NCBI GenBank assembly: GCA_947501265.1
Contig: CANMVY010000015.1
Coordinates: forward strand, 1-45,255
DNA: 45,255 nucleotides
Direction of reading: 5' to 3'
DNA from: Bacteroidota bacterium
GTDB lineage: Bacteria; Bacteroidota; Bacteroidia; UBA7662; CANHCV01
Within the stretch, counting starts at the first letter, position 1. Each line of letters begins with the position of its first letter. A program made the position numbers and the translations under genes. Shown piece after piece: positions 1 to 45,255 of this stretch. The notes under the pieces were generated by a model. The model worked only from the letters and a program-made list of their open reading frames with translations. It was not told the origin of the DNA and made no database searches.

Positions 1-19
1 CGTTGAACTGTAAAAGCTT

Positions 20-130
<111 letters not shown>

Positions 131-139
131 TTTTATCAC

Positions 140-174
140 CACCCTTGGTCTCACAACCAAGGGTGTTTTTTTTT
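140..174 (+). terminator. Rho-independent terminator of the rRNA operon
   Basis: A perfect 10-bp inverted repeat (CACCCTTGGT at 140-149, ACCAAGGGTG at 156-165) with a 6-base loop is followed by a run of nine T. It lies ten bases after the 5S gene. Confidence 0.9.
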
Positions 175-244
175 ATCCCCAATTTTAAATCCTTTTCACC
201 CCAGAATCTTTCAATTTTCAATCCATTTTTACGAACTTTACACC

Positions 245-1774
245 ATGAATAAAAAAGTTCGTGTACGTTTCGCTCCTAGCCCAACCGGCCCTCTTCACCC
301 GGGTGGAGTAAGAACAGCCCTCTTCAATTATTTCTTTGCTAAAAAACATGGAGGAGATTTTATCCTTCGAGTAGAAGATACCGATCAAACCCGTTTCGTT
401 CCCGGTGCCGAACAATTTATCGTAGAATCGCTCCAATGGTGCGGAATTCAATTCGATGAAGGCGTACATATCGGCGGGCAATATGGTCCTTACCGACAAA
501 GTGAACGCAAACCGATGTACCGCCAATTCGCTGAACAACTCATTCAAAACGGATCAGCCTACTACGCTTTCGATACTCCAGAAGAACTCGAGGAAATGAA
601 AGAAAACTTGAAAGCCGCTAAAGTTGCTTCCCCTCAATACAATGCCATTACTCGAGTGAACATGAAAAATTCACTCACACTCCCACAAGATGAAGTTCAA
701 CGACGACTCGATTCTGGTGAATCCTATGTCATTCGTTTCAAAATGCCTCGAAATGAGGAAGTGCGCTTTAAAGATATCGTGCGCGGTTGGGTTGTATTCA
801 ACTCCGGACAATTGGACGATAAAGTACTTCTAAAATCGGATGGAATGCCTACTTACCATCTAGCCAATGTAGTTGATGATTATTCCATGCATATTTCTCA
901 CGTTATCCGCGGAGAAGAATGGCTTTCATCTACTCCATTACACGTATTGCTCTATAAAAACTTGGGTTGGGAAAATGAAATGCCCGAATTTGCCCACCTT
1001 CCATTGCTTCTCAAACCTGATGGCGATGGAAAATTGTCAAAACGAGATGGAGATCGTTTAGGTCTACCTTTTTATGCCATCAATTGGACAGATCCAGAAA
1101 CCGGAAAAACCACTCTTGGCTACCGAGAAACTGGCTATCTTCCCGAAGCTTATGTAAATTTCTTGGCTTTGCTAGGATGGAATCCGGGCGATAACCGTGA
1201 AATTTTTTCATTGGAAGAACTGGTTCAAGAGTTTTCCATTGAACGCGTTAATAAACACGGTGCGCGCTACGACTTCGATAAATTGAAATGGTTCAACCAA
1301 CAATACCTTCGTCATTTGTCCGATGATCAGTTGGCTGAAAAAGTTACCCCAATTCTTTCCGAAAATGGAATTGATCAATCAAATGAGTTCATTCAAGAGG
1401 TTTGTAGACTGATGAAAGAACGATGGAGTTTCATTCAAGATGTATGGCCTTCCACTAAATTTTTCTTTCACGATCCCACTTCTTTCGATGAACAAGTCGT
1501 TTCCAAAAAATGGAAAGACCAAGTTCCGACCTTGATTGATCAGATTCAATTGGGTTTTCAAAAAATTGAACATTGGGATGCTCTCTCCATTGAAAATTCT
1601 TTGAAAGAAACGTGTGCCGCTCACGGTGTTGGAACGGGCGTCGTGCTTCAAGCCTTACGATTAACCGTTTCCGGCGAAGGAGCTGGTCCTGCCATGTTTG
1701 AAATGTGTGCCCTATTTGGAAAAGAAAAAGTCATTCAACGAATCCAATTTGCTTTGAAAACTTTAAATGGATGA
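245..1774 (+). CDS. gltX: Glutamyl-tRNA synthetase
   Basis: Class I aminoacyl-tRNA synthetase that charges tRNA-Glu with glutamate in the cytoplasm. The 509-residue length is normal for the family. The N-terminal catalytic Rossmann fold carries the PSPTGPLH signature (residues 11-18) and RVEDTDQTR (42-50). The KMSKS-equivalent loop is KLSKRDG (263-269). The C-terminal helical part binds the anticodon. The HIGH-equivalent motif reads HPGG (18-21) rather than the usual HIGG or HVGG. It uses ATG at 245, and its TGA overlaps the ATG of the next small gene (ATGA), so it heads a co-translated run. No clear promoter box was found between the 5S terminator and the start. Confidence 0.97.
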   Translation: MNKKVRVRFAPSPTGPLHPGGVRTALFNYFFAKKHGGDFILRVEDTDQTRFVPGAEQFIVESLQWCGIQFDEGVHIGGQYGPYRQSERKPMYRQFAEQLIQNGSAYYAFDTPEELEEMKENLKAAKVASPQYNAITRVNMKNSLTLPQDEVQRRLDSGESYVIRFKMPRNEEVRFKDIVRGWVVFNSGQLDDKVLLKSDGMPTYHLANVVDDYSMHISHVIRGEEWLSSTPLHVLLYKNLGWENEMPEFAHLPLLLKPDGDGKLSKRDGDRLGLPFYAINWTDPETGKTTLGYRETGYLPEAYVNFLALLGWNPGDNREIFSLEELVQEFSIERVNKHGARYDFDKLKWFNQQYLRHLSDDQLAEKVTPILSENGIDQSNEFIQEVCRLMKERWSFIQDVWPSTKFFFHDPTSFDEQVVSKKWKDQVPTLIDQIQLGFQKIEHWDALSIENSLKETCAAHGVGTGVVLQALRLTVSGEGAGPAMFEMCALFGKEKVIQRIQFALKTLNG

Positions 1775-1959
1775 GTCGAAGAAAGAAAATAGAATCGCCA
1801 ACCATCGAAAATGGTGAATTGAACGGTTTTTCAATCCATGTAGATTCATTCGGTAAGATTCAAACCTCAATGCCCATCGATAAAATTAATGAATTCCTGA
1901 ATGAGAATACCCAGGATATCAAAATACACAATACCCGTAAAAAAAGAGAATCCAAATGA
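1771..1959 (+). CDS. Small hypothetical protein between gltX and a crotonase gene
   Basis: A 62-residue charged protein (MSRRKKIESPTIE... ending RKKRESK), with lysine/arginine-rich ends and no signal peptide or membrane segment. The start is chosen at 1771 because it makes an ATGA overlap with the gltX stop. Its own stop overlaps the next ATG in the same way (AAATGAAC). Being coupled on both sides argues that it is real. I do not recognise a family, and the function is unknown. Confidence 0.72.
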   Translation: MSRRKKIESPTIENGELNGFSIHVDSFGKIQTSMPIDKINEFLNENTQDIKIHNTRKKRESK

Positions 1960-2738
1960 ACTTCCAAAATATTTCAACAGAACAGAAAGGTAATTCCCTA
2001 ATCATTACCATTCAACGCCCCGATAAACTCAATGCTCTCAACAAATTAACGCTTGCCGAAATTGGTCAGGCTGTAAAGTTGGGAAATGATAATCCTGAAG
2101 TTTATGGCATGATCATCACCGGTTGTGGTGAGAAAGCCTTTGCTGCTGGTGCAGATATTTCAGAGTTTGCCAATTTTAATGTGGTTGAAGGAACAGAACT
2201 TTCTGCTCACGGTCACGGTGTTTACAACTCCATTGAACATTCCAAAAAAGTAGTCATTGCTGCTGTAAACGGTTTTGCACTCGGTGGCGGTTGCGAATTA
2301 GCCATGGCTTGTCATCTTCGATTAGCGTCGCCCAACGCTAAGTTCGGACAGCCTGAAGTAAATCTAGGCGTTATCCCCGGATATGCTGGAACCCAACGCT
2401 TGGTTCAATTGGTTGGAAAAGGAAAAGCTTTGGAATTGTTGCTAACCGGAGACGCTATCAATGCCGAAGAAGCTCATCGCCTTGGATTGGTCAACCATGT
2501 GGTAGAAATGCCTGAGTTGTTGGAAAAGTGCATGGCAATTGTAGATAAGGTTGCTGCCAAAGGGCCCATCTCTGTTTCTAAATGCATTGAATTGGTAAAC
2601 AAGCATCTAGAATCATCGAAGCCAGGATTTCAACAAGAGATTGAAGAGTTTGGAATAATGTTTGGAACAGAGGAATTCAAAGAAGGAACTACAGCATTTT
2701 TAGAAAAGCGAAAAGCCTCTTTTAAGCCGCTTCAGTAA
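1956..2738 (+). CDS. Enoyl-CoA hydratase/isomerase (crotonase family)
   Basis: A 260-residue crotonase, the usual length for a single-domain enoyl-CoA hydratase acting in fatty-acid or short-chain acyl-CoA beta-oxidation. The CoA/oxyanion-hole segments are visible at AAGADISEF (63-71) and GFALGGGCELA (106-116). The two catalytic glutamates of hydratases are present as Glu114 (GCELA) and Glu134 (GQPEVNLG), which favours true hydratase activity over other crotonase reactions. It overlaps the preceding small gene by four bases. Substrate chain length cannot be read from sequence. No other beta-oxidation gene is nearby. Confidence 0.92.
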   Translation: MNFQNISTEQKGNSLIITIQRPDKLNALNKLTLAEIGQAVKLGNDNPEVYGMIITGCGEKAFAAGADISEFANFNVVEGTELSAHGHGVYNSIEHSKKVVIAAVNGFALGGGCELAMACHLRLASPNAKFGQPEVNLGVIPGYAGTQRLVQLVGKGKALELLLTGDAINAEEAHRLGLVNHVVEMPELLEKCMAIVDKVAAKGPISVSKCIELVNKHLESSKPGFQQEIEEFGIMFGTEEFKEGTTAFLEKRKASFKPLQ

Positions 2739-2739
2739 G

Positions 2740-4236
2740 ATGTATTATTCCCAAAAGGAAGCACTGGATTTTGTATGGAAACGCAAACGTTTCCCTGCAA
2801 AATCGTTCACCATTCACGTTGATGATATCCACCATCAACCATTCATCGGTGTGCTATCTTGTTGGGCATGGCTGTCGAAATGCAATAACATTCAGCTTCT
2901 CGACAGAAATCATCATCAAACCCCTTTGCTACCATTCAGAAAAGCTGTTTTTTCGCTCATCAGAGATTTAATCAGTTGGCCCTTTGTCTTTCGATACCAT
3001 TCCCAAATCATTAGACATTTAGAAAATTCCCGAAACTCAATTCTTCCCCTACAAAAACCAAATCAAGTTCTTTACCTCCGTACAGATCAATGGTTTAATC
3101 TTAAAAGCGGTGGAAGTGTGGGCCATACTTCAGGAGTTATTCGTGCCCTTCAACAATGTGGTAAATCGCTTCAAATTTGGTCCTCCGACCGGTTAACCGG
3201 TGTTCAAACTCCCATTCAAATCTTAGAATCTAATTTTCAGAGAGGTGGGAATATTCCTGAGTTGATGGACTTGAAATTCAATCAATCTGTTCTTAATCAG
3301 TCTCAAACGACTTCCTTTTTGCCCCAATGCATCTACCAAAGATATTCGATGCTCAACTATTCTGGAGTTGCGCTTAAAGAGAAATGGAACATTCCGCTCA
3401 TTCTCGAATACAATGGCTCCTTTGTATGGATTGGAAAAAATTGGGGAGGAGCTAAAATGATTCATAAAAAACTCATAGAACGAGTGGAGAATTTGGTTTT
3501 TAATAAAGCTGATTTGATCGTGGTGGTGAGCGAAGTTTCAAAATCCGATTTGATTCAGGTTCATGGCGTAGATCCCAATAAAATTTTGGTGAATCCCAAT
3601 GGAGTTGATCCCGAATTGTACCACCCGAATATTTCAGGAGAGTCCATTCGAAAAAAGTTGCAACTTCAGGAAAAAAGGGTTTTTGGATTTATTGGAACTT
3701 TTTCCCAGTGGCATGGAGTCACTTTTTTGGCTGATGCAATTCTCGATTTTTTTCAAAAATATCCCGATAAAAAAGATTTCGTAAGTTTCTTACTCATCGG
3801 AAAGGGTCCCGAATTTTCAACCGTAGAATCCAAATTAAAGAACCTGATTCAATCGGGGCAAGTGATCCTACCAGGACAAATCCCACAGGAGGAAGGCCCC
3901 GAATATTTGGCCGCTTGTGATGTGCTACTTTCCCCACACGTTCCTAACCCAGATGGAACGAAGTTCTTTGGATCTCCAACCAAATTGTTTGAATACATGG
4001 CCATGGGAAAACCAATCATAGCGAGCTCCTTGGAACAAATTGGTGAGATCTTAGAAGATGGTGTTTCGGCCAAATTGCACGAACCCGGAAATCAACAACA
4101 ATGCGTTGATTTGCTTTTCGAACTTTCTGAAAATAAAACAGAATGGTTAGAAATGGGAAAAACGGCAAGGCAAATCTGTTTAGAAAAATACACCTGGTAC
4201 CGCCACGTAGAACGGATTTTTAATCATTCCTGTTGA
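2740..4236 (+). CDS. Glycosyltransferase, GT4-like (GT-B fold)
   Basis: A 498-residue glycosyltransferase. The C-terminal half is a typical GT4/GT1-superfamily domain: VSEVSKSDLIQVHGVDPNKILVNPNGVD, a FIGTFSQWHGV strand, and the donor-binding segment SPTKLFEYMAMGKPIIAS...E with the E-x-n-E pattern. The N-terminal acceptor domain contains RTDQWFNLKSGGSVGH, a glycine-rich loop, preceded by about 100 residues that I do not recognise. No signal peptide is seen. It starts two bases after the crotonase stop, so it is co-transcribed. The sugar and acceptor are unknown; a cell-surface polysaccharide or glycan role is likely. Confidence 0.87.
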   Translation: MYYSQKEALDFVWKRKRFPAKSFTIHVDDIHHQPFIGVLSCWAWLSKCNNIQLLDRNHHQTPLLPFRKAVFSLIRDLISWPFVFRYHSQIIRHLENSRNSILPLQKPNQVLYLRTDQWFNLKSGGSVGHTSGVIRALQQCGKSLQIWSSDRLTGVQTPIQILESNFQRGGNIPELMDLKFNQSVLNQSQTTSFLPQCIYQRYSMLNYSGVALKEKWNIPLILEYNGSFVWIGKNWGGAKMIHKKLIERVENLVFNKADLIVVVSEVSKSDLIQVHGVDPNKILVNPNGVDPELYHPNISGESIRKKLQLQEKRVFGFIGTFSQWHGVTFLADAILDFFQKYPDKKDFVSFLLIGKGPEFSTVESKLKNLIQSGQVILPGQIPQEEGPEYLAACDVLLSPHVPNPDGTKFFGSPTKLFEYMAMGKPIIASSLEQIGEILEDGVSAKLHEPGNQQQCVDLLFELSENKTEWLEMGKTARQICLEKYTWYRHVERIFNHSC

Positions 4237-4265
4237 GCATTAAACTCGAACATCCCGTACCTTTG
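4233..4265 (+). promoter_or_regulatory. Bacteroidota-type promoter, TTG-22-TACCTTTG
   Basis: TTG at 4233-4235 and TACCTTTG at 4258-4265 match the -33/-7 consensus of the Bacteroidota primary sigma factor (TTG and TAnnTTTG), with a 22-base spacer. The box ends four bases before the ATG at 4270, so the transcript probably begins at or next to the start codon. Confidence 0.68.
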
Positions 4266-4269
4266 TGCC

Positions 4270-5475
4270 ATGAAAATTGGTATTCTACGAGAGGGTAAAT
4301 CCATTCCAGATAAACGGGTTCCTTTTACTCCTTCTCACGTTCAAAAAATCATTCAAAATCATCCAGAAGTAAGCTTTTGGGTTCAACCATCTCCCCATCG
4401 ATGTTTTCCTGATTCGGCATACCTGGAAGTAGGAGCCACCGTACAAGAAGATTTATCGAATTGCGATTTTCTTTTTAACGTAAAGGAGATGGATATTCCA
4501 CGTCTAATTCCCAATAAACCTCATTTCTTTTTTTCGCACACCATCAAAGAACAACCCTACAACCAAAATTTATTACGGGCTTTGTTGAATCAAAAATGTG
4601 CCATGGTAGATTACGAAACCATGGTAGATGAACATGGCGCCCGGTTGGTTGCTTTTGGAAAGTTTGCTGGGATTGTAGGCGCCTACAACGGTTTATTGGC
4701 CTTTGGAAAGCGAACCAAAACCTTTTCCTTGAAACCTGCACATCAAAGTGCTGGATACAATGCCATCGTAGAACAAGTAAAATCATCAAAAATACCATCC
4801 ATCAAAATTGCCGTTACCGGAAGTGGACGAGTGGCCAAAGGGGCCATTCAGTTTCTAACCGATGCTGGAATTCCCCAAGTTTCCGTGGAAGATTACTTGC
4901 ACGATCACTTTGAAACACCGGTTTTCGCCAATATTCTTGCAAAAGATTATCTCATTCACCGAGAAACAAAAAAATACGACCGAAGCGTTTATCACCAATA
5001 TCCAGAACAATTCGAATCTCAATTTGCCCCTTTTTGGCAATCAACCGATTTGATGATCAATTGCATTTATTGGGATAATCGTGCACCTAAATTCTTCTCT
5101 TTGGAAGACATTCAATCTTTGGATTTTAAAATCAGCGTTATCGCCGATGTGAGTTGCGATATCAACGGAAGTATTCCATGCACTCAAAGGGCCAGCACCA
5201 TCGCAAAACCAGTATATGGATTTGATGCCGTTAGCGGAAAAGAAACTGCCCCCTACCAAGAAGGAGGGATAGATATTATGGCTGTAGATAATTTACCTTG
5301 CGAATTACCTTCCGATGCGAGTTCGGAATTTGGCGATTATTTGATTGAATTTGTTATACCAGCTTTATTGAAAGACGGATTGGATGATGAAATGATTCAG
5401 CGAGCAACCATTTGCCGAGATGGACGTTTAACCGATCGATTCATGTATTTAAAAAATTATTCAGAAGGAATATGA
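4270..5475 (+). CDS. Saccharopine dehydrogenase (lysine-forming)-like NAD(P)-dependent oxidoreductase
   Basis: A 401-residue protein of the alanine dehydrogenase/transhydrogenase N-terminal fold (MKIGILREGKSIPDKRVPFTP), resembling yeast LYS1-type saccharopine dehydrogenase. Lys72 (NVKEMD) and His90 (FFFSHTIKEQPYN) sit where the catalytic Lys/His pair of LYS1 enzymes occurs. A Rossmann loop VTGSGRVAKGA lies near residue 182, and a late VDNLPCELPSDAS segment is typical of this group. The family interconverts saccharopine with lysine and 2-oxoglutarate. Whether it serves lysine breakdown here is inference, since no partner enzyme is adjacent. It has its own promoter but also follows the glycosyltransferase by only 33 bases. 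Confidence 0.83.
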   Translation: MKIGILREGKSIPDKRVPFTPSHVQKIIQNHPEVSFWVQPSPHRCFPDSAYLEVGATVQEDLSNCDFLFNVKEMDIPRLIPNKPHFFFSHTIKEQPYNQNLLRALLNQKCAMVDYETMVDEHGARLVAFGKFAGIVGAYNGLLAFGKRTKTFSLKPAHQSAGYNAIVEQVKSSKIPSIKIAVTGSGRVAKGAIQFLTDAGIPQVSVEDYLHDHFETPVFANILAKDYLIHRETKKYDRSVYHQYPEQFESQFAPFWQSTDLMINCIYWDNRAPKFFSLEDIQSLDFKISVIADVSCDINGSIPCTQRASTIAKPVYGFDAVSGKETAPYQEGGIDIMAVDNLPCELPSDASSEFGDYLIEFVIPALLKDGLDDEMIQRATICRDGRLTDRFMYLKNYSEGI

Positions 5476-6260
5476 ACAAAGCCCACGAAATCGATTACAA
5501 AATTTTCGGTGAAGAATTGCAATGCGTTGAAATTGAGTTGGATCCCCAAGAAACGGTTTTGGCTGAACCTGGAAGCTTAATGTTTCTCACCCAAGACATT
5601 GAAATGCACACCATTTTTGGAGATGGTACCAATCAAAATGCTGGATTTTTAGGTAAATTATTTACGGCTGGTAAGCGATTGTTAACGGGTGAAAATCTCT
5701 TCATGACGGCTTACACCAATCAGGGAAATCAAAAACGTCAAGTGATGTTTGCGGCCCCTTATCCCGGCAAAGTAATTCCTTTGGATTTAACCCAATTCGG
5801 TGGCCGGGTAATCTGCCAAAAAGATAGCTTCTTAGCCTCCGCTCGTGGAATTTCTATTGGGATTGAATTTCAGAAAAAATTAGGTGTCGGTTTGTTTGGA
5901 GGTGAGGGATTCATCATGCAAAAGCTAGAAGGTGATGGAATGGCATTTGTTCATGCAGGTGGACATGTAATTCGTCGTGAATTGCAATGGGGTGAAAAAC
6001 TTCGCATCGATACCGGTTGTTTGGTTGCTTTCGCGGGTGAAGTGAGTTACGATATTGAGTTTGTTGGAGGAATTAAAAACTCCTTGTTTGGCGGTGAAGG
6101 ATTGTTCTTTGCCACCCTTTCTGGTCCGGGTACGGTTTGGTTGCAATCTCTGCCTTTTTCACGCTTAGCTGGAAGAATTGTTGCAGCAGGTGGCTTCAAC
6201 GGACAAAAAGAAGAAGGTAGTGTATTGGGCGGTTTAGGGAAATTAATTGACGGTAGGTAA
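5472..6260 (+). CDS. AIM24 / TIGR00266-family protein
   Basis: A 262-residue protein of the AIM24 (former DUF124) family: repeated beta-rich segments with conserved glycines (ELDPQETVLAEPGSLMFLTQDIEM, GGEGFIMQKLEGDG, FGGEGLFFATLSGPGTVWLQSLPF). No signal peptide or membrane helix is visible. The start at 5472 is preferred over upstream in-frame codons because it gives an ATGA overlap with the preceding dehydrogenase. The biochemical role of bacterial members is unknown; the yeast relative affects mitochondrial membrane organisation. It ends the plus-strand run, and the next gene is convergent with its stop only one base away. Confidence 0.9.
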   Translation: MNKAHEIDYKIFGEELQCVEIELDPQETVLAEPGSLMFLTQDIEMHTIFGDGTNQNAGFLGKLFTAGKRLLTGENLFMTAYTNQGNQKRQVMFAAPYPGKVIPLDLTQFGGRVICQKDSFLASARGISIGIEFQKKLGVGLFGGEGFIMQKLEGDGMAFVHAGGHVIRRELQWGEKLRIDTGCLVAFAGEVSYDIEFVGGIKNSLFGGEGLFFATLSGPGTVWLQSLPFSRLAGRIVAAGGFNGQKEEGSVLGGLGKLIDGR

Positions 6261-6683
6261 TTATTCGGTTAAAGTTACTTCCAACCATTGACTTTCTAAT
6301 CCATTGGTAAGCATCAGTTGAGGGACCTTCCAAACTAAATTATAACGAACGGCCTGTTGGTAAACGGAATCATCCAGTTTTACTTCAGGCCGTTTGCATT
6401 CTACCAATAACCACGGATCAAAGTGCTCATTAAAAACCAAGATATCAACCCTTTTCGATAATCCGTTTAACTCAAATCCCAATTCTAAACGAATTCGATT
6501 TCGGGAAATTCCCCGTTCGTTCACCAACCAATGGGCCACGTGTTGCCTTACCCATTCTTCAGGGGTACAAATGACCGATTTGTTCCGAAAATCATCCCAG
6601 ATCCAAATGCTCGAACCCTTCCGAGTTAATTTCAGTGGAATTTGTGGGAAATTTAAAGGAAATGGTTTGAATACGGATTCCAA
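6261..6683 (-). CDS. Small PD-(D/E)XK nuclease-like protein (HsdR N-terminal-like)
   Basis: A 140-residue stand-alone domain resembling the N-terminal nuclease domain of type I restriction subunit HsdR. The PD-(D/E)XK core is visible: Asp80 in KRVDILVF and Glu95-x-Lys97 in LLVECKRP, preceded by EEWVRQH (42-48). There is no helicase and there are no HsdM/HsdS partners, so this is not a restriction system. Similar small proteins are common next to holA in Bacteroidota, which suggests a housekeeping DNA role (inference). The proposed start is TTG at 6683, since no in-frame ATG lies near; the frame stays open further upstream, so the true start is uncertain. It is divergent from amn by about 30 bases. 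Confidence 0.82.
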   Translation of the reverse strand: MESVFKPFPLNFPQIPLKLTRKGSSIWIWDDFRNKSVICTPEEWVRQHVAHWLVNERGISRNRIRLELGFELNGLSKRVDILVFNEHFDPWLLVECKRPEVKLDDSVYQQAVRYNLVWKVPQLMLTNGLESQWLEVTLTE

Positions 6684-6713
6684 TGCGTTATTTTTGATAT
6701 CAATACTTGGCTG

Positions 6714-7484
6714 ATGAAGACGAAAAAAGAAATTGTAGAAAACTGGTTGCCAAGATACACCGGAAGACCTTTAGAAGATTTCACTCCCTATATTTTGTTG
6801 ACCAATTTTTCGCAATATGTGGAAATGTTTGCCCAGAAATACGGAGTTGAAGTGGTTGGAAGAGATAAACCCATGACTACGGTTGTTGCCGATGGCATTA
6901 CACTGATCAATTTTGGAATGGGTTCTCCCATGGCAGCAACAGTCATGGATTTATTAAGTGCAATACATCCCAAAGCCGTTTTGTTTTTAGGAAAATGCGG
7001 CGGTTTGAAAAAGAAAAGCATCATTGGCGATCTTATTCTTCCCATCGCAGGAATTCGAGGGGAAGGTACATCCAACGATTACTTTCCATCTGAAGTCCCA
7101 GCGCTTCCTTCGTTTGCGCTTCAAAAAGCAATCTCAACCACCATTCGAGATTATGAAATGGATTATTGGACGGGGACGGTTTACACCACCAACCGCAGGG
7201 TTTGGGAACACGATGAAGAATTTAAAGATTACCTCACTAAAATTCGGGCCATTGGAATTGATATGGAAACGGCAACCATTTTCACGACTGGTTTTGCCAA
7301 TGAAATCCCCTCAGGAGCTCTTTTATTAGTGTCCGATCAACCCATGATTCCAGAAGGTGTAAAAACTGCGGAAAGCGATGTCAAAGTAAGTGCTACCTTT
7401 GTAGAAAATCATATCAATATTGGAATTGATTCCCTTAAACAAATCATGAATCACGGACAAACGGTTAAACATTTGAAATTTTAA
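6714..7484 (+). CDS. amn: AMP nucleosidase (short form)
   Basis: A 256-residue nucleoside-phosphorylase-fold enzyme that splits AMP to adenine and ribose 5-phosphate, in the short form typical of Bacteroidota. It lacks the extra N-terminal domain of the E. coli enzyme. Diagnostic segments are LINFGMGSPMAATVMDLL, the phosphate/ribose loop VLFLGKCGGLKKKS, and the base-site segment AIGIDMETATIF with LLLVSDQP. Its TAA overlaps the ATG of holA by one base (TAATG), so the two are translationally coupled. Confidence 0.9.
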   Translation: MKTKKEIVENWLPRYTGRPLEDFTPYILLTNFSQYVEMFAQKYGVEVVGRDKPMTTVVADGITLINFGMGSPMAATVMDLLSAIHPKAVLFLGKCGGLKKKSIIGDLILPIAGIRGEGTSNDYFPSEVPALPSFALQKAISTTIRDYEMDYWTGTVYTTNRRVWEHDEEFKDYLTKIRAIGIDMETATIFTTGFANEIPSGALLLVSDQPMIPEGVKTAESDVKVSATFVENHINIGIDSLKQIMNHGQTVKHLKF

Positions 7485-8509
7485 TGCCATCCAAATCATT
7501 TTCTGAAATCCAAAAAGACATCCAAAAGAAGTCGCCCAAACCCATCTATTTTCTGTATGGATCGGAGCCGTTTTTCTTGGACCAATTGATGGATTCTTTT
7601 GAAAACGATTTAATGGATGAAATGGAAAAAGGATTCAATTTCTCCATTTTATACGGTAGAGACGTAGATGCAAATACCTTGATGTCAACGTGCAAGCGCT
7701 ATCCCATGATGTCTCAATACCAGGTCGTTCTTCTTAAAGAAGCGCAGATGATGAAAGATTGGGATAAAATGGATGCGTATTTCGATTCTCCGATGGATTC
7801 TACCGTTTTGGTCATTGCCTACAAAAGTGAAAAGCTTGATAAGCGGAAAAAACTGTTCAAAGAGTTGGATAAAAATGCCATCCTTTTTGAAAGTAAACCG
7901 CTCTACGATAATCAGGTAGCTTCTTGGTTATTCGATTATGCGAAAGAGGTCGGATACCAAATGGATGAACAAGCAGCGCATTTACTAGCGGAGTTCTGCG
8001 GAACAAATCTCTCCAAAATTCACAACGAATTTCAAAAAATAAAAGTCAACATCGGGGAGCGAAAAACCATTTCTGCAGAAGATGTTCATGCCTTTTCAGG
8101 AATGAATCGGGAGTACAACGTGTTCGAACTGCAAAAAGCCATCGCTACCAGAAACCCTGATCGAGTTATTCAGATTTTTCAATTCTTTGCCAATAACCCC
8201 AAAGGAACCGATTTCTCTTTGATAGGTTGTTTGGCGCTGCTCTACGGCTTTTACAGCAAATTGTGGGTGTACCAAACCATGAAATTGCAAAATCAACGCC
8301 CCGCTGATGCGGCCAAAATGTTGGGAATGAAATCAGAATGGGCCATGAAAGACATCCAATCGGCTGCAAGAATTTATCCAGCAGGATATGCTTCTCGTGC
8401 TTTGAAAACACTTTTGGAGTACGATCTTCGAAGCAAAGGAGTAAATAATGGAAACACCGAAGAAGCCGGTTTATTGAAAGAGTTAGCTTTTCGCCTATTG
8501 CAAGGTTAA
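7484..8509 (+). CDS. holA: DNA polymerase III, delta subunit
   Basis: A 341-residue clamp-loader delta subunit, the wrench that opens the beta sliding clamp during replication. N-terminal AAA+-like region: KPIYFLYGSEPFFLDQLMDSF and VVLLKEAQMMKDW. The helical C-terminal domain includes FELQKAIATRNPDRVIQIF and ends ELAFRLLQG. Length and order fit the family. It overlaps amn by one base. Confidence 0.93.
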   Translation: MPSKSFSEIQKDIQKKSPKPIYFLYGSEPFFLDQLMDSFENDLMDEMEKGFNFSILYGRDVDANTLMSTCKRYPMMSQYQVVLLKEAQMMKDWDKMDAYFDSPMDSTVLVIAYKSEKLDKRKKLFKELDKNAILFESKPLYDNQVASWLFDYAKEVGYQMDEQAAHLLAEFCGTNLSKIHNEFQKIKVNIGERKTISAEDVHAFSGMNREYNVFELQKAIATRNPDRVIQIFQFFANNPKGTDFSLIGCLALLYGFYSKLWVYQTMKLQNQRPADAAKMLGMKSEWAMKDIQSAARIYPAGYASRALKTLLEYDLRSKGVNNGNTEEAGLLKELAFRLLQG

Positions 8510-8568
8510 ACCCATTCCAAAAGAGGTAGTTCTATTTCCCTTTCCTAAATTCATTTGCCTAATCCTCA

Positions 8569-8814
8569 ATGATGAGGTTGTATTTATCCAGCAATCCTGA
8601 AATCCCTGAAGTTGAAAACCTTGCGTTTTTTAATCGGTTTGTTTCTGGATCGATCGAATATCCAAAAGCAGTTCTAAAATCACATTTTTCCAAATTGGTG
8701 CGATTGAAAACTGCCATCGATAAAGGGCAATCATGGAAAATCGACTCTGCAAGGTCTGTTCGGAAAAATATGGATCACTCATCGTTTGAAGAGTGCTTCG
8801 GTTTTTTAGATTGA
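8569..8814 (+). CDS. Possible small hypothetical protein
   Basis: An 81-residue open frame (MMRLYLSSNPEIPEVENL...) fills most of the 309-base gap between holA and the convergent LamG gene. No signal peptide, membrane helix or family is recognised. A weak promoter-like TTCATTTG lies about 15 bases upstream. The frame could be chance or the remnant of a larger gene. Apart from this frame I see nothing else in 8510-8818. Confidence 0.35.
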   Translation: MMRLYLSSNPEIPEVENLAFFNRFVSGSIEYPKAVLKSHFSKLVRLKTAIDKGQSWKIDSARSVRKNMDHSSFEECFGFLD

Positions 8815-8818
8815 AAAC

Positions 8819-10033
8819 TTACTTCGTTGTTTTAAAAAATCGAAGGCTTGGGCCTACAGATGGTTTAATCGCATAAATCCCAGTTGGCAAATCCAAAACG
8901 TTGATTTGGTTTTCACCCATGAATAAAACTCCACTCTTGCAAATTTTGCCGTTCATGTCAATCACTTGAAAACTTGAAGATTGATTGGAAACCAACGTTA
9001 AAAATTCATGACATGGGTTCGGATAAACGGAAGTAATGTTTGATAGATTATGGGAAGATTGCGTATTCAAAACTTGAAGCGTCGTTTCTGCAGTCGTGTC
9101 GGCGCAGGAGTTGGTCCTAACAACGCAACGAATTTTATTCCCTGAATTGGCCATCGTTAAATTGGAAACAATCAACGAATCGGTGCCGGCACCAGAGAAT
9201 TGACCTCCATTGGAGATCACCGAATATCCCGTTCCACGATTAATCTGCCAGGTAAATGTTGAGCCAGATTTTTTCGCTTTAGTTACCAAAGAAATAGTTC
9301 TTCCCATTCTTTCGGTCAAGGTAACGGGAGGAACTGCAGCCAAATTATTGCCGCATTCTTGGTAAATATTTTGGACCTCAGAGGAAGATAAAGCGCGGGA
9401 GTAAACAGCAATATCGTCTAACGCTCCATTGAAGGTATACGTGCCGATGTCTTTGCCAATGTAAAAGGGCAAATTGGTAGCATTGGTATTGGTTTGAGAA
9501 AAACTTCCATATCCAACTGGAAGTCCATTTTGGTAAAGGGTCATCATGCTTCCTTCATAAACAGCCACGTAGTGGGTCCAGGTATTTAGAATTGGAGCAG
9601 TTGCCGCCCATGCCCATGGAGATCCCTGTTTATTCGTTCCAAATTGAAAATTGGACGTGGAAGATTGAAGAATCGAAATGAAATTGCCATTCGTTCCTGA
9701 TCCGCTCATGAGCAAACATCCACCTCCGGTTTGATATACCCACAAAGAGTAGGAAAAGGAGTCGGTCGGTGAAAAAGTCCAAGATGGAGTTGCAACTTGA
9801 ATGTATGCACTTGAAAAAGTGTAGGCAGCGTTGGAAACACCGTTGCGATCTTGGGTTAAAGTTGCTCCGTTATTGGCACCGTGATTGTTGTTTCCACTGC
9901 TATCACCGGTATTTCCATTGAAAGGGTACCATGCCGAAAGACCTCGCGTTGGTAGATAGGTTGGGATTTGAGAATAAGAAAATTGACCAACCAAGAAAAT
10001 AAAAATGGATGAAAAAAGGATTTTGTTTCGCAT
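8819..10033 (-). CDS. Secreted LamG-domain protein with T9SS type A sorting tail
   Basis: A 404-residue exported protein. Signal peptide MRNKILFSSIFIFLVGQFSYSQ, then a LamG/concanavalin-like domain (about residues 30-225) with the usual LSAWYPFNGNTGDSSGNNNHG opening and GALDDIAVYSRALSSSEVQNIY ending. An Ig-like segment follows (about 235-320, GNKIRCVVRTNSC). The C-terminal T9SS type A sorting domain reads ITSVYPNPCHEFLTL...LPTGIYAIKP...FFKTTK. It is predicted to be exported by Sec and then by the type IX system, and to sit on the cell surface or in the medium. LamG domains often bind sugars; the ligand here is unknown. It is transcribed alone. Confidence 0.9.
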   Translation of the reverse strand: MRNKILFSSIFIFLVGQFSYSQIPTYLPTRGLSAWYPFNGNTGDSSGNNNHGANNGATLTQDRNGVSNAAYTFSSAYIQVATPSWTFSPTDSFSYSLWVYQTGGGCLLMSGSGTNGNFISILQSSTSNFQFGTNKQGSPWAWAATAPILNTWTHYVAVYEGSMMTLYQNGLPVGYGSFSQTNTNATNLPFYIGKDIGTYTFNGALDDIAVYSRALSSSEVQNIYQECGNNLAAVPPVTLTERMGRTISLVTKAKKSGSTFTWQINRGTGYSVISNGGQFSGAGTDSLIVSNLTMANSGNKIRCVVRTNSCADTTAETTLQVLNTQSSHNLSNITSVYPNPCHEFLTLVSNQSSSFQVIDMNGKICKSGVLFMGENQINVLDLPTGIYAIKPSVGPSLRFFKTTK

Positions 10034-10074
10034 TGCTTTTGCTTTTGATTTCAGAATTATTCGATAAAATTAGG

Positions 10075-10082
10075 TAATTTTG
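10075..10082 (+). promoter_or_regulatory. -7 promoter box TAATTTTG upstream of asnS
   Basis: TAATTTTG fits the TAnnTTTG consensus and lies 16 bases before the asnS ATG. No well-spaced -33 TTG was found; the nearest is 27 bases upstream. Confidence 0.5.
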
Positions 10083-10098
10083 CACGTTATTCAAAGTT

Positions 10099-11616
10099 AT
10101 GATTTACATCAACGAACTCCAAAAATACTTAGGCCAATCGGTAACCGTAAAAGGATGGATTACCAATAAACGTGATTCCAAAGGTCTCGCCTTTATCGTT
10201 TTGCGCGATGGAACAGGAATTCTTCAATGCGTAGTTTCTGAAGAAACTGTTGGAAATGAATCGTTTGAGAACGCTAAACGCCTTCCTCAAGAATCCTCCA
10301 TCTCTTTAACCGGAAATATCGTTGCCGACGATCGACAGGTTGGGGGAGTGGAGTTACAGGTAACGCAATTGGATATCATTTCAGAATCGGAAGAATACCC
10401 CATTTCGAACAAAGAACACGGCGTCGAATTTTTGATGGATCAACGGCACCTTTGGCTGCGTTCTCGTCGCCAGTGGGCCATCATGAAAATTCGAAATACG
10501 CTCATCATGGCCATTCACGAATTCTTCCAAGATCGTGGTTTTGTTCAAATGGATGCACCCATCTTTACAGGAAACGCTTGCGAAGGCACTTCAACCTTGT
10601 TCGAAACGGATTTCTACGGAGATCCCGCTTATTTATCGCAATCAGGTCAGTTGTACGGCGAAGCGATGGCCATGGCCATGGGTAAAATTTATACTTTTGG
10701 ACCAACATTCCGTGCAGAAAAATCGAAAACCCGACGTCACCTTTCCGAATTTTGGATGATCGAGCCAGAAATGGCCTTTTATGATTTGGAAATGAACATG
10801 GATCTTATTGAAGGATTTCTTCGCCATGTTGTTTCTCGCGTTTTGGAAAAGAACAAAGAGGAACTTCAAATCATCGAGCGTCCTATTGAACCGTTGGAAA
10901 ACATCACCAAACCATTTCCACGAATTCCCTACCACGATGCCATTGAAATTTTAAAAGGCAAACGCGAAGTGAATGGTAGGAATGCTATCACACTTTTGGA
11001 GGAAGATTTGAAAAATGCTCAAGCGCGTTTGGAAGAAATTCATGCAGATATCGCTCAGCGTGAAGTGAAAGTTGCCGATCAATCTACCAAAAAAGGAGAA
11101 CGCAAATTTCATGAAGATAAACTTCGTGCGCTTCATAGTGAGAAATCAAACCTTGAAGAATTGAGTCGAAATATCCCAACTTGGTTGGAATCTGCGATGA
11201 ACTTTGAAGTAGGAAACGATTTGGGCGGATCGGATGAAACCGTTATTACTCGTCTTTTTGATACGCCCATCATGGTGTACAACTGGCCCCATGAAGTGAA
11301 GGCGTTCTACATGAAACGCGATGCAAATAATCCGGAATTGGCAAAAGGAGTCGATGTTTTGGCGCCAGAAGGATACGGAGAAATCGTTGGAGGAGGAGAG
11401 CGTGAAACCAACAAAGATTGGTTGGTAGATAAAATCAAAGAACACGAACTTCCCATGGAAGCTTTCGAATGGTATTTAGACCTTCGTCGATACGGTTCGG
11501 TTCCTCACTCTGGATTTGGTTTAGGACTTGAGCGCCTGGTGGCATGGGTTTGTAAATTGCCCCACGTGAGAGAAACCATTCCATTTCCACGCATGTACGG
11601 TCGCTTACTCCCTTAA
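10099..11616 (+). CDS. asnS: Asparaginyl-tRNA synthetase
   Basis: A 505-residue class II synthetase that charges tRNA-Asn. The N-terminal OB-fold anticodon domain contains VTVKGWITNKRDSKGLAFIVLRDG. The catalytic core follows: the motif 2 region TFGPTFRAEKSKTRRHLSEFWMIEPE and the motif 3 GFGLGLERLVAWV near the C-terminus. A charged coiled-coil insert (about residues 290-355, LLEEDLKNAQARLEEIHADIAQ...) accounts for the extra length over the E. coli enzyme; this is a Bacteroidota trait. A terminator follows immediately. Confidence 0.96.
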   Translation: MIYINELQKYLGQSVTVKGWITNKRDSKGLAFIVLRDGTGILQCVVSEETVGNESFENAKRLPQESSISLTGNIVADDRQVGGVELQVTQLDIISESEEYPISNKEHGVEFLMDQRHLWLRSRRQWAIMKIRNTLIMAIHEFFQDRGFVQMDAPIFTGNACEGTSTLFETDFYGDPAYLSQSGQLYGEAMAMAMGKIYTFGPTFRAEKSKTRRHLSEFWMIEPEMAFYDLEMNMDLIEGFLRHVVSRVLEKNKEELQIIERPIEPLENITKPFPRIPYHDAIEILKGKREVNGRNAITLLEEDLKNAQARLEEIHADIAQREVKVADQSTKKGERKFHEDKLRALHSEKSNLEELSRNIPTWLESAMNFEVGNDLGGSDETVITRLFDTPIMVYNWPHEVKAFYMKRDANNPELAKGVDVLAPEGYGEIVGGGERETNKDWLVDKIKEHELPMEAFEWYLDLRRYGSVPHSGFGLGLERLVAWVCKLPHVRETIPFPRMYGRLLP

Positions 11617-11622
11617 ATTCAT

Positions 11623-11654
11623 CTCCCCCCGAATCATCGGGGGGATTTTTTTTT
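11623..11654 (+). terminator. Rho-independent terminator of asnS
   Basis: A stem of TCCCCCCG (11624-11631) with CGGGGGGA (11638-11645), a 6-base loop and a nine-T run, starting seven bases after the asnS stop. Confidence 0.9.
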
Positions 11655-11772
11655 AGAGCTTGTTAAGGAATTTAAACTCGTCAAATCGGTTAGGGAATTC
11701 CTCGTTAACGAAACATGACCATCTTATTGATTTTGTCGATCATCGCGTTTTTCCGCAAAATATTCAAGCAAT

Positions 11773-11799
11773 AAAAAAGCGCCCAATTCAAGGCGCTTT
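11773..11799 (-). terminator. Rho-independent terminator of guaB
   Basis: The inverted repeat AAAGCGCC (11776-11783) / GGCGCTTT (11792-11799) is preceded on the plus strand by an A run, which is the U run of a minus-strand transcript. It lies six bases beyond the guaB stop. Confidence 0.85.
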
Positions 11800-11804
11800 G
11801 AAAA

Positions 11805-13280
11805 TTATTCTCCTCTGGAGTAATTGGGTGCTTCCCGCGTAATGGAAACTCCATGTGGGTGACTTTCTCGAACTCCTGCTGTAGTAATTTTTACAAATTT
11901 CGAATCTTTCAGCACTTCGATATTCTTTGAACCGCAGTATCCCATACCTGCTTTCAATCCTCCAATGTACTGGTACATCACTTCGCTCAACTTTCCTTTG
12001 TACGGTACACGTCCAACAATTCCTTCGGGAACCAGTTTTTTCACTTCGTCTTCAGCATCTTGGAAGTATCGGTCTTTAGATCCTTCTTTCATGGCATCGA
12101 TGGAGCCCATTCCTCGGTAGGATTTGAACTTTCTTCCTTCATAAATGATGGTTTCGCCTGGTGATTCTTCAACTCCGGCAAACAAGGAACCTGCCATGAT
12201 GCAATCGGCACCCGCAGCCAACGCCTTTACAATATCACCCGTGAAACGGATGCCACCGTCGGCAATGATTGCAACTCCCGTACCTTTTAATGCTTCCGAA
12301 ACCTCGAATAGTGCCGAAAGCTGAGGAACACCCACACCGGCAATGATTCGTGTAGTACAAATGGAGCCCGGACCAATTCCAACTTTAACAGCATCGGCAC
12401 CGGCTTCTACCAATGCTTTGGCCGCAGATCCCGTAGCAATGTTTCCGGCGATAATGTCCAGCTGAGGAAAAGCCAATTTTGCGCGGCGAACCGCTTCAAT
12501 CACCCCTTTGGAATGTCCATGAGCGGTATCGATGGTCACCACATCAACGCCCGCCTTTACCAACGCTTCCAATCTTTCCATCATATCGGCTGTAACGCCT
12601 ACTGCAGCACCAACGCGCAATCTTCCCATGCTGTCTTTGCAGGCATTGGGATGATCTTTAACCTTTAAAATATCTTTGAAGGTAATCAATCCAACCAGTT
12701 TTCCTGCTGTATTGGTTACCAATAATTTTTCAATTTTGTATTCCTGAAGAATGGCTTCAGCCTCTTTCAAGGTGGTTCCTTCGGGAGCTGTAACCAAACG
12801 ATCTTTGGTCATTACATCCGTAATTTTTCTGGAAGCTATTTTTTCGAAACGCAAATCGCGGTTGGTCACAATACCAACCAATCGGCCATCCTTGGTTACA
12901 ATGGGTATTCCACCAATGGAATGTTCGTTCATAAGTTGATGCGCATCTCCAACGGTTGCATCTTCATTCAACGTGATGGGGTCAACAATCAAGCCGCTTT
13001 CTGCTCTTTTTACTTTTCTAACCATTTCGGCTTGGGCGGTGATGCTCATGTTTTTATGTAGAATTCCTAAGCCGCCTTCTTGCGCAATGGCAATGGCCAA
13101 GTGATGTTCTGTAACGGTGTCCATAGCCGCGGAAACAATAGGAACATTTAAGATAATGTTTCTTGAAATTTTGGATTGAATGGAAACTTCGCGAGGAAGG
13201 ACTTCAGAATAGGCGGGAACCAAAAGGACATCGTCGTAGGTGAGGGCTTCTCCAACGATTTTCTTCGAAAAATCTAACAT
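11805..13280 (-). CDS. guaB: Inosine-5'-monophosphate dehydrogenase
   Basis: A 491-residue IMP dehydrogenase that oxidises IMP to XMP with NAD+, the first committed step of GMP synthesis. The TIM-barrel catalytic domain is interrupted by two CBS domains (about residues 95-210: [22 protein letters not shown] and [19 protein letters not shown]), which usually bind adenine nucleotides. The active-site loop [11 protein letters not shown] places the catalytic cysteine at residue 308. The flap region [16 protein letters not shown] and a C-terminal GYCGSKNIE segment are normal. It has its own terminator and is likely monocistronic. Confidence 0.97.
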
Positions 13281-13314
13281 GGCAAACAGCGTTTAAGTGA
13301 GCGTATTTGCCGGG

Positions 13315-13322
13315 CAAAATTA
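13315..13322 (-). promoter_or_regulatory. -7 promoter box of guaB
   Basis: On the minus strand this reads TAATTTTG, matching TAnnTTTG, about 34 bases before the guaB start. A correctly spaced -33 TTG was not found. Confidence 0.48.
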
Positions 13323-13362
13323 AAGATTTTTATTCAAAGAAGGAAGATAAAAGTAAAGGGAC

Positions 13363-13674
13363 TTAAAATTCCTTTTCTAAATCTAAAATGGTGCGGAAAG
13401 CAACAAATTGATTCAGGTACCTATCGGTGTGGGATTGTTGGAGGGCTGGGGCAAATTCATCGAAATACCGATCCAATGTTTGTCGATCTTGAAGACGATA
13501 TTGAATAGCAAAAGTAATGCCTTCTTCAGGCTGCGGATCGCTTAAACACATCATTCGAGAATCGAGGAAGCAGCCGGTTGACATCACTTCGGGAATGTGT
13601 ACATTTTTCATCCATTCCATCCAATCTTGTTGGATTTCTTCATTGATGTTCACCGTAACGTTGTAAATAACCAT
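13363..13674 (-). CDS. DUF4286-family protein
   Basis: A 103-residue protein opening MVIYNVTVNINEEIQQDWMEWM, the conserved start of the Bacteroidota DUF4286 family, and containing HIPEVMSTGCF and FAIQYRLQDRQTLDRYFDEFAP. It looks like a small dimeric alpha-beta barrel of the ferredoxin-like type. Function unknown. It begins 11 bases after the TPR gene, so the two probably form one transcript. Confidence 0.87.
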   Translation of the reverse strand: MVIYNVTVNINEEIQQDWMEWMKNVHIPEVMSTGCFLDSRMMCLSDPQPEEGITFAIQYRLQDRQTLDRYFDEFAPALQQSHTDRYLNQFVAFRTILDLEKEF

Positions 13675-13685
13675 GGATTTATTTT

Positions 13686-15557
13686 TTATAATGACCAGCC
13701 CGAATCAAAGGGAACAAATTCCAAAGGTTCCGGTGTTTCTTGCCCATCACCCCGAAGTAATCGGAAATGTTTACGAGCTTCCACCGCGAACGTTGAATTG
13801 GGATAGTCGATTAAGAGTTTTTCAAAATACTTTTTCCCTTCTTCCTTGTTGTTTAAAGGATAAGAATACAGCATTCCCAATCGAAACAACGCATCGTCGG
13901 CCCAAATTTCTTGCCCATATCCTTCCACTACTTTTTTGTACCAAACAACAGCTTCCTGGTATTTTAAGGCGCGTTCGAACATTTTTCCAGTAGCAAACCA
14001 GGCTTCGTCGGTAATGGAGTGGCCAGGAAAATCGGTAACCAATTTGCCAAAATAAAAGAGTGCCGAATCAATTTTCAAACGAAAGGCAAATCGATCGGCC
14101 AAGGCGAACGTTTCCATGGCTGCAAAATTCGAATCAATGCCCAAATTATCTTGAATCAGCATCCCTAAGAAAATGGCATCGTTGCTAATTTTCTGAGAGG
14201 TTGCCGCTTTTAATACATCCAATTGACCTTGAGACCATTCAAAATCTCCCTGAAAAAAGCTCAATCGAGCATTTCGGAATTTTGCTTCTCGGCCGATCGC
14301 ATCTTCTTTAAAGGCTTTATCCACTTGTCCATACGTCAACGCTGCTTCTGCTTCATCTCCGGCAATCAAATAAAAATCGCCCAATTCCAATTTGAGTTCG
14401 GCTTGCTGTAAACGATTTAACCCCGGCAAATCAATCGCTTGTTCCATCATTTGAACTGCACGATCGAGACTATCCAAGCGGAAAGCCAAGAAACGCGCAT
14501 ATTCTTTCTGAAGATTTAAGTTGCCAATTTTGTAACCGAATTCATCAAAGAAAATCTGATAGTCGTTTTTCAACTGAAGCGCAATGGTATCGGAATTGGG
14601 TTGAGATAGCAGCTGATCCTTGCGAAACGCGAGAATGTCCATTCGAGCTTGCATGTACAGCGGTGTTCCTTTTCCTAGGGCCAAATAGGCTTCCAAAATT
14701 TGAATGGCCGCTGGAATATTCTGGGCTCCCTCAGCTTCCTTAGATAACGCATAAATGCGGTTACCGTCTTCTCCTGTTCTTGAAACCAACGCTAGGGTTA
14801 ATCGTAGCGCTTGTTCAAAATTATTTTGTTGAACTTGGTACCAAATAAACAATTCGGAAATGGGAACTTGATCTGGATATTTTTGGGTGGCTTTTAGAAT
14901 GGAAATACGAAAAAGTTCCCACTCAGATTTTTGGGTTAATTGGGTTTGTAACGTGTTTTCAACCAATTCCAATCGGCGACCATCATAAATGAGCAACGAA
15001 AGAAGCTCGTCAATCATCGATTGTTTCTGACCGATTTTTCCAAGATATTCTGCAATTTTAAATCGCACTTGAACGTCATCTCCCAACAACTGAATGCCTC
15101 TTCGATACGTTTTTAGTGCCCATTCCAATTCATTGCGTTGTTCAAATTGATCGGCAACGGAAGTGATTAAACTTTGATTGGCTTTCATTTTTCCCACCGC
15201 ATCTTCAAAATACTTTTGGGCTTTGTCTGCTTTATCTTTTTGATTTTTCGCAGCAAATCCTGCATCAATCAAATACATCGAAGGATATTCCGACTTTTTT
15301 GCCATCAATTTAGCGGTTTTTTCCGCTTGTTCATAATGAAGCAAACTGATTTGAATTTGAAAAAGATAGGAGTAGAGGGTAGAGTTTCCGGGTTCTTTTT
15401 TGAATAATTCTTCAAAGGCCAATTCCGCTTTGTCCAGTTCTTTGGAGTCAAAATAGGCTTTTGCCACCTTAAACTTTTCCTCAGGGGTTTGAGAAAAAAG
15501 GAAAATGGAATGGAAAAGAAATCCAAAAAGCAACCCAAATCGGAAACTGGCGGTCAT
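13686..15557 (-). CDS. Tetratricopeptide-repeat protein, exported
   Basis: A 623-residue protein with a signal peptide (MTASFRFGLLFGFLFHSIFLFSQ) followed by TPR-like helical repeats along its length: FKVAKAYFDSKELDKAELAFEELFKKEPG at the start, and YQEAVVWYKKVVEGYGQEIWADDALFRLGMLY and KKYFEKLLIDYPNS near the end. The last repeats resemble BamD/YbgF-type outer-membrane assembly proteins, but there is no lipobox. It is probably a periplasmic scaffold; the partner is unknown. It is divergent from the 15617 gene by 59 bases and is followed by the DUF4286 gene. Confidence 0.88.
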   Translation of the reverse strand: MTASFRFGLLFGFLFHSIFLFSQTPEEKFKVAKAYFDSKELDKAELAFEELFKKEPGNSTLYSYLFQIQISLLHYEQAEKTAKLMAKKSEYPSMYLIDAGFAAKNQKDKADKAQKYFEDAVGKMKANQSLITSVADQFEQRNELEWALKTYRRGIQLLGDDVQVRFKIAEYLGKIGQKQSMIDELLSLLIYDGRRLELVENTLQTQLTQKSEWELFRISILKATQKYPDQVPISELFIWYQVQQNNFEQALRLTLALVSRTGEDGNRIYALSKEAEGAQNIPAAIQILEAYLALGKGTPLYMQARMDILAFRKDQLLSQPNSDTIALQLKNDYQIFFDEFGYKIGNLNLQKEYARFLAFRLDSLDRAVQMMEQAIDLPGLNRLQQAELKLELGDFYLIAGDEAEAALTYGQVDKAFKEDAIGREAKFRNARLSFFQGDFEWSQGQLDVLKAATSQKISNDAIFLGMLIQDNLGIDSNFAAMETFALADRFAFRLKIDSALFYFGKLVTDFPGHSITDEAWFATGKMFERALKYQEAVVWYKKVVEGYGQEIWADDALFRLGMLYSYPLNNKEEGKKYFEKLLIDYPNSTFAVEARKHFRLLRGDGQETPEPLEFVPFDSGWSL

Positions 15558-15577
15558 GTTGTAAAATTAAGCTTTCG

Positions 15578-15610
15578 TTGCCAAGAACGAAAAAAAATAA
15601 TGTAAGTTTG
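15578..15610 (+). promoter_or_regulatory. Bacteroidota-type promoter, TTG-22-TAAGTTTG
   Basis: TTG at 15578-15580 and TAAGTTTG at 15603-15610 fit the -33/-7 consensus with a 22-base spacer. The box ends six bases before ATG 15617. This both suggests a leaderless transcript and decides the start codon, because a start at 15578 would lie inside the promoter. Confidence 0.65.
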
Positions 15611-15616
15611 CCCCTG

Positions 15617-16312
15617 ATGCGATTTTATCTTTTTCTTTTCTTCCAATTCATCGTTGCTCAGGGAATCTTCGCACAAACCATTCAGGTTGATGGTCGGGTA
15701 AAAAGTCCACAAGGGACGCCCATTACGGGAAATCAGGTGTACATCGTGAATAAAACCAATGGCAGGTTTGTTGTGGCAGATGCCTTCGGTAGGTTTTCTA
15801 TTCAACTCGAAAAAAACGAGGACTTGTTCGTTAGCTGCAGTGGTTTTCAGCGGGAAATTATTTCCTTCAAAGACAGCACCTATAAGTTCAATTACCAAGT
15901 GGTGATCAAATTATCGCCCTTAGCTTACACGCTGAAGCCGGTTTATATTCCAAGGCGACCCGTTGACGAGATTCGAAAAGAGATGCAAACGCTGGGGGTG
16001 GAAAAATCAGCTGCAGCAAAGTTGATCAATCCTATCGAGAATCCAATCAGTTTCTTGTATTACGTTTTCAGCAAACGGGAACGCCAGAAACGAGAGATCA
16101 TGGAATTGGAAAACCAAGATCGTACTCGTAAACTTCTAAAAGAATTGTTGCGGTTGTATGTAGAAGAAGGGTTGTTTTTCTTGCCCGACCAACAATTCGA
16201 TGCGTACCTGGATCGATGTCCGATTCCCGAGAATTTTTTGAAATCGGCTTCCGATTACGATTTAGTAGCTCGATTGAAATCGTGTTATTTACAATTTGAG
16301 GAAGGGAAATAA
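15617..16312 (+). CDS. Exported protein with carboxypeptidase-regulatory-like domain
   Basis: A 231-residue protein starting MRFYLFLFFQFIVAQGIFAQ, a signal peptide. A CarboxypepD_reg-like beta-sandwich follows (TIQVDGRVKSPQGTPITGNQVYIVNKTNGRFVVADAFGRFSIQL). This fold often forms the N-terminal extension of TonB-dependent receptors. The rest (about residues 100-231) is charged and helical, and there is no barrel. Similar proteins are common in Bacteroidota with unknown function. The start is chosen at 15617 because the promoter box TAAGTTTG lies just upstream of it. Confidence 0.82.
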   Translation: MRFYLFLFFQFIVAQGIFAQTIQVDGRVKSPQGTPITGNQVYIVNKTNGRFVVADAFGRFSIQLEKNEDLFVSCSGFQREIISFKDSTYKFNYQVVIKLSPLAYTLKPVYIPRRPVDEIRKEMQTLGVEKSAAAKLINPIENPISFLYYVFSKRERQKREIMELENQDRTRKLLKELLRLYVEEGLFFLPDQQFDAYLDRCPIPENFLKSASDYDLVARLKSCYLQFEEGK

Positions 16313-16347
16313 AAAATCCCCCCCGCTGATGCGAGGGGGATTTTTTT
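16312..16347. terminator. Bidirectional terminator
   Basis: AAAAAATCCCCC pairs with GGGGGATTTTTT around a C/G-rich loop. The A run on one side and T run on the other allow it to serve both the plus-strand gene ending at 16312 and the minus-strand S46 peptidase ending at 16364. Confidence 0.87.
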
Positions 16348-16363
16348 ATGATTATTAAATCGG

Positions 16364-18508
16364 TTATTTTCTCACATCCAATTCTTTTACGATGTGCGGA
16401 GCGTTACCGAGTTTCTCGATGCACCACAATACGTAACGCGCATCAACGCAAATCGTACGCTTGTATTTTTTATCGAAAACGATATCGCCACTCATGGCTT
16501 CCCAGTTTCCGTCGAAAGCTAAACCAATCAACTCTCCATCACCGTTAATGACAGGAGAACCAGAGTTACCGCCTGTAATATCGTTGTTGGTAATGAAAGC
16601 CACTGGAATAGTTCCGTTTTCAGCATAAGGACCGAAGTCGCGTTTCTTCACCAATTCCAAGAAGTTTTTGGGAAGATCAAATTCATCGTCACCAGCTTTA
16701 TACTTTTCAGCTATTCCATCGATATTGGTGGTAATGTTGTAGGTAACGCCGTCGCGAGGTTGGTAATCCTGAACGTTTCCGTAGGTAATACGCAACGTTG
16801 AATTCGCATCGGGATAAAACATGGTATTCGGATTCATTTCCATCATTCCTTTGATGAACAAACGCATATTCGTTCCGTTGATGGCATTGAACTCCATCGC
16901 ATATTTTGAAATGTTATCGTTGAAATTGCTAACAAAACCATTGATCAATTTGTAAGCAGGATCAGCTTCCAAAGTCTTTGCATTCGGTTTTTCTAAGAAA
17001 GCCATGGCTTTATCGGCATTCACCAAAATCGATTTTGAGTAAAGCTTATTCACGTATTTTTCAGCTTGAACTTCCAAATTGTCGGCCGATTTGAAAACTT
17101 CTTTCAAAACCGCTGGATGTTGATCTGCTGGAATGTCTTTGTAAAACTGAACTAAAATAGCAGCCAAAATAGCACGATCAGAAGTTTCACGGAAAGCGTT
17201 GGCTTTCATTGCTTCAGCTGCTTTCTTCAATCCATCGGTTGCTTTTTTAATGCTTTCTGCATCGTTCTTGGTTAATGCTTCGCTTAATCCTTTCATTTGC
17301 AAAGGAAAACGAGCCCAAGAGGTAGAAGCCATAATTCCTTCATTCATATAGGTGCTATGAACAGCGTACTTCTCCCAGTTGCCATAAGCTACTTTCCAAT
17401 CGGCCAATAATGCTTGATAATCTTTTTTACCGTTAGCCCAATCTTGGAATTTCGACTCCGTAGCAAGTTTTGAATCATAAACTTTCAAACGTTGCATTTG
17501 CTCGGTTTGACCAATGAAATACTTCCAATAGTTCGCCACACTAGCATACATGGAAGAAAGCTTCAAACGGTGATCAACGTTTGCATCCATTTGTTTTTTC
17601 CAGTTGGAAAGACGGATGTCGCGCAATTTTACAATCGTTGGATTTACTTTTTCGATGGCCAGCTTTACGCCCATGGAGGTTTCGTAGCGATTGGTACGTC
17701 CGGGAAAACCGTAAACCATGGCGAAATCGTTGTTTTTTACACCTTTGATAGATACAGGAAGGTGGCGCTTTGGAACGAAAGGCACGTTGTCATTCGAGAA
17801 CGCAGCGGGCTTGTTTTCTTTGTTGGCATAAACACGGAATACAGAAAAGTCTCCTGTGTGACGGGGCCAAACCCAGTTATCGGTGTCTCCTCCAAATTTT
17901 CCGATGGATTGAGGGGGAGTTCCCACCAAACGAACATCGTTGAATTTTTCAAAAATCAACAAATAGTAGGCATTGCCACGGTAGTATTCAGAAACACGAG
18001 CATCGTATCCGGTGCCCTTGGTTACTTCTTCCACGATCTTCTTGTTGATTTCCATCAACTTTTTGTTACGATCTTTTTCTGGAACACCTGCTAGTCCTTC
18101 TTGAACACGACCGGTAACATCTTCCATGCGCACCAAAATCGAAACCCACATGTCTTTGATGGGTTTTTCGGCAGCCATGGTTGGAGCCCACCATCCGTTG
18201 TCAAGAATGTTATCTGCGGGAGTTGAATTGGCCGCAATAGCATCATAACCGCAGTGGTGATTGGTGAAAATCATTCCTTGTTTGGAAACGATTTCACCCG
18301 TACAACCACCATTGAACCACACGATGGCGTCTTTCAAGCTGGCTTGGTTAATGTTGTACAAATCATCAGCAGTTAAGCGGAATCCTTGTTTTTTCATTTG
18401 CTCATAATTCTTGCCAATGAGCATCGGCAGCCACATTCCTTCGTCGGCACGAGAGGAAAGGAACAGAATTCCTACAAGAAATCCTGCAAAAAGCGATTTT
18501 AGTTTCAT
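16364..18508 (-). CDS. S46-family dipeptidyl peptidase, DPP7-like
   Basis: A 714-residue exported serine peptidase with a signal peptide (MKLKSLFAGFLVGILFLSSRA). The catalytic triad is visible: His85 (FTNHHCGYD), Asp220 (WPRHTGDFSVF) and Ser649 (GGNSGSPV). S46 enzymes release N-terminal dipeptides in the periplasm. The residue that sets specificity, 18 positions after the catalytic serine, is Gly667 (LAFDGNWE). Gly is found in DPP7 (hydrophobic P1) and Arg in DPP11 (acidic P1), so DPP7-type specificity is predicted. It is downstream of, and on the same strand as, a DPP5-like gene, with 76 bases and a possible promoter box between. Confidence 0.94.
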   Translation of the reverse strand: MKLKSLFAGFLVGILFLSSRADEGMWLPMLIGKNYEQMKKQGFRLTADDLYNINQASLKDAIVWFNGGCTGEIVSKQGMIFTNHHCGYDAIAANSTPADNILDNGWWAPTMAAEKPIKDMWVSILVRMEDVTGRVQEGLAGVPEKDRNKKLMEINKKIVEEVTKGTGYDARVSEYYRGNAYYLLIFEKFNDVRLVGTPPQSIGKFGGDTDNWVWPRHTGDFSVFRVYANKENKPAAFSNDNVPFVPKRHLPVSIKGVKNNDFAMVYGFPGRTNRYETSMGVKLAIEKVNPTIVKLRDIRLSNWKKQMDANVDHRLKLSSMYASVANYWKYFIGQTEQMQRLKVYDSKLATESKFQDWANGKKDYQALLADWKVAYGNWEKYAVHSTYMNEGIMASTSWARFPLQMKGLSEALTKNDAESIKKATDGLKKAAEAMKANAFRETSDRAILAAILVQFYKDIPADQHPAVLKEVFKSADNLEVQAEKYVNKLYSKSILVNADKAMAFLEKPNAKTLEADPAYKLINGFVSNFNDNISKYAMEFNAINGTNMRLFIKGMMEMNPNTMFYPDANSTLRITYGNVQDYQPRDGVTYNITTNIDGIAEKYKAGDDEFDLPKNFLELVKKRDFGPYAENGTIPVAFITNNDITGGNSGSPVINGDGELIGLAFDGNWEAMSGDIVFDKKYKRTICVDARYVLWCIEKLGNAPHIVKELDVRK

Positions 18509-18529
18509 AATTGGTTAAAAAATTTGTCG

Positions 18530-18537
18530 CAAAGGTA
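18530..18537 (-). promoter_or_regulatory. -7 promoter box of the S46 peptidase gene
   Basis: The minus strand reads TACCTTTG, a consensus TAnnTTTG box 21 bases before the start codon. No well-spaced -33 element is evident. Confidence 0.48.
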
Positions 18538-18584
18538 ACGTTCAATTTCCAAGAAAAGAGGTCAAAATTCTTGTGGAAAGTTGC

Positions 18585-20639
18585 TTATTTCAAATAAGAA
18601 TCCAACCAGTTGAAAAATTCTCGGTTCCACGCAACCGAATTTTGTGGCTTTTGAACCCAATGACCTTCGTCGGGAAAAACCAAAAATTTGCTCGGAACAC
18701 CTAACAATTGTGCGCTAGTAAACGCCATTTGTCCTTGTTCCAACGGCACCCGAAAATCTTTCTCGTTGTGAATTACCAAAATGGGTGTGTTCCAATTCTT
18801 CACGTACAAATGAGGAGAATATTCGGTGTAGGTTTTCGGTTTGGGAGATTTCCAAAACGGTCCATCTGAATCCCAATCGCTGAAAAACACTTCTTCTGTG
18901 CTCCCATACATGCTTTCGGTGTTAAAAATACCACAGTGTGATACAAACGCTTTGAATCGATTTTGGTGATTACCGGCTAACCAATAGACCGAATATCCTC
19001 CAAAACTGGCACCAACGGCTCCCAATTTTTCATTATTGATGTAGGATTGCTTCGCAAAATGATCGGTTACCGATAACAAATCCTTCATGGCTTGATCGCC
19101 CCACTTTCCCGAAATGCTTTCGTTCCAGTCTTTTCCAAATCCGGGTAATCCTCTTCTGTTGGGGTACATCACTACGTATCCGTGTCCGGCCATCACCCGG
19201 GTATTCCATCGGGTTGAAAACCCTTGGCCTACCATGCTTTGAGGTCCGCCTTGGCACAACAATAAAGCCGGATATTTTTGATTGGGATTGAAGTTGGCCG
19301 GTTTAACCACCCAAGTGAAAATTTCTTTTCCATCGGTTGATGGGACTTTCACCAACTCCATGGTGGGAGTTGCATAATTCTTTAAAATGGCATCATTGAT
19401 GGCTGAAACTTTTGTTTCGGTCATTTTCAAGCCGTCAATTTGGTAAAGTTCATTGGGAGCGAGTAGGGTGGACTTTAGTCCAAAAAGTTGAGTTCCCGCC
19501 ATAACGAAATCGTTGTAATTGTGAAATCCTTTGGTGGCGGGTTTCAATGCACTCCAATCGGTCTTCTTCTCGGTTAAATAAATTTGAATGGTACCTTCAA
19601 TTTCTACGGTTACTCCAATTTTTGAATTGGTGAAAAAGACGGGATGATGGGAATTGTATTCAAAAGACCCCGTTATGTTTTGAGATTTTCCAAATGGATT
19701 GCCTTGCTCGTCGATTCCTTGAACCATCAACCGATTCAAATCGGCTTCGTAACCATTTCGTTCCATCGACAGCCAAGCCAATTGCTTTCCATCAGGAGAA
19801 AATCGAGGTTCTTTGTCATAACCGTCGTTTCCTCGTGTGAAAACGGAGGTATTCCCGTTTTTGACGTTGAAGACATAAATTTCAGAATTGGTGCTGCGGG
19901 CGGCATCGGTCCCAAAAAGTTTTTTGGTAGCATAAGCAATCAAAGTTCCATCGGGAGAAATATCCATTTGATCAATCCCATCGTGGGGGAGCATAGGAAA
20001 ATCCCAACGCTCGTTTTCCATCACATCGGTTCCTCTTCCTACAAAACGGTCACCTTGAATATCGATGTAAAACAAGTGGGAATACTGATCATCGGCCCAT
20101 TGGTTCCAGTGTTTGAACATCAAACCATCGTACACCATGGCCGATGTTTTGGGTAAATCGGTATACTTTTCCGAAATTTTTTGATCCAATTTTACCTCTT
20201 GGGTATAAGCCAATCGTTTCCCATCAACAGAAAATTTAAATTCAGAAATCCCACCATCGATGCTGCTTAATTGAGTACGTTGAGTTCCATCTGCATTGAT
20301 GGAGAAGAGTTGATTCCCTTCTGGAGAAGCGCATGAAAATACGATTTTCTGGGTTTTCCCGTAAAAACAAGCTCCGTTTTCCGATTCAAGAGTTTGGGTG
20401 ATTTGGGACATTTTTTTGGATGAAAGGTTGTAAACAAAAAGATCATTTTGACCTTTATTTTTCTCTAAATCGGTTGTTCGAACACTGAAAACAACGAGTT
20501 TCCCATCGGCGGAAGCAGACAAACCACTGGCATACCCCAATTTCCATAAATCCATTTCCGTGAAGGAAGGAAGCGATGTTTGACCTTGAGCCGCAAAAAA
20601 TCCAACAGCCAAAAATCCGGTTAACCATTTTTTCATCAT
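18585..20639 (-). CDS. S9-family peptidase, DPP5-like
   Basis: A 684-residue exported prolyl-oligopeptidase-family enzyme. Signal peptide KKWLTGFLAVGFFAAQGQ, then a beta-propeller of WD-like repeats (ISPDGTLIAYATKK, FSPDGKQLAWLSMERNG), then an alpha/beta-hydrolase domain. The triad reads Ser545 (GASFGGYS), Asp628 (HNEKDFRVP) and His660 (PDEGHWV). Length and domain order match DPP5 of Porphyromonas, a periplasmic enzyme that removes dipeptides with Ala or hydrophobic P1. The first two codons are both ATG, so the start may be 20639 or 20636. It is divergent from typA. Confidence 0.92.
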   Translation of the reverse strand: MMKKWLTGFLAVGFFAAQGQTSLPSFTEMDLWKLGYASGLSASADGKLVVFSVRTTDLEKNKGQNDLFVYNLSSKKMSQITQTLESENGACFYGKTQKIVFSCASPEGNQLFSINADGTQRTQLSSIDGGISEFKFSVDGKRLAYTQEVKLDQKISEKYTDLPKTSAMVYDGLMFKHWNQWADDQYSHLFYIDIQGDRFVGRGTDVMENERWDFPMLPHDGIDQMDISPDGTLIAYATKKLFGTDAARSTNSEIYVFNVKNGNTSVFTRGNDGYDKEPRFSPDGKQLAWLSMERNGYEADLNRLMVQGIDEQGNPFGKSQNITGSFEYNSHHPVFFTNSKIGVTVEIEGTIQIYLTEKKTDWSALKPATKGFHNYNDFVMAGTQLFGLKSTLLAPNELYQIDGLKMTETKVSAINDAILKNYATPTMELVKVPSTDGKEIFTWVVKPANFNPNQKYPALLLCQGGPQSMVGQGFSTRWNTRVMAGHGYVVMYPNRRGLPGFGKDWNESISGKWGDQAMKDLLSVTDHFAKQSYINNEKLGAVGASFGGYSVYWLAGNHQNRFKAFVSHCGIFNTESMYGSTEEVFFSDWDSDGPFWKSPKPKTYTEYSPHLYVKNWNTPILVIHNEKDFRVPLEQGQMAFTSAQLLGVPSKFLVFPDEGHWVQKPQNSVAWNREFFNWLDSYLK

Positions 20640-20715
20640 AAGTTAAAATTTGAACGCAAATTACAAATGAAACCTAAAAGATTTTGGAATGCCCGTTTTT
20701 CCATAATTTTTAAAT

Positions 20716-20723
20716 TACCTTTG
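20716..20723 (+). promoter_or_regulatory. -7 promoter box of typA
   Basis: TACCTTTG matches TAnnTTTG and ends 17 bases before the typA ATG. No clear -33 TTG was found at the expected distance. Confidence 0.5.
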
Positions 20724-20740
20724 CGCCCGAATTGAAATTT

Positions 20741-22534
20741 ATGTCATTACCCATTCGTAACATCGCAATCATCGCGCACGTTGACCACGGAAAAACAACC
20801 TTGGTTGATAAAATCCTTTACCAGACCAACCAATTCAGGGAAAATGAGAATCCCGGAGAGTTGATTTTGGACAACAACGACCTTGAAAGAGAGCGTGGAA
20901 TTACCATCTTTTCCAAGAACGTATCCGTAACGTACAAAGGAACTAAAATTAACATTATCGATACCCCAGGTCACGCCGATTTCGGTGGAGAAGTGGAACG
21001 AGTATTGAAAATGGCCGATTCGGTTTTATTGTTGGTGGATGCTTTCGAAGGTCCCATGCCTCAAACCCGTTTCGTTACTCAAAAAGCATTGGAATTGGGA
21101 TTGCGTCCGATTTTGGTGGTGAACAAAGTGGATAAAGAGAATTGCCGTCCTGATGAAGTTTACGAACAAGTTTTTGATTTGTTCTTTAATTTGGGTGCAT
21201 CTCAGGAACAATTGAGTTTCCCAGTGATGTACGGTTCCTCAAAACAAGGTTGGATGGGTTCGGATTGGAAAAAGCCTTCTACGGACTTTACTCCACTTTT
21301 GGATTCTATTTTGGAAAACGTTCCAGAGCCAAAAATTGCTGAAGGATCGCTTCAAATGCAAATTACATCTTTGGATTATTCAACCTTCATGGGTCGTATT
21401 GCCATCGGTCGTATTACCCGCGGTTCCATTCGCGATAATATGCCAGTAACGTTGGTTAAAAACGAAGGCGGACAAGCTAAAGCGCGTGTTCGTGAGGTTT
21501 ATACGTTTGAAGGATTAGGAAGAAAGAAAATCGATTTGGGAGTTGCTGGAGATATCTGCGCAATCACCGGAATCGATGATTTCCAAATTGGAGATACCAT
21601 TGCTGATGCCGAGAATCCAGAGGGAATGACACCCATTAAAGTGGATGAGCCTACGATGAGCATGTTGTTTACCATCAACAACTCTCCATTCTTCGGTAAA
21701 GAAGGAAAATTCGTAACTTCTCGTCACTTGCATGATCGTTTGTACAAGGAAACCGAGAAAAATTTAGCATTAAAGGTAGAACCAACGGATTCTCCCGACG
21801 CCTTTTTGGTGTACGGACGTGGAATTCTCCACTTGTCGATTTTGGTTGAAACCATGCGTCGTGAAGGATTTGAATTGCAGTTGGGACAGCCTCGCGTACT
21901 TTTCAAAGAAATTGATGGTGTGAAATGCGAGCCAATTGAATCGTTGGTTATTGATGTTCCTCAAGAATTTTCAGGAAAAATCATCGAACAAGTTACCATG
22001 CGTAAAGGGGAGCTTTTGGTGATGGAACCCAAAGGAGATTTACAACACCTTGAATTCAACATTCCATCCCGTGGATTAATGGGTTTGAGAAATTTGGTAC
22101 TTACTTTAAGTCAAGGTGAAGCCATCATGGCCCACCGTTTAACCGAGTACGAACCTTATAAAGGAGAAATCTCTGGACGAATTAATGGTTCATTGGTTTC
22201 CATGGAAACCGGTGTTTCAACATCTTATACCATCGATAAATTGCAAGATCGTGGAACATTCTTTGTGGATCCGGGTGAAGAGCAATACGAAGGAATGGTT
22301 ATTGGAGAACACAATCGCGCCAACGACTTGGTGTTGAATGTTGTGAAATCAAAGCAATTGACCAACTTCCGTGCTGCTGGTAAGGATGATAGTGCGAAAA
22401 TTACGCCAAAGAAGCAGTTTTCTTTGGAAGAAGCAATGGAATACATCCAAGAAGATGAATACGTAGAAATTACGCCCAAATCGATGAGAATGAGAAAGAT
22501 TCTCTTGAAAGAAATGGATCGTAAACGCAAGTAA
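20741..22534 (+). CDS. typA: Translational GTPase TypA/BipA
   Basis: A 597-residue ribosome-binding GTPase of the EF-G family involved in ribosome assembly and stress adaptation. GTPase motifs: G1 AHVDHGKTT, switch I RERGITIFSKN, G3 DTPGHADFGGE, G4 NKVDK. Later EF-G-like domains include GRGILHLSILVETMRREGFE and the TypA-specific C-terminal region (RLTEYEPYKGEISGRINGSLVSMETG). The start is set at ATG 20741 (MSLPIRNIAII); upstream in-frame TTG 20732 is not supported by family length. Confidence 0.97.
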   Translation: MSLPIRNIAIIAHVDHGKTTLVDKILYQTNQFRENENPGELILDNNDLERERGITIFSKNVSVTYKGTKINIIDTPGHADFGGEVERVLKMADSVLLLVDAFEGPMPQTRFVTQKALELGLRPILVVNKVDKENCRPDEVYEQVFDLFFNLGASQEQLSFPVMYGSSKQGWMGSDWKKPSTDFTPLLDSILENVPEPKIAEGSLQMQITSLDYSTFMGRIAIGRITRGSIRDNMPVTLVKNEGGQAKARVREVYTFEGLGRKKIDLGVAGDICAITGIDDFQIGDTIADAENPEGMTPIKVDEPTMSMLFTINNSPFFGKEGKFVTSRHLHDRLYKETEKNLALKVEPTDSPDAFLVYGRGILHLSILVETMRREGFELQLGQPRVLFKEIDGVKCEPIESLVIDVPQEFSGKIIEQVTMRKGELLVMEPKGDLQHLEFNIPSRGLMGLRNLVLTLSQGEAIMAHRLTEYEPYKGEISGRINGSLVSMETGVSTSYTIDKLQDRGTFFVDPGEEQYEGMVIGEHNRANDLVLNVVKSKQLTNFRAAGKDDSAKITPKKQFSLEEAMEYIQEDEYVEITPKSMRMRKILLKEMDRKRK

Positions 22535-22540
22535 AAAAGA

Positions 22541-22574
22541 AAAAAGCCCCTCGAAGAAATTCGGGGGGCTTTTT
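22541..22574. terminator. Bidirectional terminator between typA and the Cys4-cluster gene
   Basis: AAAAAGCCCCTCGAA (22541-22555) pairs with TTCGGGGGGCTTTTT (22560-22574) around GAAA, with one G-U pair. A and T runs flank the stem, so it can end both the typA transcript and the convergent minus-strand transcript whose gene stops at 22576. Confidence 0.88.
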
Positions 22575-22575
22575 G

Positions 22576-23715
22576 TTAGAGGGATTTTTTTGGTTGACTG
22601 ATTTTTTTTATTCCTCCGTTTGGACCTTGGATGATGAAATACTCTGCTAAATCCGTACCTAACATTTGAATGAATTTTCGTTTTATTCGCGATATTTTTT
22701 CGCTTGCCGAGTTGGATAAGGGGTGAATTAAATCATCGATTCGAGATTCCAATAAAGGTAAATTGGTTTCAGTCGTGGCACTTTGATAAAGTCCAAGTAG
22801 TTCGGTTTTGTAATCACCTAAATGATTCAGCTTGATTCCTTTGGGATGATTTAGGAAAAAGCAATAAATCGTCATTTCAAGTGGATTTAGTTTGATCTCT
22901 AATTCATTCAATTCGGGGAAAATTATTTTTCCGTTTTCTTTTTCAATGTGGTACGTTGGAATAACCTTTAGTTTATTGAACCTTTCCCGAAATAGCATGT
23001 TGGATCGAACCGACTCCATGACTTTCAGAACTTGCTGCAGCAAAGGTTGCGGAACGGATGAAGCTTCAATCTTCTCCCAACAATCCGGACAAATATCGGC
23101 CGTTCTCATTTTTATACTGACTTCCTTTTTTACTTTGCACAAATCCATCATGCACCCAATCGATGTATGATGCGTAGATTGGATGTATTTTTTATAAGAT
23201 TTGAAAATCAAGTTTTTTAAAATGTGGGTAGCAATTTGATAGGCTACGGGAAAAGTTGGTTCACTCAGTGCGAAATAATTCCAATGAAGCAGGTGAATGA
23301 AATAATTGTTTCTCACATTCAAATCATTTCCAACAAACCAATTGAGGTGATTCCCTTTGTAAGTAAGTAGAAAAACCAGATCTCGGGCTGGAATATCATT
23401 TTCCAATCGAAAAGATTGAGTGATGCTAAAAAAAGAATCCCAAGCATACGTTCGAAAATCTTTTGGTTCCAAAAAATCGTTGATGTCCGAAAAATCACAT
23501 CCATTAATATCAGAATCTGGAATAGAATAGAATTTCTGAATTTCTGAATTTTTTATCGACTGAATTCCCAATAAACTTCCTTCATCTTCAAAAGCTTTCG
23601 GTTCACGAACATAATTCCACCGAGCAGGACCATTAAACTGATTTAGAAAATCGAAGATGGATTCTGCGACGATATCGTGGACTTCGGCTGTACGAATTAA
23701 ATGAACATGAATCAT
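22576..23715 (-). CDS. Unknown protein with CX4C/CX2C cluster and Bacteroidota C-terminal helical domain
   Basis: A 379-residue soluble protein without signal peptide. The middle has four cysteines spaced as a metal site: Cys188 and Cys193 (IGCMMDLC), Cys209 and Cys212 (ICPDC), preceded by His-His (STHHTSIG). The CX4C...CX2C pattern recalls the zinc site of archaemetzincins, but no HExxH is present, so a protease role is not supported. The C-terminal part (about 275-372) contains NPLEMTIYCFFLNHPKGIKL and NSASEKISRIKRKF, which resemble a helical or winged-helix segment I associate with other Bacteroidota hypothetical proteins. The function is unknown. It lies 14 bases after a vWA gene and is probably its partner. 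Confidence 0.78.
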   Translation of the reverse strand: MIHVHLIRTAEVHDIVAESIFDFLNQFNGPARWNYVREPKAFEDEGSLLGIQSIKNSEIQKFYSIPDSDINGCDFSDINDFLEPKDFRTYAWDSFFSITQSFRLENDIPARDLVFLLTYKGNHLNWFVGNDLNVRNNYFIHLLHWNYFALSEPTFPVAYQIATHILKNLIFKSYKKYIQSTHHTSIGCMMDLCKVKKEVSIKMRTADICPDCWEKIEASSVPQPLLQQVLKVMESVRSNMLFRERFNKLKVIPTYHIEKENGKIIFPELNELEIKLNPLEMTIYCFFLNHPKGIKLNHLGDYKTELLGLYQSATTETNLPLLESRIDDLIHPLSNSASEKISRIKRKFIQMLGTDLAEYFIIQGPNGGIKKISQPKKSL

Positions 23716-23729
23716 GTTTAAAGATCAGA

Positions 23730-24344
23730 CTAAAATTTAAATTTAGAAAACTTTGTGGTTGGTTCAGATGATTTTTCTTCACTGTAATCATGTAAAGCGC
23801 TGGAAAAAGTCTTCATCATTTTTGGAATTTCAGATTTTTTGTACTGATGTACTTCTTCTTGCATTAATCCAATCTTACTGCCTTCCGTCCAAGCATCAAA
23901 ATCGGCACCAATCATGTTGAATTGCCAACCTGCTTTCTTTTTTGATTCAATGAGTTCGCTGATATTTTCGTAGGAGAATTCTTTGGATGCGTTTTCGCCT
24001 CCATCGGTAAAAATCATGCAAACCACATCTTCTTCTTCCTTTACAAGATGACTTAATTCGTTCAACGATCTACCAATAGCATCCAACAAGGCGGTCAATT
24101 CTTTCGGATAAATTGCTCCCCAATCGAGATGTTGAATTTCCGTTGTTTTTTTCGACATGAAGTGGGGATGGTAGCTACTCTCAAAGGTCACAAATGTAAC
24201 CTCGATCGGTACTTCTGGAAATTCAAGTTGGGTGGCGTGAAGGGACTCGAATTGGCTTTGAACCGCCAAACGAGTGGAATCCCAACTGGATTGCATGCTT
24301 CCGCTTTGATCGAGAACCAGCAAATAATGTGTTTTTGTTTTCAT
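23730..24344 (-). CDS. von Willebrand factor A (vWA) domain protein
   Basis: A 204-residue cytoplasmic vWA protein. The MIDAS metal site is visible: Asp12-x-Ser14-x-Ser16 (VLDQSGSM) and the later TDGGENAS aspartate. LTALLDAIGRSL and KKAGWQFNMIGADFDAWTEGSKIGL match a widespread single-domain vWA family, related in style to TerY-type proteins and also seen in phages, that likely mediates metal-dependent protein contacts. The start at 24344 (MKTKTHYLLV) is preferred by family pattern; an in-frame ATG at 24362 is possible. It is upstream of the Cys4-cluster gene and apparently in one transcript with it. No ter or MoxR-type ATPase gene is adjacent. Confidence 0.88.
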   Translation of the reverse strand: MKTKTHYLLVLDQSGSMQSSWDSTRLAVQSQFESLHATQLEFPEVPIEVTFVTFESSYHPHFMSKKTTEIQHLDWGAIYPKELTALLDAIGRSLNELSHLVKEEEDVVCMIFTDGGENASKEFSYENISELIESKKKAGWQFNMIGADFDAWTEGSKIGLMQEEVHQYKKSEIPKMMKTFSSALHDYSEEKSSEPTTKFSKFKF

Positions 24345-24595
24345 TGTAATTTGTTTTACCATGCAATGTTCGGCAAGGCAAGCAAATCAAAAAATGAAAA
24401 CAAGCTTGCAAGGTCTTGATATTTATTTTTTGAATGTTTTTGATGTGAAACGAAGTCTTTCCTAAGTTTTTAAAAAAAGCCAACCACGTTGAAAATTTTA
24501 GGGTAGGAAGATCAACCCTTAGTCTTGAAAGAAAATTCGCTTTGTTTCATTCTTCCTCCCGGCAAAGGTTTCATGTTCTAGGGAAGATGGAATGG

Positions 24596-25099
24596 CTAAA
24601 CAGACAACGTTGGGTAAATGCTATTCCACACCGAAAGCAAATCGCCGTTAACGTCCATTTTTACTCCTCTTACCCCAGCGCCTTCGGCGCATTGAACATC
24701 CCGATCCTTATCGCCAATCATCACACACTTTTCCGCGTCCAAATCAAATCGGCCCAAAGCCTTTTCGACCATGATTGAACCCGGTTTTCTACACAAACAT
24801 TGAGAAAAATCAGGATGGTGCGGACAGTAGTAACATTCAGCAATTTCAAAACCCATCTTTCGAGCTTCTTCACCTAAAAAAGAATGGATTTCTTCAACGG
24901 CCTCTACGGTTGTTTTTCCTTTGGCAATGCACGCCTGGTTGGTGATGATGACCAATAAATATCCAGCATCCCACATGGATTTCATCGCCTCAAAAGCCGT
25001 TGGTAAAACGTGAAATTCCGATAAATTCAAGGTGTAATCACCGGGATCGTGATTGATCACTCCGTCGCGATCTAAAAAAACGGCTTTTTTGCGCTCCAT
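24596..25099 (-). CDS. gmhB: D-glycero-D-manno-heptose 1,7-bisphosphate 7-phosphatase-like HAD enzyme
   Basis: A 167-residue HAD-IIIA phosphatase. The nucleophile motif is FLDRDGVINHD (Asp10, with acid/base Asp12), motif II contains IITNQACIAKG, and motif IV is MIGDKDRDVQCAEGAG. The GmhB-type zinc loop is complete: Cys92, His94, Cys101 and Cys103 (CPHHPDFSQCLCRKPG). GmhB removes the 7-phosphate in ADP-heptose synthesis for lipopolysaccharide core. No other heptose gene is nearby, so the exact substrate is inferred. Bases 24363-24595, between this gene and the vWA gene, hold no feature I can support. Confidence 0.9.
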   Translation of the reverse strand: MERKKAVFLDRDGVINHDPGDYTLNLSEFHVLPTAFEAMKSMWDAGYLLVIITNQACIAKGKTTVEAVEEIHSFLGEEARKMGFEIAECYYCPHHPDFSQCLCRKPGSIMVEKALGRFDLDAEKCVMIGDKDRDVQCAEGAGVRGVKMDVNGDLLSVWNSIYPTLSV

Positions 25100-25103
25100 T
25101 TAA

Positions 25104-25111
25104 CAAAGGTA
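25104..25111 (-). promoter_or_regulatory. -7 promoter box next to the gmhB start
   Basis: The minus strand reads TACCTTTG followed by TTAA and the ATG at 25099. The box ends only four bases before the start codon, so the transcript is probably leaderless. No -33 TTG at proper spacing was seen. Confidence 0.5.
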
Positions 25112-25179
25112 ATGCATCCAAACTTAGGTAAAATTCCTTATTTTTAAACTCTTTTCAACATTCATTTTTTATTGATGCG

Positions 25180-28100
25180 ATGATACTCAAAAGTTTGGAA
25201 ATCAAAGGTTTTAAAAGTTTTGGCGATAAAGTCCAAATTAATTTTGACCAAGGTGTAACGGGAATTGTGGGTCCAAATGGATGCGGTAAATCCAATGTTG
25301 TTGATTCCATTCGTTGGGTTTTGGGAGAACAGAAAACCCGTGCTTTGCGATCCGATAAAATGGAAAATGTCATTTTTAACGGAACGAAAAATCGTAAAGC
25401 TGCGCATTTGTCCGAAGTTTCCCTTCAGTTTGAAAACAACAGAGGCATCCTTCCTACCGAATACAACGAGGTGAAAATTACGCGAAAACTCTATCGTACC
25501 GGCGAAAGTGAATACCAAATCAACGGAGTCAATTGCCGGTTGAAGGATATTCATTCTCTTTTTCTCGATACCGGAATTGGTTCCGATTCGTATGCCATCA
25601 TGGAATTGGGAATGATCGATGACATTCTCAACGATAAAGAAAATTCACGTCGACAGTTGTTCGAAGAGGCTTCCGGGGTTTCCAAGTATAAAATTAGAAA
25701 AAAAGAAACCCTGCAAAAACTCAAAGGAACCGATGAAGATTTGAGTCGGGTAGATGATTTGCTTTACGAGATTGAGAAGAACATGAAACAGCTTCAATCT
25801 CAAGCAAAGAAAACCGAGCGGTATTATGCACTGCGCGATGAATACAAAAAACTTGCCTTAGAATTTGCTGCTCATCAGTTGAAACAGTTTTCACAGGAAC
25901 TTTCGGAAATTCATCTTTTGGTGCAGAAAAACACCGATGAAATTCGGCAGAAGGAAGCCAAAATTTCCTTGGAAGAAGCCAATGTTGAAAAATGGAAACT
26001 GGAAATCGTTCATCGAGAGAAATTGCTTCAATCTCGACAAAAGGCAACTCACGAAAAATTGGACTTGATTCGTCAATACGAAAATGAAAAAAACCTTCAG
26101 AATCAGAAGCTTTCCATGTTGAGTGAACAAGAGAAAAACCTCCAAAATAGATTGGAAGAGGATAAGGGTTTTCTCGAAAAAGTTCAGCAAGATCTTCTGC
26201 TTCTAGAAGTTGAACGCCAATCGGCGAAAGAAAAGGTTGATGAATTGCAGGAATTGGTGAAGGTTTCTCGTGAAAATTGGAAAAATTCCGAGTCTCAATT
26301 GCAAGAAACACGAAAAAAAGGAAATCAACTTCAATCCGACATTCAAAGTGTAACCCAGCAAAAGCATCAGCTTGAAAAGAGCATGGCGGTCAATAAGATT
26401 CAAAAAGACTCCCTTTTGCAGGAAATTGAGCGGAATTCCAAAGAAAAGGAAGAGAAAGATCACGAATTTTCGGGTTTTGAAGAAGAATTACAGCGATTAA
26501 CTCAGGAAACCGAAGGGCTCGAAAACGATCTTCAATCCCTTAGAAAAGAAGAAGAAGGTCTCGTGCAAAACTTGGAATTCTTGAACAAACAATTCACGGC
26601 TACCCAGCATGAAAAACAGCTCGCTGAACGCTCGCTTGACGCAAAACGAAATGAATTCCAATTGACAAAAAGCCTGGTAGATAATTTAGAAGGATACCCG
26701 GAGTCGCTAAAGTTTTTGAAGAAAAATGCAGATTGGGCTACTCATGCGCAACTGTTATCGGACCTGATTACCTGCGATCCTGAACTTAAAACCAGCATAG
26801 AAAATTTCCTCGAACCTTACCTCAATTATTACGTGGTCGATTCTATGGAAGAAGCTTTTCAAGGCGTTTCTCTTCTTAGCGATTCCGCCAAAGGTCGTGC
26901 GAACTTTTTCGTTATTGAATACTTCCACGCTCATTCCCAACATAAGCCCATTTTAGCACCGCAAACGGTAAGCGCTCTGACCAAAGTTAATGTCGATGCT
27001 AAATACAATCACCTCATCAACTATTTGTTGGGAAACGTGTACGTTCTTCAAGCTGCCGACGCACAACAAGAGGCACAATTGGCTTCAGAATACCGAAAAA
27101 AATACCCATCTGCCGTTTTTCTGAGCTCCTCCGGGAAATACATCATTACCGGACAATCGGTCGGAGGCGGTTCCATTGGTTTGTTCGAAGGAAAACGCCT
27201 CGGACGGAAAAGAAACCTTGAGATTTTAACCAAAGAAATGTCAGAGATGGAAGATAAAATTCAAGATTTTGAAACGGCACTTCAAAAAAATAATCAAGAA
27301 ATCAATTCCATCAAAGCCTTAACCAAGCAACCGCTAATTCAAGAAAAACAGCAAGTTCTACAAACCATTTCTGCGCAGTTGCAGGTTATTCAAAGCCGAC
27401 AAAATCAACACATTCAATTCATTGAAAAGCACCAAAATCGAAACGATGCCATTCAATCGAAAATGGAAGAATGCGAGCGATTGATACTACAAGATGGTCC
27501 GATTTTGGAGCAGTTGGAAAATAATTTAGGAGCACTTCAAACCGAATCACAATCCATTCAAGAGCAAATAACCCTTGCTATTGAAACGAACCAAGCCTTA
27601 TCCCAGGAGTTTAACCAATGGAATACCGGGTTTTTGCAATGGCAAAGCAAATTTTCAGTCCTGGAACGCGACCATAACTTTAACCAAAATCAGCAAACCG
27701 TTTTGGAAAATCGAATGGAAAAAAATACCCTCCAACTCGATGAAACCAAAAAGCAATTGTCGGAAATATTGCAAACGCCAGAATTGAATGATGTGGTTTT
27801 GGTTGATATGTACAAGGAAAAAGAAAGCATGGATGCTGCAGTTTCCGAAGCAGATTTGGCTGTAGCCGAAGCCAAAAACAAAGGGTTGGAGATGGATCAA
27901 AACATTCGTCAATTCCGAAAAGAAAAAGAAGAAATTCAATCCGTATTATCCGAATTGAAGAACTCCGAAAATGAAATTCTTCTGAAAAAGTCGGCCGTTT
28001 CCGAACGACTTTCGGTGGAATTTAAAATTCCGTCGGAAGAATTGGAAGCGTTAAAACCAACCGTTTCCATCGATTTATTCGATCTGAAAATTAAAGTGGA

Positions 28101-28734
28101 ATCGCATAAACAACGCTTGGATCAATTTGGGGAAATCAATCCATTGGCGTTGGAAGCGTACCTGGAAATCTCTCAGCGATTTGACTTTATTTCAAGCCAG
28201 AAAAACGACTTACTCGATTCGAAAAAAATCCTTACCGACACGCTCAAGGAAATCGATAAAACCGCGAAAGAGAAATTCCAATACGCATTTGATTTGATTC
28301 GAAGCAACTTTCAAAAAGTATTCCGAACCCTATTTACCGAAGAAGATACCTGCGATTTGATGTTGCTCCATCCCGATGATCCCTTGGATTCTCCCATCAA
28401 TATTTTAGCACGTCCCAAAGGGAAAAAGCCGCTAACTATCAACCAGCTTTCAGGTGGAGAAAAAACACTCACCGCCATCGCCTTATTGTTTGCCATTTAT
28501 CTCTATAAGCCAGCTCCGTTCTGTATTTTCGATGAAGTAGATGCTCCTTTGGACGACGTGAACATCGATAAATTCAACCGAATTATTCGGGAGTTTTCGG
28601 CCCAAAGTCAGTTCATCATCGTTACGCACAACAAACGAACCATGGAAACCACGGATGTGATGTATGGAATTACGATGGTGGAGCAGGGAGTAAGTAGGGT
28701 AGTACCCGTTGATTTAAAAGCGGTTGCAAACTGA
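25180..28734 (+). CDS. smc: Chromosome segregation protein SMC
   Basis: An 1184-residue structural-maintenance-of-chromosomes ATPase, of normal length for bacterial SMC. N-terminal Walker A GPNGCGKSN (31-39) with the following SIRWVLGEQ. Long coiled coils surround a central hinge (about residues 500-680). The C-terminal half-ATPase has the signature LSGGEKTLTAIALLFAIYL and Walker B FCIFDEVDAPLDD, ending with the D/H-loop region FIIVTHNKRTM. It works with ScpA/ScpB, not present here, in chromosome compaction. Its TGA overlaps the ATG of the next gene (TGATG). Confidence 0.97.
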   Translation: MILKSLEIKGFKSFGDKVQINFDQGVTGIVGPNGCGKSNVVDSIRWVLGEQKTRALRSDKMENVIFNGTKNRKAAHLSEVSLQFENNRGILPTEYNEVKITRKLYRTGESEYQINGVNCRLKDIHSLFLDTGIGSDSYAIMELGMIDDILNDKENSRRQLFEEASGVSKYKIRKKETLQKLKGTDEDLSRVDDLLYEIEKNMKQLQSQAKKTERYYALRDEYKKLALEFAAHQLKQFSQELSEIHLLVQKNTDEIRQKEAKISLEEANVEKWKLEIVHREKLLQSRQKATHEKLDLIRQYENEKNLQNQKLSMLSEQEKNLQNRLEEDKGFLEKVQQDLLLLEVERQSAKEKVDELQELVKVSRENWKNSESQLQETRKKGNQLQSDIQSVTQQKHQLEKSMAVNKIQKDSLLQEIERNSKEKEEKDHEFSGFEEELQRLTQETEGLENDLQSLRKEEEGLVQNLEFLNKQFTATQHEKQLAERSLDAKRNEFQLTKSLVDNLEGYPESLKFLKKNADWATHAQLLSDLITCDPELKTSIENFLEPYLNYYVVDSMEEAFQGVSLLSDSAKGRANFFVIEYFHAHSQHKPILAPQTVSALTKVNVDAKYNHLINYLLGNVYVLQAADAQQEAQLASEYRKKYPSAVFLSSSGKYIITGQSVGGGSIGLFEGKRLGRKRNLEILTKEMSEMEDKIQDFETALQKNNQEINSIKALTKQPLIQEKQQVLQTISAQLQVIQSRQNQHIQFIEKHQNRNDAIQSKMEECERLILQDGPILEQLENNLGALQTESQSIQEQITLAIETNQALSQEFNQWNTGFLQWQSKFSVLERDHNFNQNQQTVLENRMEKNTLQLDETKKQLSEILQTPELNDVVLVDMYKEKESMDAAVSEADLAVAEAKNKGLEMDQNIRQFRKEKEEIQSVLSELKNSENEILLKKSAVSERLSVEFKIPSEELEALKPTVSIDLFDLKIKVESHKQRLDQFGEINPLALEAYLEISQRFDFISSQKNDLLDSKKILTDTLKEIDKTAKEKFQYAFDLIRSNFQKVFRTLFTEEDTCDLMLLHPDDPLDSPINILARPKGKKPLTINQLSGGEKTLTAIALLFAIYLYKPAPFCIFDEVDAPLDDVNIDKFNRIIREFSAQSQFIIVTHNKRTMETTDVMYGITMVEQGVSRVVPVDLKAVAN

Positions 28735-29360
28735 TGCCTTTTTCAGAAGCATTTTACGATTACGATTTATTGTACCGACTTACGGAATTGTCTCCAGGTG
28801 CCATTTTTCATTTGGAATCCTACCCCGATGGTACCATGAAGTTTCATTTCATGAGTGAAGGCTTCAAGGAAATTCACCCAGAATTGGATCTCGATGACTT
28901 GAAAAACAATCCTCGTTTGGGTTTTTCAAACATTTTGGAAGATGATTTGCAAAATACCCGAATGGCGATGCGTTCGGCCTTGGAGAGCAACGGATTATGG
29001 GAGTCGGATTTTAGGGTTTTGCACCATGATGGAAAATTAGCGTGGCACCGAGTTCGGGCACGATTCAATGTAAAAACCGATGGCTCGGTGCATTGGTTTG
29101 GTACGTTTCAAGACATTTCCGACAGTAAGAATTACATTCAGGTTTTAGAATCCATCCTCCATGACCTTTCTCATGAAATACGTCAACCAGCAGCGTCCAT
29201 TCAAGGATTATTCGAACTGCTGGAACATGAAAACGGATGGATGGAAATCCCTTCCGATTTGAGGTCTTCTTTAAAAACCTCCATTCTAAAATTGGAAGAA
29301 AAGATTCAAGAATCAAACGCCAAGATCGTATCGGCACAAAAAGAAAAAGGCCGCTCGTAA
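28734..29360 (+). CDS. PAS domain plus histidine-kinase dimerisation (DHp-like) protein without ATPase domain
   Basis: A 208-residue protein. Residues about 10-130 form a PAS domain of the PAS_3 type (DFRVLHHDGKLAWHRVRAR, VHWFGTFQDISDSK). It is followed by a HisKA-like H-box, ILHDLSHEIRQPAASIQGL, with the candidate phospho-acceptor His147. The chain then ends after a short second helix, with no N, G1 or G2 boxes. The stop lies inside a terminator hairpin, and no downstream plus-strand frame resembles HATPase_c, so this is a natural end rather than a frameshift. It overlaps smc by one base. It may be a phosphotransfer or dimerisation partner for another kinase (inference). Confidence 0.83.
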   Translation: MPFSEAFYDYDLLYRLTELSPGAIFHLESYPDGTMKFHFMSEGFKEIHPELDLDDLKNNPRLGFSNILEDDLQNTRMAMRSALESNGLWESDFRVLHHDGKLAWHRVRARFNVKTDGSVHWFGTFQDISDSKNYIQVLESILHDLSHEIRQPAASIQGLFELLEHENGWMEIPSDLRSSLKTSILKLEEKIQESNAKIVSAQKEKGRS

Positions 29361-29371
29361 GCGGCCTTTGT
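29345..29371. terminator. Bidirectional terminator overlapping the PAS-DHp stop codon
   Basis: A perfect 10-bp stem (AAAGGCCGCT at 29346-29355, AGCGGCCTTT at 29360-29369) with a four-base loop that contains most of the TAA stop. The minus-strand side has the better U run (TTTTTCTTTTT), so it mainly ends the YceI transcript, and may end the smc transcript as well. Confidence 0.87.
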
Positions 29372-29388
29372 ATATCGATGAATTCTGA

Positions 29389-29979
29389 TTATTGAGCAGA
29401 TGCAGTGAAATCAAATTGGATTTCAAAGTTGTCTTTGATCAAATTGTCGGCCATTCCTTTGTAGGAAATTCCGTACAACGTACGATCAACTACCATGGTG
29501 CCTTTTACTTGTACATCTTTTTTGCCAGATGGATCAACTGTAGCGTCGAAAGTAACGGGCTTCGTTACACCTTTGATGGTTAAATTTCCAGTTAGAGTTA
29601 CGGTGTTTTCGTTTACCTTTTTGTACTTGGTAATCACCAATTTAGATTCTTTAAACTTCTCTACAGAAAAGAAATCGTCGCTGTTCAAGTGACCTTCAAA
29701 TTTCTTTCCATACTCACCACCCATATCGGTACAGTTGATGGTTTCCATGTTCATCACAAGGGTTCCTGCAGTAACAATACCACCTTTGATGGAAACATTT
29801 CCAGATTTTACCTGTACTGTTCCGGTGTGGGTTGCTGTAACTTTTGCAGCAGACCAAGTCAGTTTGGTTCCTTTAGAAATCGAATATTTCCCGTCTTTGG
29901 TTGGAGCTAAAAAGCTCATTGTTGTTGCCATGATTACGCCTCCTGCAATAACCATCGCCATTTTTTTGAATAAGTTCAT
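29389..29979 (-). CDS. YceI-family periplasmic protein
   Basis: A 196-residue exported protein: signal peptide (MNLFKKMAMVIAGGVIMATTMSFLAP), then a lipocalin-like YceI beta-barrel. Conserved features are KYSISKGTKLTWSAAKVTATHTGTVQVKSG, FEGHLNSDDFFSVEKFKESKLVITK and LTIKGVTKPVTFDATV. YceI proteins bind polyprenoid or other apolar ligands. It has a full promoter and a terminator and stands alone. Confidence 0.94.
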   Translation of the reverse strand: MNLFKKMAMVIAGGVIMATTMSFLAPTKDGKYSISKGTKLTWSAAKVTATHTGTVQVKSGNVSIKGGIVTAGTLVMNMETINCTDMGGEYGKKFEGHLNSDDFFSVEKFKESKLVITKYKKVNENTVTLTGNLTIKGVTKPVTFDATVDPSGKKDVQVKGTMVVDRTLYGISYKGMADNLIKDNFEIQFDFTASAQ

Positions 29980-29998
29980 ATCTATTTGTTTAATGTTT

Positions 29999-30030
29999 CA
30001 AAGATAGTTGTATCTACAACAATTGTCCAA
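29999..30030 (-). promoter_or_regulatory. Bacteroidota-type promoter of the YceI gene, TTG-21-TATCTTTG
   Basis: On the minus strand, TTG (30030-30028) and TATCTTTG (30006-29999) are separated by 21 bases, close to the ideal consensus. The box ends 19 bases before the ATG at 29979. Confidence 0.72.
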
Positions 30031-30075
30031 ATGAAAAGATGAAAAAAGGCAAAAAAAAATTCGTTTCTTTGTTTT

Positions 30076-30777
30076 ATGATACGTTTCGGGCTTTTTTCTC
30101 TTTTGTTGCTTTTGGCCAGTTCGTTTGTAGAACCATCTAAGAAACAAATCCCAGCGCATTTTGTTCGCATTTCTTTTTACCGGTATCTTCAGCAACACGA
30201 AACAACTTTCAAGGAGTGGAAAACATTCATGAACTACATGACGGTAAACAAGGGCGATCGAGAGGATCGTTATTTGCCTAATTTTGAACAGATCGCCTTG
30301 GATTGGAAAACCAAAAGGAATTTGAATGAAATGTTTGAAAAAGGGCAGTTGGATTCACTTCCGGTGGTAGGAATTCGTTATGAAGATGTTTTGCGCTACA
30401 TAAACTACAAGAATGAACTGGATCTGGTTGCGCAAAAAACAGAATCGGATTTTAAACGATTAAAGTATTTCTTGCCAACTCCCGAAATCGATACCTTGCT
30501 TGGTAAATTAGGAACCCTTCTACCTCCAACCAAGGTGCAAAAAGCAACTCCTAACGCTTTCCCAGTTTTACCGGTTTCTCATTCAAGTGGAAAAACAAAA
30601 AGTGGAATTTATTTTTATCATCAAAACGTTGCTGAAATGTCAGAAATCAAAGGCATTGCGCTTCGAGGATCGTATAAAACAGGACTGAAAGATGCTGGCT
30701 TGGGATCAACCCAAAATTACTATGTGCCTTCCGGATTTATTGGATTTCGATTGTGGGCAGAAGTGGTGGAAGAATAG
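30076..30777 (+). CDS. Exported protein with divergent SUMF1/GldK-like fold
   Basis: A 233-residue protein with a signal peptide (MIRFGLFSLLLLLASSFVEP). The pattern recalls formylglycine-generating-enzyme-like (SUMF1) domains such as those in GldJ/GldK: an EVT-like TTFKEWKTFMNYM segment, a PVVGIRYEDVLRYINYKN segment (compare PVVxVSWEDAxAYCxW) and the terminal GFIGFRLWAEV (compare GFRLA). The central region is short and the catalytic cysteines of true FGE are absent, so it is probably not an enzyme. A role as a structural or binding protein is inference. A promoter-like TTTCTTTG ends four bases before the ATG. It is divergent from YceI and convergent with the fucosidase gene, one base away. 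Confidence 0.62.
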   Translation: MIRFGLFSLLLLLASSFVEPSKKQIPAHFVRISFYRYLQQHETTFKEWKTFMNYMTVNKGDREDRYLPNFEQIALDWKTKRNLNEMFEKGQLDSLPVVGIRYEDVLRYINYKNELDLVAQKTESDFKRLKYFLPTPEIDTLLGKLGTLLPPTKVQKATPNAFPVLPVSHSSGKTKSGIYFYHQNVAEMSEIKGIALRGSYKTGLKDAGLGSTQNYYVPSGFIGFRLWAEVVEE

Positions 30778-30778
30778 G

Positions 30779-32119
30779 TTATTCAAATCCACCTTGTCCA
30801 CGGTACAACTGTATTTTTCCATCTAATACAACCTTTAAGACGGTCATTTCAGGATCTAAACTTGGTTTAGGAACAGAAAAATACCAAACGCCAGGAACCG
30901 AACTCCAACTGATTTTTCCGACTAATTTGGCTAAACCTTTGGTTTGCTGTCCAAGGACTTCAATTGATTTTACTTGGTTTTTTATACCCTTCACTTGAAA
31001 TGGACCCTCTCCCTTTCCAGGAATGAACAAATACAAAACCGTTGAGTCTTTGGAAAGGGTAGATGGACCGTAAAAATGTCCAAGCGGTAACCCAGCTTTC
31101 GTTTCGTAAATGGCTTCCGAATGTTTCTTCGTCCAACGGCCCAACTCTTTTAATCGACGAACTTGCTCTTCAGGAATTTCTCCATTTTCCTTTGGACCGA
31201 TGTCCAAAAGCAAGTTTCCACCCATGGAAATGCAATCGGCGAAAATAGAAATTAATTCAAAGGTCGATTTGTACACCGTATCATGAGGTTGGTAGCCCCA
31301 GTTTTTGTTCATCGTAATGCATAGTTCCCAAAATGGATCTTTGGGACGTTGAATGGGAACATGTTGTTCGGGCGTTCCATAATCTCCGTACCCGGCCAAA
31401 CGCGCATTGATGATGCAATTGGGATTGGTTTTTAAGATGGCCTGACGAATCTCTGCCGCTTTCCATTCTTTGGCCGAATGTTCCCAATCTCCATCAAACC
31501 AAAATAAATCGGGATGGTACGCATCGTTAACTTCTTTGATTTGGGCGTGGGTGAATTGTACAAAACGATTCCACCTCAACGTATCTTCTGTTAATTTGTA
31601 GCGAATACTATCTTTCGTAACCGCTGGATAATCCTTGTGACTCCAATCAATCAAGGAGAAATAGGTGCCAACCTTGATTCCTTTTTCTTTCAATGACCAA
31701 ACCAATGGAGTTAAGATATCTCGTCGTGCTGGAGCGCTTTGCGGGATACTCCAAGTGTTTTGTTTCGTATCCCAAAGGGCAACTCCATCGTGGTGTTTGG
31801 TCGTGATCACCGCATACTTAGCACCACTTTCGGCGATAAGGTTCGTCCATTCTTTGGGTTGATATTTGGAAGCCGTAAACCGCTTGATTTGATCCATATA
31901 GGTGAGATATGGCACTTTTCGATTGTAAAAAGCCCAGCTTTCATCTACACCATCCACAGCATAAATTCCCCAATGGATGAAAATTCCCAATTTTGCCTCC
32001 CCAAACCACTCCAATTTTTGAAGAGAGTCGGTTATCGTTGAATTCTTAGGAACAACAACGGCCGTTTGACCCCAAGCCAATTGGCTAAAGAGCAATGCTA
32101 CCCAAAAACAATGCTTCAT
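30779..32119 (-). CDS. Alpha-L-fucosidase, GH29 family
   Basis: A 446-residue exported glycosidase with a signal peptide (MKHCFWVALLFSQLAWGQ). The GH29 barrel starts WFGEAKLGIFIHWGIYAVDG, followed by the substrate-binding ITTKHHDGVALWDT and YFSLIDWSH. The nucleophile is probably Asp209 in PDLFWFDGDWEH, and GGNLLLDIGPKENGEIPEEQ is the usual late motif. A C-terminal beta domain follows. It removes fucose from glycans in the periplasm. Its ATG overlaps the stop of ydeP (ATGA), an odd pairing for a sugar enzyme. No SusC/SusD or other glycan genes are nearby. Confidence 0.93.
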   Translation of the reverse strand: MKHCFWVALLFSQLAWGQTAVVVPKNSTITDSLQKLEWFGEAKLGIFIHWGIYAVDGVDESWAFYNRKVPYLTYMDQIKRFTASKYQPKEWTNLIAESGAKYAVITTKHHDGVALWDTKQNTWSIPQSAPARRDILTPLVWSLKEKGIKVGTYFSLIDWSHKDYPAVTKDSIRYKLTEDTLRWNRFVQFTHAQIKEVNDAYHPDLFWFDGDWEHSAKEWKAAEIRQAILKTNPNCIINARLAGYGDYGTPEQHVPIQRPKDPFWELCITMNKNWGYQPHDTVYKSTFELISIFADCISMGGNLLLDIGPKENGEIPEEQVRRLKELGRWTKKHSEAIYETKAGLPLGHFYGPSTLSKDSTVLYLFIPGKGEGPFQVKGIKNQVKSIEVLGQQTKGLAKLVGKISWSSVPGVWYFSVPKPSLDPEMTVLKVVLDGKIQLYRGQGGFE

Positions 32120-34407
32120 GCCTGATGAGGTTGAATGGTAATGATGACACTTTTACTGGTGGGTGTGTTGCTGCGATCTGCCGTGGTTGAAATGGGAACC
32201 AAAACATTGGCCTCCGGGAAATAGGTGGCACAACTTCCTTCCGGAATGGAGTAGGGAACCACCAAAAAGTGTGGGGCCTTTCGCTCAATTCCACCATGGT
32301 GATTGTACAAATCCACCGATTGTCCGTCTTCCAACCCCAATTTTTTCATGTCGTTGGAATTCATCAAAATCACCCTTCTTTCGTTGTAAATACCGCGATA
32401 ACGATCGTGCATGCCGTAAATAGTGGTGTTGAACTGATCGTGGCTGCGAATCGTCATCATCAACAACTCGTTCGGTTGAATTCGGATGGGTTCAAAAGTG
32501 TGGCTCGTGAAAAGTGTCTTCCCACTAGCGGTTTTGAAATTCCGATTTCGCGCTCCGTTGGGAAGATAAAATCCGGCAGGCTGACGAACACGTTGGTTGT
32601 AATTTTCAAACCCAGGAATCGATTTCTCAATCAACTCACGGATGCGATCGTAATGCGAAATCCATTTACTCCAGGGAAACTGATCGCTCTCCCCCAAAGT
32701 GGCCATGGCCAATTGTGCAATGATTTCGGGTTCCGATTTGAGGTTTTTGGAAACGGGCTTCAGTTTTCCTGTACTGGTATGAACAATTCCCATGGAATTT
32801 TCAACCGTTAAAAATTGCTTTTCGCCTCCCCGCGAATCTTCATCGGTTCTTCCCAAACACGGCAAAATCAAGGCTGTTTTTCCGTGAACCAAATGGCTGC
32901 GGTTCAATTTGGTGGAAATCTGAACGGTTAAATCGGTGTTTCTTAGCGCTTCCGCTGTGAATTCGGTGTCGGGTGTTGCCGATAAAAAGTTTCCTCCCAA
33001 AGCAATGAAAACTTTCGCTTTATGTTGATGCATGGCTTCAATCGCTTCCACCACATCGTACCCATGATTTCTTGGAGAAGCCATATTCATTCCGCGATCT
33101 AGGTGATCTAAAAATGCTGTAGAAGGTTTTTCATTAATGCCCATGGTTCGATCGCCTTGAACGTTGGAGTGTCCCCGAACCGGACATGTTCCTGCCCCGG
33201 GTTTACCGATTGCGCCTTTGGTGAAAAGCAAATTGGTTACTTCCTGGATGGTTCCAACGGCATTTTTGTGCTGTGTGAGTCCCATCGCCCAACAGGCAAT
33301 AATTTTGGTGTGGTTTTTCAGAAGTTCAACGGCCTCTTCAAAAAGTGCTGGATCCAATCCGGTATGCGCAAATAATTCGTCGAAAGAAAGCGATTGAATG
33401 TGTTTTTGATATTCGTCGAATCCGCTGCTATGTTCACGAATAAAATCCCAATCAAATACTTTTCCCGAATTTTTGGATTCTTCTTCCATCAACCGAATCT
33501 GAATGCATTGAAGCAATGCCATGTCGGAATTGATTTTGTTTTGAAGAAAGATATCGGTGATTTTGAAGGGTTTTCCGACCAAATCACCCATTCGCTGCGG
33601 ATTACGAAATGCCAATAGGCCTGCTTCGGGTAGCGGATTAATGGAAATGATTTTGGCTCCGTTTTCTTTGGCTTTTTGCAGGGCAGAAAGCATGCGAGGG
33701 TGGTTGGTCGCCGGATTTTGACCAATCACTAAAATGACTTCCGATTCGTAAAAGTCGGTAAGGGTAACGCTTCCTTTTCCGATTCCTGTCGTTTCGATCA
33801 GGGCTACGCCAGAGCTTTCATGGCACATGTTTGAACAATCGGGTAAATTGTTGGTGCCGTACAAACGAACAAACAACTGGTACAGAAAGGCAGCTTCGTT
33901 GCTTGCTCTTCCAGAAGTATAAAAAATGGCTTCTTGGGGATCAATGGACTTCAGCTTATTTCCAATCAGTTGGAAGGCATTTTCCCAAGAAATGGGCGAA
34001 TAATGGGTGTCTCCAGGATTCAAAATCATGGGTTGTCCAATTCTTCCCGATTTTCCAATTTGGAAATCGTTGAGTTTTCCCAATTCTGAAATGGAATATT
34101 TAGAGAAAAAATCGGGAGTTAATACACGGGTTGTGGCCTCTTCGGCAATGGCTTTTGCACCGTTTTCACAGTATTCTCCCAAGGTCGAACGCTCATCATC
34201 GGGATCTGGCCAAGCACAACCCGGACAATCTACGCCATTTTTTTGGTTGAGGTTGAACATCACTTTGGAAGCACGGATAGGGTTCATTTCCTTCAACAAA
34301 TGACTTACGGCAGATGCGATGGCTGGAACCCCAACGGCTTCGTGGTGCCGAGTTTCAAGTTCAATATCGGTAAACTCTTCAGGAGTTAATTCGACCTTTT
34401 TCTTCAT
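32116..34407 (-). CDS. ydeP: FdhF/YdeP-family molybdopterin oxidoreductase
   Basis: A 763-residue molybdenum oxidoreductase of the YdeP group, related to formate dehydrogenase catalytic subunits. The N-terminal GVDCPGCAWPDPDDERS segment holds only Cys61 and Cys64; the four-cysteine iron-sulphur motif of classical formate dehydrogenases is not complete here. Molybdopterin-binding segments include YTSGRASNEAAFLYQLFVRLYGTNN, VILVIGQNPATNHPR and the C-terminal MTIRSHDQFNTTIYG. The true substrate of the family is unclear; in E. coli YdeP is linked to acid resistance. No fdhD or Mo-cofactor gene is in the window. It starts 25 bases after trmD and overlaps the fucosidase start. Confidence 0.9.
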   Translation of the reverse strand: MKKKVELTPEEFTDIELETRHHEAVGVPAIASAVSHLLKEMNPIRASKVMFNLNQKNGVDCPGCAWPDPDDERSTLGEYCENGAKAIAEEATTRVLTPDFFSKYSISELGKLNDFQIGKSGRIGQPMILNPGDTHYSPISWENAFQLIGNKLKSIDPQEAIFYTSGRASNEAAFLYQLFVRLYGTNNLPDCSNMCHESSGVALIETTGIGKGSVTLTDFYESEVILVIGQNPATNHPRMLSALQKAKENGAKIISINPLPEAGLLAFRNPQRMGDLVGKPFKITDIFLQNKINSDMALLQCIQIRLMEEESKNSGKVFDWDFIREHSSGFDEYQKHIQSLSFDELFAHTGLDPALFEEAVELLKNHTKIIACWAMGLTQHKNAVGTIQEVTNLLFTKGAIGKPGAGTCPVRGHSNVQGDRTMGINEKPSTAFLDHLDRGMNMASPRNHGYDVVEAIEAMHQHKAKVFIALGGNFLSATPDTEFTAEALRNTDLTVQISTKLNRSHLVHGKTALILPCLGRTDEDSRGGEKQFLTVENSMGIVHTSTGKLKPVSKNLKSEPEIIAQLAMATLGESDQFPWSKWISHYDRIRELIEKSIPGFENYNQRVRQPAGFYLPNGARNRNFKTASGKTLFTSHTFEPIRIQPNELLMMTIRSHDQFNTTIYGMHDRYRGIYNERRVILMNSNDMKKLGLEDGQSVDLYNHHGGIERKAPHFLVVPYSIPEGSCATYFPEANVLVPISTTADRSNTPTSKSVIITIQPHQA

Positions 34408-34432
34408 GGTCGAAAGTTACGCAATTTCAATT

Positions 34433-35107
34433 TTATTGCAACAAATCGGGGCGTCTTTCCTTGGTTTTTTGTACGGATTGCTCGTGCCTCCAAGCCGAAA
34501 TTTTAGCATCATGTCCAGAGAGTAAGACTTCAGGAACAGAAAGTTTACGAAAAACCGCTGGCCGGGTGTAACAGGGTGCATCTAACAATCCATCCTGAAA
34601 CGAATCCGATAGGGCAGAGGATTCGTCGCCCAAAACCCCGGGAATAATGCGAATGATGGAATCGGCTAAAACCGCAGCTGCCAATTCTCCACCACTTAAC
34701 ACGTAATCGCCAATGGAAATTTCACGGGTCACGTACAAATCGCGAATGCGCTGGTCGATTCCTTTGTAATGCCCACAAATCATCAAGAGATTATTCTTCA
34801 ACGATAATTCATTGGCCATGTTTTGATTCAACGTTTGTCCATCGGGAGTTAGAAAAATAATTTCGTCGTAGGTGGTAGTTTGGCACAATTCGTCGATGCA
34901 CGCAGCCAAGGGTTCGGCTTTCATCACCATACCAGCGCCGCCTCCGAAAGGATAATCATCCACCCGGTTGTGTTTGTCGTTGCTCCAATCTCGAAGCTGA
35001 AAAAAACGGACTTCCGCTAGCCCCTTGTCGATGGCACGTTTAACAATGGAATGACCCAAGGGACCTTCTAACATTTCCGGGAATAGCGTAATAATATCAA
35101 TTTTCAT
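34433..35107 (-). CDS. trmD: tRNA (guanine-N1-)-methyltransferase
   Basis: A 224-residue SPOUT methyltransferase that methylates G37 of tRNAs using S-adenosylmethionine, preventing frameshifts. Visible signatures are [35 protein letters not shown] and the knot region [26 protein letters not shown]. It overlaps the end of rimM by 11 bases, a common pairing. The usual neighbours rpsP and rplS are absent here. Confidence 0.96.
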
Positions 35108-35648
35108 TTTCGCCCTCGTCTTCTTTTAAATAAGCTTCAAGCAATCCATCGGGCAAGCGAGTGAATAAGGTTTTGGTTGGTCGGTCAAAACGATCGTACA
35201 AATCTTCGTGCAAAGGGAACATCACTTCTTGACCTTGATGTTGAAACGAAACAATGGACTGAAACTCGGTATCAAAAACTTCAATGATGGTGCCAATGTT
35301 TCCAAGTTTTTCATCTTCAATGGTTGAACCAGGCAATTCATGGAAATAAAACTGACCATCCTTCAAGGGAGGAAGTTCAGAAACCGGTGCATGAACCGTA
35401 CTTCCAACCAACGAATCGGCTGCTTCATCGCTACCAACATCTTCGAAAGTAACAATCCCTTCTCCGTTTTTTTGAATTTTGATCGATTGAATAAAATAGG
35501 GTAAGAAACTGTTTTTCTTTTTAACGAACAGATGTTTTAGTTTGGAATAATGTTGAGGTTCATCGGCATCGATAACGATAACGAGTCCACCTTTTATTCC
35601 ATGAGTATCGGCCAAATAGCCCAATTCGAAAAGTTGATCTGGATGCAT
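35097..35648 (-). CDS. rimM: Ribosome maturation factor RimM
   Basis: A 183-residue 16S processing factor that binds ribosomal protein S19 and helps 30S maturation. It opens [21 protein letters not shown], typical of the N-terminal beta-barrel, followed by a PRC-barrel-like domain ([19 protein letters not shown]). The start at 35648 (MHPDQLFEL) is preferred over 35699 because a consensus promoter box TACCTTTG ends just five bases upstream of it, and because the extra N-terminal residues are not part of the family. Confidence 0.92.
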
Positions 35649-35652
35649 GTTG

Positions 35653-35660
35653 CAAAGGTA
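35653..35660 (-). promoter_or_regulatory. -7 promoter box next to the rimM start
   Basis: The minus strand reads TACCTTTG followed by CAAC and the ATG at 35648. Such close placement implies a leaderless or near-leaderless message for the rimM-trmD-ydeP-fucosidase transcript. No -33 TTG was found at the expected distance. Confidence 0.52.
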
Positions 35661-35701
35661 CATCGAAAAAAAATTAACATCGAAAGTAAACCCTTTCAAG
35701 G

Positions 35702-35709
35702 TAGATTTG
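35702..35709 (+). promoter_or_regulatory. -7 promoter box of the 35732 lipoprotein gene
   Basis: TAGATTTG matches TAnnTTTG and ends 22 bases before ATG 35732. It lies back to back with the rimM promoter box, so 35648-35732 is a divergent promoter region. Confidence 0.45.
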
Positions 35710-35731
35710 TCAAAATGAAAAATTTAAGATT

Positions 35732-36538
35732 ATGAAAGCAATTTTTGGAATTTTCGCTGTGGCCTTATTGTTAGGTTCCTGCGGTAAAAGAAACGACTCC
35801 CTGTTTGTAGGAGCTGGAGAGAGTGCATTTTCTGAGGCTATTTTCAACGATTTAGCCGATCAGTTTCAATCGGCCAATGCCAAAATTGAAGGCGGAAGTT
35901 CGATAACTTTCCAGGGGGCATGTGCCACTATCACCATCACACCTTTTGATTCCACCACTTGGCCTAAAACCATGGTGATTGATTTTGGGACAACCGGTTG
36001 TGTGGATTTGAGAGGCAATTTGCATAAAGGAAAATTGAACTGTGTGATTTCAGCTCCATGGAGATTAGCGGGATCCACCGTTGTCATTACCCCGGAAAAT
36101 TACAGTTTAAACGGGTACGGTGTAGAGGGAACAAAAACGTTGATCAACAAAGGGCGAAATGCAAACGGAAATCGAATGGACTCGGTGTATGTTCGCAACG
36201 GCGTGATTACTCATCCTGATGGAAAAACAAGCACCTGGGAAAGCGACCGTTTACGTACGCAAATTGCGGGAGAAGCAACCGCTTTCCCCAACTATTCCGA
36301 CGATGTTTTCTCCATCAGCGGAGTTGGAAGTGGTGAAAACACAAGTGGAAGTGCTTATTCGCTTTTAACCACTCGCGATTTGGTGGTAGCGTTGAACTGC
36401 CGTTGGGTACAGGATGGGGCTTTAATGGTGAAGAACGCCGCTGGCGATTCCGCCGTGGTGGATTATGGTACGACAGGTTGTGATCAAGATGCCACAGTTC
36501 TGTACAAAGGGAAAACATACAAGATTACTTTGAAATAA
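35732..36538 (+). CDS. Putative lipoprotein of unknown function
   Basis: A 268-residue protein with a lipoprotein signal (MKAIFGIFAVALLLGSCGKR; lipobox LGSC). It is therefore predicted to be membrane-anchored and to face the periplasm or cell surface. The mature part is beta-rich with many Ser/Thr/Gly and contains two related motifs, VIDFGTTGCVD and VVDYGTTGCDQ, one in each half, suggesting an internal duplication. I do not recognise an enzyme family. A terminator shared with the convergent gene follows. Confidence 0.82.
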   Translation: MKAIFGIFAVALLLGSCGKRNDSLFVGAGESAFSEAIFNDLADQFQSANAKIEGGSSITFQGACATITITPFDSTTWPKTMVIDFGTTGCVDLRGNLHKGKLNCVISAPWRLAGSTVVITPENYSLNGYGVEGTKTLINKGRNANGNRMDSVYVRNGVITHPDGKTSTWESDRLRTQIAGEATAFPNYSDDVFSISGVGSGENTSGSAYSLLTTRDLVVALNCRWVQDGALMVKNAAGDSAVVDYGTTGCDQDATVLYKGKTYKITLK

Positions 36539-36551
36539 TCCCGAAATCTTT

Positions 36552-36605
36552 AAAAAAAAAGGGCTGTTGGGGCGGTAATTTATCGTTTCAGCAGCCCTTT
36601 TAATT
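36552..36605. terminator. Bidirectional terminator overlapping the end of the MauE-thioredoxin gene
   Basis: AAAAGGGCTG (36557-36566) pairs with CAGCCCTTTT (36592-36601) around a 25-base loop, with a nine-A run on the left and a T-rich run on the right. The right arm encodes the last codons of the minus-strand gene, whose TAA lies at 36580-36582 in the loop. Confidence 0.78.
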
Positions 36606-37644
36606 TTTCAACATTAAACTTCTCGTCGCCCGTTCCTTGAAAGAATTGAAGGATTTGGCCATCTTTGAGAAGGGTTACCCCTGGAGTTGAGGAATTTCCA
36701 CCCATCAATTTCCAGAAATTGGGTATGGAAATAACAGAATAACTTTTCTTGAAATTGGTTTGAGCAAAGAAATCGTTGATTTTAAAGGTTTCTTCATCCA
36801 TAAATAAGATGTGAACGGGAGGAAGGCCAACGGATTTTTCCATGGTTGCGAGTTCTTTGGCCGTTTCAATGCAATGCTCACAACCGGGTAAAAATAAACA
36901 GATGAGTTTTTCGCCTTGGTTTACCTGAAATTCTGCAGGGACAAAGGAGGTGTATTTGCTGATGATTTTGGGTGCCGATGATGCTGGCTTGGAAGGGTTG
37001 TTTTTTCGTGAGGTGTCTGCCTTCGCGTTGGATGTTGAAGGAACAGGATTGTCTTTCGGTTCTGAAGTTGAATCGATGGCTACAAGTTCAGGGCTGTTGT
37101 TATCGGATGGAGTGATTTCCTGTGCAACGGGTGTTACCGATTCTCCGCTTGATTTTTGAGGGAAACCGATGAATACCAGAAGAGTTGAAAGCAAATAAAC
37201 CGAAAGGGGAATAAAGAAATTTCCTGGTTTAGGATCTTCGGTTTTCTTCCACAAAAAGTATAGAATTACCAAGGTGGCTACATTTTTAAGAAAGGCCTCC
37301 AGGGGAGTCATGGGGATGAGTTGTCCGAAACATCCGCAATTGCCGTCCATCGGGCCGAATTGGATCATTTGAACGATCAAATGGATGCAAAAAGCAACCA
37401 AGAGCAATGCTGTTACAGGAATAACGAATCGCTTGGTGAAATGTGGAACGAGGAAACAAAATCCAATTCCAAGCTCTAATCCAATGATGAGTCGAGCAAA
37501 AACCGCTGAACTTTCCCAGGTGAAAAATCCTAGGTCAACCAATTGCTTTTCGAATGCCCAAATGGGGAATAGTTTGGCGACTCCCGAAAGAATGAATAGG
37601 GAACAAATGATGCCTCTAAAAATTGCTTGCCACTTTGCGCTCAT
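36580..37644 (-). CDS. MauE/DoxX-like membrane protein fused to a thioredoxin-like domain
   Basis: A 354-residue inner-membrane protein. The N-terminal part (1-165) has four to five membrane helices of the MauE/DoxX redox type, with the conserved NCGCFG motif (Cys103, Cys105). A Ser/Pro-rich linker follows (about 165-228). The C-terminal domain is thioredoxin-like with the redox pair Cys255 and Cys258 (FLPGCEHC) and a cis-Pro-like TPGVTLLKDGQIL segment. It probably moves reducing equivalents across the membrane to a periplasmic thiol partner (inference). It stands alone with a complete promoter. Confidence 0.88.
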   Translation of the reverse strand: MSAKWQAIFRGIICSLFILSGVAKLFPIWAFEKQLVDLGFFTWESSAVFARLIIGLELGIGFCFLVPHFTKRFVIPVTALLLVAFCIHLIVQMIQFGPMDGNCGCFGQLIPMTPLEAFLKNVATLVILYFLWKKTEDPKPGNFFIPLSVYLLSTLLVFIGFPQKSSGESVTPVAQEITPSDNNSPELVAIDSTSEPKDNPVPSTSNAKADTSRKNNPSKPASSAPKIISKYTSFVPAEFQVNQGEKLICLFLPGCEHCIETAKELATMEKSVGLPPVHILFMDEETFKINDFFAQTNFKKSYSVISIPNFWKLMGGNSSTPGVTLLKDGQILQFFQGTGDEKFNVEKLKGLLKR

Positions 37645-37657
37645 AACCTTTTTTTGC

Positions 37658-37687
37658 CAAAAATACGTGGATGGTGCTTGATTTCAA
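37658..37687 (-). promoter_or_regulatory. Bacteroidota-type promoter, TTG-19-TATTTTTG
   Basis: On the minus strand, TTG (37687-37685) and TATTTTTG (37665-37658) are spaced by 19 bases, an ideal arrangement. The box ends 13 bases before the ATG at 37644. Confidence 0.7.
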
Positions 37688-37769
37688 AGAAAATTGTGGA
37701 AGTCGAATTTGCAGGCCAATTTCGTTGAATTGAAACGACCTATTCGATGAAAAAAGATTGATGGGGGAT

Positions 37770-38072
37770 TTAAACCGCCTCGCAACTTTCTTCCGGTTCT
37801 ATGTTGATGAGAAATCCCTTCGCTTTAATTTGAAATACATCGTGGGTGTGAGCGCGATGTTCTCGACAAAGCGGAATAACATATGTTTTTTGAGTTGAAA
37901 ACATGGGTTTAATCACGTGTACCGCTACGACTTCTTGATTTTTACAATGGAATTCCTGACAAACAATGGCCTTCATTCCCTTGCATTTTTCCCAATGAGC
38001 CATCCAACTTGGGCATTGGCATCGGGAAGATTTATTTCCGGGCAGGGGTTGAATGAAAATGGTTGATGGCAT
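37770..38072 (-). CDS. Small putative zinc-binding (HNH-like) protein
   Basis: A 100-residue protein with a Cys/His pattern like a short HNH or zinc-ribbon fold: RCQCPSWMAHW near the start, CQEFHC in the middle, then VVAVHVIKP and IPLCREHRAHT. The order C-x-C-x2-W...C-x4-C...H-V...PLC-x2-H recalls widespread small bacterial proteins with an HNH-like core, which generally lack a demonstrated function. Nuclease activity is not proven. It is monocistronic; no strong promoter box was found upstream. Confidence 0.7.
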   Translation of the reverse strand: MPSTIFIQPLPGNKSSRCQCPSWMAHWEKCKGMKAIVCQEFHCKNQEVVAVHVIKPMFSTQKTYVIPLCREHRAHTHDVFQIKAKGFLINIEPEESCEAV

Positions 38073-38183
38073 AACTTTTAATACGATCAGTTTGACGAAA
38101 TTAATAAAAAATGATTGGTCTTACTTTTTGGTAATTCCAATAAAATTTCGATGAGATGAATAAAAAGATACCTATATTGCAGC

Positions 38184-38726
38184 ATGAATTCTAAAAGTGT
38201 ACCGCTTTATTTATTTGTTTTCATTGTTTTCATTTTACTAATGATTTCTATCAATTGGTTTTGGCCACATCGTTTTCAACTGCCAGTTTTAGGAATGAGT
38301 GAAAAAAGTTATGATCAAAAGTCTTACTGGTATTACCCATGGGGGAAGTCCGTTACTCACAAAGGAGTAGATATTTTTGCCAAAAAAGGAACGCCTGTTG
38401 TTTCTGCAGTTCCCGGTTTTGTGGTTTATTCTGGAAAAAATGACATGGGAGGTGAGGTGATTTTGGTTTTAGGACCAAAAATGCGAACCTACTATTATGC
38501 GCACTTGAAAAAAAGAAACGTTGGAATGGGGCGATGGGTAACTTCCCAAGATACCATCGGCTGGGTTGGAGATTCGGGGAATGCCAAAGGGAAGCCTCCC
38601 CATTTGCATTTTTCCATCAGCACATTGGTTCCCATCTTCTCCAATCGGACCAATGAAATTCAAGGCGATCGTAAAATTTGGTACGTCAATCCAACGAAAC
38701 AACTCAACAAAGCATTTAGCAGATGA
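38184..38726 (+). CDS. M23-family metallopeptidase, membrane-anchored
   Basis: A 180-residue peptidase of the LytM/M23 type with one N-terminal membrane segment (VPLYLFVFIVFILLMISINWFW). The zinc site is complete: His59 and Asp63 (HKGVDIF), and His140/His142 (HLHFS), with the additional His107 (YYYAHLKK). Members cut glycyl bonds in peptidoglycan cross-links or regulate amidases. It is probably anchored in the inner membrane facing the periplasm. Its stop overlaps the next small gene (ATGA). Confidence 0.92.
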   Translation: MNSKSVPLYLFVFIVFILLMISINWFWPHRFQLPVLGMSEKSYDQKSYWYYPWGKSVTHKGVDIFAKKGTPVVSAVPGFVVYSGKNDMGGEVILVLGPKMRTYYYAHLKKRNVGMGRWVTSQDTIGWVGDSGNAKGKPPHLHFSISTLVPIFSNRTNEIQGDRKIWYVNPTKQLNKAFSR

Positions 38727-38911
38727 ATCAAATTTTTTGGATTTGCGTAGAAATCATGAAGAAGGGGAGTCACGCCGTTGGTTTAACCTATCAAGAACTC
38801 AACGTCCTTCTTTTTGTTCTTTTGCATCCGGCCTTGACCATTTACCTATGGTGGAGAATGTTGAAGTACAAGAAAAAATACCAAGAGCTTCAAAAGAAAT
38901 CGGTCGAATAA
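38723..38911 (+). CDS. Small membrane protein coupled to the M23 peptidase
   Basis: A 62-residue protein with one strong hydrophobic helix (ELNVLLFVLLHPALTIYLWWRML) and a positively charged tail (KYKKKYQELQKK). The ATG overlaps the peptidase stop by four bases, which argues for real translation. An in-frame ATG at 38756 is an alternative start. Function unknown; it may assist or anchor the peptidase (inference). Confidence 0.7.
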   Translation: MNQIFWICVEIMKKGSHAVGLTYQELNVLLFVLLHPALTIYLWWRMLKYKKKYQELQKKSVE

Positions 38912-38924
38912 TTTCTAAGCCAAC

Positions 38925-39359
38925 ATGAAACTTAAAAATTCTTTAGGAATAATAAACATCTCCGATCTTTTGGCGCAATCCATTGAAATCATGGATCACG
39001 ACTCTTTTTTTCGACATTACAAAACGACGAATCATTTTCAAACTTCCAACGGGCAAACGTTAACGCAAAACTTAAACGTTGTTTTCCGCCGTTTGAAGCT
39101 CGAGGGCGATACTTTTTTCGAAAGGTATCCTTCGAGTTGCGAGGGTAGGTGCGGGGTTGTTCAAAGTTCGGGTTGGGTTTACGTCGGCAATCGAACTCGG
39201 AAATACTTTGGGCTCATTCATCATATGGATGAAAAAGAAGGAATTCAATTGTTTGTCTGCTCCATGCCTAAAACACCCAAGGATGTACTATTAGGGAAAG
39301 AACTTGAGATGATCTTACCCAAGACGTGGAATGAGGGTGAAGATGCTTTTTTGTCGTGA
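38925..39359 (+). CDS. Hypothetical protein
   Basis: A 144-residue soluble protein beginning MKLKNSLGIINISDLLAQSIEIM, with a central RYPSSCEGRCGVVQSSGWVYVGN and a LIHHMDEKEGIQLFVCSMP strand. It has no signal peptide or membrane helix. No family is recognised. It follows the small membrane protein by 13 bases and probably shares its transcript. Confidence 0.62.
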   Translation: MKLKNSLGIINISDLLAQSIEIMDHDSFFRHYKTTNHFQTSNGQTLTQNLNVVFRRLKLEGDTFFERYPSSCEGRCGVVQSSGWVYVGNRTRKYFGLIHHMDEKEGIQLFVCSMPKTPKDVLLGKELEMILPKTWNEGEDAFLS

Positions 39360-39398
39360 GTTTAAAGTGGGGATGAAAAGGAATATTGCAGGAAATTG

Positions 39399-39820
39399 AT
39401 GAGTACGTTAAATCGTTTTTTGGAAGCTCAAGATCTTATTTTTGATCAGGTGGTGTTGGAGTTGAGGTTTGGTAGGAAGTCGGGGCATTGGATGTGGTAT
39501 ATTTTTCCGCAGTTGGAGTTTGGAATGAGCTCCATTTCCAAGTTTTATTCGATCAAGGGTAGGGAAGAAACCCTTGAATATTTACATCATCCCATTTTGG
39601 ATCACGGCTTTTGGAATCCACTCGCATGCTTTTGGAGTTGAAAACCAACGACCCATTCGAAGTGTTTTTCTGTGACGATGTTAAACTTAAATCGAGCATG
39701 ACACTTTTTCATGGGGTGAGTTCTTCCGATCAAAATGTGTTTTTTGAAGTGTTGCAGAAGTATTTTCAGGGTGAAAGGTGTGAGCGAACGGTGGAAATGA
39801 TGGATGGAGGAATGGGATGA
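39399..39820 (+). pseudogene. DUF1810-family protein, frameshifted
   Basis: Two adjacent frames together make a full DUF1810 protein. The first part (39399-39600) gives LNRFLEAQDLIF...GHWMWYIFPQLEFGMSS...YLHHPIL. The second (to 39820) gives RLLESTRMLLELKTNDPFEVFFCDDVKLKSSMTLFHGV. The family expects HPxLGxRLxEST at the join. Adding one G at the GG of TTTTGGATCACGG (39599-39600) restores LGSRLLESTR exactly. As read, the first frame stops at 39641. This is either a real one-base deletion or a sequencing error. DUF1810 function is unknown. Confidence 0.86.
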
Positions 39821-39835
39821 AGAGGGGGGAGGCTT

Positions 39836-40387
39836 TTATTGTTTCGGGTCAAAATTAAAGATGATGGATGGAACAAAAACCTTTTGTTGAAAAGTAGAAT
39901 TAAAGCAATAATTTGCTTTAAACTCGATCGAGTGATTTTTGAGCGGAAAAATGATGCCACCACCCGTTGAAAAACCATGAATTGTTCCTCCAAGTTCTTT
40001 AAAAGTTCCTATTTCAAACAATAACCATCTCCTAACAATAAAGCCCAATTGGTGTTCGATCATCAAGTTATTTTGTTTAGATACCAAATTTGGCGTGATC
40101 CAATTTGAAAGTTCCGAGCTCGGTTGTTGAAAAAACTTAATGCTGTTGGAATAAAAAAGCCACGTTTTTTGATGATTGTTATCTCGCTTTACTTGCATTT
40201 TTATTCTTGAATTGAAGGAATAAGCTAATTGATTTTTTTCAAAGGGATTTTGAAAAAATGAATTAGAAATGGATGAAATGCCAATTCCACCAGAAAAACC
40301 CAAAAAAGGATTGTCTTTTGAAAATGAATTCATAAACACCAAGAGAGAAATAAAAAGAAGGCAAAAATTCGTTTGAAAACGTTTCAT
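39836..40387 (-). CDS. Putative outer-membrane beta-barrel-like protein
   Basis: A 183-residue exported protein (signal peptide MKRFQTNFCLLFISLLVFMNSFS) made of alternating hydrophobic strands, ending FVPSIIFNFDPKQ. It is probably an outer-membrane barrel or part of one. Its tail resembles the end of the neighbouring esterase-CAP fusion: NLMIEHQLGFIVRRWLLFEIG here against SLIPNQEIGMVLFKHLKLGMG there. Its ATG overlaps the stop of that gene (ATGA), so it is the last gene of the cluster. Function unknown. Confidence 0.75.
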   Translation of the reverse strand: MKRFQTNFCLLFISLLVFMNSFSKDNPFLGFSGGIGISSISNSFFQNPFEKNQLAYSFNSRIKMQVKRDNNHQKTWLFYSNSIKFFQQPSSELSNWITPNLVSKQNNLMIEHQLGFIVRRWLLFEIGTFKELGGTIHGFSTGGGIIFPLKNHSIEFKANYCFNSTFQQKVFVPSIIFNFDPKQ

Positions 40388-42594
40388 CTTTGGGGTTTAA
40401 TTTTCAAAGTTGCCGAAGGGAAAAATTGATATTGTTGCATTACGTTTTGGTATCTGCTGCCAAACTCTATTTCATATTCATCGAATTTAAGTCCGATGGA
40501 AGCTGAAAAATAACTTGAATAAAACAACTGACTATTGCGATAATCAAAAAAACTACCCATACCCAATTTTAAATGTTTAAACAAAACCATTCCTATTTCT
40601 TGATTTGGAATTAAACTAACGTTGTTTTGATTGGTAATCCCGTTTAAATTCATTTTTGATGGCATCTTGTTTGTTGGTGGAAAAATGAAAAATCCGGTTT
40701 TGGTAAAAATCCCAAAGTAATATCTTTTCGACTCGTGAAATGGAACTTCGAATTCCAAACCTGCATGATAAACAGAATTTGAAATCAGTTCATTGATATC
40801 AGTCGATGTAATTGTTGAAGTGGAAAAGTAAGGAGCAAAGGTTGTTTTGTTTTCAAACTCCTTTTTTGATTTATCCCTATTTGATTTTTGTTTTGAGGTA
40901 GACTTTTTTGAATCGAATTTGCTTTTGTTTTCTTTTGAATTTGAGGAGGGAGTGGGTTGAACTCCAGGTTTGAAATTTGAGTTATTGGTATTGGTATTGG
41001 TATTGTTATTGTTATTGTTATTGTTATTGTTATTGTTATTGTTATTGTTATTGGTATTGTTATTGGTATTGTTATTGTTATTGGTATTGTTATTGGTATT
41101 GGTATTGGTATTGTTATTGTTATTGGTATTGTTATTGGTATTGGGTTTGTTGTTATTCTGAATTTGAGAAGATATTGTTTCATTTTTTGAAGGAGAATCC
41201 TGGAATTCCTTTTTTAAATCAAAATCTAAAACGGCCATGGATCCATAGGTTTTATGATTTCCGATGCTAACACCGATAGAATGATATTTTGAATCCAAGC
41301 AGATTTTTCGATGACCCAAACTTGAAATTCCTTCATCAACCAATAATTGAAGAACTATTTCTAAGGAATTGCTAAAACCGTAACTGCAACATTCACCATA
41401 CCAACCCTTTGGACATGTAAATCGATCATGCCCAATTTCCCCAGTTGGGCCTTGTTCTTTTACAAAACAATCTGCTAAACGTTTCATTTCTTGGCTTCCT
41501 TCAAGCTTTCCAACCGGAACCATGGAATTTAGGGTCTGTTTCAAAGAAGAAACATAAAATGAATTCATGTTAAACTTTGATGGTTGATCTAATATCTCAA
41601 ATTCGAGAAACTGCCTAGGAAATAATCTCGCTAAATTGATAATCTTAATAACATCCGTTTCTTCCTCCGAAAAGCCATCACAATTCTTTGGATAGGCTTG
41701 ATTGATTTGCCAAGATGTCCATTTCGAAGAAATTACATTTAACGATTGTTCGACTTTTGGGGTAATTATTTGATTGGAATTTTCCTTTGTTGTTTCAGTT
41801 GGCGTTTGAAAACGATTTGTTTCAACTATCTTTTCCTCAATTTCTTCTTTTTCATCCATCCAATAATTAGTAAAGTCTGATTTTTGGTGCTTTAATAACC
41901 ATTGATACAGTTGAGGATCACGAAATAAAAAAGTAAGATCATGTCCTTTTTCTGGATAATAGGTAACTTTTAATGAGTCCCCACCGCCACATTTTTTTAT
42001 CTCATCAATGGTGGTGTATGTTTCTTCCACGGGAACAGGTTCGTCTTTTTCACCATGAAATGTCCAAATAGGCATTTTTTTTAATGCACACGGATTGGTC
42101 CAACCATATTGAATATAGCTTCCTCCACACATGGGTGCCATAGCTGCAATTTTGTGGTTTAACCGTGAACCACAAATCCAGGTTCCAGAACCTCCCATGC
42201 TCATGCCCAAAAGGTAAATTCGAGTGGTATCAATTCTATAGTTTTTTTTGGTCCATTCCAATAATGAGTCAATTAAAGTATAGTCCCATGAACCATCATA
42301 ACATTGAGGCGCTAAAACGATACCCGGTATTTTAAATCCTCTCTTTTGTTCAAAAACAGATCCGTATTGGTTCATGACCAAATTCAAATCATCTCCTTTT
42401 CTTGAATTACCATGAAGGAAAATAAATAGTGGAACATTATTTTTTGAACTTGAGTACCCTAGCGGAGTCGTTATAATGCAGCCATATTGATAAGAATTAC
42501 TTTTCCCGTAAGTGAAAAGTTTTTCATATCCAGGAGGTTTTGGTTGCCCAAAAGCAATAATAGGAAAGAAAAGAATTCCCAAAAACTTCTTCAT
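40384..42594 (-). CDS. Esterase - CAP domain - Asn/Thr linker - barrel-like fusion protein
   Basis: A 736-residue exported multidomain protein; the start at 42594 (MKKFLGILFFPIIAFGQ) gives a signal peptide and an ATGA overlap with the preceding gene. Residues about 35-235 form an alpha/beta hydrolase of the PHB-depolymerase/feruloyl-esterase-like type, with the triad Ser132 (GMSMGGSG), Asp184 (HGEKDEPVP) and His218 (EKGHDL). Residues about 325-475 form a CAP/SCP-like domain (NLARLFPRQFLEF, GEIGHDRF, GHRKICLDSKYHSIGVSIG). Residues about 482-540 are an Asn/Thr tract coded by a hexanucleotide repeat. The last 150 residues are barrel-like strands. Substrate and role are unknown; surface display is likely. 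Confidence 0.84.
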   Translation of the reverse strand: MKKFLGILFFPIIAFGQPKPPGYEKLFTYGKSNSYQYGCIITTPLGYSSSKNNVPLFIFLHGNSRKGDDLNLVMNQYGSVFEQKRGFKIPGIVLAPQCYDGSWDYTLIDSLLEWTKKNYRIDTTRIYLLGMSMGGSGTWICGSRLNHKIAAMAPMCGGSYIQYGWTNPCALKKMPIWTFHGEKDEPVPVEETYTTIDEIKKCGGGDSLKVTYYPEKGHDLTFLFRDPQLYQWLLKHQKSDFTNYWMDEKEEIEEKIVETNRFQTPTETTKENSNQIITPKVEQSLNVISSKWTSWQINQAYPKNCDGFSEEETDVIKIINLARLFPRQFLEFEILDQPSKFNMNSFYVSSLKQTLNSMVPVGKLEGSQEMKRLADCFVKEQGPTGEIGHDRFTCPKGWYGECCSYGFSNSLEIVLQLLVDEGISSLGHRKICLDSKYHSIGVSIGNHKTYGSMAVLDFDLKKEFQDSPSKNETISSQIQNNNKPNTNNNTNNNNNTNTNTNNNTNNNNNTNNNTNNNNNNNNNNNNNNNNNTNTNTNNSNFKPGVQPTPSSNSKENKSKFDSKKSTSKQKSNRDKSKKEFENKTTFAPYFSTSTITSTDINELISNSVYHAGLEFEVPFHESKRYYFGIFTKTGFFIFPPTNKMPSKMNLNGITNQNNVSLIPNQEIGMVLFKHLKLGMGSFFDYRNSQLFYSSYFSASIGLKFDEYEIEFGSRYQNVMQQYQFFPSATLKIKPQR
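40981..41142. repeat. Hexanucleotide simple-sequence repeat, 27 units
   Basis: Twenty-seven six-base units, 16 GTTATT and 11 GGTATT on the plus strand, with eight consecutive identical GTTATT at units 5-12. In the minus-strand coding frame they read AAT-AAC (Asn-Asn) and AAT-ACC (Asn-Thr). Gain or loss of units changes linker length without shifting frame. Confidence 0.97.
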
Positions 42595-43205
42595 CGCATT
42601 TTGAAAAGTGCAAAATCTAATTTTGCCCCAAAGAACCAAAGATTTGGTTCGGTTTGATTGGGGATGAAATTTTCAGGATTTTGGGTCTTTTTTGCCAATA
42701 GATATAAACTTGTTTGCCTTGACTCACTGTTTTTATGTTTTGCTCGATTCGGCTGAAACTGGAATTGAAGGCCACCACCAATGGAATTAAAGTCTTGGGT
42801 GAATCCGAAATCTTTTTTCGTAAAAAAACGATTTACCACGATCGTTGGATTAATTCGAATAACCCCAATGGGAATATTTGATCTTCTTCCTGCCCAAGTA
42901 TCCCTGAAAATGGTTTTACCGCGAAAAACGGGTAGCGATAATTGTCCAAAAAAACTACTGGTAAAATAATTCGTTTGGTTAGACAGTAGAACGTGTCGTT
43001 GAATACCTATTTGAATAAAATCTTTGGGTTGAATAAAAACACCAAAAGATTGCATTCTACCAGAATTTTGAAAGTTTTCGATGTTTCTACCTAAAATATC
43101 CATTTGATAGGCAGCCCCAAATCCAATTCCCCTAGAGGAAGTGGCATACTGTCCAAAACCATTCAAGAATAGAAAACAAAAAATAATTGAAAAGAAACGT
43201 TTCAT
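42591..43205 (-). CDS. Putative outer-membrane protein
   Basis: A 204-residue exported protein (signal peptide MKRFFSIIFCFLFLNGFGQ) with repeated strand-like segments and aromatic girdles (GIGFGAAYQMDILGRN, FIQIGIQRHVLL, GGGLQFQFQPNRAKHK, WFFGAKLDFALFKMR). The start at 43205 is one base after the stop of the PorP/SprF gene and is preferred over 43256 because it gives a clean signal peptide. It probably forms a small outer-membrane barrel; function unknown. It sits between PorP/SprF and the esterase-CAP fusion in the coupled cluster. Confidence 0.78.
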   Translation of the reverse strand: MKRFFSIIFCFLFLNGFGQYATSSRGIGFGAAYQMDILGRNIENFQNSGRMQSFGVFIQPKDFIQIGIQRHVLLSNQTNYFTSSFFGQLSLPVFRGKTIFRDTWAGRRSNIPIGVIRINPTIVVNRFFTKKDFGFTQDFNSIGGGLQFQFQPNRAKHKNSESRQTSLYLLAKKTQNPENFIPNQTEPNLWFFGAKLDFALFKMR

Positions 43206-43206
43206 T

Positions 43207-44403
43207 TTAGTTATTGATAAACTGAGTACAATCGGTTTTATTGGTATTTCTTCCATCCCCCATGAAAATATTTCGCCAGAATTTCTGGATCTTCCCCAAA
43301 AAAGATCGATCGTATTTAATTGGTTTTGGGAAACAATTATCGCAAGTGGCGGAGTTGATGTACCCCCCCGCTTCCAAATTGTTATTCAAAATTCCTGCGG
43401 AAGTATAATTAACATTTCCAAGAGGCTGTTCCATTTGAGCGATGATGCCGTATTCATTTTTCCCACGACTTGATTTTTTTAGAGTAGCGGTATTAACGGG
43501 TGAAAAACAGAAATTCAAACACACGACATCCGAAGCATTATTGCTCCATCCATTTCTGCGGTAATACATACCCACAAATCCAACTCCAGGTCGATTTACT
43601 TTTATCCCCAATTGTTGGGAAAATTGACTGCCATACCATGGTAATTTACCCTGGTTAAACAACATCCAATCAGCAATAAACAAAAGCTCTTCGTTCCTAT
43701 ATTGCGGTTTCCTTAAGTTGTGATGTCCATGGATAATCCACCTCATGGGGGTAACATATTTTCCACCTAAAAAGTTGTAGTTGGGCTTGGTTAAATGATC
43801 AACGGATGCGCCGATTAGATGACCCGGTCTTTTTATATTACTCGAATTTTTCTTTTTTCCCCAATTATTACTCCAGGTTTCCCATGCAAAGGATAAACCG
43901 GCTGAAAAATCGTCGTTCTTTTGGTCATCCAATTGCATAATGGCTGCAGTGGGCATTCCAACCAATCCGGCCAATTTATCCAATTGATCGGGGAAGACCA
44001 AGCGATTGGGGTTGATGAACTTTCTCACATTGGAATACTGTACCCCATAGGCAATGTCCAAATTTTTATTGAACTCAATTTTCCCTCCTATGGCCACGCT
44101 AAAGCTATTGGTGGCCAATAAAGCATCGCCCTCTTTCAGGGTTAAATAATTGACTGAAATGCCATGTTTAATGGAATTCAGGAAGGCTGAGCCGTAAAAA
44201 TTACTGTACCGATACCTTTGGTACAGCCCAATGTATTGTGCTTTGGTAATGGCCTTTGCACTGAAACAACGACTACTCAATCCCAATAAGGAAGGATTAA
44301 TGTATCCAGGCGCATAGTACAATTGCGAGAAAAACGGATCCTGGGCGTACAATTTGCCTAAGCCTAAGAAGGCAAAAAGAAATAAGATGCTTAATTTTTT
44401 CAT
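43207..44403 (-). CDS. PorP/SprF-family type IX secretion membrane protein
   Basis: A 398-residue outer-membrane protein (signal peptide MKKLSILFLFAFLGLGKLYAQ) of the PorP/SprF family, opening with DPFFSQLYYAPGYINPSLLG. These proteins work with the type IX secretion system, commonly next to a large surface protein with a gliding-type C-terminal domain, as SprF does for SprB. Here the upstream gene is exactly such a protein, and its stop is one base before this ATG. A dedicated role in exporting or anchoring that partner is strongly suggested. The C-terminal 80 residues (CDNCFPKP, KNEYG) are less typical. Confidence 0.93.
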   Translation of the reverse strand: MKKLSILFLFAFLGLGKLYAQDPFFSQLYYAPGYINPSLLGLSSRCFSAKAITKAQYIGLYQRYRYSNFYGSAFLNSIKHGISVNYLTLKEGDALLATNSFSVAIGGKIEFNKNLDIAYGVQYSNVRKFINPNRLVFPDQLDKLAGLVGMPTAAIMQLDDQKNDDFSAGLSFAWETWSNNWGKKKNSSNIKRPGHLIGASVDHLTKPNYNFLGGKYVTPMRWIIHGHHNLRKPQYRNEELLFIADWMLFNQGKLPWYGSQFSQQLGIKVNRPGVGFVGMYYRRNGWSNNASDVVCLNFCFSPVNTATLKKSSRGKNEYGIIAQMEQPLGNVNYTSAGILNNNLEAGGYINSATCDNCFPKPIKYDRSFLGKIQKFWRNIFMGDGRNTNKTDCTQFINN

Positions 44404-44404
44404 G

Positions 44405-45255
44405 TTATCGGATTAAAGTAACGGTACCGTCTTTTCTGATTTTATTTTTTCTATTTTCATCCAATCTTGGAACTCCATTCGGGACTGTGGTTTTTGAACC
44501 GTTCCAATTTACAGAAGGTGAATTCACCGAAGGAGAATAGAAAGAAGCTTCTGCACTCCAGTAATACACATCCTGAGGTAAAGGATTTCCATTTTTATCT
44601 TTTCCATCCCAACCCCTTTCTAAAATTGGAGAACCATTGGAATCGAGCTCGGTCGTTTCAAAGAGCATTTGTCCAAAAGTATTGTACACTTTGAAGTGGT
44701 AAGATTGGAGATTTACCCCAACTCCATTAAATCTGCTCACGGCAAATGGCCCATCGGGTTGGAAGGCATTAGGGAAATAGAGCGCAGAAGGATGAAGACC
44801 TAAATAAATCATCCTGTAGATGGAGTCTTCACACAATTCAGGTGTTGTGACTTTTAGTTTTACTTTGATCCAACCGGTATCTGGAGCGGTAAACATCGGG
44901 TTGTAAACGGTATCGGTTGAATAATCGCCAAAGTTCCAAAGATGTCCGAGAGGCAAAGGAGTAGATCGAGTGCTGAAATAGAAATTTCGGTGAGGCACAA
45001 ACTTAATGGAGTCATCCACTACAAAATTCGCTTTCGGTTTTTGGAAGACTTGAATGTATCCGTTTCGGGTTAATGTATCGTTACATCCAAACTGACCCAA
45101 AGCAATCATGGTAACGGTGTAGGGCGAATTGGGATAGCTGTAGAAAGCCCTGACGGTATCTTTGTTGGAAACGGTTCCATTTCCAAGGTCCCAAATCACA
45201 CCGGTGTAATTCACAGATTGGTTGAAGAAATTCACCGTTAAGGTATCGCAACCAC
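44405..45255 (-). CDS. Large surface protein with PKD domains and T9SS type B (gliding-type) C-terminus, partial
   Basis: The C-terminal part of a longer protein; the frame stays open to the window edge, so the start lies to the right. It shows two PKD-type beta-sandwiches (VIWDLGNGTVSNKDTV, HLWNFGDYSTDTVYNPMFTAPDTG). These lead to a T9SS type B / gliding-motility C-terminal domain with YFPNAFQPDG, FKVYNTFGQMLFETTE and GWDGKDKNGNPLPQDVYYW. The tail (KIRKDGTVTLIR) ends one base before the PorP/SprF start. It is predicted to be exported through the type IX system and displayed on the cell surface as an adhesin-like protein. Total size is unknown. Confidence 0.92.
   Translation of the reverse strand, partial: GCDTLTVNFFNQSVNYTGVIWDLGNGTVSNKDTVRAFYSYPNSPYTVTMIALGQFGCNDTLTRNGYIQVFQKPKANFVVDDSIKFVPHRNFYFSTRSTPLPLGHLWNFGDYSTDTVYNPMFTAPDTGWIKVKLKVTTPELCEDSIYRMIYLGLHPSALYFPNAFQPDGPFAVSRFNGVGVNLQSYHFKVYNTFGQMLFETTELDSNGSPILERGWDGKDKNGNPLPQDVYYWSAEASFYSPSVNSPSVNWNGSKTTVPNGVPRLDENRKNKIRKDGTVTLIR

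Follow-up and report, generated by a model that had tools for sequence, protein, structure and literature searches.

A vWA protein and a putative pseudo-archaemetzincin regulator form a conserved gene pair in Bacteroidota

Introduction

In a 45,255-nt stretch of Bacteroidota DNA (hereafter the window), a gene for a small vWA protein is followed on the same strand by a gene for a 379-aa protein that resembles no named family. This arrangement raises the question of whether the two genes belong together and, if so, what they might do. An initial annotation, made from the letters of the sequence, had described them as a possibly minimal, undescribed pair in an accessory module. Here we followed the pair, the domains of its second protein and its upstream region through homologous loci and genomes.

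Results

The operon belongs to a Bacteroidota genome of 2.3 Mb, where it lies on contig C15. The vWA gene (23730..24344, minus strand) comes first and encodes 204 aa; the gene for the 379-aa protein (22576..23715, minus strand) follows after a gap of 14 nt, and both open reading frames lie where the initial annotation had placed them. A TypA gene is convergent with the operon, and between them the sequence can be read as a hairpin with a T tract (~22541..22574), a putative terminator common to both transcription units. The closing terminator of the initial annotation can be read in the sequence, but it was absent from the list given by a consensus terminator scan. The accessory-module description fared worse, since the neighbours are housekeeping genes (TypA, a HAD phosphatase and SMC) and no defence island is evident. 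Elsewhere in the window, a 751-aa open reading frame (40384-42639) contains a long Asn/Thr-rich low-complexity run (~40785-41183), possibly a tract of variable length.

The single-domain vWA protein passed the PF00092 model (27.9 bits against a cut-off of 23.8). Its MIDAS is complete, as annotated, with DxSxS at residues 12-16 (D12, S14, S16), T84 and D114, positions that vary little or not at all among 30 homologues. Its predicted structure is that of a typical MIDAS domain and matches integrin I domains with prob 1.00. The best other match was the phage family phrog_7371, and many large-phage proteins were also related. With the vWA-TerF-like model of Ter proteins (PF10138), the protein scored 15.8 bits, below the cut-off of 29.4. 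No MoxR AAA+ gene was present among the open reading frames of the window, in agreement with the earlier remark that none is adjacent, and no MoxR-like cluster recurred near the homologues.

The 379-aa protein matched no Pfam or NCBIfam family and, whether searched as a single sequence or as a profile, found no sequence match in the PDB. Among known anti-phage system proteins (PADLOC), its only match was a weak one to CARF5 (PDLC01904, E 0.003), confined to residues 257-364 in the C-terminal part. No homologue was found in phages or viral contigs, and comparison with predicted viral structures gave no convincing fold match.

An AlphaFold2 model based on 55 sequences (pLDDT 90.2, pTM 0.84; one loose stretch at residues 51-82) splits into a metzincin-like N-terminal domain (residues 1-225; 23041..23715, minus strand) and a putative ToxR-like winged helix (residues 255-375; 22591..22953, minus strand). 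In Foldseek, the best PDB matches were metzincins: profragilysin (3p24), with prob 0.97 and E 0.016, and proteases of the snake-venom and ADAM types, among them 4j4m (prob 0.98, TMt 0.51); the E values for fragilysin and the venom proteases (0.016-0.023) are modest and refer to a predicted model. BaP1, H2-proteinase, acutolysin A and ADAM33, on which the archaemetzincin AfAmzA was superposed in its structure paper (PMC3427221), were also among the matches. ToxR on DNA (8b4d, E 0.23, prob 0.63) ranked lower. In this model, the C-terminal domain, initially called helical, looks instead like a winged helix of the ToxR/OmpR type, whose candidate recognition helix contains S-R-I-K-R-K; no Pfam HTH family matched the domain. 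The same C-terminal domain occurs as a short protein beside ftsZ in a Segatella plasmid (L020:7980-8573) and a Bacteroidota genome (L115:1336-1926).

The four cysteines of the protein (188, 193, 209 and 212) are present as annotated, but C193 does not belong to the core of the site, being N in one homologue (L054) and M, N, D or K in relatives of the domain. The set shared by homologues and relatives comprises H182, G187, C188, D191, C209 and C212 (H182-x4-G-C188-x2-D191-x17-C209-x2-C212; 23080..23172, minus strand), which adds H182, G187 and D191 to the proposed cluster. Archaemetzincins carry the motif HExxHxxGxxHC-x4-C-x-M-x17-C-x2-C (PMC3427221). In this register, the 379-aa protein retains the third zinc-ligand His (H182) and the second, third and fourth Cys (C188, C209 and C212); the distance between that His and the second Cys is unchanged, and the closing CxxC is intact. 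The first Cys of the four-Cys site is absent, and Met is found at 190 in 21 of 55 sequences. None of the 55 homologues has HExxH in the equivalent helix, and the expected active-site helix is occupied by P156 and Y159 (P-x-A-Y) in 53/55 and 52/55 sequences, respectively. By alignment reading, HExxH is also missing from the TIR-, nuclease- and membrane-fused relatives described below. With this motif lost, the N-terminal domain should, from its sequence, be a catalytically dead protease.

Profile comparison supported the relation to archaemetzincins. The 379-aa protein did not match PF07998 (Peptidase_M54), and a relative of its domain (L156) reached E 2e-4 to 7e-4 and 20.1 bits, below the 24.4 cut-off. 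In hhalign, a narrow profile aligned weakly with archaemetzincin (E 0.025); only the broad profile A7 gave P 0.0013, in a co-linear alignment of 165 columns for which a reversed decoy scored 0.5. Conservation of residues 201-210 is biased because the loci were collected by means of a search pattern that covers these residues, around C209. Positions H182, C188, D191 and C212 lie outside that pattern, and the relatives in A7 that were found by profile show all six core residues independently. Fold and profile comparison thus uphold the annotated archaemetzincin-like metal site without HExxH, and we conclude with moderate confidence that the domain is derived from archaemetzincins, yet is not a member of that family. 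The genome of the window also encodes a true archaemetzincin, with HELGHNYGLEHC, on another contig (L126; C4:153606-154061).

We fetched 69 homologous loci, all of Bacteroidota type by record title, and, with the window taken in, counted pairing in the 61 loci that have at least 1 kb upstream. A vWA gene lay upstream on the same strand in 48 of the 61 loci, within 120 nt in 38 (median gap 10 nt) and within 900 nt in 10 more; 3/61 had other vWA arrangements and 10/61 had no vWA gene nearby. After clustering at 80% identity, the same four classes held 34, 7, 3 and 10 of 53, one cluster being counted in two classes. Recurrence in 48 of 61 loci puts the pair far beyond chance, and the ten loci without a vWA gene indicate that this partner is not obligatory. 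Homologues repeatedly adjoin the same vWA family across Bacteroidota, as the initial annotation had proposed, and those without such a neighbour are the minority.

Furthermore, distances in the protein trees of the vWA and the regulator were correlated (Mantel r 0.61, 0/2000 permutations), which points to joint inheritance, but not to contact. A profile search (E < 0.001) detected the 379-aa family in 32 of 395 genomes of the class, some by partial or domain-only matches, indicating a patchy distribution. The vWA/379-aa pair is a real, conserved and undescribed module. Two related loci (L067:5143-6237 and L076) have a reverse-transcriptase gene (RVT_1) immediately before the vWA gene.

Close to the pair, some loci carry a small DUF6717 gene (Pfam, E 2e-34 to 8e-10), and in L062, L063, L066 and L069 the vWA protein itself has an N-terminal DUF6717-type extension. 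DUF6717 was present in 8 of 247 genomes, six of which carry the 379-aa family (co-occurrence p 7e-7 to 1.5e-5, with family-positive genomes estimated at 16 to 25); in a seventh (G178), the vWA gene is beside a regulator that shares only the C-terminal domain. No DUF6717 was found in the window's own genome, so this third partner is optional. Our literature search found no paper on DUF6717. "Undescribed" stands for the pair, as the unit matched none of the curated families and systems scanned, but "minimal" does not, given a frequent third partner. In one further locus (L160:5663-8794), a variant module, a vWA gene is grouped with genes for DUF6717, a class II glutamine amidotransferase and a regulator that has this C-terminal domain without the dead-protease domain; the palindrome described next is absent there.

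Aligning the window with a locus of the same genus (L025) and, separately, six more distant loci revealed one common block upstream of the vWA gene, the palindrome CTT(A/G)CAAGCTTGTAAG. Of the 69 loci, 32 have CAAGCTTG near the operon start, where composition would predict 0.31. With up to two mismatches, the 16-bp form YTTRCAAG[C/G]TTGYAAR preceded 31/48 vWA-led operons and 17/601 other genes in the same loci (Fisher p 1e-28, an optimistic value because the consensus was derived from some of these loci). It also preceded 2/18 regulators without an upstream vWA gene. In 28 of 31 non-redundant loci, the palindrome was followed after 27-33 nt, mostly 29-31, by TTTG or ATTGC, which we take to correspond to the Bacteroidota -7 element. 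With this spacing, the palindrome immediately precedes the -33 region, a frequent binding position of activators.

In the window, the predicted operator is CTTGCAAGCTTGTTTT (24397..24412, minus strand), ~52 nt before the ATG of the vWA gene; a predicted -7 element, CATTGC (24363..24368, minus strand), was read from the sequence ~30 nt downstream of it. This site has three mismatches to the consensus, with a perfect left half and a poor right half (TTTT), and three-mismatch sites also occur elsewhere in the window by chance. The case for it comes from L025, which has one mismatch at the same place. Additional palindromes were found before DUF6717 genes (L064, L090, the divergent gene of L192 and the unlinked gene of L193, on another contig), before second vWA genes (L186 and L196), before the gene following the regulator (L057 and L068) and before the regulator itself in the vWA-less L080. 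Exact palindromes occurred in 99 of 395 class genomes, which is near background; the motif is therefore not diagnostic alone and becomes informative through where it stands, ahead of this operon. A genome-wide scan of the window's genome gave no convincing second palindrome, and since a reversed control pattern was more frequent, we claim no regulon there.

The dead-archaemetzincin domain was also found in other settings. It is fused to TIR_2 in L157, with TPR-S, patatin and ThsB-TIR genes alongside, and to a CAP12-PCTIR TIR domain in L158; in L149 a ThsB-TIR gene lies near it. A 403-aa protein (L156:6153-7361, minus strand) combines it with an Mrr_cat restriction-endonuclease domain. This Mrr_cat fusion protein matches several candidate defence profiles. 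Several Bacteroidota genomes encode standalone versions of 240-254 aa that have a hydrophobic segment at the C terminus (L150, L151, L152 and L155) and are possible membrane effectors. On a Gluconobacter albidus plasmid, a three-gene operon (L146:3799-7024, plus strand) encodes a CHAT protease, a protein with the dead-archaemetzincin domain and an LCAT-like lipase, which gives it the appearance of a so far undescribed conflict operon carried by a conjugative plasmid. No paper joining archaemetzincins and TIR domains was found. The TIR, Mrr, membrane and CHAT settings suggest that the domain is a sensing or regulatory domain used in conflict proteins.

Discussion

On balance, we lean towards reading the two genes as an autoregulated transcription switch, composed of a pseudo-archaemetzincin sensor domain, a winged helix and a vWA co-factor. 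The genes, their pairing, the fold match, the loss of HExxH and the palindrome with its fixed TTTG spacing were computed; the binding of the palindrome by this winged helix, for which the conserved palindrome speaks indirectly, the contact between vWA protein and regulator, the direction of control, the stimulus, the ligand and the function we infer. The dead archaemetzincin-type domain would act as a sensor or docking domain, and the C-terminal winged helix would recognise the 16-bp palindrome that immediately precedes the promoter of the operon encoding it. The vWA protein may bind a ligand or peptide through its MIDAS metal and would probably dock on the sensor domain, thereby setting its state. 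In other species, the DUF6717 protein, beside or fused to the vWA protein, would be a third component, and the palindrome also precedes other genes. The stimulus is perhaps phage or proteotoxic stress, given that the dead-protease domain elsewhere accompanies immune effectors.

The module might instead be a stress-response regulator unrelated to phages, in which the Cys/His site would sense metal, redox state or protein damage and the vWA protein would be chaperone-like. We regard this as plausible but somewhat doubtful. The invariant H/C/C/C motif fits it, the Cys4 site of archaemetzincins has been suggested to be under redox control (PMC3427221), and the palindrome also precedes DprA-family, M28 peptidase and histone-deacetylase-like genes; however, each of these target sites was seen once, at a frequency close to chance, and no finding connects the module with any particular stress. 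A role in anti-phage defence or conflict, in which the dead-protease protein would sense infection, the vWA protein would be an adaptor and the winged helix would use genes elsewhere to launch a suicidal or defensive programme, seems rather unlikely. Its operon has no effector enzyme, its neighbours are mostly housekeeping genes, PADLOC gave nothing beyond the weak C-terminal CARF5 match, and no homologue of the 379-aa protein turned up in phages or viral contigs. On the other side are the kinship of the vWA protein with phrog_7371 and large-phage proteins and the occurrence of the same domain with TIR_2 (L157), CAP12-PCTIR TIR (L158), Mrr (L156), membrane segments (L150-L152, L155) and a CHAT neighbour (L146). 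The defence reading is interesting, but it is not established.

The remaining alternatives concern the 379-aa protein itself. If the palindrome were bound by a different regulator, the protein would act through protein contacts and its C-terminal domain would not bind DNA. The HTH assignment of that domain is indeed structural and weak, and elsewhere the domain occurs without the palindrome (in membrane proteins, beside ftsZ and in a CARF fusion). However, the palindrome lies before or next to the regulator gene in the vWA-less L080, L057, L068 and L078, and it is absent near vWA genes whose regulator lacks the dead-protease domain (L160 and L019), and we consider this explanation unlikely. 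Least credible is the idea that the protein is still a working metallopeptidase whose catalytic site is unusual; the metzincin-like fold and the retained third zinc-ligand His speak for it, but the absence of HExxH from the equivalent helix of all 55 homologues, and by alignment reading from the TIR-, nuclease- and membrane-fused relatives, makes it highly improbable.

A broader and more tentative idea, to which we would give less than even credence, is that the pseudo-archaemetzincin domain is an unrecognised sensor of bacterial immunity. In some systems it would be joined to killing domains (TIR, nuclease or membrane segments, or CHAT as a neighbour); here, joined to a winged helix and with a vWA co-sensor and DUF6717, it would convert detection into a transcription programme through its own palindrome. 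The proposed switch offers a testable function for several unnamed families together, namely the 379-aa protein, the standalone vWA partner and DUF6717, and the 16-bp palindrome with its fixed promoter spacing provides a ready assay. The analysis also points to a dead-protease domain common to TIR-, nuclease- and CHAT-linked proteins.

The closest precedent for the 379-aa protein is CarG of Myxococcus xanthus, an archaemetzincin homologue that is proteolytically inactive and acts in transcription (PMC3427221). CarG is described as retaining the HExxH frame, with Gln for Glu (PMC3427221), whereas the 379-aa protein lacks HExxH altogether and has a winged helix in cis and a vWA partner; it would be a second route from archaemetzincin to regulator, CarG being the known one. 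With Peptidase_M54 (PF07998), it shares the metzincin-like fold and, in register, the third zinc His, the second Cys and the CxxC, but it lacks HExxH, the first Cys of HC-x4-C and a Pfam match. The MoxR-vWA ternary conflict systems (Kaur et al. 2020, PMC7159879) likewise have a vWA protein as a core partner of a multi-protein unit; in contrast, the operon described here has no MoxR ATPase in or near it, its vWA protein is a bare domain and its third partner is DUF6717. By description, iSTAND2 effectors (PMC8195603) also place an inactive zincin-like domain in a conflict setting, although theirs is fused to PUA and STAND domains. CARF5 proteins (PADLOC PDLC01904) resemble the 379-aa protein in their C-terminal part (E 0.003), but it has the dead-protease domain in place of their N-terminal CARF domain. 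Finally, the predicted C-terminal fold gave a modest match to ToxR on DNA and may be related to the ToxR/OmpR-type winged-helix regulators; the 379-aa protein differs from them in having no sequence match to curated HTH families.
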